In this document: piece by piece, positions 1-64,000 of the stretch
How the letters are laid out: the number at the start of each line of letters is the position of its first letter
Numbering within the stretch: the stretch's first letter is position 1
NCBI GenBank assembly: GCA_015655355.1
Contig: JAATFG010000016.1
Span: 1 to 64,000 of the forward strand
Origin: Lysobacterales bacterium
GTDB lineage: Bacteria; Pseudomonadota; Gammaproteobacteria; Xanthomonadales; Xanthomonadaceae
Length of the DNA: 64,000 nucleotides
Reading direction: 5' to 3'
Notes under the pieces: model-generated
What the model was told of the DNA's origin: nothing
Database searches by the model: none
What the model saw: the letters and a program-made list of their open reading frames with translations, nothing else
Translations under genes and position numbers: made by a program

Positions 1-540
1 GTGATTCCCGAAGGCAAGACGATGTGCAGCCTGTGCTCGCGCCTGCGCCGCGGCGCGCTGTATGCGTATGCCGAGGAGAACGGCTTCAGCAAGATCGCGC
101 TCGGCCACCACCGCGACGACATGGTCGCCACGTTCTTCATGAACCTGTTCCACCACGCCAAGCTCGGCGGCATGCCGCCGAAGCTGCTGTCCGACGACGG
201 CAGGCACGTCGTCATCCGTCCGCTGGCCTACGTGCGCGAGGCGGACATCGTCGAGTACGCGAACGCACGCCAATTCCCGATCATCCCGTGCAACCTGTGC
301 GGCAGCCAGGAAAACCTGCAGCGCAAGCAGGTCGGGCTGATGATGCAACAATGGGAACGCGAGCATCCCGGCCGCATCGAACAGATTTCGCGCGCGCTGG
401 GCGACATCCGTCCATCGCAACTGGCCGACAAGAACCTGTTCGATTTCCTTTCCCTCGGCCACCGCGACGGCGCCACGCAAGCCGATGCGCATGCCTGGCT
501 CGCCGGCGAAGCGCCATCACAAGGCGACGGCAATGATTGA
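1..540 (+). CDS. ttcA: tRNA 2-thiocytidine biosynthesis protein TtcA, C-terminal part (truncated by window start)
   Basis: CSLC...[29 protein letters not shown]...[14 protein letters not shown] typical of TtcA; 5' end outside window. Confidence 0.9.
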
Positions 541-544
541 AGTC

Positions 545-637
545 GTCATACCGGCGCACGCCGGTATCCAGCGGCTTTCGTGACCCAATCCAACACTTTC
601 AGAAAAGGCACTGGATTCCGGCTTTCGCCGGAATGAC
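545..637. repeat. REP/BIME-like inverted repeat pair
   Basis: GTCATACCGGCGCACGCCGGTATCCAG (545-571) and CTGGATTCCGGCTTTCGCCGGAATGAC (611-637) are inverted copies, each itself a hairpin. Confidence 0.75.
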
Positions 638-644
638 AAACAAC

Positions 645-1547
645 ATGTTCTTCAAGAATCTCACTTTTTTCCGCTTCAATCCCGCCCTCGATTTCAGCAA
701 GCTCGACGAACAGTTGCCCGAAGTGGCGCTCAAGCCGGTCGGGCTGCTGGAACTTTCCTCGCGCGGCTTCGTCTCGCCGTTCGGGCGCGACGAACAGGGC
801 CTCTCGCATCGCGTCAACGACGCGATATGGCTTTCCATCGGCGGCGAAGACCGCATTCTTCCCGCTGCGGTCATCAACGACGTGCTGGCGAAAAAAATCG
901 CCGAACTGGAAGCGAAGAACGGCCGTCGCCCCGGCGGCAAGATGCGCAAGCAGCTCAAGGACGAAATCGTCCACGACCTGTTGCCTCGCGCCTTCGTCAA
1001 ACCCTCGCGCACCGATGCGCTGCTGGATTTGTCGCACGGCATCGTCGCAGTGAATACTGCGTCGAAAAAAAGCGGCGAGAACATCGTCTCGGAAATCCGC
1101 CGCGCGCTCGGCTCGTTCCCGGCGCTGCCGCTGAATGCCGAAGTCGCGCCGCGTTCGATCCTGACCGGCTGGGTCGCCGGCGAAGCACTGCCGGAAGGCC
1201 TGTCGCTGGGCGAGGAAGTGGAATTGAAAGACCCGATCGACGGCGGCGCGGTGGTGAAGTGCCAGAACCAGGAACTGGCCAGCGACGAGATCGCCAAGCA
1301 CCTCGAAGCCGGCAAGCAGGTCACCAGGCTCGCGCTCAACCTCGACGACCACGTTTCCTTCGTGCTCGGCGAGGATCTGGGCGTGCGCAAGTTCAAGCTG
1401 CTCGACGGTGCGGTCGATCAACTGGAAAACACCGAGCGCGACGACCTGCGCGCCGAACTCGACGCACGCTTCGTGCTGATGGCCGGCGAGGTGAAACGCC
1501 TGTTCGACGTGCTGGAAAAGGCGTTGAAACTCAGCAAGGTGGAATAA
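645..1547 (+). CDS. rdgC: recombination-associated protein RdgC
   Basis: MFFKNLTFFRFNPALDF... RdgC-like; start placed at internal ATG 645, downstream of the repeat. Confidence 0.9.
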   Translation: MFFKNLTFFRFNPALDFSKLDEQLPEVALKPVGLLELSSRGFVSPFGRDEQGLSHRVNDAIWLSIGGEDRILPAAVINDVLAKKIAELEAKNGRRPGGKMRKQLKDEIVHDLLPRAFVKPSRTDALLDLSHGIVAVNTASKKSGENIVSEIRRALGSFPALPLNAEVAPRSILTGWVAGEALPEGLSLGEEVELKDPIDGGAVVKCQNQELASDEIAKHLEAGKQVTRLALNLDDHVSFVLGEDLGVRKFKLLDGAVDQLENTERDDLRAELDARFVLMAGEVKRLFDVLEKALKLSKVE

Positions 1548-1555
1548 TCCCGCGC

Positions 1556-1636
1556 GTCGTCCCGGCGCAAGCCGGAACCCGGCGCCTGCGGATTTTCGCC
1601 GCAAGGCATTGGATCCCGGCTTTCGCCGGGATGACG
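1556..1636. repeat. REP/BIME-like inverted repeat pair (second copy)
   Basis: GTCGTCCCGGCGCAAGCCGGAACCCGG ... TTGGATCCCGGCTTTCGCCGGGATGACGGC, same family as 545-637. Confidence 0.75.
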
Positions 1637-1656
1637 GCACAAGTACCATCCTGCGC

Positions 1657-2442
1657 ATGTTCTCCGCACTGTTTTCGCCCAAGCCACAACGCGTGTCGCG
1701 CCCGATCGAGCGCGACACGGTCATGCTGGCGCTGGCCGACGGGCGCGAAATCGAAATCCGGCGCGTGCGCGACCCGCGCGCAAAACGCATTCGCTTGAGC
1801 ATCGACGAACGCGGCGTGCGCCTGACCATTCCGGCCCGCGCCAGCCTCAAGGCCGGACACGAATTCCTGCTCCTGCACCGCGACTGGCTGGCCGCGCAAC
1901 TGGCGCTGCACCACGACGAAACCGGCAGCGCGCCGTTGCAGCGCGGCGTCACCATCGCGTTGCCGCTGCGCAGCAATGACGTGCCGCTGCATTGGCACGA
2001 AGGCCGTTTTTCGAGGCTGGAATTGATCGATGGCGGACTGCACTTTCACCTGCCCGCGCGCGCCGGCGACGCGGCGATGCGGCGCGCGCTGCGCGAGTTC
2101 TACGAGGCGCAGGCGCGCAGCGACATCGGCCAATGGCTGCCGAAATACTTGTCCGGCCTGCCGCAGGCGCCGCGGCAAATCCGCTTCAAGATGATCTCGA
2201 CGCTGTGGGGCTCGCTGGCGCCGGATGCGTCGATGACGCTGGACCTGGCGCTGGTGCTCGGCTGTCCCGCCGCGTTCGAATACGTGCTGGTCCACGAGCT
2301 GTGCCACCTGCTGCACCGCGACCATTCGCCGCGGTTCTGGCGCGAAGTGGAATTGCGTTTCCCGGCATGGCGCGAACAGCGCGACTACTTCCACGCCGAA
2401 GGCAGGCGCCTGAAGGCGCGCCTGCGCGCGCTGCTCGGCTGA
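1657..2442 (+). CDS. YgjP-like M48/SprT-family metallopeptidase domain protein (DUF45)
   Basis: VLVHELCHLLHRDHSPRFW zinc-binding motif and RRVRDPRAKRIRLSID N-terminus. Confidence 0.85.
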   Translation: MFSALFSPKPQRVSRPIERDTVMLALADGREIEIRRVRDPRAKRIRLSIDERGVRLTIPARASLKAGHEFLLLHRDWLAAQLALHHDETGSAPLQRGVTIALPLRSNDVPLHWHEGRFSRLELIDGGLHFHLPARAGDAAMRRALREFYEAQARSDIGQWLPKYLSGLPQAPRQIRFKMISTLWGSLAPDASMTLDLALVLGCPAAFEYVLVHELCHLLHRDHSPRFWREVELRFPAWREQRDYFHAEGRRLKARLRALLG

Positions 2443-2448
2443 GCCGGC

Positions 2449-3444
2449 TCAGGCCGGCGCGTGCACCAGCGCGGCCAGCGCATCGGCGTGCATCGGCGAA
2501 TCGTTGAGGCACGGGATGTAGCGCAGTTCGCCGCCTTGCGCCTTGAACCGGCCGGCGTAGGTGATGGCGATTTCCTCCAGCGTTTCCAGGCAATCGACCG
2601 CGAAGCCGGGACAAACCACGTCGACCTGCTTCATGCCGCGATCGGCCAGCTGCTTCAGCACCGCGTCGGTCGCCGGCTCCAGCCATTTCTCCTTGCCGAA
2701 GCGCGACTGGAAGCTCAACGAATACTGTTCGCGCGACAGTCCCAGCGCCTGCGCGATCGCCGCGACGCTGGCTTCGACGCGTTGCGGATACGGGTCGCCG
2801 TTCGCGGCCACGCGCTGCGGCAGGCCGTGGAAGGAAAACAGCAGGTGTTCGCCGTTGCCGCGCTGCGCGCGCCATTGCCGGATGGAGGCGGCCACCGCAT
2901 CGACCCAATGCGCATCGGTCGCATAATCCTCGACGCAGCGCAGCTCGAAGCCATCGGCCAGTTCGCGCACGCGCTCGATCACGGTCAAGGTGGTGGTGGT
3001 CGAATACTGCGGGTACAGCGGCAGCACGACGAGCCTGCGCACGCCTTCGCCCCGCAGTTTCCGCAGCGTGTCCGGCAGCGACGGCTGGCCGTAGCGCATC
3101 GCGAATTCGACGCGCAACCGCGGCAAGCGTTGCTGCAACGCGGCGGCGAGGCGGCGCGTGTGCACCAGCAGCGGCGAGCCTTCGTCCAGCCAGACCTGGG
3201 CGTACTTGCGTGCAGACCGCGGCCCGCGCAGCGGCAGGACCAGCCCGTGCAGCAGCGGCCACCAGAGCAGGCGCGGGATCGACACCACGCGCGGATCGCC
3301 GAGGAATTCGCCAAGGTATGCGCGCACCGCGCGCGGCGTCGGCGCATCCGGCGTGCCGAGGTTGACCAGCAGCAAGGCACTGCGGCCCGCGCGCGCATTT
3401 TCGTCGACCGTCGTGGCTGGCCGGGGTTCGCTGGCATTCGACAT
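2449..3444 (-). CDS. hemH: ferrochelatase
   Basis: ALLLVNLGTPDAPTPRAVRAYLGEFLGDPRVV... and LLFSFHGLPQR. Confidence 0.95.
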   Translation of the reverse strand: MSNASEPRPATTVDENARAGRSALLLVNLGTPDAPTPRAVRAYLGEFLGDPRVVSIPRLLWWPLLHGLVLPLRGPRSARKYAQVWLDEGSPLLVHTRRLAAALQQRLPRLRVEFAMRYGQPSLPDTLRKLRGEGVRRLVVLPLYPQYSTTTTLTVIERVRELADGFELRCVEDYATDAHWVDAVAASIRQWRAQRGNGEHLLFSFHGLPQRVAANGDPYPQRVEASVAAIAQALGLSREQYSLSFQSRFGKEKWLEPATDAVLKQLADRGMKQVDVVCPGFAVDCLETLEEIAITYAGRFKAQGGELRYIPCLNDSPMHADALAALVHAPA

Positions 3445-3617
3445 CCGCGCATTGTCGCAGATGGCTTCGGCGGGCGCCGGACGCGGCCGTGCAACTGCGA
3501 CACAGCACGCGTTATCGGCAAGGTGCGCGCGCGGGTTCATTGCCTCTTCATTGCCCTGGGCCTAGCTTCGCGGCAAAGCATTCCAATATCGTCGTTCGCA
3601 ATTTCGGGAGTCCGGCC

Positions 3618-4499
3618 ATGAATCGTTCGTTGCGCACCGCGCTGCTGCCCCTCGCTGTTTTCGTCGGTTTGACCGCCACCGTCGCCGCGCCGGCCTTCGC
3701 CGGGCAGAAGGAGGACGCGCGCGCGCAAAACGCCACGCGCGTGCTCGACGACATCCGCCACATGCCCGACGGCGGCCTGCCGGACAAGCTGCTCGACGAT
3801 GCCCACGCGATCGTGGTGATCCCGGACATGGTCAAGGTCGGCCTGATCCTCGGCGGGCGCGGCGGCCGCGGCCTGCTGGCGGTGAAGAATTCCGACGGCA
3901 CCTGGTCGCAGCCGGTGTTCGTCAAGATCGCCGGCGGCAGCATCGGCTGGCAGGCCGGCGTGCAATCGGCCGACGTGGTGCTGGTGTTCCGCAACGACCG
4001 CTCGCTGGAAAGCATCGTCAACGGCAAGTTCACCCTCGGCGCCGATGCCGGCGTCGCCGCCGGCCCGGTCGGGCGCAATGCGCAAGCCGCGACCGATGGC
4101 CAGTTGAAGGCGGAAATCTGGTCGTGGAGCCGCGCCCGTGGCTTGTTCGCCGGCGTCGCCCTCGACGGCGCGGTGCTGTCGATCGACGACGACGCCAACG
4201 CCGCGGTCTACGGCACCAGCCTGACCCCGCGCGCGATCCTCGAAAACCGCGAGAAGGCCCCATCCAGCGCCGTGGTCTCGTTCCGCGACGAGCTGGAGGA
4301 AGCCACCTACGCCGCGCGCAATGGACACGCCAGCAACACCAAGCCGGCAGTCACTTCCGGCACCCCGGTCGCGTCGCCGACGTCCACCACCGCGCCCGCC
4401 GCGCCGGCGTCTGTGCAAGTGCAGACGCAACAGGCGCAGGGCTTCCAGCCGGCCGACAACGGCGACGTGCATACCGAGGCACTCAAGCCCACGCCGTGA
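3618..4499 (+). CDS. SYLF/Ysc84 lipid-binding domain protein with signal peptide
   Basis: IVVIPDMVKVGLILGGRGGRGLL...GVAAGPVGRNAQAATD...AEIWSWSRARGLFAGVALDGA. Confidence 0.85.
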   Translation: MNRSLRTALLPLAVFVGLTATVAAPAFAGQKEDARAQNATRVLDDIRHMPDGGLPDKLLDDAHAIVVIPDMVKVGLILGGRGGRGLLAVKNSDGTWSQPVFVKIAGGSIGWQAGVQSADVVLVFRNDRSLESIVNGKFTLGADAGVAAGPVGRNAQAATDGQLKAEIWSWSRARGLFAGVALDGAVLSIDDDANAAVYGTSLTPRAILENREKAPSSAVVSFRDELEEATYAARNGHASNTKPAVTSGTPVASPTSTTAPAAPASVQVQTQQAQGFQPADNGDVHTEALKPTP

Positions 4500-4591
4500 G
4501 CCGCATTCCTGACGTCTGAAACAGGTTTCCCCGGGGGCCGAACGCGCTATGCTGAAGGCCCCTCTTTTTTCCACGCGCAGGCGTTCTCATC

Positions 4592-4819
4592 ATGGGCGGT
4601 TTGAGCATTTGGCATTGGCTGATCGTGCTGGTCATCGTGGTGCTGATCTTCGGCACCAAGAAGCTGAGCAACGTGGGCAAGGACTTGGGCGACGCCGTGC
4701 ACCAGTTCAAGAAGGGCTTGAGCGGCGATGACGACAAGCCGCAGGACAAGCTGGCCGACTCGTCGCACGACGGCGCGCAGGCGTCGAAGCCGAACGACAA
4801 CAGCAACCCGCCGCAATAA
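4592..4819 (+). CDS. tatA: Sec-independent protein translocase TatA
   Basis: [33 protein letters not shown]; followed by tatB and tatC. Confidence 0.95.
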
Positions 4820-4843
4820 GCGCGCCGGCGACGGCTTCGCGCC

Positions 4844-5224
4844 ATGTTCGAGATCGGTTTCAGCGAAATGCTGGTCATCGCGGTGGTGGCCCTGGTGGTG
4901 CTCGGCCCCGAGCGCCTGCCCAAGGCCGCGCGCTTCGCCGGCCTGTGGATCCGCCGCGCACGCGCGCACTGGGATTCGGTCAAGAGCGAGCTGGAACGCG
5001 AACTGGCCGCCGAGGACATCAAGCGCAACATCGCCGATACCGAAAAGGCGATCCGCGAAGGCCAGTTCCGGCTGCAGCAGCAATTGCAGGAGACCGCCGC
5101 CACGGTTGAGGCCAGCGCCGCGGAAGTGAAGTCCGGACTCGACGCGACCGCGGCCATCGACAAGCCGCAGACCGGGCCGCTGGCAGGAACGTCGCCGGCC
5201 GAACAGCACAACGACGCGGCATGA
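4844..5224 (+). CDS. tatB: Sec-independent protein translocase TatB
   Basis: [30 protein letters not shown]. Confidence 0.95.
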
Positions 5225-5973
5225 ACGACGCGAGCGAACCGCAGGCGGCCCAGACATCGGGCGAGTCCAGCCTGATCGAACACCTGCTCGAACTGCGCAC
5301 GCGCTTGCTGCGCGCGATCGTCGGCATCGGCGTGGTCCTGGTCGCGCTGCTGCCGTTCACCCGCAAGCTGTACGACGCGCTGGCGCATCCGCTGGTCGCG
5401 CGCCTGCCGCAAGGCCAGCATTTCATCGCGCTCAATCCGGCCGGCGCGTTCTTCGCGCCGTTGAAGCTGACCAGCTTCATCGCGTTGTTCATCGCCGCGC
5501 CGTGGGTGCTGTACCAGCTATGGGCGTTCGTCGCGCCCGGCCTGTACCAGCGCGAGCGCAGCCTCGCCAAGCCGATCCTCGTCTCGGCGGTGGCGCTGTT
5601 CTACGCCGGTTGCGCGTTCGCCTACTTCATCGTGCTGCCGAACGTGTTCCGCTTCCTGGTGTTGTTCAGCCCGTCGGCGATCGCGATCACCCCGGACGCC
5701 AACGCCTATCTCGATTTCGTGATGGTGATCTTCTTCGCCTTCGGCCTGAGCTTCGAGTTGCCGGTGGCGCTGGTGATCCTCGTCCTACTCGGCTGGGTCA
5801 CCCCGCAACAACTGCGCGACGTGCGCGGCTACGCCATCGTCGGCATCTTCGTCCTCGCCGCGGTGATCACCCCGCCGGACGTGGTCTCGCAGCTGATGCT
5901 CGCCCTGCCGATGTGCGCGCTGTACGAAATCGGCATCCTCGCTGCCGCCAGCATGGCGAAAAAAGCGGCATAG
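5221..5973 (+). CDS. tatC: Sec-independent protein translocase TatC
   Basis: [16 protein letters not shown]...; multi-TM; 4-nt overlap with tatB. Confidence 0.95.
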
Positions 5974-6014
5974 CGCCGCGACAAGGCTTAACATCGCCGG
6001 CGGGGAGGGAAATC

Positions 6015-8330
6015 ATGACGCAAGCACCGCTCGGCATGGCGCAATCCGCGACGACCGCGACCGACCCGGTGTGCGGGATGACGGTCGACGTCAACGCCGG
6101 CAAACCCGGTGCCGAACACGACGGCGCCACGTACTGGTTCTGCAGCGAAGGCTGCAAGGCCAAGTTCCTCGCCGATCCGCAGAAATACCTCGCGCCGAAA
6201 ACCGCAATCGCCACGCCGGTCGCGATGCCGAAAGGCACCGTCTACGTCTGCCCGATGGACCCGGAAGTGCGCAGCGACAAGCCCGGCCCGTGCCCGATCT
6301 GCGGCATGGCGCTGGAGCCGGAAATGCCGTCGGTCGACGAAGCAGAGAATCCCGAGCTGCGCGACTTCCGCCGCCGCTTCTGGTTCACCCTGCCGCTGAC
6401 CGTCGCGGTGTTCGTGCTGGCGATGGGTTCAATGCTCGGCTTCGCGCCACTGGCCGCAAACGTGCGCGTCTGGGTCGAAGCGGCATTGAGCGCACCGGTG
6501 GTGCTGTGGGCCGGCTGGCCGTTCCTGCACCGCTGCGTGGTGTCGATCAGGACGCGGCATCCGAACATGTGGACGCTGATCGGCCTGGGAGTGACCGCCG
6601 CCTTCGTCTACAGCCTGGCCACGCTGCTGCTGCCGCATGCGCATGCCATGCATGACGCCGCTTCCGGCCATGTCTATTTCGAAGCCGCGGCGGTGATCGT
6701 CTCGCTGACCCTGCTCGGCCAGATCATGGAGCTGCGTGCGCGTTCGCGTACCGCGTCGGCGTTGAAGGCATTGCTCAAGCTCGCGCCGCAAGTCGCGCAC
6801 CGCGTGCGCGCCGACGGCCGCGAGGAGGACGTGGCGCTGGACCGGTTGCGCCCCGGCGACACCCTGCGCGTGCGCCCCGGCGAGAAAGTGCCGGTCGATG
6901 GCAGCGTGCTCGAGGGCGGCAGCGAACTCGACGAATCGATGCTCACCGGCGAGCCGATGCCGGTGGCCAAGCGCGGCGGCGACGCGCTGATCGGCGCCAG
7001 CCTCAACGTCGGCGGCGGCGCGCTGCTGATGCGCGTGGACAAGGTGGGCGAAAACACCATGCTCGCGCGGATCGTGCAGATGGTCGCGCAGGCGCAGCGT
7101 TCGCGCGCGCCGTTGCAGAAGCTCGCCGACACCGTCGCCTACTGGTTCGTGCTCGCGGTGGTCGCCATCGCACTGGCCACGCTGCTGGCGTGGGGCGTCT
7201 TCGCGCACGCATGGCTGTTCGGCCTGACCGGCGCGGTCAGCGTGCTGATCATCGCCTGCCCGTGCGCGCTGGGTTTGGCCACGCCGATGTCGATCATGGT
7301 CGCGATGGGCCGCGCCGCGCGCGAAGGCGTGCTGTTCCGCGATGCCGAGGCAATCGAACGCCTGCGCGGCATCGATACGCTGGTCGTCGACAAGACTGGC
7401 ACGCTCACCGCCGGCCGCCCCGCGTTCGCCGACCTCGCCGTGGTCGGCGCGGAATGGCCGGGCAACGAAATCCTGCGCCTCGCGGCCAGCCTCGAAGTGT
7501 CCAGCGAGCATCCGCTCGCGCGCGGCATCGTGGCCGAAGCGCGCAAGCGCGGCCTGGCGCTGCAGCCGGCGCTGGATTTCCAGTCGCAGGGCGGCGTCGG
7601 CGTGCGCGGCACGGTCAACGGTTCGCGCGTTGCGCTCGGCAACGCGGCGTGGATGCGCGAACGCGGCATCGACCCGGCCCTGCTCGGCACCCGCCGCGAT
7701 CCGCGCCGCGGCGCCGGCGCATCGGTCGTGTTCGTTTCGGTCGACGAAAAACTGGCCGGGCGCATCGTCCTCGCCGACCCGATCAAGCATTCGACGCCGG
7801 CGGCGATCGATGCGCTCAAGCGCGCCGGCCTGCGCATCGTGATGGCCTCCGGCGATGGCATCGCGACCGCGCGCGCGGTGGCCGACACCCTCGGCATCGA
7901 CGAGGCGCACGGCGAAGTGCGCCCGCAGGACAAGCTCGACCTGGTGCAAAAGCTGCAGGCGCAGGGCCGCAAGGTGGCGATGGCCGGCGACGGCATCAAC
8001 GACGCGCCCGCGCTGGCCGGCGCGGACGTGGGCATCGCGATGGGCAACGGCACCGACGTCGCGCTCGATTCGGCGCAGGTCGCGCTGGTCAAGGGCGACC
8101 TGCGCGGCATCGCCAGGGCGATGCGCATCTCGCGCGCGACCGTGGCGAACATGCGCCAGAACCTCGGCTTCGCCCTGGTCTACAACGCGCTAGGCATCCC
8201 GCTCGCCGCCGGCGTGCTGCACGTGTTCGGCGGGCCACTGCTCGACCCGATGATCGCCGCGCTGGCGATGAGCCTGAGCAGCGTTTCGGTCGTCGCCAAC
8301 GCGCTGCGCCTGAACTGGAAACAGGTCTGA
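6015..8330 (+). CDS. copper/heavy-metal P1B-type ATPase with N-terminal YHS and heavy-metal-binding domains
   Basis: DPVCGM...YWFCSEGC (YHS), YVCPMDPEV...[38 protein letters not shown]. Confidence 0.92.
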
Positions 8331-8340
8331 ACGGGAAATA

Positions 8341-8377
8341 TGGCCATTCTGGCCAAAAAGGGTATATTGGCCTCATC
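8341..8377 (+). promoter_or_regulatory. putative promoter/operator of the Phd-Zeta-like operon
   Basis: Palindrome TGGCCATTCTGGCCA (8341-8355), -10-like TATATT (8363-8368), third TGGCC element. Confidence 0.45.
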
Positions 8378-8394
8378 CCTCACGGAGTGCCGCC

Positions 8395-8751
8395 ATGAAT
8401 GCCGCCGTCCCGCTCGCCTCCCTCGACACCCTGCCGCAAACCCCGGCTTCGGACGTGAAGAAGCTCGGCTGGCGCGGGGTGATGGCCACCGTGCAGCGCG
8501 AAGGCAAGGTCGTCGTCACCAACCACAACCGTCCCGAGGCGGTGATCCTCCCCGCCGCCGAATACACGCGCCTGCTGCAACTGCTGGGCGACGCCGGCAG
8601 CGAGGAAGAAGCCGTGCTGTCGAAGCTGCGTCGCCAGTTCGACGCGCGCCTCGCCGTGCTCGATGCGGCGGATGCGCGGGCGAAGATGCGCGACGCCTTG
8701 CGCAAGCCGCTGCGCCTGGATGGACGCGTCACCGCCGGTGAAGGCCACTGA
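8395..8751 (+). CDS. Phd/YefM-type antitoxin
   Basis: GVMATVQREGKVVVTNHNRPEAVILPAAEYTRL resembles Phd/YefM; precedes kinase ORF by 11 nt. Confidence 0.75.
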   Translation: MNAAVPLASLDTLPQTPASDVKKLGWRGVMATVQREGKVVVTNHNRPEAVILPAAEYTRLLQLLGDAGSEEEAVLSKLRRQFDARLAVLDAADARAKMRDALRKPLRLDGRVTAGEGH

Positions 8752-8762
8752 TCCGGCGCGCG

Positions 8763-9401
8763 ATGACGAGACCGGTGATCTACGTGCTTGCCGGGGTCAA
8801 TGGCGCCGGCAAGAGTTCGCTGGGCAGCCGCACCCTCACCGAGGTCGGGCTGGACTGGTTCAATCCCGACACCTTCGCCCGCCTGCTGCAACGGGAACTC
8901 GGTTGCAACCAGGAACAGGCCAATGCCGCTGCATGGCACGAGGGCATGGATCGGCTCGACGCCGCGCTTGCACGCAGGACCGATTACGCCTTCGAGACCA
9001 CGCTCGGCGGCAACACGGTACCGGCGAAGCTGCGGAAAGCGGCAACCACCCACGACGTGCTGATGTGGTTCTGCGGACTGGATGCGCCGGAACACCATCT
9101 GGCCCGGGTCCGCTTGCGCGTCGCGCAGGGTGGCCACGACATTCCCGAAGCGAAAATCCGCGAACGCTACGCGTCCTCCATCGCCAACCTGATCGGCCTG
9201 ATGCCGCACCTGTCGCAGCTGCAGGTATACGACAACAGCATCGACGCCGTGCCCGGCGCACCGATCCCCGACCCGCGCCTGCTGCTGCAAACGGAAGCCG
9301 GCCGCGTCGCCTGGCCGACGAACCCGAAAACCCTGCGCAACACGCCCGACTGGGCGAAACCGGTGCTGGAAGCGGCGTTGCAGATGGCGGCCGCGCGTTG
9401 A
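8763..9401 (+). CDS. Zeta-toxin-like P-loop kinase
   Basis: Walker A GVNGAGKSS; AFETTLGG; RVRLRVAQGGHDIPEAKIRERYASSIANL. Confidence 0.8.
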   Translation: MTRPVIYVLAGVNGAGKSSLGSRTLTEVGLDWFNPDTFARLLQRELGCNQEQANAAAWHEGMDRLDAALARRTDYAFETTLGGNTVPAKLRKAATTHDVLMWFCGLDAPEHHLARVRLRVAQGGHDIPEAKIRERYASSIANLIGLMPHLSQLQVYDNSIDAVPGAPIPDPRLLLQTEAGRVAWPTNPKTLRNTPDWAKPVLEAALQMAAAR

Positions 9402-9408
9402 GGCGCGA

Positions 9409-10296
9409 TCAAGCCTCGATCGTGTCCGGCAGCGGCGGCGGCACGGTCGATGCCGCCGCGGACGCGGCGACCAAGTCCTTCCACGCGAAGTAAGACACCG
9501 CGGCGAACAGCGGCATCAGCACGCTGAGCAGCAGCAGGTTCGAGACCACTTCGTAGGCGACGGCGCCCAGCGCCAGCCCGGCCAGGCCGGCGACGAGGGT
9601 GACCAGGGTCATCACCACGAACATCGTCACCAGGGTCAGCAGGAACAGCACGATCAGCGCCGGCAGATTGCGCAGGCTGGCCTTGAGGCTGGTGGCCATC
9701 GCGGCAAACGCCGGCGTGGCGGAAAACAGGATCTGCGGCAGGGCGACGAAGTTCAGCAGCGAGGCCACGATGCCGAGCACCACCGTCGCCAGCAGGCACA
9801 GGAACAACGCGCCCAGCGGCAGGCCGTCGAACATCACCGGATCGGGCTGGCCGCCGTTCTGCTGCACTTCCTGCAGCTTGTTGGCGACATCGACCAGTTG
9901 CTTGAGCTGGTCGACGCCGACCAGTCCCAGCAGCAGCACGGCAAGCACCAGACCGACGCCGATCTGCGGCAGCAGGGTCGCCAGGATCGAACCGTTGCGG
10001 CCGAGTTTCAGGCCTTGCCACAGTTGCGACGGCTGCACGCTGCGGCCCTGGTCGGCTTCGCGCACCGCCCAGATAAGGCCGCCGAGCAGGAACGGCCCAA
10101 GCACGGTCAGCGCCAGTTGCAGCAACAGCGCAGCGCTGCCGCCCACCACGCCGCCGACCAGCACCGGCACCACGCTCAACACGCCCCAGCTCAGGCCGAG
10201 ACCGCACAGGCCCAGCGCGTGCTTGCGCAACAGGGCGAAGGCATCGACCAACCACTGCGCACCGGCATTGGCCGGCACTTTCTTGATGTTCGGCAT
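9409..10296 (-). CDS. BPSS1780-like integral membrane protein of unknown function
   Basis: Several hydrophobic segments; N-terminal GAQWLVDAFALLRKHALG; no catalytic motif seen. Confidence 0.65.
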   Translation of the reverse strand: MPNIKKVPANAGAQWLVDAFALLRKHALGLCGLGLSWGVLSVVPVLVGGVVGGSAALLLQLALTVLGPFLLGGLIWAVREADQGRSVQPSQLWQGLKLGRNGSILATLLPQIGVGLVLAVLLLGLVGVDQLKQLVDVANKLQEVQQNGGQPDPVMFDGLPLGALFLCLLATVVLGIVASLLNFVALPQILFSATPAFAAMATSLKASLRNLPALIVLFLLTLVTMFVVMTLVTLVAGLAGLALGAVAYEVVSNLLLLSVLMPLFAAVSYFAWKDLVAASAAASTVPPPLPDTIEA

Positions 10297-10342
10297 AGTC
10301 ACTACTTGGAAAAAAACCGCGGGGAAAACGGGGAAGCCGCGC

Positions 10343-11095
10343 TCAACGCACCTGCAGGCGGCGCGCGTGGCGGACGAACCGCCGCAACAGTTTGCGCGCC
10401 TGCGGCGCCGCCGTCACCTCGCGCGCGGCGGCCAGCGGGCAACGGCCCTCCTTGCGCATGGCCTCGGCGCGGGCGCGCACGTAGCCGCGCATGTGGTGGG
10501 CGGCGAATTCGGGATGGAACTGCACGCCCCAGGCATGCTCGCCGTAACGGAACGCGTGACAGGCATCCTGCGCGGATTTCGCCAGCACCGTGGCTCCCTG
10601 CGGCGGCCTGCTCACCGTCTGCAAATGCGTGGCATGGGCGAGGAAGCGCGGCGGCAGCGCGGAGAACAGCGGGTCGTCGCCGGCCTGCGGATGCAGTTCG
10701 ATGGCGACAGTGCCGGCTTCGCGTCCGGCCGGGTTGTAGCCGACCTCGCCGCCGAGCGCATGCGCCAGCAACTGGTGGCCATAGCAGATGCCGAACACCG
10801 GCACGCCGTCGCCAACCGCATTGCGCAGCCAATCGGCGCTGCGTTCGCTCCACTCGGCCTTGTCGGTGACCATCGCGCCGGAACCGGTGACGATCACGCC
10901 GGCCAGCCCCGCGCGTTGCGGCAGCGCCTCGCCGGCTTCGACGTTGACCACGCCGGTTTCGTGCGCATCCAGCCCGGCGGCGACGCGGATCCAGTGCGGA
11001 AAACCGCCGTAGCGCTTCATCGACTTCACCGGCTGGCCGGTTTCGATGATCAGGAAGTGCTTGTCGAAAACCGGTGCGGAAGTGACGGAATTCAC
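10343..11095 (-). CDS. class I glutamine amidotransferase (GMP-synthase-like)
   Basis: GICYGHQLLAHALGGEVG nucleophile motif and GVQFHPEF; GTG start at 11095 is inferred. Confidence 0.85.
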   Translation of the reverse strand: MNSVTSAPVFDKHFLIIETGQPVKSMKRYGGFPHWIRVAAGLDAHETGVVNVEAGEALPQRAGLAGVIVTGSGAMVTDKAEWSERSADWLRNAVGDGVPVFGICYGHQLLAHALGGEVGYNPAGREAGTVAIELHPQAGDDPLFSALPPRFLAHATHLQTVSRPPQGATVLAKSAQDACHAFRYGEHAWGVQFHPEFAAHHMRGYVRARAEAMRKEGRCPLAAAREVTAAPQARKLLRRFVRHARRLQVR

Positions 11096-11175
11096 GGCGA
11101 AAATGGCGGCATTGCGGGGGCTGGCGCTTATACTAGCCCGCTTTTCCGCAGCATGAATCCGACGGCATTCAGACG

Positions 11176-12147
11176 ATGAAAGGACCACAGCTTGCATCCG
11201 TCACGTTCCAGGGCCTGATCCAGACCCTCAACCAGTACTGGGCCGAACAGGGCTGCGTGCTGATCCAGCCGCTCGACCTCGAAGTCGGCGCCGGCACCTT
11301 CCATCCGGCCACGTTCCTGCGCGCGCTCGGCCCGGAGCCATGGAACGCCGCCTACGTGCAACCGTCGCGCCGCCCCACCGACGGCCGCTACGGCGAAAAC
11401 CCGAACCGCCTGCAACGCTATTACCAGTACCAGGTGGTGATGAAGCCGAACCCGGACAACATCCAGCAGCTGTACCTGGATTCGTTGAAGGCGCTCGGCA
11501 TCGACCCGCAAGTGCACGACCTGCGCTTCGTCGAGGACAACTGGGAATCGCCGACGCTGGGCGCGTGGGGCCTCGGCTGGGAAGTGTGGCTCAACGGCAT
11601 GGAAGTCACCCAGTTCACCTACTTCCAGCAAGCCGGCGGCATCGAGTGCAAGCCGGTGCTCGGCGAAATCACCTACGGCCTCGAACGCCTGTGCATGTAC
11701 CTGCAGAACTGCGACAACGTGTATGACCTGGTGTGGACGGTCGGCCCGCAGGGCGTGGTCAAGTACGGCGACGTGTACCACCAGAACGAAGTCGAGCAGA
11801 GCACCTACAACTTCGAGTACGCCGACGTCGCCGAGTTGTTCCATCGCTTCGATGCCTGCGAGAAGGAAGCGTTGAAGCTGGTCGAAGCCGGCCTGCCGCT
11901 GCCCGCCTACGAGCAGGTGTGCAAGGCCTCGCATTCGTTCAACCTGCTGGACGCGCGCCGCGCGATTTCCGTCACCGAGCGCCAGCGCTACATCCTGCGC
12001 GTGCGCACGCTGTCGCAGGCGGTGGCCAAGGCGTCACTTGCAGCGCGAGCGAAACTCGGGTTCCCGAACCTCAAGGATCCCGACAAGCGCAAGGCGCTCG
12101 GGCTGGATGCAGCCAAGCAAGCAGCCGAAACCAAGGAAGCCGTCTGA
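11176..12147 (+). CDS. glyQ: glycyl-tRNA synthetase alpha subunit
   Basis: [71 protein letters not shown]. Confidence 0.97.
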
Positions 12148-14306
12148 TGTCCGAACAACTTCCCCTCCTCGTCGAACTCGGCACCGAAGAGCTGCCGGTC
12201 AAGGCGCTGCCGGGATTGGCGCAGGCGTTCTTCGACGGCGTGATCGCGGCGCTGGAAAAGCGTGGCGTCGTGGTGGACAAGACCGGCGCCAAGCCGCTGT
12301 ATTCGCCGCGCCGCCTCGCCGTGCTGCTGCCGGGCGTGGACACCGAACAGCCGGAACAGGCCAGCGAAGTGTTCGGCCCGTACTTGAACATCGCGCTCGA
12401 CGCCGAAGGCAACCCGACCAAGGCGCTGGAAGGTTTCGCCGCCAAGGCCGGCGTCGCCTGGACCCAACTGGAAAAGACCAGCGACAACAAGGGCGAGCGC
12501 TTCGTCCATCGCTCGGTCAAGGCCGGCGCCAAGACCGCCGACCTGCTTGGCGACATCGTGCGCGAAGCGGTCGCCGCGATTCCGGTGCCCAAGCCGATGC
12601 GCTGGGGCAACAACGATTACGGTTTCGCCCGCCCGGTGAAATGGCTGGTGCTGATGTTCGGCGACCAGGTCATCGACGCCGAATTGCTTGGCGTGAACTC
12701 GAATCGCTTCAGCCAGGGCCATCGTTTCGAATACGCCAAGCCGGTGTGGATCAACCATCCCTCCGACTACGTGGATGCGCTGCGCACCGCGCACGTGCTG
12801 GTCGATGCCGACGAACGCCGCCAGCGGATCGTCGGCGAAGTCGAGGCCGCGGCGAAGCAGGCCGGCGGCGAGGCGCGCATCACCGACGACAACCTCGGCC
12901 AGGTCGTGTGCCTGACCGAATGGCCGAGCGCGGTGCTGTGCTCGTTCGAGCAGGACTTCCTCGCGGTGCCGCAGGAAGCGCTGATCGAGACGATGGAGGT
13001 CAACCAGAAGTTCTTCCCGGTGCTGCGCGGAGGCAAGCTCACCGAGCATTTCATCGGCGTGGCCAACATCGAATCGAAGGACGTGGCCGAGGTACGCAAG
13101 GGCTACGAGCGGGTGATCCGCCCGCGTTTCGCCGATGCCAAGTTCTTCTTCGACGAAGACTTGAAGCAAGGCCTGGCCGCGATGGGCGAAGGCCTCAAGT
13201 CCGTCACTTATCAAGCCAAGCTCGGCAGCATCGCCGACAAGGTGCAGCGCGTCGCCGCGCTGGCCGAAGCGATTGCGCAGCAAGTGGACGTCGATCCGGC
13301 ACAGGCACGCCGCGCCGCCGAATTGGCGAAGAACGACCTGCAATCGCGCATGGTCAACGAGTTCCCGGAATTGCAGGGCATCGCCGGCCGCCATTACGCC
13401 TTGGTCGACAAGTCGCTGGACGATCTTTCGCCGGATGATCGCAACGCCGTTGCCGTTGCCATCGATGAAAGCTACCAGCCGCGCTTCGCCGGCGACGACA
13501 TCGCGCTGTCGCCGCTGGGCAAGGTGCTGGCGATCGCCGAACGCCTGGATACGCTCGCCGGCGGTTTCGCCGCCGGGTTGAAGCCGACCGGCAACAAAGA
13601 TCCGTTTGCTCTGCGCCGCAATGCACTGGGACTAGCGCGAACCGTCATCGAGAGTGGGTTTGATCTGAACCTGAAAAAAGATGCGCTGATCAACGCCACC
13701 AAGCTGCTGCCATGGGAGCATCTCGTCAGAAAAGCGAAGCTGACCAATGAGACATCGATTGCCAAGATCGACGAGACTCAGTACGAACAGCTTGCCGAAG
13801 AGATCTACGACTTCATCCTCGACCGCCTGCCCGGCTATTACGCCGACAAGGGCGTGCCGGCGGCGCACTTCAACGCCGTCGCCGAATTGAGGCCGGCCTC
13901 GCTGTACGACTTCGACACGCGCCTGGACGCCATCGGCGAATTCGCCCAATTGCCCGAAGCCACCGCGCTGGCCGCGGCGAACAAGCGCATCAACAACATC
14001 CTGAAGAAGGCCGACGGCGCGATCCCGCACCAAATCGACCGCGCCTTGCTCACCGATCCACTCGAAGCCGCATTGGCCGAAGCGGTCGAGGCTGCGCGCG
14101 GCGACACCGACGAGGCCTTGCTCCACCACGACTACGTCAAAGTGCTCGAACGCCTCGCGCAACTGCGACCGCAAGTCGACGCCTTCTTCGACGGCGTGAT
14201 GGTCAACGCCGAGGACCCGGCCGTGCGCGGCAATCGCCTCGCCCTGCTCAAGCGCCTGGCCGACCGCTTCGGCGCGGTCGCGGCGATCGAGCACCTTTCC
14301 GCGTAA
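12147..14306 (+). CDS. glyS: glycyl-tRNA synthetase beta subunit
   Basis: [18 protein letters not shown]...; TGATG overlap with glyQ. Confidence 0.97.
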
Positions 14307-14309
14307 TGC

Positions 14310-14425
14310 CGCGCTCCTCCCCCTCGCCTGCGGGGGAGAGGGCTGGGGCGACGAGGGGGCGCATCCCGCGCATTCCCCCTCATCTGACTTTCGGGCTTCT
14401 TTTCCCCCTGCAAGCGCGGGAAAAG
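14310..14425. repeat. intergenic GC-rich dispersed-repeat-like sequence
   Basis: CTCCCCCTCGCCTGCGGGGGAGAGGGCTGGGG...; similar composition to the 28193-28251 element. Confidence 0.45.
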
Positions 14426-14482
14426 AAGTTGAACCTCATCGAGTGTTAACGCGATTGCGCACTCGCCCGCTATGCTTCATGC

Positions 14483-16258
14483 ATGCGCTTCCATCCACTC
14501 GCCATCGTCGCGCTTGCCAGCTTCGCCGTGCCGGCGTGGGCCGCGACCACCATCGACAAGGTCGTCGTCGACGGCATCGACGACGAATTGATGGTTCAGA
14601 ACATCAACGCCGCGCTGAGCCTGAACGAATCGCTCGGCAAGCGCCTCGGCGAAACCCGCCTCGACTACCTGCTCACCCAGGCGCAGACCGAGGCGGCCAC
14701 CGCGCTGGAACCGTTCGGCTACTACTCGCCGACGATCCGCATCGACGCCCCGCGCGGCGCGGCCGACAGCGACGGCCGGGTCAACGACCACATCACCGTC
14801 ACCGTCCACGTCGCCCTCGGCGAGCCGGTGCGGGTACACAACAGCCACATCTTCATCGACGGCGAAGGCGGCGGCGACAAGTACCTGCGGCAGGACATCG
14901 CCGATTTCGCGCCGAAGGTCGGCGACGTGTTCGACCATTCCACCTACGAAGCGAGCAAGCTGAAGATCGTGCAGCGCCTCGCCGACCGCGGCTACCTCGA
15001 CGCCGATTTCAGCCAGCGCAAGGTCGAGGTGACCCGTGCCGCACATGCCGCCGACATCGACCTGGGCTGGGACAGCGGCATCCGCTACGACATGGGGCCG
15101 ACGCGCTTCCACCAGGACTATTTCAACCCGAACCTGTTCAACCGGCTCGTCTACTGGCAGCAGGGCAGCTACTACCACCAAGGCAAGCTCGACCGCCTGC
15201 GCGAATCGCTGGTCGGCCTCGATTACTTCTCCAGCATCGACATCCAGCCGGACGTCGACGATGCGGTCGATGGCGAAGTGCCGATCGACGTCAACCTCAC
15301 CCTGGCCAAGCGCGACATCTACACCTACGGCGTCAGCTACGGCACCGAAAGCGGCCCCGGCGTGCGCGCCGGGCTGGAACGCCGCTACCTCAACAAGCGC
15401 GGGCACAAGCTGTCGGTGCAGCTGGATTACGCAGCCAACCTCAAGGAACTGACCACGATCTACAAGATCCCGGCGTTCAAGTGGCTGGACGGCTGGTACT
15501 CGATCGGCGGCACCGCGCACGACGAACAGACCGACTACATCAACACCCGCCGCATCGACCTGTTCGTCGGCCGCAGCGGCCAGATCAGCCAGCGCCTCAC
15601 CGCCAACGTGTCGATGCACGCGCTGCACGAACGCTGGAGTTACGGTACCGGCACCGACACCAGCTTCGACTACGCCTCGCTGCTGTATCCGGAAGTCGAC
15701 GCGCAATACGTCGACGTCGACGACAAGCTGTTCCCGCGCAAGGGCTTCACCGCCAGCGCGTGGGTGCGCGGCGGGCTGAAGTCGCTGGCCTCCGACGCCA
15801 ACTTCGCCCAGGGTCATCTGCAGGTGTGGGGCTACTGGGGCGTCGGCGCGATCGACCGCATCATCGTCCGCGGCGAAGCCGGCACCACCTTCAGCAACAA
15901 CGACCTGTACGACCTGCCGCCGAGCCTGCGCTTCTTCGCCGGCGGCGACCGCAGCGTGCGCGGCTACGCCTGGCGCGAGGTCGGCCCGCGCCAGGAAAAC
16001 GGCTATGCGCTCGGCGGCAAGAGCGTGCTCAGCGGCAGCGCCGAATACGAGCATTACTTCAACGCCGGCCCTTACGGCATGGCGTTTTTCGTCGATTCCG
16101 GCAGCGCCTTCGACAACTCGCCGAGCTTCCAGACCGGCGCCGGCGTCGGCTTCCGCTGGCGCTCGCCAATCGGCCCGGTGCGCGTGGACCTGGCCCACGG
16201 CTTCGACCATCCCGACCAACAGGTGCAGGTCTACCTCAGCATCGGAGTGGGCCTGTGA
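14483..16258 (+). CDS. tamA: translocation/assembly module TamA (Omp85 family)
   Basis: Signal peptide, POTRA-like N-terminus, SVRGYAWREVGP and PVRVDLAHGF...VQVYLSIGVGL C-terminus; followed by TamB. Confidence 0.9.
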   Translation: MRFHPLAIVALASFAVPAWAATTIDKVVVDGIDDELMVQNINAALSLNESLGKRLGETRLDYLLTQAQTEAATALEPFGYYSPTIRIDAPRGAADSDGRVNDHITVTVHVALGEPVRVHNSHIFIDGEGGGDKYLRQDIADFAPKVGDVFDHSTYEASKLKIVQRLADRGYLDADFSQRKVEVTRAAHAADIDLGWDSGIRYDMGPTRFHQDYFNPNLFNRLVYWQQGSYYHQGKLDRLRESLVGLDYFSSIDIQPDVDDAVDGEVPIDVNLTLAKRDIYTYGVSYGTESGPGVRAGLERRYLNKRGHKLSVQLDYAANLKELTTIYKIPAFKWLDGWYSIGGTAHDEQTDYINTRRIDLFVGRSGQISQRLTANVSMHALHERWSYGTGTDTSFDYASLLYPEVDAQYVDVDDKLFPRKGFTASAWVRGGLKSLASDANFAQGHLQVWGYWGVGAIDRIIVRGEAGTTFSNNDLYDLPPSLRFFAGGDRSVRGYAWREVGPRQENGYALGGKSVLSGSAEYEHYFNAGPYGMAFFVDSGSAFDNSPSFQTGAGVGFRWRSPIGPVRVDLAHGFDHPDQQVQVYLSIGVGL

Positions 16259-19200
16259 ACGCGGCGCCGCAAAAATCGCCGCCGCGCGCATCGCGCCTGC
16301 GCCGGTTCGCGCTGCTCGGCGTGGCGGCATTGATCGTGGCGTGCGCGTTGCTTGGCGCCGGCGCGTATTGGCTGTTGAATACCGAAGCCGGGCGCGACGC
16401 GCTGCTGAAACAGGTCCTCGCGCACCTGCCGCAAGGCACGACCCTGAAATGGCAGCGCATCGACGGCGCGCTGGCCGGGCCGCTGCAGATCGACGGCCTC
16501 GCCTTCGACCAGGGCGGGATCCACTTCCACGCGCAGCAGCTCCGCATCGACCTCGCCCTGCTGCCGCTGCTGCACAAGCACGTGCGCCTGGACCAACTGC
16601 AAGTACGCGGCGCCGTGCTGGAAATGCCGGCCAGCGCGGACAGCGGCGAACCGTTCAAGCTGCCGCAATGGCCGGACGTGCTGCCGGACATCACCTTGCC
16701 GGTTTCGATCCAGGCTGACGCGATCGAGATCGACGGCTTCAAGTTCGTGCAGGCCGGCAGCGAAGTCATCGACGTGCAGCGCGCGCGCGGCGGCCTCGAC
16801 ATCGGCAACGGCTACGCGCGACTCGACCATCTCGACGTGCGCAGCGACCGCGGCACCTTCACCGCCAACGGCCGCTACGAGCCGAACCGGCGCTACCGCA
16901 CCGACCTGCTCGCCACCGCCGTGTTTCCCGCGCAGCGTGGACATGCACCGGCGAATTTCGGCCTGGTCGCGCGCGGCGACCGCAAGCACATGCTGATGGC
17001 GCTGGCCGGCAACGCGCCGGCGCCGCTGCGGATCAGCGCCGAAGTGACGGGCCAGCACAAGCCGGACTGGAGTTTCAGCGGCAGCAGCGCGGATTTCGAT
17101 CCGGCCGTGCTCGGCCTCGTCGCCGACAGCCTGCCGTTCCAGTTCGACCTGCATGCCGACGGCCACGCCGGCGGCACCCTGCTGCACGGCACCCTGGCGC
17201 AGGGCGAGCGCTTCAGCGCGAAGATCGATCCGTCGAGCATCGCCATCGACGACAACCAGCAGCTCACGGTCAAGCCGCTGGTGCTGGAAGTGTTCGACGG
17301 CCGCGTGCTGGTCAACGGCACGGCCGATTTCCGCGATGCGGCCAACCCGGCGTTCAATTTCGTCGTCGAGGCGCAGAAGCTGCGCTGGGGCGGCGATGCC
17401 AAAACCCATGCCGACGACGTGGTCGCCAATGCCGACCTTGGCGTCGCCGGCAAGCTCAAGGGCTGGTCGGCGCTGGGCACCGCCAAGCTGGTGCGCGGCA
17501 GCGAGGCCGCCGCGCTCGACTACGGCGTGCACGGCGACGATGCGCAGGCGACGATCGACAAGCTGCACGCGCAGATGCCGACCGGCACGCTCGATGCGAA
17601 CGGCAAGCTGGCGTGGGCGCCGCAGCTGGCGTGGCAGCTCGGCGCGCAGCTGGCCGGGTTCGATCCGGGCTATTTCGTGCCGCAGTTCGCCGGCAACCTG
17701 TCGGGCAACTTCGACACCGATGGCGGGCTCGACCCGAACGGCACGGTCAATGCCAACCTGCACGTGCCGCAATTGCAGGGCACGCTGCGCGGCCGCGCGC
17801 TCGACGGCCACGGCGATTTCACCCTGCACGGCGCCAATGGCGAAGGCCAGCTCGCGCTGCGCCTCGGCGGATCGAACCTCGATGCTAAGGGCAAGGTCGG
17901 CGACACCCTCGACATTTCCGCGCAACTGCAGCCGCTGCAATTGTCCGACCTGCTGCCCGACACCAGCGGCGAACTGCGCGGCACCCTGCAATTGCACGGC
18001 ACGCGCACCGCGCCGGACGTGGATGCGCAACTGCACGGCAGCAACCTCGCGTGGCAGGGTTACAAGGCGCAGTCGCTCGACGTCCACGGCCATCTGCCGT
18101 GGCAGGGCGGCAACGGCGAATTGCACGCCCAGGCCAGCGGCCTCGAGGCCGGCATCGCCCTGCAATCGCTGCAACTCGATGCGCGCGGCGCGGTCGAGAA
18201 CCTGCATGTCAGCGCCGGCGCGCGCAGCGACATGGGCAACCTCGACCTGCAAGGCAGCGCCCTGAAGCAGGGCGACAACTGGCAAGGCACGCTGGACGCA
18301 CTGCGCATCGCGCCGATGAAGGGCGGCGCGTGGACGCTGCAGCAGCGCGCGCAATTCGCGCAGAAGGGCGAGGCGTATTCGCTGTCCAACACCTGCCTGG
18401 CGACGCAAAGCGATGGCGGTGGCAGCGTGTGCGTGCGCGTGGACTGGCCGCACGACGGCGTCACCGCGCACGCCGACGCGCTGCCGTTGACGCTGGTGCA
18501 GCCATGGCTGCCGAAGGACAACAACCGCCCGATCAACCTGCGCGGCGCGCTCAAGCTCGACGCGGACTTCAAGCCGCAAGGCAAGGCGTGGCTGGGCGAC
18601 GTGCACGTCGCATCGAGCGAAGGCGGGTTGAAACTCGGCAAGAACGCACGCGGCGAAATCGTCACCTACGACAATTTCAGCCTCGACGCGAGCTTCGACC
18701 CGGACACGATCAAGGGCCGGCTCGGCACCGGCTTCCACGGCGACGGCTACGTCGACGCGACCTTCGACACCGGCTGGAACGATTGGTCGCCGCTGAAGGG
18801 CGACCTGTACTTCCACAACTCGCGCCTGTTCTGGATCGAATTGTTCTCGCCGGACCTGGTGCAGCCCAGCGGCGTGCTCGCCGGCCACGTCGCCGTCGCC
18901 GGCACGCGCGGCAAGCCGCTGCTCAGCGGCGAAGCGACGATGGCGGATTTCTCCGGCGAACTGCCCGCGCTCGGCATCGCCCTCACCGATGGCAACGGCG
19001 AACTGAGCGCGCAGAGCGACGGCAGCGCGAAGATCAGCGCCAACTTCCATTCCAAATCGACGACCGGCGACGCGGATGCGGAAAAGAACGCGTCCGGCAA
19101 AGGCACGCTCGGCGTGACCGGCAGCCTGTCGTGGCTGGACACGAACGCGCCGCTGCGCTTCGACATCCGCGGCGACGATTTCCTCGTCGCCGACACCACC

Positions 19201-20097
19201 CAGCTGCGCGCGGTCGCCGCGCCGGACATGCATGTCGAAGTGGCGAACAACACCATCGCGGTCAGCGGCAAGGTGGCGATCCCGAATGCGAGCATCAACC
19301 TGGAGAAACTCGACACCGGCGTGTCCGCGTCCGAGGACGTGGTCGTGCTCGACCCGGCCGATCCGCAGCGCACGCCGAGTTCGCGACTCGATCTGGCGCT
19401 CGACATCGCCCTGGCTGGCGACGACAAGGTCAAGCTCAAGGGCTACGGCCTCGACGGCGCGCTCAGCGGCGACCTGCGTGTGCGTTCGCGCCCCGGCCAG
19501 TCGATGCTCGCCAACGGCCAGCTTGACGTCGACGGCCGCTACACCGCCTACGGGCAGAAACTCACGATCAGCGATGGCTCGCTGAGCTGGAGCAACGCGC
19601 CGGTGTCCGACCCGGTGATCAAGCTGCGTGCGCAGCGCGAAGTGGTCAGCGCGAACGTGACGGCCGGCATCGACGTCAGCGGCCGCGCCTCGCGGCCGGT
19701 GGCGAAAGTGTGGAGCGATCCGCAACTGCCCGAATCCGAAGCGCTTGCGTACCTCGTGCTCGGCCGTTCGCTGGGCACCGCCAGCAGCCAGGAAAGCCAG
19801 CAGATCAGCGCGGCCAACTCGGCGCTGTCCGCCGGCGCCGGCCTGATCGCCTCGCAGCTCGGCGCCAAGATCGGCCTCGACGACGCCGGCGTGCTCGAAT
19901 CGCGCACCCTCGGCGGCAACGTGTTCGGCGTCGGCAAATACCTTTCGCCGAAGCTGTACGTCAGCTACGGCGTGTCGATGGTCGGCGCCGGCAGCGCGGT
20001 CACCCTGAAATACCTGCTGCGCAAGGGCTTCGACATGGAAGTGGAATCGAGCAACGTGGAGACGCGCGGCTCGCTCAACTGGCGCAAGGAGAAGTGA
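16255..20097 (+). CDS. tamB: translocation/assembly module TamB
   Basis: 1280 aa from GTG start overlapping the tamA stop; C-terminal VWSDPQLPESEALAYLVLGR...YVSYGVSM. Confidence 0.92.
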   Translation: MNAAPQKSPPRASRLRRFALLGVAALIVACALLGAGAYWLLNTEAGRDALLKQVLAHLPQGTTLKWQRIDGALAGPLQIDGLAFDQGGIHFHAQQLRIDLALLPLLHKHVRLDQLQVRGAVLEMPASADSGEPFKLPQWPDVLPDITLPVSIQADAIEIDGFKFVQAGSEVIDVQRARGGLDIGNGYARLDHLDVRSDRGTFTANGRYEPNRRYRTDLLATAVFPAQRGHAPANFGLVARGDRKHMLMALAGNAPAPLRISAEVTGQHKPDWSFSGSSADFDPAVLGLVADSLPFQFDLHADGHAGGTLLHGTLAQGERFSAKIDPSSIAIDDNQQLTVKPLVLEVFDGRVLVNGTADFRDAANPAFNFVVEAQKLRWGGDAKTHADDVVANADLGVAGKLKGWSALGTAKLVRGSEAAALDYGVHGDDAQATIDKLHAQMPTGTLDANGKLAWAPQLAWQLGAQLAGFDPGYFVPQFAGNLSGNFDTDGGLDPNGTVNANLHVPQLQGTLRGRALDGHGDFTLHGANGEGQLALRLGGSNLDAKGKVGDTLDISAQLQPLQLSDLLPDTSGELRGTLQLHGTRTAPDVDAQLHGSNLAWQGYKAQSLDVHGHLPWQGGNGELHAQASGLEAGIALQSLQLDARGAVENLHVSAGARSDMGNLDLQGSALKQGDNWQGTLDALRIAPMKGGAWTLQQRAQFAQKGEAYSLSNTCLATQSDGGGSVCVRVDWPHDGVTAHADALPLTLVQPWLPKDNNRPINLRGALKLDADFKPQGKAWLGDVHVASSEGGLKLGKNARGEIVTYDNFSLDASFDPDTIKGRLGTGFHGDGYVDATFDTGWNDWSPLKGDLYFHNSRLFWIELFSPDLVQPSGVLAGHVAVAGTRGKPLLSGEATMADFSGELPALGIALTDGNGELSAQSDGSAKISANFHSKSTTGDADAEKNASGKGTLGVTGSLSWLDTNAPLRFDIRGDDFLVADTTQLRAVAAPDMHVEVANNTIAVSGKVAIPNASINLEKLDTGVSASEDVVVLDPADPQRTPSSRLDLALDIALAGDDKVKLKGYGLDGALSGDLRVRSRPGQSMLANGQLDVDGRYTAYGQKLTISDGSLSWSNAPVSDPVIKLRAQREVVSANVTAGIDVSGRASRPVAKVWSDPQLPESEALAYLVLGRSLGTASSQESQQISAANSALSAGAGLIASQLGAKIGLDDAGVLESRTLGGNVFGVGKYLSPKLYVSYGVSMVGAGSAVTLKYLLRKGFDMEVESSNVETRGSLNWRKEK

Positions 20098-20098
20098 T

Positions 20099-20425
20099 TC
20101 AAGCCTGCGCCTGCCGGCTGCGCGCGAACAGCTTGCCCTTGCGCAGCAGGCGTTCGCCGCGCATCACGTGCAGGATGTAGACCCGGCCGGTTTTCGCCTC
20201 GTGCCGATAGAACGCGCGGCATGGCAACTCGATGATTTGCCGATAGCGTGAACGCTTCAGTTCGGCTGGGCGGCTGCCGCTTTCGGGGAACTCGGCCAAT
20301 TGCCCGACATGCTCGAAAACGCGCCTGACCAGTTCAGACGCGGCCGGCGGGTTTTCCAGCGCGATGTAATCGGCGATCGCGTCCAGGTCGGAAAGCGCCG
20401 GCTCGGTCCAGATTATTTCAGCCAT
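20099..20425 (-). CDS. ParE/RelE-family toxin
   Basis: IIWTEPALSDLDAIADYIALENP...RYRQIIELPCRAFYRHEAKTGRVYILHVMRGER. Confidence 0.88.
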   Translation of the reverse strand: MAEIIWTEPALSDLDAIADYIALENPPAASELVRRVFEHVGQLAEFPESGSRPAELKRSRYRQIIELPCRAFYRHEAKTGRVYILHVMRGERLLRKGKLFARSRQAQA

Positions 20426-20670
20426 CGCGCCATGCGTGACTTGGCTTGCGCATGGCTCAGCGTGCGCCCTTCGGCGATGGCCTGCTCGCCACGGGCAATG
20501 CTTTCCAGCACGTCCATGCGCTGCTGCAACAACTCCCAGCTTTCCACGTCAACCAGATACGCACTCGGCAACCCGTGCTGGGTGATCAGGATCGGTTGTT
20601 TTTCGCGCTCCACGTCGGCCAGCAATTCGCTGGTCTGGCGCTTCAGGGTGGTGGCCAGTTCGGTTCGCAT
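20413..20670 (-). CDS. Phd/YefM-family antitoxin
   Basis: LLADVEREKQPILITQHGLPSAYLVDVESWE; overlaps toxin by 13 nt. Confidence 0.85.
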   Translation of the reverse strand: MRTELATTLKRQTSELLADVEREKQPILITQHGLPSAYLVDVESWELLQQRMDVLESIARGEQAIAEGRTLSHAQAKSRMARWLK

Positions 20671-20674
20671 GGCA

Positions 20675-20692
20675 GTGACATTAAAGTATCAC
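20675..20692 (-). promoter_or_regulatory. operator/-10-like region upstream of the ParE/Phd pair
   Basis: Imperfect palindrome GTGACATTAAAGTATCAC just upstream of the antitoxin start. Confidence 0.35.
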
Positions 20693-20750
20693 TTGCCGGC
20701 ACGCAAGCGCCGTGGCCGTGCGAGAATCGCCCTTTTCCGGGAACCGCCGC

Positions 20751-22154
20751 ATGAGCCTGCTGCGCCGCAAATCCATCGACACCATCACCGAGCACGAGGC
20801 CGGGCACAAGCTGGTGCCGACGTTGAGCTGGCCGCATCTGGTCGCGCTCGGCATCGGCGCGATCGTCGGCACCGGCATCTACACGCTGATCGGGGTCGGC
20901 GCGAATCTGGCCGGGCCGGCGGTGCTGCTGTCGTTCGTCGTCGCCGGCATCGTCTGCGCCTGCGCGGCGCTGGCCTACGCGGAGATGGCCACGCTGATGC
21001 CCGCCGCCGGCAGCGCGTACACGTATTCGTATGCGGTGTTGGGCGAAGCGATCGCGTGGGTGGTCGGCTGGAGTTTGATCCTCGAATATTCGCTCGTCGT
21101 CAGCACCGTCGCGGTCGGCTGGTCGGGTTATGCGGTCGGCTTCCTGCACGGGCTGGGCATCGACTTGCCGCAGGCGCTCGTCGCCGGCCCGCACGCCGGC
21201 GGCATCGTCAATTTGCCGGCGGTGTTGATCACCTTCGTCGTCGCCGGATTGTTGCTTGCGGGCACCAAGGAAAGCGCGACGCTCAACGCGGTCCTCGTCG
21301 TGGTCAAGATCATCGCGCTGGCGGTGTTCGTCGCCATCGCGCTGCCGCATTTCGACGCGGCCAACCTGCATCCGTTCATGCCCTACGGCTTCGTGAAGAG
21401 CGTCGATGCGCAAGGCGCCAGCCATGGGGTGATGGCCGCCGCGGCGATCATCTTCTTCGCCTTCTACGGCTTCGACGCGATTTCCACCGCGGCGGAGGAA
21501 ACGAAGAATCCCGGCCGCGACCTGAGCATCGGCATCGTCGGTTCGATGCTCGGCTGCACGCTGATCTACATCGTCGTCGCGCTGGCCGCGGTCGGCGCGA
21601 TGCGCTTCGACGTGTTCGGCCAGAGCGCCGAACCGCTGGCGCTGATCCTGCGCGAACTGCACGCCGGCACCGCGGCGAAAGTGATCGCGGCAGCGGCGGT
21701 GATCGCGTTGCCGACCGTGCTGCTCGCGTTCCTGTACGGACAGAGCCGCATCTTCTTCGTGATGGCGCGCGACGGTTTGCTGCCGCGCGCGCTGTCGAGG
21801 GTGAGTTCGCGCGGCACGCCGGTGGCGATCACCGTGTTCACCGCGATCCTGGTCGCCGCGCTCGCGGGCATCGCGCGCCTGGACGAAATCGCCGCGCTCG
21901 CCAACGCGGGCACGCTGTGCGCCTTCATCGCGGTGTCGGCGTGCCTGCTGGTGCTGCGCAAGCGCGAACCGAATCGCGCCCGCGTATTCCGCGCGCCGCT
22001 GGCGTGGCTGGTCGGGCCGGTCGCGATCCTCGGCTGCCTGTACCTGTTCTGGAGCCTGCCGCACGCGACGCAGCTCTATTTCGCGCTCTGGAACGTCGCC
22101 GGCTTGGTGCTGTACCTGCTGTATTCGCGACGCAAGGCAATCATCGCGCAGTAA
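20751..22154 (+). CDS. APC-superfamily amino acid permease (cationic amino acid transporter-like)
   Basis: LVALGIGAIVGTGIYTLIGVGANLAGPAVLLSFVVAGIVCACAALAYAEMATLMPAAGSAYTYSY. Confidence 0.92.
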   Translation: MSLLRRKSIDTITEHEAGHKLVPTLSWPHLVALGIGAIVGTGIYTLIGVGANLAGPAVLLSFVVAGIVCACAALAYAEMATLMPAAGSAYTYSYAVLGEAIAWVVGWSLILEYSLVVSTVAVGWSGYAVGFLHGLGIDLPQALVAGPHAGGIVNLPAVLITFVVAGLLLAGTKESATLNAVLVVVKIIALAVFVAIALPHFDAANLHPFMPYGFVKSVDAQGASHGVMAAAAIIFFAFYGFDAISTAAEETKNPGRDLSIGIVGSMLGCTLIYIVVALAAVGAMRFDVFGQSAEPLALILRELHAGTAAKVIAAAAVIALPTVLLAFLYGQSRIFFVMARDGLLPRALSRVSSRGTPVAITVFTAILVAALAGIARLDEIAALANAGTLCAFIAVSACLLVLRKREPNRARVFRAPLAWLVGPVAILGCLYLFWSLPHATQLYFALWNVAGLVLYLLYSRRKAIIAQ

Positions 22155-22163
22155 CGCTCCTGA

Positions 22164-22222
22164 TTTGCCGCGCTATTGCGCGGTGACACGCCTGTTTTCG
22201 GTTTGCCGCGCTATTGCGCGGT
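22164..22222. repeat. 21-bp direct repeat (TTTGCCGCGCTATTGCGCGGT x2, 38-bp spacing)
   Basis: Exact copies at 22164-22184 and 22202-22222, each with hairpin CCGCGC-TATT-GCGCGG. Confidence 0.85.
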
Positions 22223-22963
22223 AAATCCGCCATCGACCAGGTGATAGCTGCCGGTGATGTTGCCGGCCTCGCCCGACAGCAGGAAACAGGTCAGTGCCGC
22301 CACTTCGTCGGCGGTGCCGAGGCGGCCGATCGGATGCAGCGATTTCAGGTACGCGTGCGCCTGCTCGTCCATCGACGACAGCAGCGGCGTGTCGATGAAG
22401 CCGGGCCCGACCGAATTGATGCGGATGCCCCGGTCGGCATATTCGAGCGCCGCGGTCTTGGTCAGGCCGACGATGGCGTGCTTCGCCGCGACGTAGGCGG
22501 CCGAACCGCGCCAGCCGACGCTGCCGAGGATCGAGGCCATGTTGACGATGCCGCCGCCGCCGGAGGCGAGCATCGCCGGGATCTCGTACTTCAATCCGTA
22601 GAACACCGAATGCAGGTTGACGTCGATGACCCTGTGCCAGCCGTCAAGCGTGTAATCGGCAACCGGCGCACTCTCGCCGCCGATGCCGGCGTTGTTCACC
22701 GCCAGGTGCAAACCGCCGAAAGCATCGATGGTTTTCTTCACCAAGGCGTCGACCGCGCCCGCTTCGCCGACATCGAGCTGCACCGCGAGCGCATCCTTCA
22801 ACGATGCGGCGACCTTGCTCGCGCCTTCACCGTTGAAATCCGCGACGACGACTTTCGCACCGCCCGCGGACAAACGCCGCACGACCGCTTCGCCGATGCC
22901 CGACGCGGCGCCGGTGACGAGAGCGACTTTCCCGTTGAACGTGCCTGCCTGTGCTTGCGACAT
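22211..22963 (-). CDS. SDR-family NAD(P)-dependent oxidoreductase
   Basis: VALVTGAASGIGEAV, NNAG, YVAAK, GFIDTPL. Confidence 0.93.
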   Translation of the reverse strand: MSQAQAGTFNGKVALVTGAASGIGEAVVRRLSAGGAKVVVADFNGEGASKVAASLKDALAVQLDVGEAGAVDALVKKTIDAFGGLHLAVNNAGIGGESAPVADYTLDGWHRVIDVNLHSVFYGLKYEIPAMLASGGGGIVNMASILGSVGWRGSAAYVAAKHAIVGLTKTAALEYADRGIRINSVGPGFIDTPLLSSMDEQAHAYLKSLHPIGRLGTADEVAALTCFLLSGEAGNITGSYHLVDGGFTAQ

Positions 22964-23117
22964 GATGCGACTCCAGGGTGGAAGACCCGTCGATTATGCG
23001 CATCGTGCCGTTTTGGGCGTTGATTTCGATCAGTCGCGCCGCGCGGTCACGGATTCGTCATTTACCGGTGGAAAGATGCGTGTTTGACGTTTCTTTCACA
23101 ACTCCGGTACCCACACG

Positions 23118-25448
23118 ATGAAGAAGACCCTGCTTGCCGCGGCCATGACCGCGGCGATGATTCCGGCCGCGCACGCGCAATCGGCCACGGCCGCCAACGA
23201 TGGCGACCAGGACGCGAAGACGCTCGACGCGGTCTCGGTGGTCGGCAAAGGCCAGACGCGTTCGGTGCAGCGCATCCGCCCGCAGGACACCCTCACCTTG
23301 CCGACCGGCACCAGTCTGCAGAAAACCTTGAACACGCTGCCGGGCGTCAACGCGCAGGCGGTCGATGCGATGGGCGTCAACGAACAATCGCTGTCGATCA
23401 GCGTGCGCGGCTTCAACACCACGCACCTGGGCTACACGCTCGACGGCGTGCCGCTGGGCGATGGCGCGTTCAACAACTACAACGGCCTGTCCATCAGCCG
23501 CGCGCTGATTGCGGAAAACCTCGGCTATGCCGATCTGGCGATGGGCATCGGCAACCTCGGCATCGCTTCGACCAGCAACCTCGGCGGCGCGATCACCTAC
23601 GTCAGCAGCGCCCCGGCCAAGGAATTCGGCGCGCGCGTCAGCGAGACCCTCGGCAGCGACAACACCTCGCGCACCTTCCTGCGCGTGGACACCGGCGAAT
23701 ACAACGGCTTCTCGGCGTATCTGTCCGGCATGACCACCAAGCAGGACCTGTACGTCGACCAGGGCGCGTACAACTGGTCGAAGGAAAAGCAGTTCAACGG
23801 CAAGCTGCAGTACCACTGGGACCGCGGCACGATCACCGCCTTCGCCGACGTGTCGCGCACCAACCAGGCCGACAATTTCTACATGTCCAAGGACGCCGTC
23901 AGCCGCGTCGGCTGGGATTGGGGCGGCTACGCGCCGGATTGGGACACCGCGGTGGCGCGCGCCTATTGCCAGGTCAGCCCGCAGACCGCCGCTTCGACGG
24001 CCGGCTGCGTGCCCACCGGCGCGGCGGGCGACAAGGCCAGCGATGCCTTCGGTTTCACCGGCGGGCAGATCCTGCGCAACGACGATCTGTATTACCTGTC
24101 CGGCGATTTCGACCTGACCAGCTCGTTGAGCCTGCACGCGCAGGTTTACCACCACAAGGACAAGGGCGCGGGCAACAACTGGAACCCCGGCTGGTCGAGC
24201 GACAACACCGTGCCGTGGCTCATCCGCGACACCTTGTACGCGATCGACCGCACCGGCGAGATCGCGTCGCTGAAATGGTCGGTCGGCGCGAACGAACTGC
24301 AGGCCGGCTTCTGGTACGAGGAGAACACCAGCAGCGCCGAACGCTACCAGTTCACCGACGTGACCGGGCCGAAGGATTTGAGCCACTACCTGGGCGGCAC
24401 GCCGCAGTCCGGTACCTTCGCCCAGAAAACCGACTGGAACACGCGCCAGTACTTCATCCAGGACACCGTGCATCTGCTCGATGATCGCCTGACCCTGGAC
24501 TTCGGCTTCAAGGGCACGGATGCGGTCGAAGACGCCACGCCGGAAGCGGGCATCGCCGCCACGCCGATTCCGCCCACGTCCAGCGGCCAGTTCGCCAAGG
24601 GTTCGCTGAAGGCCAAGGACAGCTTCCTGCCGCAAGCCGGCGTGCAATACCAGATCGCCGACGAGCACGAGGTCTACGCCAGCTACGCGGAAAACATCGC
24701 CATGTTCCAGGGCGGCTTCAAGCTCGGCCCGCTGGCGGTGAGCCAGGCCGTGTGGGATTCGCAAGGCCAACCGCTGAAGCCGGAACGCTCCAAGAGCCTG
24801 GAAGGCGGCTATCGTTTCCTCGGCGAGCAAGTGCAGGCCACGGTCGCGGTGTACCACGTCAACTTCGACGACCGCCTGCTGCAATACAACCCGTGCAACT
24901 CGCGCGAACCCAACGGCCCGGACTGCGGCAACCGCTTCTACAACGTCGGCGGCGTGACCAGCAACGGCGTCGAGCTCGGCGTGAACTGGGCACCGAGCAC
25001 GTACTTCAACTGGTACAACTCCGCTTCGTTCAACAAGTCCACCTACAACGACGACTACACCCAGGGCGGCACGGTCTACGCCACCGGCGGCAAGCAGCAA
25101 GTGGATACGCCGAAGCGGATGTTCTCCAGCGTGCTGAGCTTCAGGTACGCCGGCTGGTACGCCTCGCTGCAGGGCAAGTTCACCGGCGAACGTTTCTACA
25201 CCTACACCAACGACCAGGGCTTCGGCGGCTTCACCACCTTCGATTTCGGCACCGGTTACGACTTCGGCAAGCTCGGCTTCGTCAGTGACGCCAAGCTCTC
25301 GCTCAACCTCACCAACCTCACCGACAAGCGCACCGCGTCGAACTTCGACAACAGCGTGTTCGCGCCGGTCGATCCGAACGGCACCATCGTCGTCGCCCAC
25401 GCGATGGCGCCGCGCCAGGCCTTCGCCACGCTGGATCTGCGTTTCTGA
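23118..25448 (+). CDS. TonB-dependent outer membrane receptor
   Basis: Signal peptide, plug region LPGVNAQAVDAMGVNEQSLSISVRGFNTTHLGYTLDGVPLGDG, C-terminal aromatic ...ATLDLRF. Confidence 0.95.
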   Translation: MKKTLLAAAMTAAMIPAAHAQSATAANDGDQDAKTLDAVSVVGKGQTRSVQRIRPQDTLTLPTGTSLQKTLNTLPGVNAQAVDAMGVNEQSLSISVRGFNTTHLGYTLDGVPLGDGAFNNYNGLSISRALIAENLGYADLAMGIGNLGIASTSNLGGAITYVSSAPAKEFGARVSETLGSDNTSRTFLRVDTGEYNGFSAYLSGMTTKQDLYVDQGAYNWSKEKQFNGKLQYHWDRGTITAFADVSRTNQADNFYMSKDAVSRVGWDWGGYAPDWDTAVARAYCQVSPQTAASTAGCVPTGAAGDKASDAFGFTGGQILRNDDLYYLSGDFDLTSSLSLHAQVYHHKDKGAGNNWNPGWSSDNTVPWLIRDTLYAIDRTGEIASLKWSVGANELQAGFWYEENTSSAERYQFTDVTGPKDLSHYLGGTPQSGTFAQKTDWNTRQYFIQDTVHLLDDRLTLDFGFKGTDAVEDATPEAGIAATPIPPTSSGQFAKGSLKAKDSFLPQAGVQYQIADEHEVYASYAENIAMFQGGFKLGPLAVSQAVWDSQGQPLKPERSKSLEGGYRFLGEQVQATVAVYHVNFDDRLLQYNPCNSREPNGPDCGNRFYNVGGVTSNGVELGVNWAPSTYFNWYNSASFNKSTYNDDYTQGGTVYATGGKQQVDTPKRMFSSVLSFRYAGWYASLQGKFTGERFYTYTNDQGFGGFTTFDFGTGYDFGKLGFVSDAKLSLNLTNLTDKRTASNFDNSVFAPVDPNGTIVVAHAMAPRQAFATLDLRF

Positions 25449-25475
25449 TGGAAACGATCTAATGGGAACGAACTG

Positions 25476-26942
25476 ATGACCGCGCTGCCCATCGCCATGT
25501 TGGCTGCCGCATTGTCGGCGGTCAGCTTCACCACGCCGCATCTGGCGCAGGACGCACCGCCGCGCACGTTGCAGATGGACGGGCAGCGTTACGTGGATGA
25601 AGGCCTCGTCGCCACCGGCAACTTGCCGGCGGCGACGGTGGATTTCCTCGGCGACACGCTCGGTTCGTTCTCGTCGCTGCAAGTGCAGCGCGACAGTTGG
25701 CGCAAGGATGCGCACGGCGATTACGCCGGCGTGTTGTGGACCCTGCCCGACCGCGGCCGCAACGATCCGGAAGCCGATCTGTTCTACGACTATCCGGCGC
25801 GGCTCGAGCGCCTCGGCCTGCGCATCGCCGATGGCCACGTCGAACTGAAGCCCGACGGCGGCATCGAACTGCGCGATTTCGATGGCCAGCCGTTCACCGG
25901 TGCCGATCCGGCCGATGGCATCACGGTGCAGCGCGGCATTCCGATGCCGTCGCCGCAACACGGCATTGGTGCCGGCAAGATTTCCATCGACGCCGAATCG
26001 CTGCAATTCACCGCCGACGGCCATTTCTACGTCGGCGACGAATACGCGGCCTACGTGTATTACTTCGCGCCCGATGGCCATCTGCTCGACGTGCTGGTGC
26101 CGCCGCCGGCAGTGCTGCCAATGCGCAACGGCAAGCCCGATTTCGGTTCGCTGGAAGCACCGGATACCGGCCGCCGCAACAACCAGGGCGTCGAGGGCAT
26201 GGCGCTGTCGCCGGACGGCACGCGTCTGTTCGTCGCGCTGCAAAGCGCCTTGTTGCAGGATTCGGTGAAAGGCGATGCGGCCGGACGCATCGACACGCGC
26301 GTGCTGGTCTACGACGTCTCGCACGAACCGGCGCCGAAGCAACCGATCGGCCATTACGTCGTGCAATTGCCGGCGTACACGCTCAAGGGCGACGGCGGCA
26401 AGCCCGACCACACCGCCGCGCAAAGCGAATTGCGCGCGCTGGACGGCCATCGTTTCCTGCTGCTGGCGCGCGACGGCAACGGCCTCGGCACCGGCAAGCG
26501 CGACCCGCTGGTGTACAAGAGCATCCTGCTGGTGGATACCGATGGCGCCAGCAACCTCGCCGGCAGCGAATACGAAACCGGCACCACGTCGCTGCTTGCC
26601 GATGCGGACGACGCGGCGACGCTGAAACCCGGCATCAAACCGGCGCACTGGACGGAACTGCTGAACCTGCTCGACCCGAAGCGGTTGTCGAAGTTCGGTT
26701 TGACCCTCGACAACAGCAGCGACGCGCCGAACCTGCTCTCGGAAAAATGGGAAGCGATGGACTTGCTGCCCGCGCTCGACGCGAAGCATCCGGACGACTG
26801 GCTGTTGCTGATCGGCAACGACAACGACTTCATCGCCAGGCATTGCGTGATGATCGGCGAGAACTGCGATTCGCCGTTCGACAACGACAGCCGCGTGCTG
26901 GTCTATCGCTTGCGCATCCCGAACGTGCAGAAGCCGCGTTGA
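25476..26942 (+). CDS. esterase-like phytase-family secreted protein
   Basis: Signal peptide, ...VGDEYAAYVYYFAPDG...NNQGVEGMALSPDG...WEAMDLLPAL. Confidence 0.78.
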   Translation: MTALPIAMLAAALSAVSFTTPHLAQDAPPRTLQMDGQRYVDEGLVATGNLPAATVDFLGDTLGSFSSLQVQRDSWRKDAHGDYAGVLWTLPDRGRNDPEADLFYDYPARLERLGLRIADGHVELKPDGGIELRDFDGQPFTGADPADGITVQRGIPMPSPQHGIGAGKISIDAESLQFTADGHFYVGDEYAAYVYYFAPDGHLLDVLVPPPAVLPMRNGKPDFGSLEAPDTGRRNNQGVEGMALSPDGTRLFVALQSALLQDSVKGDAAGRIDTRVLVYDVSHEPAPKQPIGHYVVQLPAYTLKGDGGKPDHTAAQSELRALDGHRFLLLARDGNGLGTGKRDPLVYKSILLVDTDGASNLAGSEYETGTTSLLADADDAATLKPGIKPAHWTELLNLLDPKRLSKFGLTLDNSSDAPNLLSEKWEAMDLLPALDAKHPDDWLLLIGNDNDFIARHCVMIGENCDSPFDNDSRVLVYRLRIPNVQKPR

Positions 26943-26978
26943 GGCGCGGCTTCCCGGGTCAATCCGGCACGCGACGGG

Positions 26979-28166
26979 TCAATCCAATACGCGGCAGAAA
27001 ACGGCCTTCAAGTAGCGCGATTCCTGCACGTTGGCGAGGAACGGATGGTCCGCGCCGGCGCCGGCAACCTTGATGATCTGCAGCGTGCGGCCCGCATAAA
27101 ACGCCGCGCGGCGGAGCATGTCCAGGAACTGTTCTTCGCTGACCAAGCCCGTGCACGAGAACGTCGCGAACAACGCGCCGGGCTTGCACACGCCGAGCGC
27201 GAGCTTGTTCATGTCGAGGTATTTCTTCAGCGCATTGATCACTTCGTCGCGGTCGCGGGTCATCTTCGCCGGGTCGAGGATGACCACGTCGTAGGCTTCG
27301 CCGCGCGCGGCTGCGTCGCGCAGCCACGGGAAGATGTCGGCCTGCACGAACTTCAAGCCGCCGTTGCCCATCTTCAAGCCGTTCAAGCGGCCATTGGCCT
27401 TGGCGATTTCGATCACGTCCTGGTCGATGTCGACGCCGGTCACTTCGGTCGCGCCGCGCGCCGCCGCGTACACGCCGAAGCCGCCGGTGTTGCAGCACAA
27501 GTCCAGCACGCTCTTGCCTTCGACCTGGCGCGACAACCATTCGCGGTTTTCGCGCTGGTCGGCAAAAAATCCGGTCTTGTGCGCGCCTGCCGGGTCGGCG
27601 CGGAACCTGATGCCGTACTCGGTGATCGTGCTTGGCGCGGTGCCTTCGGTGTTGCGGAAGTCGAAGCTTTCCTGCTTTTGCACGTGTTCGTCGGCGAAGC
27701 TGTGGAAACGGCAGCCGGGGAAATGCTCGCGCAGCGCGTCGTAGATCCATTCGCGGTGGCGGAACATGCCGGCGCTGAAGAACTCGACCACCAGCAGGTC
27801 GCCGTAGCGATCGACGACCAGGCCGCTCAAGCCATCGCCTTCGCTGTGGACCACGCGCCACGCATCGGAGATTTCATCGAGCTTGAGGATGTCGCGGCGC
27901 AGCCGCACCGCTTCGCCGATCTTGCGCACGAACCACGCCTGGTCGATCGCCACGTCCGGGTCGGTTTCGACGATGCGCAGGGCGATGCGCGAATGGCCGT
28001 TGTAGAAACCGCGGCCGATCCATTCGTTGTCCACGCCGAACACGTCGACGATGCTGCCGGGCCTGGGCTTCTGCGGCGGCTTGTCGACCAGCTTCTGGAA
28101 GATCCACGGATGGGTCGAACGCCATGCGTTCTTGAGACGGACGGCGGGGTATTGTTCTGCGTTCAT
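26979..28166 (-). CDS. rlmI: class I SAM-dependent rRNA (cytosine-C5) methyltransferase, RlmI-like
   Basis: PUA-like N-terminus RLKNAWRSTHPWIFQKLV; KTGFFADQRENR; VLDLCCNTGGFGVYAAARGA. Confidence 0.9.
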   Translation of the reverse strand: MNAEQYPAVRLKNAWRSTHPWIFQKLVDKPPQKPRPGSIVDVFGVDNEWIGRGFYNGHSRIALRIVETDPDVAIDQAWFVRKIGEAVRLRRDILKLDEISDAWRVVHSEGDGLSGLVVDRYGDLLVVEFFSAGMFRHREWIYDALREHFPGCRFHSFADEHVQKQESFDFRNTEGTAPSTITEYGIRFRADPAGAHKTGFFADQRENREWLSRQVEGKSVLDLCCNTGGFGVYAAARGATEVTGVDIDQDVIEIAKANGRLNGLKMGNGGLKFVQADIFPWLRDAAARGEAYDVVILDPAKMTRDRDEVINALKKYLDMNKLALGVCKPGALFATFSCTGLVSEEQFLDMLRRAAFYAGRTLQIIKVAGAGADHPFLANVQESRYLKAVFCRVLD

Positions 28167-28192
28167 GCGCGCATTTTCGCATGTTTCAAGCC

Positions 28193-28251
28193 GCCCCCAT
28201 CCCCGCCTTCCCCCGCAAGCGGGGGAAGGTGCCCGCAGGGCGGATGGGGCT
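28193..28251. repeat. intergenic palindromic dispersed-repeat-like element
   Basis: CCCCCATCCCCGCCTTCCCCCGCAAGCGGGGGAAGGTGCCCGCAGGGCGGATGGGG with nested inverted repeats. Confidence 0.6.
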
Positions 28252-28284
28252 TGTTTTCGTCCGTGTCGCCGCCATCAAGCGAAC

Positions 28285-29091
28285 ATGGACACGGAACTCC
28301 GCCATCCCGACGATCCGCGCTTCGACGCCGGCGCCGCCGCGCGTTTCGACAGGCGCCGCCTGTCGCGCGCGTTCAACGCCTCGCTCGCGTTCGTGCTGCT
28401 GCTGGTGCTGGCGTACTCGGCGCAATCGACGTTCGATGTGGAAAAGCTCGCGGTGCAGCCCCATTCCCTGCAAGGCTTGCGGGGCGTTCTGTTTGCGCCG
28501 CTCGTACATGGTTCGGTCGCGCACATCGCGGCGAACGCGACCGCGCTGCTGATCCTCGGCACGCTCGCCGGCAGCGTGTATCCGCGCGCGACGCTGCGCG
28601 CGCTGCCGCTGCTGTGGCTGGGCTCGGGCCTGGGCGCGTGGCTGCTCGGCGAACCCGGCAGCGTGCACCTCGGCGCCAGCGGCGTCGCCAACGGCTTGAT
28701 GTTCCTGGTGTTCACCCTCGGCGTGCTGCGCCGCGACCGCGCCTCGATCGCGGCCGGCTTCATCGCCATCCTGTTCTACGGCGGCGCCCTGCTCGCGGTG
28801 CTGCCGCACGAAGCGGGCATCTCGTGGCAATCGCACCTCGGCGGCGCGCTCGGCGGCATCGCTGCCGCGATCCTGTGGCGCGAGCGCGACCCGCGCCCGC
28901 CAAGGAAAAAGTATTCGTGGGAAATCGAGGAAGAGCTCGAAGCGCAGCCGCACGCGCTGGATGCACAGGCCTTCGAGCCACCAGCGCCGCCAGACACCCC
29001 GGTGTCGTGGCCGCGCCCGCAGGACGGCGCGCCGGGCGACGGCGGCGTGCCGTTGTTCCCGCCCGACCGCGCGCCACGAAAGCGCGATTGA
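28285..29091 (+). CDS. rhomboid-family intramembrane serine protease
   Basis: HGSVAHIAANATALL; HLGASGVANGLMF (GxSG); SWQSHLGGALGG. Confidence 0.9.
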   Translation: MDTELRHPDDPRFDAGAAARFDRRRLSRAFNASLAFVLLLVLAYSAQSTFDVEKLAVQPHSLQGLRGVLFAPLVHGSVAHIAANATALLILGTLAGSVYPRATLRALPLLWLGSGLGAWLLGEPGSVHLGASGVANGLMFLVFTLGVLRRDRASIAAGFIAILFYGGALLAVLPHEAGISWQSHLGGALGGIAAAILWRERDPRPPRKKYSWEIEEELEAQPHALDAQAFEPPAPPDTPVSWPRPQDGAPGDGGVPLFPPDRAPRKRD

Positions 29092-29138
29092 CGCCAGCGC
29101 CAACGCATCGATAATCCGGCTTCCCCCTGGAGCCGACC

Positions 29139-30245
29139 ATGCCGCGCACATTCGCCCTGCTGCTGTTCGCCCTCGCATTTCCCGCGCTCGCCGCCACGCC
29201 CGCGCCGCCGCGCATCGTCGGCTACGTGGTTGACGGCGAGGCCTTGCCGCCGATCAGCGCGGAGAAACTCGACGTCGTCAACTTCGCCTTCGCCCACGTC
29301 GATGCACAGCATCGCGTCGTGCTCGACAGCCCGACCGCGACGGCGCGCCTGCACGAACTCGTCGCCCTGCGCGAGCGGAATCCGCGCCTGAAGATCGTGC
29401 TGTCGGTCGGCGGCTGGGGCGCCGGCGGTTTTTCCGAAGCGGCGGCCACGCGCGCGACCCGCCGGGTTTTCATCGACAGCGCGCTGGCGCTGCTGCGCGG
29501 AAACGATCTCGACGGCCTCGACATCGACTGGGAATATCCGACCCTGCCCGGCCCCGGCATCGCCCATTCGGCACGGGACAGGGACGACTTCAGCGCGCTG
29601 CTCGAACAACTGCGCCGGCGCTTCGATGGCGCGGGCCGGCATTACCTGCTCAGCATCGCCGCCGCCGATGGCGACGCCGCGCAGGGCCTCGACATTCCCC
29701 GCATCGGCAAGACGCTGGATGCAATCAACCTGATGGCCTACGACTTCCACGGCAGCCTGACCCCAACCACCGGCCACCACGCCGCACTGTACCGCAGCGC
29801 GAGCGCGCCACCCGGCGAGCGCAACGGCGCGCAGGCCGTCGCCGAATTCCTGCGGGCGGGCGCGCCGGCAGGCAAGCTCGTGCTCGGCGTCGCGTTCTAC
29901 GGCCGCGATTTCGACGAGGTCGAACCGGCCGACAATGGCCTGTACCAGCCGTACCACAGCGGCGGCGGTTTCGTTTCGTGGAAGCAAATCCACCGCGACC
30001 TGCTGCAACACGACGGCTACGTGCGCTACTGGGACGCCAGCGCGCAGGCGCCGTACCTGTGGAACGCGCAACGGCGCCGCTTCATCAGCTACGACGATCC
30101 GCAGTCGCTGCAGGCCAAGGCCGCCTTCGTCCGCGCAAAGCACCTCGGTGGCGTGATGTACTGGCAACACGGCGACGACGACGGCGAACAACTGCTCGAC
30201 GCGCTCGATGCCGCGCTGCATCGGGACGCCGCTGACATGCACTGA
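29139..30245 (+). CDS. glycoside hydrolase family 18 (chitinase-like) secreted protein
   Basis: Signal peptide; SVGGWG; catalytic DGLDIDWEYP; INLMAYDFHG. Confidence 0.93.
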   Translation: MPRTFALLLFALAFPALAATPAPPRIVGYVVDGEALPPISAEKLDVVNFAFAHVDAQHRVVLDSPTATARLHELVALRERNPRLKIVLSVGGWGAGGFSEAAATRATRRVFIDSALALLRGNDLDGLDIDWEYPTLPGPGIAHSARDRDDFSALLEQLRRRFDGAGRHYLLSIAAADGDAAQGLDIPRIGKTLDAINLMAYDFHGSLTPTTGHHAALYRSASAPPGERNGAQAVAEFLRAGAPAGKLVLGVAFYGRDFDEVEPADNGLYQPYHSGGGFVSWKQIHRDLLQHDGYVRYWDASAQAPYLWNAQRRRFISYDDPQSLQAKAAFVRAKHLGGVMYWQHGDDDGEQLLDALDAALHRDAADMH

Positions 30246-30274
30246 TCCGCGCGCGTGGTTATGCTAATTGCATC

Positions 30275-31120
30275 ATGAAGATTCCCGCTTTCCTCGTCGC
30301 CTTCCTTGCCCTCGCCGTCGCCGCATGCAGCGGCACCCCCGCGCATGGCCCGCACGACACGGAAAAAGCCCGGCAACCGATCGAAATCCGTCCCGGTTTC
30401 TTCCGCGGTTATCTCGACGATGCAGAGCTGCCGAACAGCCTCGCGCTGGTGCCGCCCGCGCCGGTCGCCGGTTCGCCGACGCAGGCTGCCGACAACACGG
30501 TTTCCGCCGCGGCCTATGCGTTGCGCGGCACGCCGCGCTGGCGCCTGGCGAGCAGCGACGCCGACCTGCGTTTTCCGCACGCGGCCGGCTTGTTCGCCTG
30601 CGCCCTCGGCACCGACATCAGCGCCGACGCGATGCCGGCGACGTACCGCCTGTTGCAGCGCTCGCTCGCCGATGCCGCGCGCAGCAACCACTCGGCGAAA
30701 GACCACTACAAGCGCCCGCGCCCGTTCGTGCTCGACCAGCAGGCAACCTGCACGCCGGACGACGAAACGCACATGCACGACGATGGCGCGTATCCCTCCG
30801 GCCACGCAGTGATCGGCTGGACCTGGGCATCGATCCTGGCCGAAGCCGACCCGGCGCGGGCCGATGCGATCTTCCAGCGCGGCCGCAGCCTCGGCGAGAG
30901 CCGCCTGGTCTGCCACGTGCACTGGAACAGCGACGTGGTCGAGGCGCGCGTCGTCGCCGATGCGGTCGTCGCCCGCTTGCAGGACAATGCGGAATTCCAG
31001 TCCGATCTTGCGACGGCCCGACGCGAACTCGCCGCCGCGCAGGCGAAAGGCCTCGCGCCGAAACAGGATTGCAAGGCCGAAGCGGATACGCTTGCGCGCA
31101 CCGTTCCCGGCGCACTTTGA
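30275..31120 (+). CDS. class A acid phosphatase (PAP2 superfamily), putative lipoprotein
   Basis: KDHYKRPRPF...YPSGH...ESRLVCHVHWNSD signature; lipobox-like LAVAAC. Confidence 0.88.
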   Translation: MKIPAFLVAFLALAVAACSGTPAHGPHDTEKARQPIEIRPGFFRGYLDDAELPNSLALVPPAPVAGSPTQAADNTVSAAAYALRGTPRWRLASSDADLRFPHAAGLFACALGTDISADAMPATYRLLQRSLADAARSNHSAKDHYKRPRPFVLDQQATCTPDDETHMHDDGAYPSGHAVIGWTWASILAEADPARADAIFQRGRSLGESRLVCHVHWNSDVVEARVVADAVVARLQDNAEFQSDLATARRELAAAQAKGLAPKQDCKAEADTLARTVPGAL

Positions 31121-31154
31121 GACCGGCGCACTTTTCAAGCCCGCGGAGGCAGCT

Positions 31155-32177
31155 ATGAGCCAGTGGTATTTCTTCGACACCCAGACCAAGCAGCGCACCG
31201 GCCCGTTCGACGAAGCCGTGGCCATCGGCATCGCCCAGTCCAACCCGGCCTACCTGTGCTGGCGCGAAGGCATGGGCGAATGGCGGCCGGTGCGCGAAGT
31301 CGGCGAATTCAACGCCGCCAGCATCCCGCCGCCGCCGAACGCACCGCCGCCGAACCCGGGCAGCGGCAATGCGCGGATGCGCGCGGACGACATCGAGTTC
31401 CGCATCGTCGGCAACGACATGCAGTTCGTCGAGGTCGAACTCGACCCGGGCGAGAGCGCGGTGGCCGAGGCCGGCGCATTGATGTTCAAGGACGCCAGCG
31501 TGCGCATGGACACCGTGTTCGGCGACGGCTCGGCGCAGAACAACGGCCTCATGGACAAGCTGTTCGCCGCCGGTCGCCGCGTGCTTGCCGGCGACAGCCT
31601 GTTCACCACGGTGTTCACCCACCAGGGCACCGGCAAGGCCAAGGTCGCGTTCGCCTCCCCGTATCCGGGCACGGTGCTGGCGATGAAGCTCGACGAGCAC
31701 GGCGGGCGCCTGATCTGCCAGAAGGACAGCTTCCTTGCCGGCGCACGCGGCGTCTCGCTCGGCATCTTCTTCCAGCGCAAGATCCTGACCGGCCTGTTCG
31801 GCGGCGACGGCTTCATCATGCAGAAGCTCGAAGGCGACGGCTGGGTGTTCGTGCACGCCGGCGGCACCGTGGTCGAGCGCGAACTGGCCGCGGGCGAACG
31901 CCTCGACGTCGACACCGGCTGCGTGGTCGCCTTCCACGACACGGTGGGCATGGACGTGCGCCCGGTCAGCGGCATCAAGAGCATGTTCTTCGGCGGTGAA
32001 GGCATGTTCCTCGCCACGTTGACCGGGCCGGGCAAGGTGTGGATCCAGTCGCTGCCGTTCTCGCGCCTGGCCGCGCGCATGTGGATGTCCGCGCCGCAGG
32101 CCGGCGGCCGCAACGTCGGCGAAGGCTCGGTGCTCGGCAGCCTCGGCCGGATCATCGACGGCGACAACAACTTCTGA
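31155..32177 (+). CDS. GYF_2 domain + AIM24/TIGR00266 family protein
   Basis: N-terminal WYFFDTQTKQRTGPFDE...WREGMGEW (GYF_2); C-terminal AIM24-like FVHAGGTVVERELAAGERLDVDTGCVVAF. Confidence 0.85.
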   Translation: MSQWYFFDTQTKQRTGPFDEAVAIGIAQSNPAYLCWREGMGEWRPVREVGEFNAASIPPPPNAPPPNPGSGNARMRADDIEFRIVGNDMQFVEVELDPGESAVAEAGALMFKDASVRMDTVFGDGSAQNNGLMDKLFAAGRRVLAGDSLFTTVFTHQGTGKAKVAFASPYPGTVLAMKLDEHGGRLICQKDSFLAGARGVSLGIFFQRKILTGLFGGDGFIMQKLEGDGWVFVHAGGTVVERELAAGERLDVDTGCVVAFHDTVGMDVRPVSGIKSMFFGGEGMFLATLTGPGKVWIQSLPFSRLAARMWMSAPQAGGRNVGEGSVLGSLGRIIDGDNNF

Positions 32178-32196
32178 TTCGCACGCAAATCGCTTG

Positions 32197-32231
32197 AAAG
32201 GAAAAGGCCGGAAATTCCGGCCTTTTCCTTT
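32197..32231. terminator. bidirectional Rho-independent terminator
   Basis: AAAGGAAAAGGCCGG-AAATT-CCGGCCTTTTCCTTT, 15-bp perfect stem between convergent genes. Confidence 0.9.
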
Positions 32232-32252
32232 GCCGCGAACATCGCGTCACAC

Positions 32253-32705
32253 TCAGGCGACGATGCCTTGCGTTTCGTCTTCCTTCGGGTTCGGGCCCCA
32301 CTGGTTGCCGCCCGGCTGGCTGTCCAGCACCTCGAACACCAGCATCGCGATGCTCGCCAGAAAGCCAATGAACGGAATCAGGCTGAGCACGATCAGCGCC
32401 AACACCCACCAGCCGCTCCTGCCGACGTCGTGGAAACGGCGCACGGTCACCGCCAGTTGCGGCACGATGGTGGCCAGCGAATACAAACCGATCACCGCCA
32501 GCACCAGCAGCGCAAACGCGCTGAAATGCGGCTCCTCGTGCTGCAACACGGCGACATAACTGCCGAAGCCACCGGCGATGGCGAACATGATCGTCGCGGC
32601 CAGTGCGATCACGACATTCGCCAGCGACCACATCCAGTATTCCTTGCGCCGCGAGCGGCCCTGAAAGTCCGACCAGCGTTTCCACACTTGCACGTACCAA
32701 TTCAT
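32253..32705 (-). CDS. DUF805 membrane protein
   Basis: WSDFQGRSRRKEYWMWSL...VRRFHDVGRSGWW. Confidence 0.92.
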   Translation of the reverse strand: MNWYVQVWKRWSDFQGRSRRKEYWMWSLANVVIALAATIMFAIAGGFGSYVAVLQHEEPHFSAFALLVLAVIGLYSLATIVPQLAVTVRRFHDVGRSGWWVLALIVLSLIPFIGFLASIAMLVFEVLDSQPGGNQWGPNPKEDETQGIVA

Positions 32706-32797
32706 TGCACTCTCCCTTTGCGTGTGGTGGTTGTGTTGGCGCGACTGCCGAGACTAACGCAGCGCATGGCCGCAAACCGCGACGTCGTTCACAGCGC

Positions 32798-33913
32798 TCA
32801 AAACAGCTCCCCCTGCGGCGACGGTTTGCGCGGCGGCACGAATTGCGAACAATCCAGCGGGCGCCCATAGCGCTCGCCGTCGTAGCCGAAGCGTTTTTTC
32901 GCGAGCTGGAAGCGCCGCGCCAGCAACTCCGCGTACACGCCTTCGCCGCGGAACCGTTTGCCGAACGTCGCGTCGTAATCCTTGCCGCCACGCTGCTGGC
33001 GGATCGCGCTCATCACGTGTTCGGCGCGCTGCGGATAGTGTCGCGCGAGCCAGTCGCGGAACAGCGGCGAAACTTCATGCGGCAGGCGCAACAACACGTA
33101 GCCGGCGGATGTGGCGCCGTGTTCGCGCGCCGCTTCCAGCACGCTTTCCAGTTCGGCATCGTTGATCCACGGAATTGCTGGCGCGAACATCACGCCCACG
33201 GCGATGCCGGCATCGCTCAGTTTCCGCATCGCCTTCAGGCGCGCATGCGGCGCCGAGGCGCGCGGTTCGAGCCTGGCCGACAACTTGTTGTCCAGCGTGG
33301 TCACGCTCAGGTAGACGCGGGCGAGAGTGTGCCGCGCCATTGGCGCGATCAGGTCGATGTCGCGTTCGACCAGCGCGTTCTTCGTTATCAGCGAAAACGG
33401 ATGCTTCGTCTCCGCAAGGACTTCGATGATGCGCCGCGTGATTTGCAGCTTGCGTTCGATCGGCTGGTAGACGTCGGTGCTCATGCCCAGCGCGATCGGC
33501 AGGCAGCGATACGACCGCTTGGCCAATTCCTCGCGCAGCAGTTCCGGCGCATTGGTCTTGGCAAAGATCTTCGTCTCGAAATCGAGGCCCGGCGACAGGT
33601 CGAGATAGGCATGCGTCGGCCGCGCAAAGCAGTAGCTGCAACCATGCTCACAACCGCGATACGGATTGACGCTCTGGTCGAAAGGAATGTCCGGCGAATC
33701 ATTGCGGCTGATGATCGAACGCGCACGCTCTTCGATGATCTGCGTCTGCGGCGCGGATTCGATCTCGTCTGCATCGTCGCGCTCGTGCCAGCCGTCGTCG
33801 ACCTGCTCGCTCACCGTCTTCGCGAAGCGCCCGGGCTGGAACGTCGCCGCGCCGCGGCCTTTCAGCGGCACGTTCGGATGCGCGGATGGCGGCAGTTTCG
33901 AGGGCATGCGCAC
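32798..33913 (-). CDS. PA0069-family radical SAM protein
   Basis: NPYRGCEHGCSYCFARPTHAYLDLSPGLDFETKIFAK. Confidence 0.92.
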   Translation of the reverse strand: MRMPSKLPPSAHPNVPLKGRGAATFQPGRFAKTVSEQVDDGWHERDDADEIESAPQTQIIEERARSIISRNDSPDIPFDQSVNPYRGCEHGCSYCFARPTHAYLDLSPGLDFETKIFAKTNAPELLREELAKRSYRCLPIALGMSTDVYQPIERKLQITRRIIEVLAETKHPFSLITKNALVERDIDLIAPMARHTLARVYLSVTTLDNKLSARLEPRASAPHARLKAMRKLSDAGIAVGVMFAPAIPWINDAELESVLEAAREHGATSAGYVLLRLPHEVSPLFRDWLARHYPQRAEHVMSAIRQQRGGKDYDATFGKRFRGEGVYAELLARRFQLAKKRFGYDGERYGRPLDCSQFVPPRKPSPQGELF

Positions 33914-33982
33914 ACGTTAGCGCAAGCCGATCTCAGCCGTTGCAACGCTTCGTTCATCGCGCTTCTCGTTTAGAATCCACGC

Positions 33983-35425
33983 ATGCTCGCCGTCCTGCAG
34001 GAAACCTGGCACACGCTGTCCTCGATTCCGCACATCGGGCGTTGGCTCAGCGTTGCATGGCTGCTGTACCTGGTCCCGCTGTGCATCATCATCGTGCTGC
34101 AGAAGCGCGAGCCGGTGGCGACGCTGAGCTGGCTGCTGGCGTTGTCGCTGCTGCCGTATGCCGGCTACCTCATCTATTACGTGTTCGGGCCGCAGCGCAT
34201 CCATCGCCGCCGGCTGAAGCGGGCGCGGGCGCGGTTGCGCCTGGAAGCCCAGGAAATTCCGCCTGCCGCCGCGGCCGGCAGCGAGATTTCGCGCCTGGCG
34301 CAAGCCACCACCGGGCTGCCGCCAAGCAGTGCGAGCGAGGCGACGTTGCTGGTCGACGGCGGCGCGACCTACGATGCGATCGTCGAGGCGGTTTCACGCG
34401 CGCGTGACCACGTGCATCTGGAGTACTACATCTTCGAGCCGGACCGCAGCGGCACGCGCCTGCGCGATGCCTTGATCGAACGCGCGCGCACCGGCATCAA
34501 GGTGTGCCTGCTGGTCGATGCGATGGGTTCGTCGAAGCTGCATGCGCGCTTCCTCAAGCCCTTGCTCGAAGCCGGCGCGGAAGTGGCGTGGTTCCATCCT
34601 TCGCGCCTGCGCCTGTTCGTGCGGCCGTGGATCAACCTGCGCAGCCATCGCAAGATCGTGGTGGTCGATGGTACGGTCGCCTTCACCGGCGGCATCAACA
34701 TCACCGACGACGAGAACGAGCGGCTCAATCCGAATGCCTACCGCGACCTGCACCTGCGCCTGCGCGGCGAAATCGTGCGCAGCGTGCAGCAGGTGTTCGT
34801 CGAGGATTGGGTCTATGCCAGTGGCCAGGGGCCGCAGCACCTGGCGACGACGGTGCTGTGGCCGCATCACGCGCCGCTGCCCGGCGACATCGCAGTGCAG
34901 GCGCTGGCATCGGGGCCGGACTCGTCGTGGGAAGCGATCCATCGCCTGCAGGTGTCGGCGATCCACCAGGCGCAGCGGCGCGTGTGGCTGGTGACGCCGT
35001 ACTTCGTGCCCGGCGAAGCGGCGCGGATGGCACTGACCTCCGCCGCGCTCGGCGGCCTCGAGGTGCGCCTGCTGGTGCCGCGGCGCAGCGATTCGCGGCT
35101 GGTGACGTGGGCGGCGCGTTCGTACTTCGAGGAACTGCTCGCCGCCGGCGTGAAGATCTACGAATACGGCCCGCGCATGCTGCACAGCAAGGTGCTGCTG
35201 TGCGACGACGAACTGGCGGTGGTCGGCAGCGCCAATTTCGATTCGCGCAGCTTCCGCCTGAATTTCGAGTTCTCGATGCTGTTCCGCAACCGCGATTTCT
35301 GCGCGCGGCTGGAACGCATCCTGCAGGACGAATTCGACGCGGCAAAGCCGGCGGAACGCAGCGGCAGCTTCTTCTACAGCCGCCTGCCGGAGGCGATGGC
35401 ACGGCTGGCCTCGCCGCTGCTGTGA
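33983..35425 (+). CDS. cls: cardiolipin synthase (phospholipase D superfamily)
   Basis: HRKIVVVDGTVAFTGGINI and HSKVLLCDDELAVVGSANFDSRSF HKD motifs; two N-terminal TM segments. Confidence 0.93.
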   Translation: MLAVLQETWHTLSSIPHIGRWLSVAWLLYLVPLCIIIVLQKREPVATLSWLLALSLLPYAGYLIYYVFGPQRIHRRRLKRARARLRLEAQEIPPAAAAGSEISRLAQATTGLPPSSASEATLLVDGGATYDAIVEAVSRARDHVHLEYYIFEPDRSGTRLRDALIERARTGIKVCLLVDAMGSSKLHARFLKPLLEAGAEVAWFHPSRLRLFVRPWINLRSHRKIVVVDGTVAFTGGINITDDENERLNPNAYRDLHLRLRGEIVRSVQQVFVEDWVYASGQGPQHLATTVLWPHHAPLPGDIAVQALASGPDSSWEAIHRLQVSAIHQAQRRVWLVTPYFVPGEAARMALTSAALGGLEVRLLVPRRSDSRLVTWAARSYFEELLAAGVKIYEYGPRMLHSKVLLCDDELAVVGSANFDSRSFRLNFEFSMLFRNRDFCARLERILQDEFDAAKPAERSGSFFYSRLPEAMARLASPLL

Positions 35426-35512
35426 CCGCATTGCCGCGATTGCGACGCAGGCCCGTTTCGACGCCGCGTCCTCGCGGCTAAACTGCGCCCGTCCGACCAT
35501 GAGTGGCTTGCC

Positions 35513-35770
35513 ATGTTGCGCTGGTTCTTCCTGTTCCTGTCGATCGCCTGTTTCGCCTGCTCGTTCGCGGCCAGGTCGATGGTGTCGCTGGTCCTGCTGT
35601 GGTTGCTGGCCTTGGTCCTGTTCGTGTTGTGGGCGGTAGCGCAGTACCAGGCGCATGCCGGCGACAAGCGGCGCACGATGTCGATGCCCGATCCGCAGGA
35701 AATGCAACGCCTGCGCGAAGCGGCCGCCGCACGCGGAACCGCCGCGCAAAACCAGGCCCGGCAGCCGTAG
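35513..35770 (+). CDS. small two-TM membrane protein, unknown function
   Basis: 85-aa ORF with hydrophobic N-terminus and charged tail, immediately upstream of pdxJ. Confidence 0.6.
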
Positions 35771-35801
35771 AATTCGTGCAATCGATCGCTCGAATCCGCA
35801 C

Positions 35802-36554
35802 ATGCCCACCCTGCTCAGCGTCAACGTCAACAAGATCGCGGTGCTGCGCAACTCGCGCGGCGGCAACGCGCCGGAGGTGCTCGAAGCCGCGCGCGTTTGC
35901 CTCGATGCCGGCGCGCACGGCATCACGGTGCATCCGCGCCCGGACCAGCGCCATATCCGGCCCGAAGACGTTTATGCCTTGTCCGAACTGACCGCGGCGC
36001 GCGGCGTCGAATTCAACATCGAAGGCAATCCGTTCGCGCCGGCGCGCGGCAACTATCCGGGCTTCATCGAGTTGTGCCGCCGGACGCGACCGGCGCAGGC
36101 GACGCTGGTGCCGGATGGCGATGCGCAGATCACCTCCGACCACGGCTTCGATTTCGCCGCGGATTTCGGCAGATTGCAGCCGCTGGTGGCGGAACTGAAA
36201 TCCTTCGGTTGCCGCGTGAGCCTGTTCGCCGATGCCGGCGCGCCGAACCTGGAAAAGGCGGCAAAGACCGGCGCCGACCGCATCGAAATCTACACCGGTC
36301 CGTATGCCGAGGCCTTCGTCGAAAACAATGCGGGCGAAGCGCTTTCGCGTTGCATCGAAACCGCAACGCGGGCGCGGGCACTGGGTTTGGCGGTCAACGC
36401 CGGGCATGACTTGAGCCAGGCCAATCTCGGCCTGTTCGTGCACGAAGTGCCGAACGTGCTGGAAGTCTCGATCGGCCACGCGCTGATCGGCGAGGCGCTT
36501 TACGATGGCCTTGCTGCAACGATCCGCAATTACCTGAAGATTCTCGGCAACTGA
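35802..36554 (+). CDS. pdxJ: pyridoxine 5'-phosphate synthase
   Basis: [17 protein letters not shown]...[13 protein letters not shown]...[11 protein letters not shown]...[16 protein letters not shown]. Confidence 0.96.
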
Positions 36555-36598
36555 GACCGCCGCGGCTGAGATCATTCCTGCAGTGGTTGCACACAAAC

Positions 36599-36626
36599 GA
36601 AAACGCCGGGTTGCCCCGGCGTTTTC
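36599..36626. terminator. Rho-independent terminator between convergent pdxJ and exbD
   Basis: GAAAACGCCGGG-TTGC-CCCGGCGTTTTC perfect 12-bp stem. Confidence 0.88.
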
Positions 36627-36657
36627 TTCGCTGCGACCATCAACCGCGCCTGCCGCA

Positions 36658-37074
36658 TCAATCCTGCTGCAGGAAGTTGATCTTGACCATGCCGGCATTC
36701 TTGGCCTGAGCCATCACCCGGGTCATGGTTTCGTATTCCGAATCAGGGTTCGCATCGATGCGCAGTTCCGGCTGGTTGGTCGGATCCACGTTGACCGCAT
36801 CGATCATCATCTTCTGCAGGTCGTCCATCGCCACCGGCGCGTTGTTCCAGTACACGGTGTTGTCCGCGTTGATGCGCAGGTCGACCGGCGGCGGCGGATC
36901 CTTGAGCTGCGGCGGCGGGTTGATCACGCGCTGCGGCAGGTTCACGTCGATCGGGTAGGTCGCGATCGGCGCGGTGACGATGAAGATGATCAGCAGCACG
37001 AGCATGACGTCGATCAACGGAGTCACGTTGATGTCGGCCATCGCGCCCTTGCCACCACCACTGCTGAAAGCCAT
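36658..37074 (-). CDS. biopolymer transporter ExbD (paralog 2)
   Basis: [25 protein letters not shown]. Confidence 0.93.
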
Positions 37075-37079
37075 GTCGC

Positions 37080-37502
37080 TTATTCCTTCTTCTTGGTGGA
37101 GATGAAGCCGATGTCCATCATGCCGTTCTGCTGGGCGACCTTGGCCACCTTGTTGATGTCGCTCATCTTGGTGGTCTTGTCCGCGCGGATGTTCAGCGGC
37201 GGCTGCGGGGTCTGCTGCGCGGCGCTGGAGAAACGCGAAGCCAGCAGGTCGTCGCTGACCGGCTCGTCGTTCCAGTAGACCGAGCCATCGTCCTTCACCG
37301 ACACGGTGATCGGGAATTTGCGCTTGTCGTTCAACTCCGCATCCGGCTGGATACGCGTTTCCGGCAGCTGCACCTTCACCTTGTGCGACATCAGCGGCGT
37401 GGTGATGATGAAGATGATCAGCAGCACCAGCATCACGTCCACGAGGGGCGTGACGTTGATGTCGGCCATTGCGCCGCCGCTGTTACCACTACTGAAGGCC
37501 AT
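37080..37502 (-). CDS. biopolymer transporter ExbD (paralog 1)
   Basis: [37 protein letters not shown]. Confidence 0.93.
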
Positions 37503-37563
37503 GTTTCGGCTCCGTCATGTATGTTGCTGGTGTCGTTCTTGCTTGCTCAAAAGCCGGCGCGTC

Positions 37564-38310
37564 TTACTGGACGCGCGAGCCGGTGGCGAAGAAGTCGTGC
37601 AGGTCGTGCGCGAAGGTGTCGAACTTGGCGACGTTGCTGCCGTTGACCTTGCTCAGGAAGTTGAAGGCGAACACCGCCGGGATGGCGACGATCAGGCCGA
37701 GCGCGGTCATGATCAGCGCTTCGCCGACCGGGCCGGCGACGGCGTCGATGCCAGCGTTGCCCGAGGCACCGATCTTGATCAGCGCGCTGTAGATGCCCCA
37801 CACGGTGCCGAGCAGGCCGACGAACGGCGCGGTCGCGCCGACGGTCGCCAGCAGGATCATGCCGCTCTGCAGGTTGCCGCTTTCGCGGGTCACCGCCTGG
37901 CGCAGGGCGCGGTCGACGAATTCCGAACGGCTCAGGGTTTCACCGGCGCCAGCCTGCGAGTGATGGGCGGCGGCCGAAGCGGCGTCGAGGGCGATCTTGG
38001 AGAACGGCTCGTTCTTCGGCTGTTCTTCCATCAGGCGGATCGCTTCCTGGGTGTTCTTGGTGCCCCAGAAGGCGGCCGGCACGGTCGAAGCCTGATTCTT
38101 CAGGCGCAGCGAACGGATGATGTTGATCACCGTCCAGTACCACGACGAAGCGGACATGACGACCAGGACGATCAACACCAGCCACGACACCGGATACTGG
38201 CCGGGCTTGCTGGTCATTTCGCTGATCAGGTGCGAGAAGCCCATCTGGTTGAGGGCCGCAGCACTGTTGTTGCCTCCGGTGGCGGCGGCGATGAGGAGTT
38301 CTTGCAGCAT
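37564..38310 (-). CDS. exbB: MotA/TolQ/ExbB proton channel family protein
   Basis: LATVGATAPFVGLLGTVWGIYSAL...GEALIMTALGLIVAIPAVFAFNFL. Confidence 0.93.
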   Translation of the reverse strand: MLQELLIAAATGGNNSAAALNQMGFSHLISEMTSKPGQYPVSWLVLIVLVVMSASSWYWTVINIIRSLRLKNQASTVPAAFWGTKNTQEAIRLMEEQPKNEPFSKIALDAASAAAHHSQAGAGETLSRSEFVDRALRQAVTRESGNLQSGMILLATVGATAPFVGLLGTVWGIYSALIKIGASGNAGIDAVAGPVGEALIMTALGLIVAIPAVFAFNFLSKVNGSNVAKFDTFAHDLHDFFATGSRVQ

Positions 38311-38377
38311 GACGCGTACCTTCTATTTGGATGATTGAAATTGGTGATGGAAACGAAATAGAGCGGGATGAACCAGT

Positions 38378-39052
38378 TCAGCCTGACAGCTTGAAATCCA
38401 GCGGGACACGCACGCGGCCGGCGACCTTCTTGCCGCCGGATGAGCCCGGGTTGAAGCGCCACTTGCGTGCGGCATCCATCGCGGCACGGTCCAGATCGTG
38501 GTTGTGGCTGGACTTCTCGACCGACACGTTGGTGACGTTGCCGCTTTCGTCGACGTCGATGATCAGTACCACGGTACCTTCGATGCCGGCACGCATGGCC
38601 GCCGGCGGGTAACGCGGCGGGTTCATGTTCTTCGAGGAAATGTCCACCGAGGCCTCGATGTCGGCCACCGGCGCCGGCGGCGCCGGCGGGGTCGGCGGCA
38701 CGGCGATGTCATCCGGGCGCGGCACCGGCACGTCGACCGGCGGGGCTTGCGGTGGCGGCGGGGTCAGGGTCGGCTTCGGCGGCGACAATTCCTTGATCGG
38801 CGGCGGCGGCTTGTCGTCCTTCGGCGGCGGCGGCGGCGGAGGGGGCGGTGGCGGCGGCGCATCGACGATCTGCAGCGGCGTGCGCTGCTCATCCTGCTTT
38901 TCCGGGCTCGGGGCGACCGCGGGGATCAGCAGCAACAGGAAAATTGCCACATGCAAGGCGATGACGAAGGCCATGCCGATGATGCGCGGCCAGTTCAGGC
39001 CGTCATCATTCCCTTCGTCCTGCTGCCGATTGAAGACCAGTTGTTCCGCCAT
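38378..39052 (-). CDS. tonB: energy transducer TonB
   Basis: N-terminal TM, long polyproline region, C-terminal PRYPPAAMRAGIEGTVVLIIDVDESGNV...AARKWRFNP. Confidence 0.93.
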   Translation of the reverse strand: MAEQLVFNRQQDEGNDDGLNWPRIIGMAFVIALHVAIFLLLLIPAVAPSPEKQDEQRTPLQIVDAPPPPPPPPPPPPKDDKPPPPIKELSPPKPTLTPPPPQAPPVDVPVPRPDDIAVPPTPPAPPAPVADIEASVDISSKNMNPPRYPPAAMRAGIEGTVVLIIDVDESGNVTNVSVEKSSHNHDLDRAAMDAARKWRFNPGSSGGKKVAGRVRVPLDFKLSG

Positions 39053-39225
39053 TCTCGTGGTGACTCTGAAAGGTGCGGACGCCCGTCAAGGCGTCCGGGT
39101 TGTGGAGTTCGTAAGATTACCGCGCGCCGGGGCCCTGCTGCGCTGCGACGTGGCCCAAGCATATCCCAAGAATGTGCCGCTGTTCCATCATTTCATCCGG
39201 AACCAGGCACATCCTCCTACCCGGC

Positions 39226-40431
39226 TCACTTCTTGAGGTTGATGATCTTGTCCGCGTCCGCCGGCTTCTTCAAGCCGCCCTTCTGCTTGGCCTTCTGCGC
39301 GGCGTCCTTGGCTTCGGCGATGCGACCCTCGTTCTGCAGCACGCGGGCCAGATTGAGCCAGGTTTCGCCGGTCGGCGCCTGCGGCGCGGCCTTCTTCCAT
39401 GCATCGATCGCCTTGTCGACCTGCGCCGGTGTCGCGTAGTAATAAGCCTGCGCCAGGGCGACTTCGCTGGTGTAATCCGGCTTGAGGATGCCCTTGGCCA
39501 AGCCATCGTTGACCACGTCGATGACCTGCGCTTCCTTGCCATCCATGTTGGCGTAGGTGGTGTAGAGCTGCTTGTAGTCGCGCTCCTCGGTGAACTGGCC
39601 GGCGGCGCGGATCTTTTCCAGCACGGTCACGGCCTTGTCGTCCTGGCCGGCCTGTTCGTAGATCGCGGCGAGGTTCATCTGCGCCTTCTTGTCGTCCGGC
39701 GCCTTGGCCGCAAGCTTCTCGGCCAGGGTGATGGCCTGATCGCTCTGGCCTGCGTCGGCGTAGGCCGCCATCAGCAGCTGCACCCATTGGTCCTTCGGAT
39801 CCGGCGAGGAATCGACCGCCTGCTTCAGGTACGGGATCGCTTCCTTGGACTGGTTCGCTTCGTACAGCACGCTGCCGCGGACGGCGAGATCTTCCGGCTT
39901 CTGCGACTTGCTTTCGGTGAAGAACGTGTCCAGCGTGGCCTCGGCTTCGGGATACTGCTGGTCCTGCGCCTGCAACTGCGCCAGCATCAACAAGGTGCCG
40001 AAGTAGCTGTTGTTGTCGAGCTGCTTGCTGTCGACCGCCGCTTGCGCGTACTTCTTGGCGCCGTCGTTGTCATTGAGGTTGTAGGCCGTGTACGTGGCGA
40101 TGTAGTTGGCGCGCGCCTTGTCGTAATCGTCGGCCTTCGGATTGGCGATGATGGCATCGGCCTGCACCTTGGCTTCGTCGTACTTCTGGTCGTTGTACAG
40201 GTCGCCGAGCTTCTTCATGTCGCCCTGCACTTTCGACGACGACGGCGCCTTCGGCTCGACGCGGGTCGCATCGGGGTACAGGATTTCCGCCTTGCCGTCC
40301 TTCGCCTTGGCCTTGCGCTGTTCGGAACGGGTCTGCGCATCCTGCGCATTGGCCGATTCGACGACGACCACGCCGGCGAGGACGCCGAGGATGGCCAGCG
40401 ACAGCAACTTGGTTCGGGTGTTGTGCAACAT
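39226..40431 (-). CDS. TPR-repeat secreted/periplasmic protein
   Basis: Signal peptide-like N-terminus ending ANAQ; repeated TPR-like helices; located next to the ton cluster. Confidence 0.8.
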   Translation of the reverse strand: MLHNTRTKLLSLAILGVLAGVVVVESANAQDAQTRSEQRKAKAKDGKAEILYPDATRVEPKAPSSSKVQGDMKKLGDLYNDQKYDEAKVQADAIIANPKADDYDKARANYIATYTAYNLNDNDGAKKYAQAAVDSKQLDNNSYFGTLLMLAQLQAQDQQYPEAEATLDTFFTESKSQKPEDLAVRGSVLYEANQSKEAIPYLKQAVDSSPDPKDQWVQLLMAAYADAGQSDQAITLAEKLAAKAPDDKKAQMNLAAIYEQAGQDDKAVTVLEKIRAAGQFTEERDYKQLYTTYANMDGKEAQVIDVVNDGLAKGILKPDYTSEVALAQAYYYATPAQVDKAIDAWKKAAPQAPTGETWLNLARVLQNEGRIAEAKDAAQKAKQKGGLKKPADADKIINLKK

Positions 40432-40606
40432 AGATGTTTTTCCTCTACCGGATTTTCGTTTCGGCGCAACGCACCGCATTTGCGTGATGCCTTGAAGGGT
40501 GTGCAACGCTAGCAGAAAGCAAACCGTTTAGTCACCCCTGCTTTGGCAATTACCCGCACCATTTCCGCACCACTTCATTGGCGCATTGCAACATGTCCTG
40601 CATGTT

Positions 40607-41426
40607 TCAACCGCAATGCGGAACGCGGCCACTGGCACGCGCCTGCCGATACACCGGCATCAGCGCCGGCGCATCCTTCTGCAACTCCTTGATGCGATTG
40701 GCCGGGTCCGGATGCGTGGACAACCATTGCGGCGGGCGGTCGCCGCCAAGCGCCAGCATGTTCTTCCACAACGCCACCGCTTGCGATGGATCGAACCCGG
40801 CCTGGGCCATCAGGCGCTGGCCGACCACGTCGGCCTCGCTTTCCTGCACGCGTGAATTCGGCAACAGGATCAGGCTTTGCGCACCCAGCGAACCGAACGA
40901 ATTGACCGCGTCCATCGCGCCTCCACCCAAGGTCACGCCGGCCAACACGCTGACGATGCCCAGGCCGGTCTGGGTGTTTTGCTGATGGGTGAGGCGTTCG
41001 GCGTGGTGATGCGAGATCACGTGGCCTATTTCATGGCCAAGCACCGCAGCGAGCTGGTCCTGGTTCTTCGCCGCCTTGAAGATGCCGGTATTCACGCCGA
41101 CCTTGCCGCCGGGCAAGGCGAAGGCATTGGCTTCGTCGTCCTGGAACAGTGCGGTTTCCCCACGGCGTGCCGCGCCATTGCGCCGGCAACTGCGCCACCA
41201 GCGCGTTGACCACGCAGCTGACGTAACCATTCTGCGCGCTGCCGACGATGACTTTTTCCTTGGCCTTGGTTTCGGCGAAGGCCTGCGCACCGAGCTGGTT
41301 CAATTGCGCATCGGTGACGCCGCCGACCACTTGCCTGCGCCCGGTGGGCGAAGTGATCGTGGTCGTGGCGCATGCGGCCAAAACCAGCACGACGATGGCG
41401 ATGAATCCCGGATGTTGCGGCTTCAT
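40607..41426 (-). pseudogene. M48-family metalloprotease lipoprotein, split by a 1-nt frameshift
   Basis: N-terminal MKPQHPGFIAIVVLVLAACATT...AQWRGTPWG in one frame; ETALFQDDEANAFALPGGKVG...HEIGHVISHHHAE in another; junction at CCCC 41158-41161. Confidence 0.85.
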
Positions 41427-41526
41427 GCCCTGAACTCCCTGCGACGATTCCGGCGCCGGATGATGCCGCGCCACGCGCCGACGAGTGTGGCATGCGCGGT
41501 TTAATTTTTCGTCAAAGCCGGACCGC

Positions 41527-44869
<3,343 letters not shown>

Positions 44870-45964
44870 TCACGCAGGCGGGAGCAGGCCTACTTGCCCT
44901 TGTTCCACGTGGAACCGCGTCGCGGCGACCGCCAGCATTTCCACGCCCGGCGGCAGCTCGGTGCCAGTGACGAACACTTGCGCCGCATTGCCCAGCAGAC
45001 GTTCCAGCACGCGCCGCTGATGCTCACGATCCAGCTCCGACGCCAGATCATCCAGAATCACGATGGGCCACTCACCGCGCTGCGTCAGGAAATCCTCGGC
45101 CTGCGCTAGCAAACAGGCCAACGCGGTCAGCTTGGCCTGCCCACGCGACAAGTCCTCGTCGTTCGGGCGATGCGCGTACCGAATCCGCCAATCCGCGCGA
45201 TGCGGCCCGGCGCTGGTGTACCCGGCCGCCCTGTCCCGCTCGCGCGCCAGCAGCAACGCGTCGGCCAGCGACATCTCCTGCCGTTTCCAGCCCGGTGAAA
45301 AGGAAATCTCGGCCGTACCCAGTTCCGGCACCAGACTGGCGGCCATTTCGGACAGGTGATGCTGCAAGCGGGCCAGATAGGCCTGCCGGCGCCGGGTCAA
45401 CGGTTCCCCGGCTTCGGCCAGCTCGCGATCCCACGTGTCCAGCTGACGGGAATCACCGCCGGCTTTCAGCAGGGCATTGCGCTGCTTGAGCGCCCGCGCG
45501 TAGCGGCGCCAGATCGGGACGAAGTCCTGTTCCACGTGGAACAGGCCCCAATCGACGAAACGCCGCCGGGGGTCGCCATTGCCAGACACCAGTGAATGAC
45601 TGCCCGGCTCGAAGCTGACTACCGCCAGCGCTGCGCACAGATCGCCCAGCTGGGCCACGGACTGCCCATCCAGCCGCCCTTCCCACTTCTGCCCGTTGTG
45701 GCGCAGCCCGACGCGATGGGTTCGGGTTTCACCGAACTCCTGCCACTCGGCGAAAACCTCGACTGCCTCGGTGCCGGTACGAATCAGTCCGTCTCGAACC
45801 CGCCCACGGAAGCTGCGCCCGTAAGCCAGCAGGTGCAATGCTTCCAGAATGCTGGTTTTGCCGGCGCCATTGCTGCCGGTGATCAGGTTCAGGCCCTCGC
45901 CCGGCGCCAGATCGGCTCGTTCCAGGCAGCGCACGCTGGCCAGTTGCAGTCGGGTCACCCGCAT
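44870..45964 (-). CDS. recF: DNA replication/repair protein RecF
   Basis: MRVTRLQLASVRCLERADL...LITGSNGAGKTSILEALHLLAYGRSFR; syntenic with dnaN/gyrB. Confidence 0.96.
   Translation of the reverse strand: MRVTRLQLASVRCLERADLAPGEGLNLITGSNGAGKTSILEALHLLAYGRSFRGRVRDGLIRTGTEAVEVFAEWQEFGETRTHRVGLRHNGQKWEGRLDGQSVAQLGDLCAALAVVSFEPGSHSLVSGNGDPRRRFVDWGLFHVEQDFVPIWRRYARALKQRNALLKAGGDSRQLDTWDRELAEAGEPLTRRRQAYLARLQHHLSEMAASLVPELGTAEISFSPGWKRQEMSLADALLLARERDRAAGYTSAGPHRADWRIRYAHRPNDEDLSRGQAKLTALACLLAQAEDFLTQRGEWPIVILDDLASELDREHQRRVLERLLGNAAQVFVTGTELPPGVEMLAVAATRFHVEQGQVGLLPPA
44901..44916. promoter_or_regulatory. parS-like palindrome 1 (in 3' end of recF)
   Basis: TGTTCCACGTGGAACC; core GTTCCACGTGGAAC. 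Confidence 0.75.
45528..45543. promoter_or_regulatory. parS-like palindrome 2 (inside recF)
   Basis: TGTTCCACGTGGAACA, perfect; extends to 20-bp palindrome CCTGTTCCACGTGGAACAGG (45526-45545). Confidence 0.85.
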
Positions 45965-46002
45965 CGCGGCCGCTCCAGCTCGAAACTTCGCGCCCGCGCA
46001 GC

Positions 46003-46027
46003 AAAACGCCCGGCCTGGACCGGGCGT
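46003..46027 (-). terminator. Rho-independent terminator downstream of dnaN
   Basis: On - strand ACGCCCGG-TCCAGG-CCGGGCGT followed by TTTTG. Confidence 0.75.
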
Positions 46028-46033
46028 CGCCTG

Positions 46034-46049
46034 GGTTTCACGTGAAACA
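46034..46049. promoter_or_regulatory. parS-like palindrome 3 (recF-dnaN intergenic)
   Basis: GGTTTCACGTGAAACA; core GTTTCACGTGAAAC identical to the classic ParB-site core. Confidence 0.85.
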
Positions 46050-46061
46050 CGCCAACTTCCA

Positions 46062-47162
46062 TCAGAGCCGCAGTGGCATTACCACATGACGCGATCTCTC
46101 GTTGCCGGCCTCGCGGACCAGTGCCGAAGAGTTGGCATCGCGCAGCAAGATGACGATGAACTCGTCCTTCAGTGCCGACAGCGCATCCAGCAGATAATTG
46201 ACGTTGAAGGCGATCGCCAGCCCGTCCACCTTGGTTTCGGCTTCGATTTCTTCCTGCGCTTCTTCCTGTTCCGGGTTGTGCGCACTGATCTTCAACTGGT
46301 TGGGCGACACTTCCATGCGTACGCCACGGAATTTTTCGTTGGACAGGATCGCGGCGCGCTGCAGCGCGGCACGCAGGGCTTCGCGGTCCAGCTTCACTTC
46401 GCGGTCGGCACCGATCGGAATGACCGCCTCGTAATCGGGGAAGCGCCCATCGATCAGCTTGCTGGTGAAGCTGACGTCGTCACGCTTGACCCGGATATGT
46501 GCACGCCCGATTTCCAGTTCCAGGACGCGGTCGCCGCCTTCGAGCAAGCGCTGCAATTCGGTCACGCCCTTGCGCGGCACGATGATTTGGCGCTTGGTGC
46601 CGATCTGGGTTTCCAGCGCGGATTCGCACAGGGCCAGGCGATGGCCATCGGTAGCCACGCAGCGCAGGGTCTTGTCGCGCAAGTCGAACAACAGGCCATT
46701 GAGGTAATAGCGAACGTCCTGCTGCGCCATTGCGAATGCCGTGCGCTCGATCAGTTCCTTCAGTCCGGCTTCCGGAACGCTGATGCGCTCGGTGGCTTCC
46801 ACTTCGTCAACCGAAGGAAAATCGTTAGCCGGCAAGGTGGAAAGCGTGTAGCGGCTACGTCCCGCTTGCACCGTTACCTTGTCCGCATTCTGGATCACCG
46901 TCACATGGCTGCCATCGGGCAAGGCTCGGATGATCTCGAACAGTTTGCGCGCCGGAATCGTGATCTCGCCATCTTCGGCGCCCTCGACTGCGCAGCGCGC
47001 AATCATTTCCACTTCGAGATCAGTTCCGGTCAGGGACAACTGCCCGTCCTTTACCTGTACCAGGAAATTGGCCAGTACCGGCAAGGTTTGACGTCGTTCG
47101 ACGACGTTGACGACTTGGGCCAGTGGTTTGAGAAAGGCTTCACGCTGCAGGCTGAAACGCAT
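46062..47162 (-). CDS. dnaN: DNA polymerase III beta sliding clamp
   Basis: MRFSLQREAFLKPLAQVVNVVERRQTLPVLANFLVQV...; C-terminal VMPLRL. Confidence 0.97.
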   Translation of the reverse strand: MRFSLQREAFLKPLAQVVNVVERRQTLPVLANFLVQVKDGQLSLTGTDLEVEMIARCAVEGAEDGEITIPARKLFEIIRALPDGSHVTVIQNADKVTVQAGRSRYTLSTLPANDFPSVDEVEATERISVPEAGLKELIERTAFAMAQQDVRYYLNGLLFDLRDKTLRCVATDGHRLALCESALETQIGTKRQIIVPRKGVTELQRLLEGGDRVLELEIGRAHIRVKRDDVSFTSKLIDGRFPDYEAVIPIGADREVKLDREALRAALQRAAILSNEKFRGVRMEVSPNQLKISAHNPEQEEAQEEIEAETKVDGLAIAFNVNYLLDALSALKDEFIVILLRDANSSALVREAGNERSRHVVMPLRL

Positions 47163-47460
47163 GGGGTAGGACGCCTCTACGCTTTTAGGATTTGTATTTA
47201 AAATCAAAAAGATGGGGTGGTGGTAGTGCCGAAATTCCGGGAAAACCTATTCAACCAATTGAATCAAAAGGAATTTTTCCAATGGCCGTCAAGTGGAAAA
47301 ACAGCCTCCGGTCGGTACGCAAACCTGTGGACAAGAAAGCAGGATGGAAATCGTCCACCTGCTATCCACAGACTGCCCCTGTTTCGTCCACCAGTTTACG
47401 CAAATTGTCCGGACCTTGTTGATTCTAGGTGGTTGCTGGACAACCGACAGGGGTTTGGAA
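47163..47460. other. candidate oriC (dnaA-dnaN spacer) with DnaA-box-like sites and AT-rich stretch
   Basis: TGTGGACAA (47326-47334), CTATCCACA (47362-47370), weaker TCGTCCACC sites; AT-rich TTTGTATTTAAAATCAAAAAGA. Confidence 0.65.
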
Positions 47461-47462
47461 AC

Positions 47463-47488
47463 AAAAAAGCCACCAGATATGGTGGCTT
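47463..47488 (-). terminator. Rho-independent terminator downstream of dnaA
   Basis: - strand AAGCCACCA-TATC-TGGTGGCTT followed by TTTT. Confidence 0.85.
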
Positions 47489-47499
47489 GGTCTCGGCGC

Positions 47500-48831
47500 T
47501 CATTCGCTGAGCTTGCGGATCAGCTTGTCCCAGTCCTCGCGCAACTTGCCATCGGTTTCCATCAAGTGGCGAATCTGGCGGCAGGCATGCAGCACCGTGG
47601 TGTGGTCGCGGCCGTCGAAGGCATGGCCGATCTCCGGCAGGCTGTGTTCGGTCAGTTCCTTGGCCAGGGCCATCGCCATCTGGCGCGGTCGCGCAAGCGA
47701 GCGGGTGCGTTTCTTGCCCAGCAACTCCTTCAACTGCAGCGTGTAGTAATCGGCGACGATTTTCTGGATATTGGAAATGCTGATTGCCTGCTGTTGCGCG
47801 CGCAGCAAATCGCGCAGGGCTTCCTGGGCGAATTCGATGCTGATTTCGCGTCCGGTGAAATTGGCGCGGGCGGTCAGGGTGTTCAAGGCGCCTTCCAGGT
47901 CGCGGACGTTGCTGCGCATCTTCTTCGCCAGCAGGAAGGCCACTTCGTTGGGGATATGCGTGCCGCGTTCGGCGGCCTTGGCCAGCACGATGGCAGCGCG
48001 GGTCTCGAAGTCCGGCGGGTCGATGGCTACAGGCAAGCCCCATCCCAGGCGCGACTTGAGCCGCGGTTCGATGCCCTCCATCTCGCGCGGATAGCGGTCG
48101 CTGGTCATCACGATCTGCTGGCGGCCGTCGAACAGCACGTTGAAGATGTGGAAGAACTCTTCCTGGGTGGCTTCCTTGCCGGCGAAGAACTGCACGTCGT
48201 CGATCAGCAGCGCGTCGATGCTGCGGAACTGGCGCTTGAATGCCTCGGTGTTCTTGGCTCGCAGCGAATTGATGAAATGGTTGTAGAACTCGTCCGAACG
48301 CAGGTACAGCACGCGCGCCAAGGGATTCAGGCGGCGCATTTCGTTGCCAATCGCCGACATCAGGTGGGTCTTGCCCAGGCCGGTGCTGCCGTACAGCAGC
48401 AACGGGTTGTGCGCGCGGTCGCCCGGGCTCTGCGTGACCATCCACGCCGCATTGCGGCCCATCTTGTTGCTACTGCCTTCGATGAAGTTATCGAAGGTGT
48501 AATGCCGGTCGAGATTGCTGTTGAACGGTTCGGGCGCGGCAGTCGTGGCCGTGGCCGGCGCGTAGGCCGTGGTCGCCGGTGCCGCAACCCGTTCGCGGCG
48601 CGAGCCGATTTCCAGCACGACGCTGCCCAGGCCGTAGTGTCTGGCCAGTTCATGGATGCGCGGCAGGTAGCGCCCGTGAACCTGCTCGACGATGAAGGCA
48701 TTGGGCGCGAACAGCACCAATGTATCGCCGCGCAATTCGGGTTGCAGCGGTTTGAGCCAGGTTTGCACGTCTTCGGCCGGAAATTCGGCTGACAGGTGTT
48801 CCAGACAAAGGGGCCAAGCGTCCATCAGCAT
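47500..48831 (-). CDS. dnaA: chromosomal replication initiator protein DnaA
   Basis: [64 protein letters not shown]. Confidence 0.98.
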
Positions 48832-48898
48832 GTTTCGTCGTCGAAAAAGCCCCGCGTCGTCGCAATGAAGGCGCGAGGAGATATATAAGGGGAAAGGT

Positions 48899-48907
48899 TG
48901 TGGATAA
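48899..48907 (-). promoter_or_regulatory. DnaA box upstream of dnaA
   Basis: TGTGGATAA = perfect TTATCCACA on - strand. Confidence 0.8.
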
Positions 48908-48974
48908 CTCTAGCATGAAGCGTTCGCCGCGTGCCGGTCGCGCATGTTGTATCCGCTCCGGGGATTCCGCCCGC

Positions 48975-49003
48975 TTGCCTCGCTACTCAAGGGCATGTAG
49001 AAT
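48975..49003 (+). promoter_or_regulatory. sigma70-type promoter of rpmH
   Basis: TTGCCT - 17 nt - TAGAAT, about 40 nt upstream of rpmH. Confidence 0.7.
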
Positions 49004-49042
49004 TGCCGGTTCACTCCCATCCCTTTTGCCGAGAGGCCCGAC

Positions 49043-49183
49043 ATGGCCACCTACCGCACCTACCAGCCCAGCAATCTGAAGCGCAAGCGCGACCACGGTT
49101 TCCGCGCCCGCATGAAGACCGCCGACGGCCGCAAGGTTCTGGCGCGTCGTCGTGCCAAGGGCCGCAAGCGCCTGACCGCCTGA
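49043..49183 (+). CDS. rpmH: 50S ribosomal protein L34
   Basis: [46 protein letters not shown]; absent from supplied ORF track. Confidence 0.97.
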
Positions 49184-49252
49184 TTGCGCAGGTTGCCGCC
49201 GGCTCGGACGAGTTCGGCGCGGCCTAAGCCATCACTCATGCGTTACACCGCC

Positions 49253-49281
49253 AAGCCCGCGCTGTCGCACAGTGCGGGCTT
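49253..49281 (+). terminator. stem-loop in rpmH-rnpA spacer (attenuator/terminator-like)
   Basis: AAGCCCGCGCTGT-CGC-ACAGTGCGGGCTT, 13 pairs (one G-T), then TTTGTC. Confidence 0.65.
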
Positions 49282-49290
49282 TGTCGTGTC

Positions 49291-49734
49291 ATGAACCCGT
49301 CGATCGAAGCCACCGCGGATTTTCCGCCTGCCGCGCGCGTGCGCAGCGGGGCCGACTACAAGCAGGTCTTCGATCAGGCCAAGCGCGTTTCGCATCCGTT
49401 GCTGGCCCTGCATTGGCGCCGCGCCGAAACCCCGGCCCGGCTGGGGCTGGCGGTGTCGCGCAAGGTCGACACGCGTGCCGTGGTCCGCAACCGGATCAAG
49501 CGCGTCATCCGCGACCGCTTCCGCCACGTCCGCCACCAGCTTGCCGGTGGCGACTACGTGATCGTCGCCCGCGCGGCGGCGGCCAAGGCCGGCAATGCCG
49601 AGCTTGGCGAAGCCTTCGTGCAAGTGCTGCGCCGCGCCGGCGCATTGCCCGTGCCCGAGGCAAGCGGCAAAATGCTTGCTTTCGGCAATAATCCCCCCAC
49701 TTCACCGGACAAGCCGGCGCCTTCCGCCGGTTGA
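49291..49734 (+). CDS. rnpA: ribonuclease P protein component
   Basis: RLGLAVSRKVDTRAVVRNRIKRVIRDRFR. Confidence 0.95.
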   Translation: MNPSIEATADFPPAARVRSGADYKQVFDQAKRVSHPLLALHWRRAETPARLGLAVSRKVDTRAVVRNRIKRVIRDRFRHVRHQLAGGDYVIVARAAAAKAGNAELGEAFVQVLRRAGALPVPEASGKMLAFGNNPPTSPDKPAPSAG

Positions 49735-49747
49735 GAAAGCCTGCCTG

Positions 49748-51445
49748 ATGAACCAGACCCGTGTATTCCTTTTCGTTGCCTGGGCGGCAGCAGCCATCTT
49801 CCTGTGGACGCAATGGGGCAAGTTCACCGCGCCCAAGTTCGAAGCGGCGCCGGCCCAGATCGCCGCGCCGACTTCCACGATTCCCGCCGCTTCGGTTCCC
49901 GGTTCGACGGCGAGTGCCGCCGATGCCAGCGTGCCGCAGGTTGCGGCCGTCGCCACACCGACCGCTACCGCTGCGCCGGTCGCGGCCAGCGTGACCGTGC
50001 AGACCGACGTGCTGCGCGTGGTCCTCGATGGCGGCAGCGTGTCTCAGGCGGATCTGCTCAGGTATCCGGAATCGCAGGACAAGGGCGCGGCGCCGGTACG
50101 CCTGTTCGCGGCCGATGCCGCGAACTATTACGTCGCGCAAAGCGGCTGGATCAACGCCGCGCACAATGCGCCGACCCACCTGTCCGGCTTCGTGCCGGAG
50201 AAAACCGGCCCGGTCGAACTGGGCGATGCCAATGAAGTGTCGGCGTCGTTCGTCTGGACGGGTGCCGATGGCGTGGGCATCCGCCGCACCTACACCTTCA
50301 AGCGCGGCGAATACGTCATCGGCGTGCACGACGAGATCGTCAATCACGGCGCCGCACCATGGCAGGGCCAGAGCTACCAGCAGTTGCTGCGCAAGCCGCC
50401 GGTGCTGGAGAGCGGCTTCACCCATCCGGAGGCCTACAGCTTCCATGGCGCGGTCTGGTACGGCGCGAACGATGGCTACAACCGCTACAAATTCAAGGAT
50501 TTCCTCGCCGACGGCAAGGTCGACAAGACGGTGCAACAGGGCTGGGTCGGCATGCTCCAGCATCATTTCTTCAGCGCGTGGATTCCCGCGTCCGATGCAA
50601 AGGTCACCGTGTCGCTGGATGCGCCGGACAACGGCGCACAAGCACTGATCCGCGAAGTCGGCGGCAACGTGGTCGTCGCGCCGGGCCAGCAGATCAGCAG
50701 CGACGCGCGTTTGTGGGTCGGCCCGAAGCTGGTCGAGCAGATGAAGGCGTTGCAAGTGCCGGGCCTGGATCGCGCGGTCGATTACAGCCGTTTCTCGGTG
50801 CTCGCCCTGCTTTGCCAGGGCCTGTTCTGGATCCTGGGCAAGCTGCACGCGCTGTTCGGCAACTGGGGCTGGGCGATCATCGGCCTGGTCGTGATGTTGA
50901 AGGCGGCGCTGTTCCGCCTGTCCGCCGCGCAATACAAGTCGGCGGCGAAGATGCGCAAGTTCGCCCCGCGCCTGCAGCAGTTGAAGGAGCGCTATGGCGA
51001 CGACCAGGCCAAGTACCAGCAGGCGATGATGGAGCTGTACAAGAAGGAGAAGATCAATCCGGTCGCCGGCTGCCTGCCGGTGTTGCCGCAGATGATCATC
51101 TTCATGGCCTTGTACTGGATGCTGGCCGAATCGGTCGAGCTGCGCCAGGCGCCGTGGATGCTGTGGATCCACGACCTCACCTCGCGCGACCCGTTCTTCG
51201 TGCTGCCGGTGTTGAACGTGGCGGTCATGTTCGTCACCCAGCGGCTGACGCCGGCGGTCGGCATGGACCCGACGCAGCAGAAGATGATGCAGATCATGCC
51301 GCTCGGTTTCGGCGCGGTTCTCGCCTTCCTGCCGGCCGGCCTGGTGCTGTACCAGGTCACCAACGGCGCGCTTGGCTTGCTGCAGCAGTGGTACATGCTG
51401 CGCAAGTACGGCGACAGCAAGCCCGACGCGAAACCGGCGAAGTGA
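49748..51445 (+). CDS. yidC: membrane protein insertase YidC
   Basis: N-terminal TM, large periplasmic domain, NPVAGCLPVLPQMIIFMALYWMLAESVELRQAPWMLWI. Confidence 0.97.
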   Translation: MNQTRVFLFVAWAAAAIFLWTQWGKFTAPKFEAAPAQIAAPTSTIPAASVPGSTASAADASVPQVAAVATPTATAAPVAASVTVQTDVLRVVLDGGSVSQADLLRYPESQDKGAAPVRLFAADAANYYVAQSGWINAAHNAPTHLSGFVPEKTGPVELGDANEVSASFVWTGADGVGIRRTYTFKRGEYVIGVHDEIVNHGAAPWQGQSYQQLLRKPPVLESGFTHPEAYSFHGAVWYGANDGYNRYKFKDFLADGKVDKTVQQGWVGMLQHHFFSAWIPASDAKVTVSLDAPDNGAQALIREVGGNVVVAPGQQISSDARLWVGPKLVEQMKALQVPGLDRAVDYSRFSVLALLCQGLFWILGKLHALFGNWGWAIIGLVVMLKAALFRLSAAQYKSAAKMRKFAPRLQQLKERYGDDQAKYQQAMMELYKKEKINPVAGCLPVLPQMIIFMALYWMLAESVELRQAPWMLWIHDLTSRDPFFVLPVLNVAVMFVTQRLTPAVGMDPTQQKMMQIMPLGFGAVLAFLPAGLVLYQVTNGALGLLQQWYMLRKYGDSKPDAKPAK

Positions 51446-51453
51446 CGAACGAA

Positions 51454-51476
51454 GAAACCCGCTGCCGGCGGGTTTC
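51454..51476 (+). terminator. Rho-independent terminator downstream of yidC
   Basis: GAAACCCGC-TGCCG-GCGGGTTTC followed by CTTCTTTTC. Confidence 0.8.
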
Positions 51477-51509
51477 CTTCTTTTCATGGGGGCGTTGTAG
51501 AGTTCGCGC

Positions 51510-52847
51510 ATGAACCCCATCGACACCATCGCCGCAATCGCGACCGCGCCCGGCGCTGGCGGTGTCGGCATCGTGCGCCTGTCCGGGCCACTGTCCTTGC
51601 GCATCGCGCGGGACGTTTGCGGGCGCGAACTGCAACCGCGACATGCCCGTTACGCGCGCTTTACCGATGCCGCCGGCGAAACCATCGATGACGGCATCGC
51701 TCTGCATTTTCCCGCGCCACGCAGCTTCACCGGAGAACACGTGGTCGAGCTGCAGGCGCACGGCAGTCCGGTCGCGTTGCAGCGCCTGGTCGCGCGTTGC
51801 ATCGAACTCGGCGCGCGCCATGCGCGGCCCGGCGAATACAGCGAACGCGCCTTCCTCAACGGCAAGATCGATCTGGCCCAGGCCGAGGCGATCGCCGACC
51901 TGATCGCCGCCAGCGACACGCGTGCCGCGCGCGCGGCGCGGCGCGCGCTGGATGGCGAATTCTCCGCGCGCGTCGAGGCGATTGCCGCCGCGCTGCTGCG
52001 CCTGCGCGTGCACGTCGAAGCGGCGATCGATTTCGCCGACGAGCCGCTGGATACGCTTGGCGGCGCGCAGGTGAAGCGACAACTCGCTGCCGTGCGCGAA
52101 CAGCTCGTCGCGTTGCTTGCCGCTGCCGAACGCGGGCGCAAGCTGCGCGATGGCCTGCACGCGGTGATCGTCGGTCCGCCGAACGCCGGCAAGAGTTCGC
52201 TGCTCAACGCGCTGGCCGGGCACGAACGCGCCATCGTCGCCGATGTTGCCGGCACCACGCGCGACACGCTGCACGAGACCATCCACCTCGACGGCCTCGA
52301 ACTGACCTTGGTCGATACCGCCGGCCTGCGTGCGGGCGGCGATGCGATCGAACGCGAAGGCATGCGCCGCGCGCATGCCGAATTGCAGCGCGCCGACCTG
52401 GCCCTGTTGGTGCTGGACGCACGCGACCCGCAGGCCGGCCGCGCCGAAGCCGAAGCGGCGGTTGCCGGCGTGCCGCTGCGCATCGAGATCCGCAACAAGG
52501 CCGACCTGCTGCAGACGCTGCCGCGGGCCGAAGCCGATGCCGTGTACATGTCGGCGCACAACGGCCTGCACCTGGAGCAATTGCGCCTGCGCCTGCGCGC
52601 GCTGGCCGGGGTCGATGCGGGCGAGGCGGCGGGCGGCGAATTCTCCGCGCGCGCGCGCCATGTCGAGGCCTTGCAACGTGCGCTGTCCTGCGTTGATACT
52701 GCAACGAGTGGGGTCAGCCACGAGCGGCTGGAAATCGCCGCCGAAGAACTGAGGCTGGCTCACGGGGCACTGGGCGAAATCACCGGGACGGTTTCGCCCG
52801 ACGAGTTGTTGGGGCACATCTTTTCCACGTTCTGCATAGGGAAGTGA
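51510..52847 (+). CDS. mnmE: tRNA uridine-5-carboxymethylaminomethyl modification GTPase MnmE
   Basis: [40 protein letters not shown]-terminal FCIGK. Confidence 0.97.
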
Positions 52848-52878
52848 GAGCGGGAAATCTCTATTGGGGAAGTCGCGC

Positions 52879-53859
52879 ATGGTTTTGCAGCAGAACAGGA
52901 AAATCCTCGTGGCCGCGTTGCTGGCCAGCTTGGCCGCGTGCCAGAAAACCGAAACGCCGGCGACCAGCGCCGCCACATCGCTTTCGGCAACGCCTGCCGC
53001 TGCGGCCACGAAGGCTGCGCCGGCCGTCGTGGCGAAAGTGGCCATCGCCGACATGAACGAGGACCAGCTGCGCCAGGCCGCGCTCACCGCGATGAGCGAA
53101 AACCGCTTGTATTCGCCTGCCGGCGACAACGCCATCGAGTACTACATCGCGCTGCGCAACAAGTTCCCGAACGATCCGAACATCAGTGGCGCGCTGATCG
53201 ACCTGGCGCCATACACCTCCATCGCGGTCGGGCAAAGCCTGAGCCGCGGCGAGTTCGACGAAGCCGAACGCATGACCGCGCTGATCCAGAAGATCGACGC
53301 GAACTACCCGGCCCTGCCGCGCCTGCACCAGAACATCGCCGACGCGAAGGACGCATTCCAGAAGAAGCAGGCGCAGGCCGTCGAAGCGCAGAGCCGCCTG
53401 GCGCAGCAACAGGCCGCCGAGCAGAAGGCGGCGCAGCAGAATGCCGCGCAGCAACCCCCAAAGGCCGGCCAGGCCGCGACCGTCGCGGCGACACCGCCGC
53501 CGCCGAAGCCGGTGGAAGAATCGGCGCCGCCGAAGCCGGTCGTCATCGCACCTGCGCCGGTACCGCAGACGCCGCCGGCCACCACGCCCGCGGCCGTGCC
53601 GGCCGCCACCGAACTGCGCCTGGTCAATGCGCCGCCACCGCGCTATCCGGCCGACGCCCTGCGCGAAAACATCAGTGGCGAAGTGCTGCTGGAATTGAGC
53701 ATCGACACCGACGGTTCGGTCAGCAGTGCCAAGGTGGTGCGTTCGTCGCCGCCGCGCGTGTTCGACTGCGAAGCGCTTACGGCGGTGAAGCGCTGGAAGT
53801 TCGCGCCGATCAGCGAGCCGACGGTCACCCGACGCACGATCAACTTCAAGCCGAACTGA
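52879..53859 (+). CDS. TonB C-terminal-domain protein with lipoprotein-like signal
   Basis: LVAALLASLAACQK lipobox; Gln/Ala-rich and Pro-rich linkers; PPRYPADALRENISGEVLLELSIDTDGSV...KRWKFAPI. Confidence 0.85.
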   Translation: MVLQQNRKILVAALLASLAACQKTETPATSAATSLSATPAAAATKAAPAVVAKVAIADMNEDQLRQAALTAMSENRLYSPAGDNAIEYYIALRNKFPNDPNISGALIDLAPYTSIAVGQSLSRGEFDEAERMTALIQKIDANYPALPRLHQNIADAKDAFQKKQAQAVEAQSRLAQQQAAEQKAAQQNAAQQPPKAGQAATVAATPPPPKPVEESAPPKPVVIAPAPVPQTPPATTPAAVPAATELRLVNAPPPRYPADALRENISGEVLLELSIDTDGSVSSAKVVRSSPPRVFDCEALTAVKRWKFAPISEPTVTRRTINFKPN

Positions 53860-53899
53860 CGACGCAAGGGAAACGCGCTGCTGGCGCGGAGCGACGTTG

Positions 53900-53930
53900 C
53901 GAAAAGGGCCGCATTGCGCGGCCCTTTTCG
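53900..53930. terminator. bidirectional Rho-independent terminator
   Basis: CGAAAAGGGCCGC-ATTGC-GCGGCCCTTTTCG, 13-bp stem between convergent genes. Confidence 0.88.
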
Positions 53931-53955
53931 TTGCAGGCGAAATACCGCTTCCGCC

Positions 53956-55151
53956 TCAACTCGACACGGCGAGCTGTTCGTCGTGGTAGCGCCGGCTGGC
54001 CAGCCACCACAACGCCAGCGCCAGCAACAAGCTGCAGGCGAAATACACCGTCCATTCGACCGGCGCCACCGCCTCGCCGCGGATGATCCGCAGCAACATC
54101 TGGTTCTGCGCCAGGAACGGCACCGCGAACTGCCACAGCTGGGTCTTGACCGGGTTCACCATCAGGATCAGCGTCGGCAGCATCGGCACCAGGATCAGCA
54201 ACGACATGTAGCTCTGCGCCTGTTTCACCGTCTTCGCGCCGGCCGCCAGCCAGGTCAGCAGCGAGGTGCCGAACAGCAGCACCGGCACCAGGATCAGCAG
54301 CATCGTCGCGATCGCCTGCCCGCCGACCTGCATCTGCTTGCCGATGCTCGGCACCAGCATCGCGCCGACGCTCAGCGCGACCAGGGTCAGCAGCAATCCG
54401 CACAGGCCCAGCAGCGAAGCGGCGAAGATCTTTCCGGTCACCACGCCGCTGCGCGAGGCCGGCGTGGCCAGCAAGGGCTCCAGCGACTGGCGTTCGCGTT
54501 CGCCGGCGGTGGCGTCGATCACCAGATGTGCGCCGCCGAGGAAGGCGCTGAGCAACAGCAGGTACGGCAGGAAGCTCAGGGCCATGCCGCGTTTCGCTTC
54601 GGGCGTCGAAAGATCCTTGTCCGCGATCGCCAGCGGCATCGCCACGCCGGGACTGATGCCGCGCGCGAGCAGGCGCAAGGCGCCGACCTGCTGCGCGTAG
54701 GCACCGAGCACGGTTTCCACGCGCTGCACCGGGATGCGCGTGTCCTGGCGGGTGGTGTCGCTGACGATCTGCACCTGCGCCGGCTTGCCGGCCTGCCAGT
54801 CCTTGGCGAAATCCGCGTCGATGCGCAGGTACAGGTCTTCGTCCTGGTCGCGGATCGCGGTGTCGAGGTCGCCGTCGACCTTCTTCCCGACGATGCCCTG
54901 CGAGGCGAGGAAGCCGACCAGGTTCGGTGCGTACTGCGCGCCGACGATCGGCACTTCCAGCGGTTTCTCGTTCTGGCTTTGGGTGCGCGACTGGACCAGC
55001 GCGCCGATGCCGATGATGAATATCGGCGTCATGATCGGCGCCAGCACCAGGGTCATCAGCAGGGTGCGGGTGTCGCGCACCAGTTCGCGCAATTCCTTCG
55101 CGCAGACGATCCAGATAGTGCTTCGAGTCAACGCGTTGTTCGAGAACAGGT

Positions 55152-55155
<4 letters not shown>
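53956..55155 (-). CDS. ABC-2 type transporter permease (NatB-like)
   Basis: KELRELVRDTRTLLMTLVLAPIMTP...ATAGERERQSLEPLLATPASR; six or more TM segments. Confidence 0.88.
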
Positions 55156-55906
<751 letters not shown>

Positions 55907-55907
<1 letters not shown>

Positions 55908-57451
55908 CACGGACTCCAACCATTGAAATTGACGAAGGGCGACGGCGCCTGCAACGCATCCAGGCATTTTCCGTCGAGCGATTTGGCGTCGGCGCCGTCG
56001 ATGAAGCGCGCCGCCAGGCGCGGCATGCAGCCGGCGCCGATGACGTTGTGGCCCTGCCCGCGCAGCACGAACAAGCGGCCGTTGGGCAACGACTTGACCA
56101 CGTCCTCGCCATAGCGCGGCGGGGTGACCGGGTCGAACTGGCCTTCCAGCACCAGCGTCGGCACGCGGGTCGATAGCGGCTGGTGGAAATCCGCCGGCAT
56201 TTCGCCCTTCGGCCACACCTTGCACGCGGCGGCCATCACCTCCGTGAGCGAATCGCCGAGCACGGTGTCCTTGTCCTGGGCGCTGTTCGCTATCTGATCG
56301 CCGTCCTCGCTGCACACCACCGAGAACTGCATGCCCATCGCCATTGCGTCCTGCAGGTTGTCGTGCAGCATCGCGGTCAACGCGGTCAACGCTTCGTAAT
56401 GGCCCTGGTTGGCGTCGTGGATCAGTGCCGGCAACACCGTCGCCACCGTCGGCATGTACGCGAACATGCGCACCAGCCCGGCCACGTCGCCGGCCTGCAA
56501 GGCCTTGCTGCGCAGTTCGCCGCTGGTCGCATCGCGGTACGACACCTGCGGCGGGTTCGCCTTCAGCGTGGCGAGCAGCTTCGACAGTTCCTCGCGCGGC
56601 TGGCCGAGTGTGCGGCGGCAAGCGGCATCCTTGTCGCACTGGCCGAATTGCAGCGCCAGCGCGTCGTCAAGGTTGCGCGCGAAGATGTTGCCGAGGATCA
56701 GCGTGTTCGGCACGACCGAATCGAGGATCACGCTGCGCACGTGCTGCGGCTGGCGCATCGCGTACTGCTGGGCCACGCGCGTGCCGTAGCTGACACCGAC
56801 GAGGTCGATCTTGTCGGCGCCGATCGCCTGGCGCACCGCATCGAGGTCGCGCAGCGCGTCGGTGGTGGTGTAGAAGCGCAGGTCGGCCTTCTTCGCCAGT
56901 TCGTCGCGGCAGTTCGTCAGCGATTGCAGGAAGGCGGCGCGCGCCGCGTCGCTCTCGTCGTCGCTGTCGGGGAAATGGCAATTGAGCAGGTTGGATTTGC
57001 CGGTGCCGCGCTGGTCGAGCAGAATCACGCTGCGCTTCTTGCGGATTTCGGCGAAGGCCGGATCCAGCGCCGGATAGCTCTCGATCGCCGATTGCCCCGG
57101 GCCGCCGGCGATGAAGAACACCGGGTCGTCCGCGCTGTCGCCGTCGTCGGTCGGCGGCAGCCAGGCCAGGCCGAGGTCGAGCTTGCGTCCGTTCGGTTGC
57201 GCCGGATTCTCCGCGACCTGGAACGTCGTGCACTGCGCCTGCAGGCTTTTCTTCTGCGGCTCGGACTGGCCGAGGATGCACGGCTCGAAGGCGAGCGCGC
57301 CGAGCTTGCGCTTCGGCGCCGGTTGCGCGGCGATGTTCGCGTGCGCCGGCTTGTCGGCCTTGTGCGCATGCTGCCAGTGCTGGAAGGCGTACACCGCCGC
57401 GACCACGACGATCGCCAGCGGTATCCGGTATTTGAGTGGAAGCGATTTCAT
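55907..57451 (-). CDS. membrane-anchored S33-family alpha/beta-hydrolase peptidase
   Basis: N-terminal TM; FFIAGGPGQSAIES; LLDQRGTGKSNLL; DLVGVSYGTRVAQQYA. Confidence 0.87.
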
Positions 57452-57525
57452 TGCATGTCCTCGATGCTCGTCATCAGTCTGCGTTGTCGGTCTTCAATTG
57501 CGCTCTTCAACTTCGTTCTTCGCCG

Positions 57526-57723
57526 TCATTCCCCATCGAAGAGGAAAATCGCCTCGATGCTGGAATCGAACAGGCGCGCGATGCGGAACGCCAGCGGCAG
57601 GCTCGGGTCGTACTTGCCGGTTTCCAGCGCGTTGATGGTTTGCCGCGACACGGCCAATTCCTCGGCCAGCTGGCCTTGCGACCAGCCACGTCCCTCGCGC
57701 AATTCGCGCAGGCGGTTGTTCAC
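57526..57723 (-). CDS. small XRE-family transcriptional regulator
   Basis: VNNRLRELREGRGWSQGQLAEELAVSRQTINALETGKYDPSLPLAFRIARLFDSSIEAIF; GTG start. Confidence 0.9.
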   Translation of the reverse strand: MNNRLRELREGRGWSQGQLAEELAVSRQTINALETGKYDPSLPLAFRIARLFDSSIEAIFLFDGE

Positions 57724-58337
57724 GAATAACGCCTCGCGATGACCAGCTTGGTCGCACCGTATGACAGGCACAGCGCCGGAAACACCCACAGCATCGCCAC
57801 TTCGGCAGGTATCGCGATCAGTTTCGCGCTCTGCAGGAAACCCAACGCCATGAACAGCGCGCTGACCACCGCGGCGGAAATCGCAACCGCCTCCAGTTCC
57901 ATGCGTCGCTGCAATTCGTCGCAGCCGCGCACGTAGCGCGCCATCGCGCGGATCACCAGCACCAGGAACACGACCGGCAACAACGCGATGGCGAAGCGCA
58001 GCCAGGTCGCGTCGATGCGCGCCAGCAGCGGCTTCCACACCAGCATCACCGCGACGTAGGCGACCATCGGCGGCATGAAATCGCGGTTGTAGCGGCGCTG
58101 CTGCGCCATCAGCACCGGGTCGCTCATTTTTTCGCGCACGTGCCGCCGCCACGCCGGTACCAGCCACAACGCGCCGAACGCCAGCATCGCCACCGCCATG
58201 CCGGCGGCCATCCCGGCGGCGAAGCCGCGCTGGTCTTCGTCCAACGGCGACGCCGGCAGGAACGCCAGCAGCAGGCAAATGACGATGACGGCCAAGCCCA
58301 GGCCGATGCGTTGCGGGAAAGCGGCCAAGCGGAACAT
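57720..58337 (-). CDS. multi-TM membrane protein upstream of XRE regulator
   Basis: About six hydrophobic segments; overlaps XRE start by 4 nt. Confidence 0.75.
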   Translation of the reverse strand: MFRLAAFPQRIGLGLAVIVICLLLAFLPASPLDEDQRGFAAGMAAGMAVAMLAFGALWLVPAWRRHVREKMSDPVLMAQQRRYNRDFMPPMVAYVAVMLVWKPLLARIDATWLRFAIALLPVVFLVLVIRAMARYVRGCDELQRRMELEAVAISAAVVSALFMALGFLQSAKLIAIPAEVAMLWVFPALCLSYGATKLVIARRYS

Positions 58338-58495
58338 CACCGCACGTTCCGCAGGGCGATGCCGATGGCCATGCCACGCAAGTGGCTGCCCAATCCGGCG
58401 GTCAACGGGGTGTCCAGCATCGATGAGAGCAACAGGCAGGTGGTGATGATCGCGGCGGCCAGCGCCAAATGCCAAGCGAGCGAGGGGTGGAACAT
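58337..58495 (-). CDS. small (52 aa) membrane protein
   Basis: MFHPSLAWHLALAAAIITTCLLLSSMLDTPLTAGLGSHLRGMAIGIALRNVR; TGATG overlap with next gene; not in ORF track. Confidence 0.55.
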   Translation of the reverse strand: MFHPSLAWHLALAAAIITTCLLLSSMLDTPLTAGLGSHLRGMAIGIALRNVR

Positions 58496-58520
58496 GGCGA
58501 ATCTCCGGGGCGAATACGCA

Positions 58521-58584
58521 TGTCAAGCAAACTTGACATGGAGCATGGGCCCGGAAAATCGACTTGTCAAGCGTCCTTTACATG
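58521..58584 (-). promoter_or_regulatory. tandem operator-like palindromes upstream of XRE operon
   Basis: ATGTCAAGCAAACTTGACAT (58521-58540) and TTGTCAAGCGTCCTTTACAT (58565-58584), 44 bp apart. Confidence 0.7.
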
Positions 58585-58684
58585 GCGGCTTTTTGCGCCG
58601 TCCGCGCCCGTCGCGGACACAAATGGGATGCACTGCGTGACCAACGCAACAGGCGCCGCGCACGTGCGCGCCTATAATTTGCAC

Positions 58685-59623
58685 ATGACCACAAATCCTG
58701 TTCCCGCGCTGTCCATCACCGACCTGCGCAAGACCTACGACAACGGCACCACCGCGCTCAAGGGCATCGATCTGCAAGTGGAAGCCGGCGACTTCTTCGC
58801 CCTGCTCGGCCCCAACGGCGCCGGCAAATCCACCACCATCGGCATCGTCTCCTCGCTGGTCAACAAGAGCAGCGGCTCGGTCGAAGTGTTCGGCGTGGAC
58901 ATTGCCCGCGACCGCGACGCGGCGATGCGCCTGCTCGGCCTCGTCCCGCAGGAAATCAACTTCAACCTGTTCGAGAAGCCGCTCGACATCCTGTGCAATT
59001 ACGCCGGCTTTTACGGCATCGAGCGCGAGGCCGCGCTGGTCCGCGCCGAAGAGGAATTGAAGCGCGCGCGCCTGTGGGAAAAGGCCGAAGTGATGAGCCG
59101 CACCCTGAGCGGCGGCATGAAGCGCCGGCTGATGATCGCCCGCGCGATGATGACCCGGCCGCGCCTGCTGATCCTCGACGAGCCCACCGCCGGCGTCGAC
59201 ATCGAGATCCGCCGCAACATGTGGGAAACGCTGAAGGACATCAACGAGGCGGGGACGACCATCATCCTCACCACGCACTACCTCGAGGAAGCCGAGAGCC
59301 TGTGCCGCAACCTGGCGATCATCGACAACGGCATCATCGTCGAGCAAGGCCCGATGAAGGCGCTGCTGGCCAAGCTCGACGTCGAAGGCTTCCTGTTCGA
59401 CGTCGACGGCGAACTGCCGGCGACGCTGCCGCAGATCGAAGGCGCCGCGCTGCTGGCGACCGATGCGCACACGCTCGACCTCGACATGCCGCGCGCGATG
59501 GACTTGAACCGCGTGTTCGCCACCTTCAACGATGCCGGCATCCGCGTGCGCTCGATGCGCACCAAGAGCAACCGCCTGGAAGAACTGTTCGTGCGCCTCA
59601 CCGGCGACAAGGCGGCGGCGTAA
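58685..59623 (+). CDS. yadG: ABC transporter ATP-binding protein (YadG-like)
   Basis: ALLGPNGAGKSTTIGIVSSLVNKSSGSVEVFG; SRTLSGGMKRRLMIARAMMTRPRLLILDEPTAGVDIEIRR. Confidence 0.9.
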   Translation: MTTNPVPALSITDLRKTYDNGTTALKGIDLQVEAGDFFALLGPNGAGKSTTIGIVSSLVNKSSGSVEVFGVDIARDRDAAMRLLGLVPQEINFNLFEKPLDILCNYAGFYGIEREAALVRAEEELKRARLWEKAEVMSRTLSGGMKRRLMIARAMMTRPRLLILDEPTAGVDIEIRRNMWETLKDINEAGTTIILTTHYLEEAESLCRNLAIIDNGIIVEQGPMKALLAKLDVEGFLFDVDGELPATLPQIEGAALLATDAHTLDLDMPRAMDLNRVFATFNDAGIRVRSMRTKSNRLEELFVRLTGDKAAA

Positions 59624-59625
59624 CC

Positions 59626-60438
59626 ATGAATACCGAAGTGATGACCCAGACCCAGACCGAAACCACCATCGCGCAGCGCAACTGGATCGCGCTGCGCACC
59701 ATCGTCCGCCGCGAAGTGATGCGCATCCTGCGCATCTGGGGGCAGACGCTGGTGCCGCCGGCGATCACGATGACCCTGTACTTCCTGATCTTCGGCGGCC
59801 TGATCGGCTCGCGCGTCGGCCAGATGGGCGGCTACACCTACATGCAGTTCATCGTCCCCGGCCTGGTGATGATGAGCGTGATCCAGAACAGCTACGGCAA
59901 CATTTCGTCGAGCTTCTTCGGCGCCAAGTTCGGCCGCCACATCGAGGAAATGCTGGTCTCGCCGATGCCGAACTGGGTGATCCTCGGCGGCTACGTCGCC
60001 GGTGCGGTGCTGCGCGGGCTGATGGTCGGCGCGATCGTGCTGTGCATTTCGTTGTTCTTCACCCGCCTGCACGTGCCGCATCCGCTGGTGACGCTGACGA
60101 CCGTGATCCTCGGCGCGACGATCTTCTCGCTGGCCGGTTTCATCAACGCCGCATTGGCCAAGAAGTTCGACGACATCGCCATCGTCCCGACCTTCATCCT
60201 CACCCCGCTCACCTATCTCGGCGGCGTGTTCTACTCGGTCACCCTGTTGCCTTCGTGGGCGAAGGCGATCACCCACGCGAATCCGATCTTCTACATGGTC
60301 AACGCGTTCCGCTACGGCCTGCTCGGCACCAGCGACGTGCCGCTGTGGATCGCGTATGCGTTGATGCTGCTGTTCGTGGTCGTGATGACGTGGATCGCCC
60401 TGTACCTGCTCAAGCGCGGTTCCGGCCTCCGCACGTAA
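59626..60438 (+). CDS. yadH: ABC transporter permease (YadH-like)
   Basis: LRTIVRREVMRILRIWGQTLVPPAITMTLYFLIFGGLIGSRVGQMGGYTYMQFIVPGL. Confidence 0.92.
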   Translation: MNTEVMTQTQTETTIAQRNWIALRTIVRREVMRILRIWGQTLVPPAITMTLYFLIFGGLIGSRVGQMGGYTYMQFIVPGLVMMSVIQNSYGNISSSFFGAKFGRHIEEMLVSPMPNWVILGGYVAGAVLRGLMVGAIVLCISLFFTRLHVPHPLVTLTTVILGATIFSLAGFINAALAKKFDDIAIVPTFILTPLTYLGGVFYSVTLLPSWAKAITHANPIFYMVNAFRYGLLGTSDVPLWIAYALMLLFVVVMTWIALYLLKRGSGLRT

Positions 60439-60451
60439 TCGAGGAAACATC

Positions 60452-61408
60452 ATGCGCATCCTGGTTCTGGGCGCCGGCGGCACCGGCGGCTATTTCGGCG
60501 GGCGCCTCGCCCAGACCGGCGCGGACGTGACCTTCCTCGTGCGCAGGCCGCGCGCGGCGGAACTCGACGCGAACGGCCTGCAAATCACCTCGCCGCTCGG
60601 CGATGCGCAATTCAAGGTGCAGCATGTGGTCGCCGAGGAACTGGCGAAGCTCGCGGCGGAAAAGCCGTTCGACCTGGTCATCCTCAGCTGCAAGGCCTAC
60701 GACCTCGATTCGTCGATCGACGCGATTGCGCCGGCCGTCTCCGCGAACGCCACGGTGCTGCCGATCCTCAACGGCCTGCTGCATTACGACGCGCTCGACG
60801 CGCGCTTCGGCCGCGGCAAGGTGCTCGGCGGTTTGTGCTTCATCGGCGCGATGAAAGGCGCGAACGGCGGAATCCTGCACCTCACGCCGCCGGCGTCGAT
60901 CACCTTCGGCGAGCGCGACACGCGCGAAATCACCGCGCGCGTCGCCGCACTTGCCGCGGCATGCGCCAAGGCCGACGCGTTCTTCAAGCACAAGGCCAGC
61001 ACCGACATCGCCGAGGACCAGTGGATCAAGTTCACCTTCCTCACCACGCTCGCTTCGGCGACGACGCTGATGCTCGGCAACGTCGGCCAGATCGCCTGCA
61101 GCGAAGGCGGTGCCGATTTCATGCGCGCGCTGTACGCCCAAGTGGTTTCCATCGCCGCCGCCGAAGGCCATGCGATTCCGGCCAGGGCGCTCGACATCGG
61201 CAACCGGCATTTCACCGACGTCGAATCGCCGGATACGGCGTCGATGATGCGCGACCTGCGCCAGGGCCTGCGCATCGAGGCCGCGCACATCGTCGGCGAC
61301 ATGGTCCACCGCGCGCAAAACCACGGTCTTGCGACGCCGCTGCTCGACGCGGCGTGGGTGCGTTTGCAGGTCTACGAAAAACTGAGTCAAGCCGCATCGG
61401 CGGCCTGA
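60452..61408 (+). CDS. ketopantoate reductase family protein (ApbA/PanE)
   Basis: MRILVLGAGGTGGYFGGRLAQTGADVTFLVRR; VILSCKAYDLDSSI; LPILNGL. Confidence 0.88.
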   Translation: MRILVLGAGGTGGYFGGRLAQTGADVTFLVRRPRAAELDANGLQITSPLGDAQFKVQHVVAEELAKLAAEKPFDLVILSCKAYDLDSSIDAIAPAVSANATVLPILNGLLHYDALDARFGRGKVLGGLCFIGAMKGANGGILHLTPPASITFGERDTREITARVAALAAACAKADAFFKHKASTDIAEDQWIKFTFLTTLASATTLMLGNVGQIACSEGGADFMRALYAQVVSIAAAEGHAIPARALDIGNRHFTDVESPDTASMMRDLRQGLRIEAAHIVGDMVHRAQNHGLATPLLDAAWVRLQVYEKLSQAASAA

Positions 61409-61482
61409 ATCCATGCGGCTGCATATTCGGCGGGCTTGGTGGCCGCATGCCGAGAACCCGTTCGCGAGCTGCCGAAGCGGTT

Positions 61483-62076
61483 ATGCTTGCGCCGTCCTCG
61501 GAAGATGTCGCGGCGGAACCGATGGAAAGTGGGGAAATCACTCGACTGCTGGCACAAGCGCGCGCCGGCGAACCGGAACGCCTGTCGGTGGTATTCGAAT
61601 CGCTCTATCCGGAACTGCGCCGGCTGGCGGCTTCGCGGTTGAGCGCGGGCGAACGTACGCTCAGCCCGACGGTGCTGGTCCACGAATTGTATCTGCACGC
61701 GACCAGTGGCGAACCGTTGTCGGCCACCGACCGCCGCCACTTCTTCGTCACCGCAGCCAAGGCGATGCGCTGGATCGTGATCGACCATGCGCGCCGCCGC
61801 GCCAGCGACAAGCGCGGCGGCGGCTGGGCGGCGGTCACGTTCACCGCCGAGCTGGCGGTGGCGGCCGACATCCCGGAGCCGCAGGTACTGGAATTGCACG
61901 AAGGGCTGGAGTCGCTGGGGGAGATCAATCCTCGGCAGCGCGAAGTGGTCGAGCTGCACTACTTTGCCGGGCTTGAGTTCTCCGAAATCGCCGGATTGCT
62001 GGAGTGCTCGCAGCGCACGGTGTACCGGGAATGGGAACGCGCCCGCGCGTTCCTGCACGCGCAGCTGGAGCCATGA
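61483..62076 (+). CDS. ECF-type RNA polymerase sigma factor
   Basis: LYPELRRLAASRL...HELYLHAT...FFVTAAKAMRWIVIDHARRRASDKRGG...INPRQREVVELHYFAGLEFSEIAGLLECSQRTVYREWERARAFL. Confidence 0.9.
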   Translation: MLAPSSEDVAAEPMESGEITRLLAQARAGEPERLSVVFESLYPELRRLAASRLSAGERTLSPTVLVHELYLHATSGEPLSATDRRHFFVTAAKAMRWIVIDHARRRASDKRGGGWAAVTFTAELAVAADIPEPQVLELHEGLESLGEINPRQREVVELHYFAGLEFSEIAGLLECSQRTVYREWERARAFLHAQLEP

Positions 62077-64000
62077 CCATGGACGCCGGCGAGCAGGCGA
62101 TCTGGCGCGAGGCGGATCGGATTCTCGACGAACTGCTCGACCTGCCTGCGCCCGAACGCTTGCCCCGGTTGCAACGAATGCCGCTGGAACCAGCGCTGCG
62201 CGAGCGCGTGGCGCGATTGCTGGCCGCGCACACCGAACCCGACGGCCCGCTCGATGGCAGCTTGCCGTCGTTGTTCGAGGTTGTCGGTTCCGGCCCGGTC
62301 GTGGATTGGAGCGGGCAGCATCTGGGCCGCTGGCATTTGCTGGAACAGATCGGGCGTGGCGGCATGGCCGTGGTCTATCGTGTCGAGCGCGTCGATGGCG
62401 CCTACCGCCAGCAGGCCGCGCTGAAGCTCATCCGCAGTGCCGCCGATACGCCCGCCGCGCGCGAACGTTTCCTGCACGAGCGGCAAACCCTGGCTCGATT
62501 GCAGCACCCGCACATCGCCACTTTGCTGGACGGCGGCTTCAGCACCGATGGCGACCCGTACCTGGTCATGGAATACATCGACGGCATGCCGCTCGACCGC
62601 TGGTGCGACGATCGACGGCTTGGCCTGCGCGAACGCGTGGGACTGTTCCAGCAGGTACTCGACGCAGTGCAGTACGCGCATCGCAACCTCGTCGTGCACC
62701 GCGATCTGAAGCCGTCCAACGTGCTGGTCGACCAAACCGGGCAAGCGAAGCTGCTCGACTTCGGCATCGCCAAGGACTTGCAGGACGCCAGCCTTACCGT
62801 CACCCACGAGCACGCACTGACTTTTGAATACGCCTCGCCCGAGCAATTGCACGCCGCGCCGATCACCACCGCCACCGACGTCTGGCAACTGGGCGTGGTG
62901 CTGTATCGACTGCTGTCCGGCGCACATCCATTCGGTCTGGACAGCGAAACCACGCCGCCAGCCAGGCAACTGCAATTGCTGGAACGCGAACCGGAGCCAT
63001 TGGCCCGGGCGGCGGCCCGGGCGACGCCGGAGAAAGCCGCGCTGCGCGGCGGGTTGACGCCGACCGCACTCGCCAGGGAGCTGCGCGGACCGCTGGCGAA
63101 GATCGTGCAGGGCTGCTTGCGCCGCGAGCCTGCATCGCGTTATCCCTCGGTAGCCGCGCTGGCCGAGGATTTGCACAACTGGATCGAACATCGCCCGATC
63201 AAAATCGCGCCAACCAGCCGCAGGACAGCGGCGAAACTGTGGTTGCGCCGCAACCGTGCCCTTGCATCGGCGTTCACCGCAATCCTGCTTGCCGTGTTCG
63301 GCGGCGCAGGCGCTGCCTTGTGGCAGGCGCACAAAGCGCAAATGGCACTGCGTACCGCAACCGAAGCGGCCAATACACTGGTCATCGACTTGGCCAAGGC
63401 ATTCAAGGACCGCGGCCTGCCCAGCGACCTGACCGGCACCATTCTCGAACGCACGCGCGAGCTGCAGGACGATTTGGCGGTGAACTTCCCGGACGATCCG
63501 GGCCTGCAGGGAAGCCGTGCCATGGCACTGGGAGAAACCGGCGATCTGCAGGCACGCCAAGGCGACGCGACTGCCGCGCGCGCATCCTACGGACAAGCGC
63601 TGGCCATTTATCGCCAGTTGGCGGCACAGGATCCGCAAACCACACGCTGGACGCGCAACGTTTCCCTCACGTTGGGGCGGATCGGCGCACTGCAAGCGGA
63701 CGCAGGCGATGTGGCCGGCGCACGCAAATCCTTCGAGGAGGACTTGTCCATCTCCCGCCGCCTGGCGGCGCGGGAACCGGACAATGCCGAGCGGGCGAGC
63801 GACGTCGCGATCGGCCTGGCCGAGATCGGCGCACTGCAAGCCAATGCGGGGGATGCGGCGGGGGCGCGCACGTATTTCGAGGAAGCGTTGGCGATCCGTC
63901 GTCGCCTGGCAGCGCAGCGCCCGGACGACGGCGAATTGGCACGCTATGTCGCTGTCGGCGTGGAAAGGATCGGCAACCTGCAAGCCAACACGGGCGATGC
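62073..64000 (+). CDS. serine/threonine protein kinase with C-terminal TPR-like repeats (3' end beyond window)
   Basis: IGRGGMAVVYRVERVDG, VVHRDLKPSNVLVD, KLLDFGIAKDL, YASPEQ; ATGA overlap with sigma factor; open at window end. Confidence 0.93.
   Translation, partial: MTMDAGEQAIWREADRILDELLDLPAPERLPRLQRMPLEPALRERVARLLAAHTEPDGPLDGSLPSLFEVVGSGPVVDWSGQHLGRWHLLEQIGRGGMAVVYRVERVDGAYRQQAALKLIRSAADTPAARERFLHERQTLARLQHPHIATLLDGGFSTDGDPYLVMEYIDGMPLDRWCDDRRLGLRERVGLFQQVLDAVQYAHRNLVVHRDLKPSNVLVDQTGQAKLLDFGIAKDLQDASLTVTHEHALTFEYASPEQLHAAPITTATDVWQLGVVLYRLLSGAHPFGLDSETTPPARQLQLLEREPEPLARAAARATPEKAALRGGLTPTALARELRGPLAKIVQGCLRREPASRYPSVAALAEDLHNWIEHRPIKIAPTSRRTAAKLWLRRNRALASAFTAILLAVFGGAGAALWQAHKAQMALRTATEAANTLVIDLAKAFKDRGLPSDLTGTILERTRELQDDLAVNFPDDPGLQGSRAMALGETGDLQARQGDATAARASYGQALAIYRQLAAQDPQTTRWTRNVSLTLGRIGALQADAGDVAGARKSFEEDLSISRRLAAREPDNAERASDVAIGLAEIGALQANAGDAAGARTYFEEALAIRRRLAAQRPDDGELARYVAVGVERIGNLQANTGD
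63537..64000 (+). repeat. 144-bp in-frame coding repeats within kinase gene
   Basis: Equivalent motif positions at 63537, 63681, 63825 and 63969: (E)IGALQANAGDAAGARxxFEEALAIRRRLAA. Confidence 0.85.

Follow-up and report, generated by a model that had tools for sequence, protein, structure and literature searches.

Chromosomal parS sites within recF have been described before. In Pseudomonas aeruginosa, parS1 and parS2 lie inside recF (PMC5521831, PMC3909081), parS1-4 are bound by ParB in vivo, with spreading, as seen by ChIP-seq (PMC5098823), and a function of the parS sites in segregation has been shown (PMC5521831, PMC3909081, PMC5098823). In Xanthomonas citri, a parS site, TGTTCCACGTGGAACG, has been placed at the dnaN 3' end (PMC3937727, which refers to Livny et al. 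2007); the former paper speaks of 'at least one' site and makes no mention of sites in recF (PMC3937727). The parS clusters of Caulobacter and Bacillus belong to the same kind of ParABS system and have the same motif, but they lie outside recF, contain more sites and are spread differently. Caulobacter parS sites have also been found within essential or costly genes (PMC5815017).

Here, we focused on three palindromes in and next to recF in a window of 64,000 nucleotides (contig JAATFG010000016.1, positions 1 to 64,000) from a member of the Xanthomonadaceae (Table 1). All three are perfect matches to GTTYCACGTGRAAC, at 44902, 45529 and 46035 of the window, and are thereby 16-bp palindromes with the TGTTYCACGTGRAACA core of parS. 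The 16-mers occur exactly where the original prediction had placed them, and the 20-bp perfect palindrome that it described around site A is present as well. That prediction further suggested that the centromere-like locus is embedded in recF. Sites A and B do lie within recF, whereas site C lies outside any gene, in the 97-bp spacer between dnaN and recF (45965–46061). The genome-wide motif count that had been proposed gave three exact copies in total for the 2.65 Mb assembly. They are confined to 1.15 kb, so that the motif is not equally frequent far from the origin, the outcome that had been named as refuting. As only 0.02 exact matches are expected by chance at the base composition of this assembly, a chance origin of the three sites was rejected. 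The reversed pattern, used as a control, had no exact matches in the assembly, and near-matches with one or two mismatches were at background level (16 assembly-wide, including the three sites, versus 13 for the control).

Table 1. Features of the dnaA-dnaN-recF-gyrB region, in window coordinates.
Feature	Coordinates	Strand	Remarks
gyrB, DNA gyrase subunit B	42344..44851	-	Downstream of recF; NF011501, 1253 bits
recF, DNA replication/repair protein, 364 aa	44870..45964	-	Hosts sites A and B; TIGR00611, 336 bits, E 2e-100
parS site B	44901..44916	.	TGTTCCACGTGGAACC; recF codons 350-355, C-terminal FHVEQ
parS site A	45526..45545	.	TGTTCCACGTGGAACA (45528-45543) within 20-bp perfect palindrome CCTGTTCCACGTGGAACAGG; recF codons 141-146, central FHVEQ
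parS site C	46034..46049	.	GGTTTCACGTGAAACA; dnaN-recF spacer, just past dnaN stop
dnaN, beta sliding clamp	46062..47207	-	TIGR00663, 351 bits
dnaA, replication initiator	47500..48831	-	TIGR00362, 539 bits

Site B is the same 16-mer as the ChIP-confirmed parS1 and parS4 of P. aeruginosa, and site A the same as parS2 and parS3 (PMC5098823). Both organisms carry two origin-proximal parS sites within recF, a likeness drawn here at the level of the gene. The remaining sites differ. The two other main sites of P. aeruginosa, parS3 and parS4, are intergenic and lie beyond gyrB, whereas the third site here is found in the dnaN-recF spacer. In this respect it corresponds to the dnaN-end parS of X. citri, also a member of the Xanthomonadaceae (PMC3937727). 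Since both the recF sites of P. aeruginosa and the dnaN-end site of X. citri were already known, the arrangement is not new. What we add is the breadth of the conservation of the recF sites and the test of the peptide they impose; we found no description of class-wide, codon-level conservation of recF parS in the literature searched, which did not cover Livny et al. 2007.

The genes around the three sites are ordered dnaA-dnaN-recF-gyrB. One exact DnaA box (48899) and two with one mismatch each (47326 and 47362) mark, together with dnaA, the origin region, and the three sites cluster about 1–4 kb from dnaA and 1.3–4 kb from these boxes. The GC skew within the window was too weak for placing the origin. 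The assembly encodes one ParB (TIGR00180, 198.6 bits), with ParB_N, HTH_ParB and ParB_C domains and a GERR motif. It is encoded with a ParA ATPase, in a complete gidB-parA-parB operon (contig C51, L164, 7085–10138, minus strand) on a different contig from dnaA and recF in this draft assembly (94% complete, 7.5% contamination). When residues are numbered as in Caulobacter, starting from the conserved GRSR motif, this ParB has the parS-type contact residues R173, N178, G201 and R204, and it does not have the Noc-type residues Q173, K179, K184 and R201 (PMC7383237).

The three palindromes are almost certainly chromosomal parS (centromere) sites of the ParABS system of this bacterium. The parS-like reading of the original prediction draws support from their origin-proximal uniqueness, the parA-parB operon and the parS-type ParB. 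By homology with studied systems, ParB from the gidB-parA-parB operon would bind each palindrome as a dimer, load as a CTP-dependent clamp and spread over the dnaA-dnaN-recF-gyrB region, and ParA would then separate the origins after replication. Sites A and B would serve a double purpose, being bound by ParB as DNA and translated as codons of recF.

Next, we looked at how widely the sites are shared. The closest named matches of the window RecF are Lysobacter and Pseudoxanthomonas records (68–70% identity), which puts the window in the Xanthomonadaceae. Sites were present in all 38 genomes of the genus, with two to four each, and in 60 of 61 relatives. Most genus members that were read carry A and B at recF nucleotides near 422 and 1043–1079, and a third site mostly 7–16 nt past the dnaN stop, though the length of the spacer varies. 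In Stenotrophomonas maltophilia (L168), the third parS lies about 988 nt upstream of recF, much farther than in the other named relatives. It is possible, if somewhat unlikely, that some of the three sites are spare, for example site C in the spacer, which would refine the parS explanation and not exclude it. A single parS suffices in P. aeruginosa (PMC5098823), most genomes of the class have only two sites, site C is missing from most other families, and one member of the genus (G001) lacks site A and keeps B and C. However, all three sites are exact consensus matches, and nearly all of the genus members that were read retain a site in the spacer, even though its distance to recF varies.

Both recF sites were found in Pseudoxanthomonas, Stenotrophomonas, Luteimonas, Luteibacter, Dyella and Tahibacter, and also in Oceanospirillum, a Solemya symbiont and Litorirhabdus. 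They occupy corresponding recF nucleotides in Oceanospirillum, Litorirhabdus, Dyella and Stenotrophomonas. No recF sites were seen in Shewanella KJ10-1 and Psittacicella, nor in any of the 17 RecF loci read outside the Gammaproteobacteria. In an even draw of the class, 231 of 274 genomes contained the motif, most commonly exactly two copies, and about 12 contained a match to the reversed pattern. Two genomes had unusually many exact sites compared with this norm (12 in G177 and 8 in G332). Sites were absent from 8 of the 12 genomes without a detected ParB versus 35 of the 262 others (Fisher p=6e-5). As about 26 of the 43 genomes without an exact site had no recF match above the family cut-off in their assembly, many of these absences reflect assembly gaps or gene loss. 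In five genomes, two parS form a close pair, 36–106 bp apart (G216:C11, G327:C21, G203:C8, G316:C1 and G142:C1), and these genomes likewise have no recF match above the family cut-off. At the homologous codons of 129 recF genes, about one per gammaproteobacterial family, both sites were exact in 90, only the first in 13, only the second in 10 and neither in 16, so that the column of site A was exact in 103 genes and that of site B in 100.

The two parS sites within recF, at RecF residues 142 and 351, both encode FHVEQ (residues 142–146 and 351–355), as had been claimed. This peptide could be a functional RecF motif, with the palindromes a by-product of its coding. Related residues do occur at the two places in RecFs without sites, such as FHNEP and FTVEK in Escherichia coli K-12, which to our knowledge has no chromosomal parABS. 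Chromosomal parABS is absent from the Enterobacteriaceae (PMC3909081). As such residues persist without the site, some of the residues of the motif (F and, in many cases, H or E) may play a structural role. Other site-less RecFs usually diverge here (FYQFP, FHSQT, FYDDE, WKIEQ, FAVSG), which argues against a functional motif, and one of the three palindromes lies outside any gene. The codons are more telling. When homologous positions were chosen by protein only (FHV[EK], n=211, in the 129 recF genes), His was encoded by CAC in 207 of 211 (background 40%) and by the parS-breaking CAT in 4, and Val by GTG in 207 (background 33%), with 4 non-GTG codons. Glu was GAA in all 176 cases (background 54%) and never the parS-breaking GAG, and Lys was AAA in 35 of 35. 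The codon before the motif ended in G in 211 of 211 (background 26%), and the codon after FHV[EK] started with C in 211 of 211. As these genomes are related by descent, binomial p-values overstate the effect, but each family contributes only about one genome, and the codons are compared internally, with others of the same genes. Protein-neutral changes (GAG, CAT and GTA/C/T) are thus almost absent, and most of the parS-breaking synonymous exceptions came from genomes where both sites had changed. In contrast, the swap from GAA to AAA, which reverses the charge (E to K) and keeps parS, occurred in 35 of 211, and the last residue of the motif interchanged freely among Q, H, P and R with parS kept. 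Among the degenerate codon columns of recF, the seven with the highest uniformity are exactly the parS codons (93–98%; next best 74%, median 36%), and both sites are among the most conserved 14-nt windows of the gene. We therefore reject the protein-motif explanation, which these codon statistics leave very improbable. The DNA and not the function of the protein holds FHVEQ, fixing F-H-V-(E/K)-(Q/H/P/R) twice in RecF in most Gammaproteobacteria. As the two tags sit at the same recF codons across the class, the sequence of a short piece of RecF is set by the tag, and the original idea of a peptide imposed by the DNA site holds over the 129 recF genes.

Least probable of all is that the palindromes are another element kept in the replication operon (an RNA hairpin, an operator for some other regulator, or a methylation or restriction site), for although their inverted repeats lie within an operon that is transcribed and site C lies where a terminator or attenuator could sit, a gapless 14-nt palindrome without a loop should make a poor RNA stem, the consensus is that of parS letter for letter, the motif tracks the presence of ParB across genomes, and identical 16-mers are bound by ParB in P. 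aeruginosa (PMC5098823).

Among the genomes without an exact parS, several carry altered cores. The two recF copies share a CACATG core in G063 (L152, as reverse complements), G084 (L080) and G240 (L137), and a CACGTA core in G226 (L119). In G157 (L272, L281), two CATATG copies are spaced 612 bp apart, which is the recF spacing, and more widely spaced CACATG pairs lie on a single contig in G066 and G218/G329. In all eight ParBs of altered-core genomes, at least one of the contact positions 170–172, 179 or 204 carries a residue seldom seen in the 57 ordinary ParBs, a pattern noticed post hoc in genomes that may simply evolve fast. T177 in ParB seemed to separate the altered cores cleanly with six variant genomes. 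It was dropped in the larger set, where 6 of the 8 variant ParBs have it and so do 20 of the 57 ordinary ones (p=0.05). The 1.0 Mb genome G233 (L100), where no ParB was detected, has a recF in which both sites have decayed, with 2 mismatches in one and 1 in the other, as would fit relics left behind by the loss of ParB. We lean slightly towards a history in which the centromere became tied to two homologous codon positions of recF early in the descent of the Gammaproteobacteria and has stayed there, writing two short pieces of RecF. Drift of ParB would have led to both copies being rewritten together (CACATG, CATATG, CACGTA), and loss of ParB would have released RecF.

Our analysis places the predicted centromere of an unstudied Xanthomonadaceae genome. 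The codon statistics from about 130 genomes reveal that, within a core repair gene, a site for chromosome segregation prevails over choice at the protein level. RecF residues at the parS spots should thus not be taken as functional motifs, and knock-outs or recodings of recF in Gammaproteobacteria can disturb segregation. If the history proposed above is true, recF would be a readable record of ParB-parS co-evolution. The lineages in which both sites changed in step are natural test cases for a joint change in the specificity of a centromere and its binding protein.
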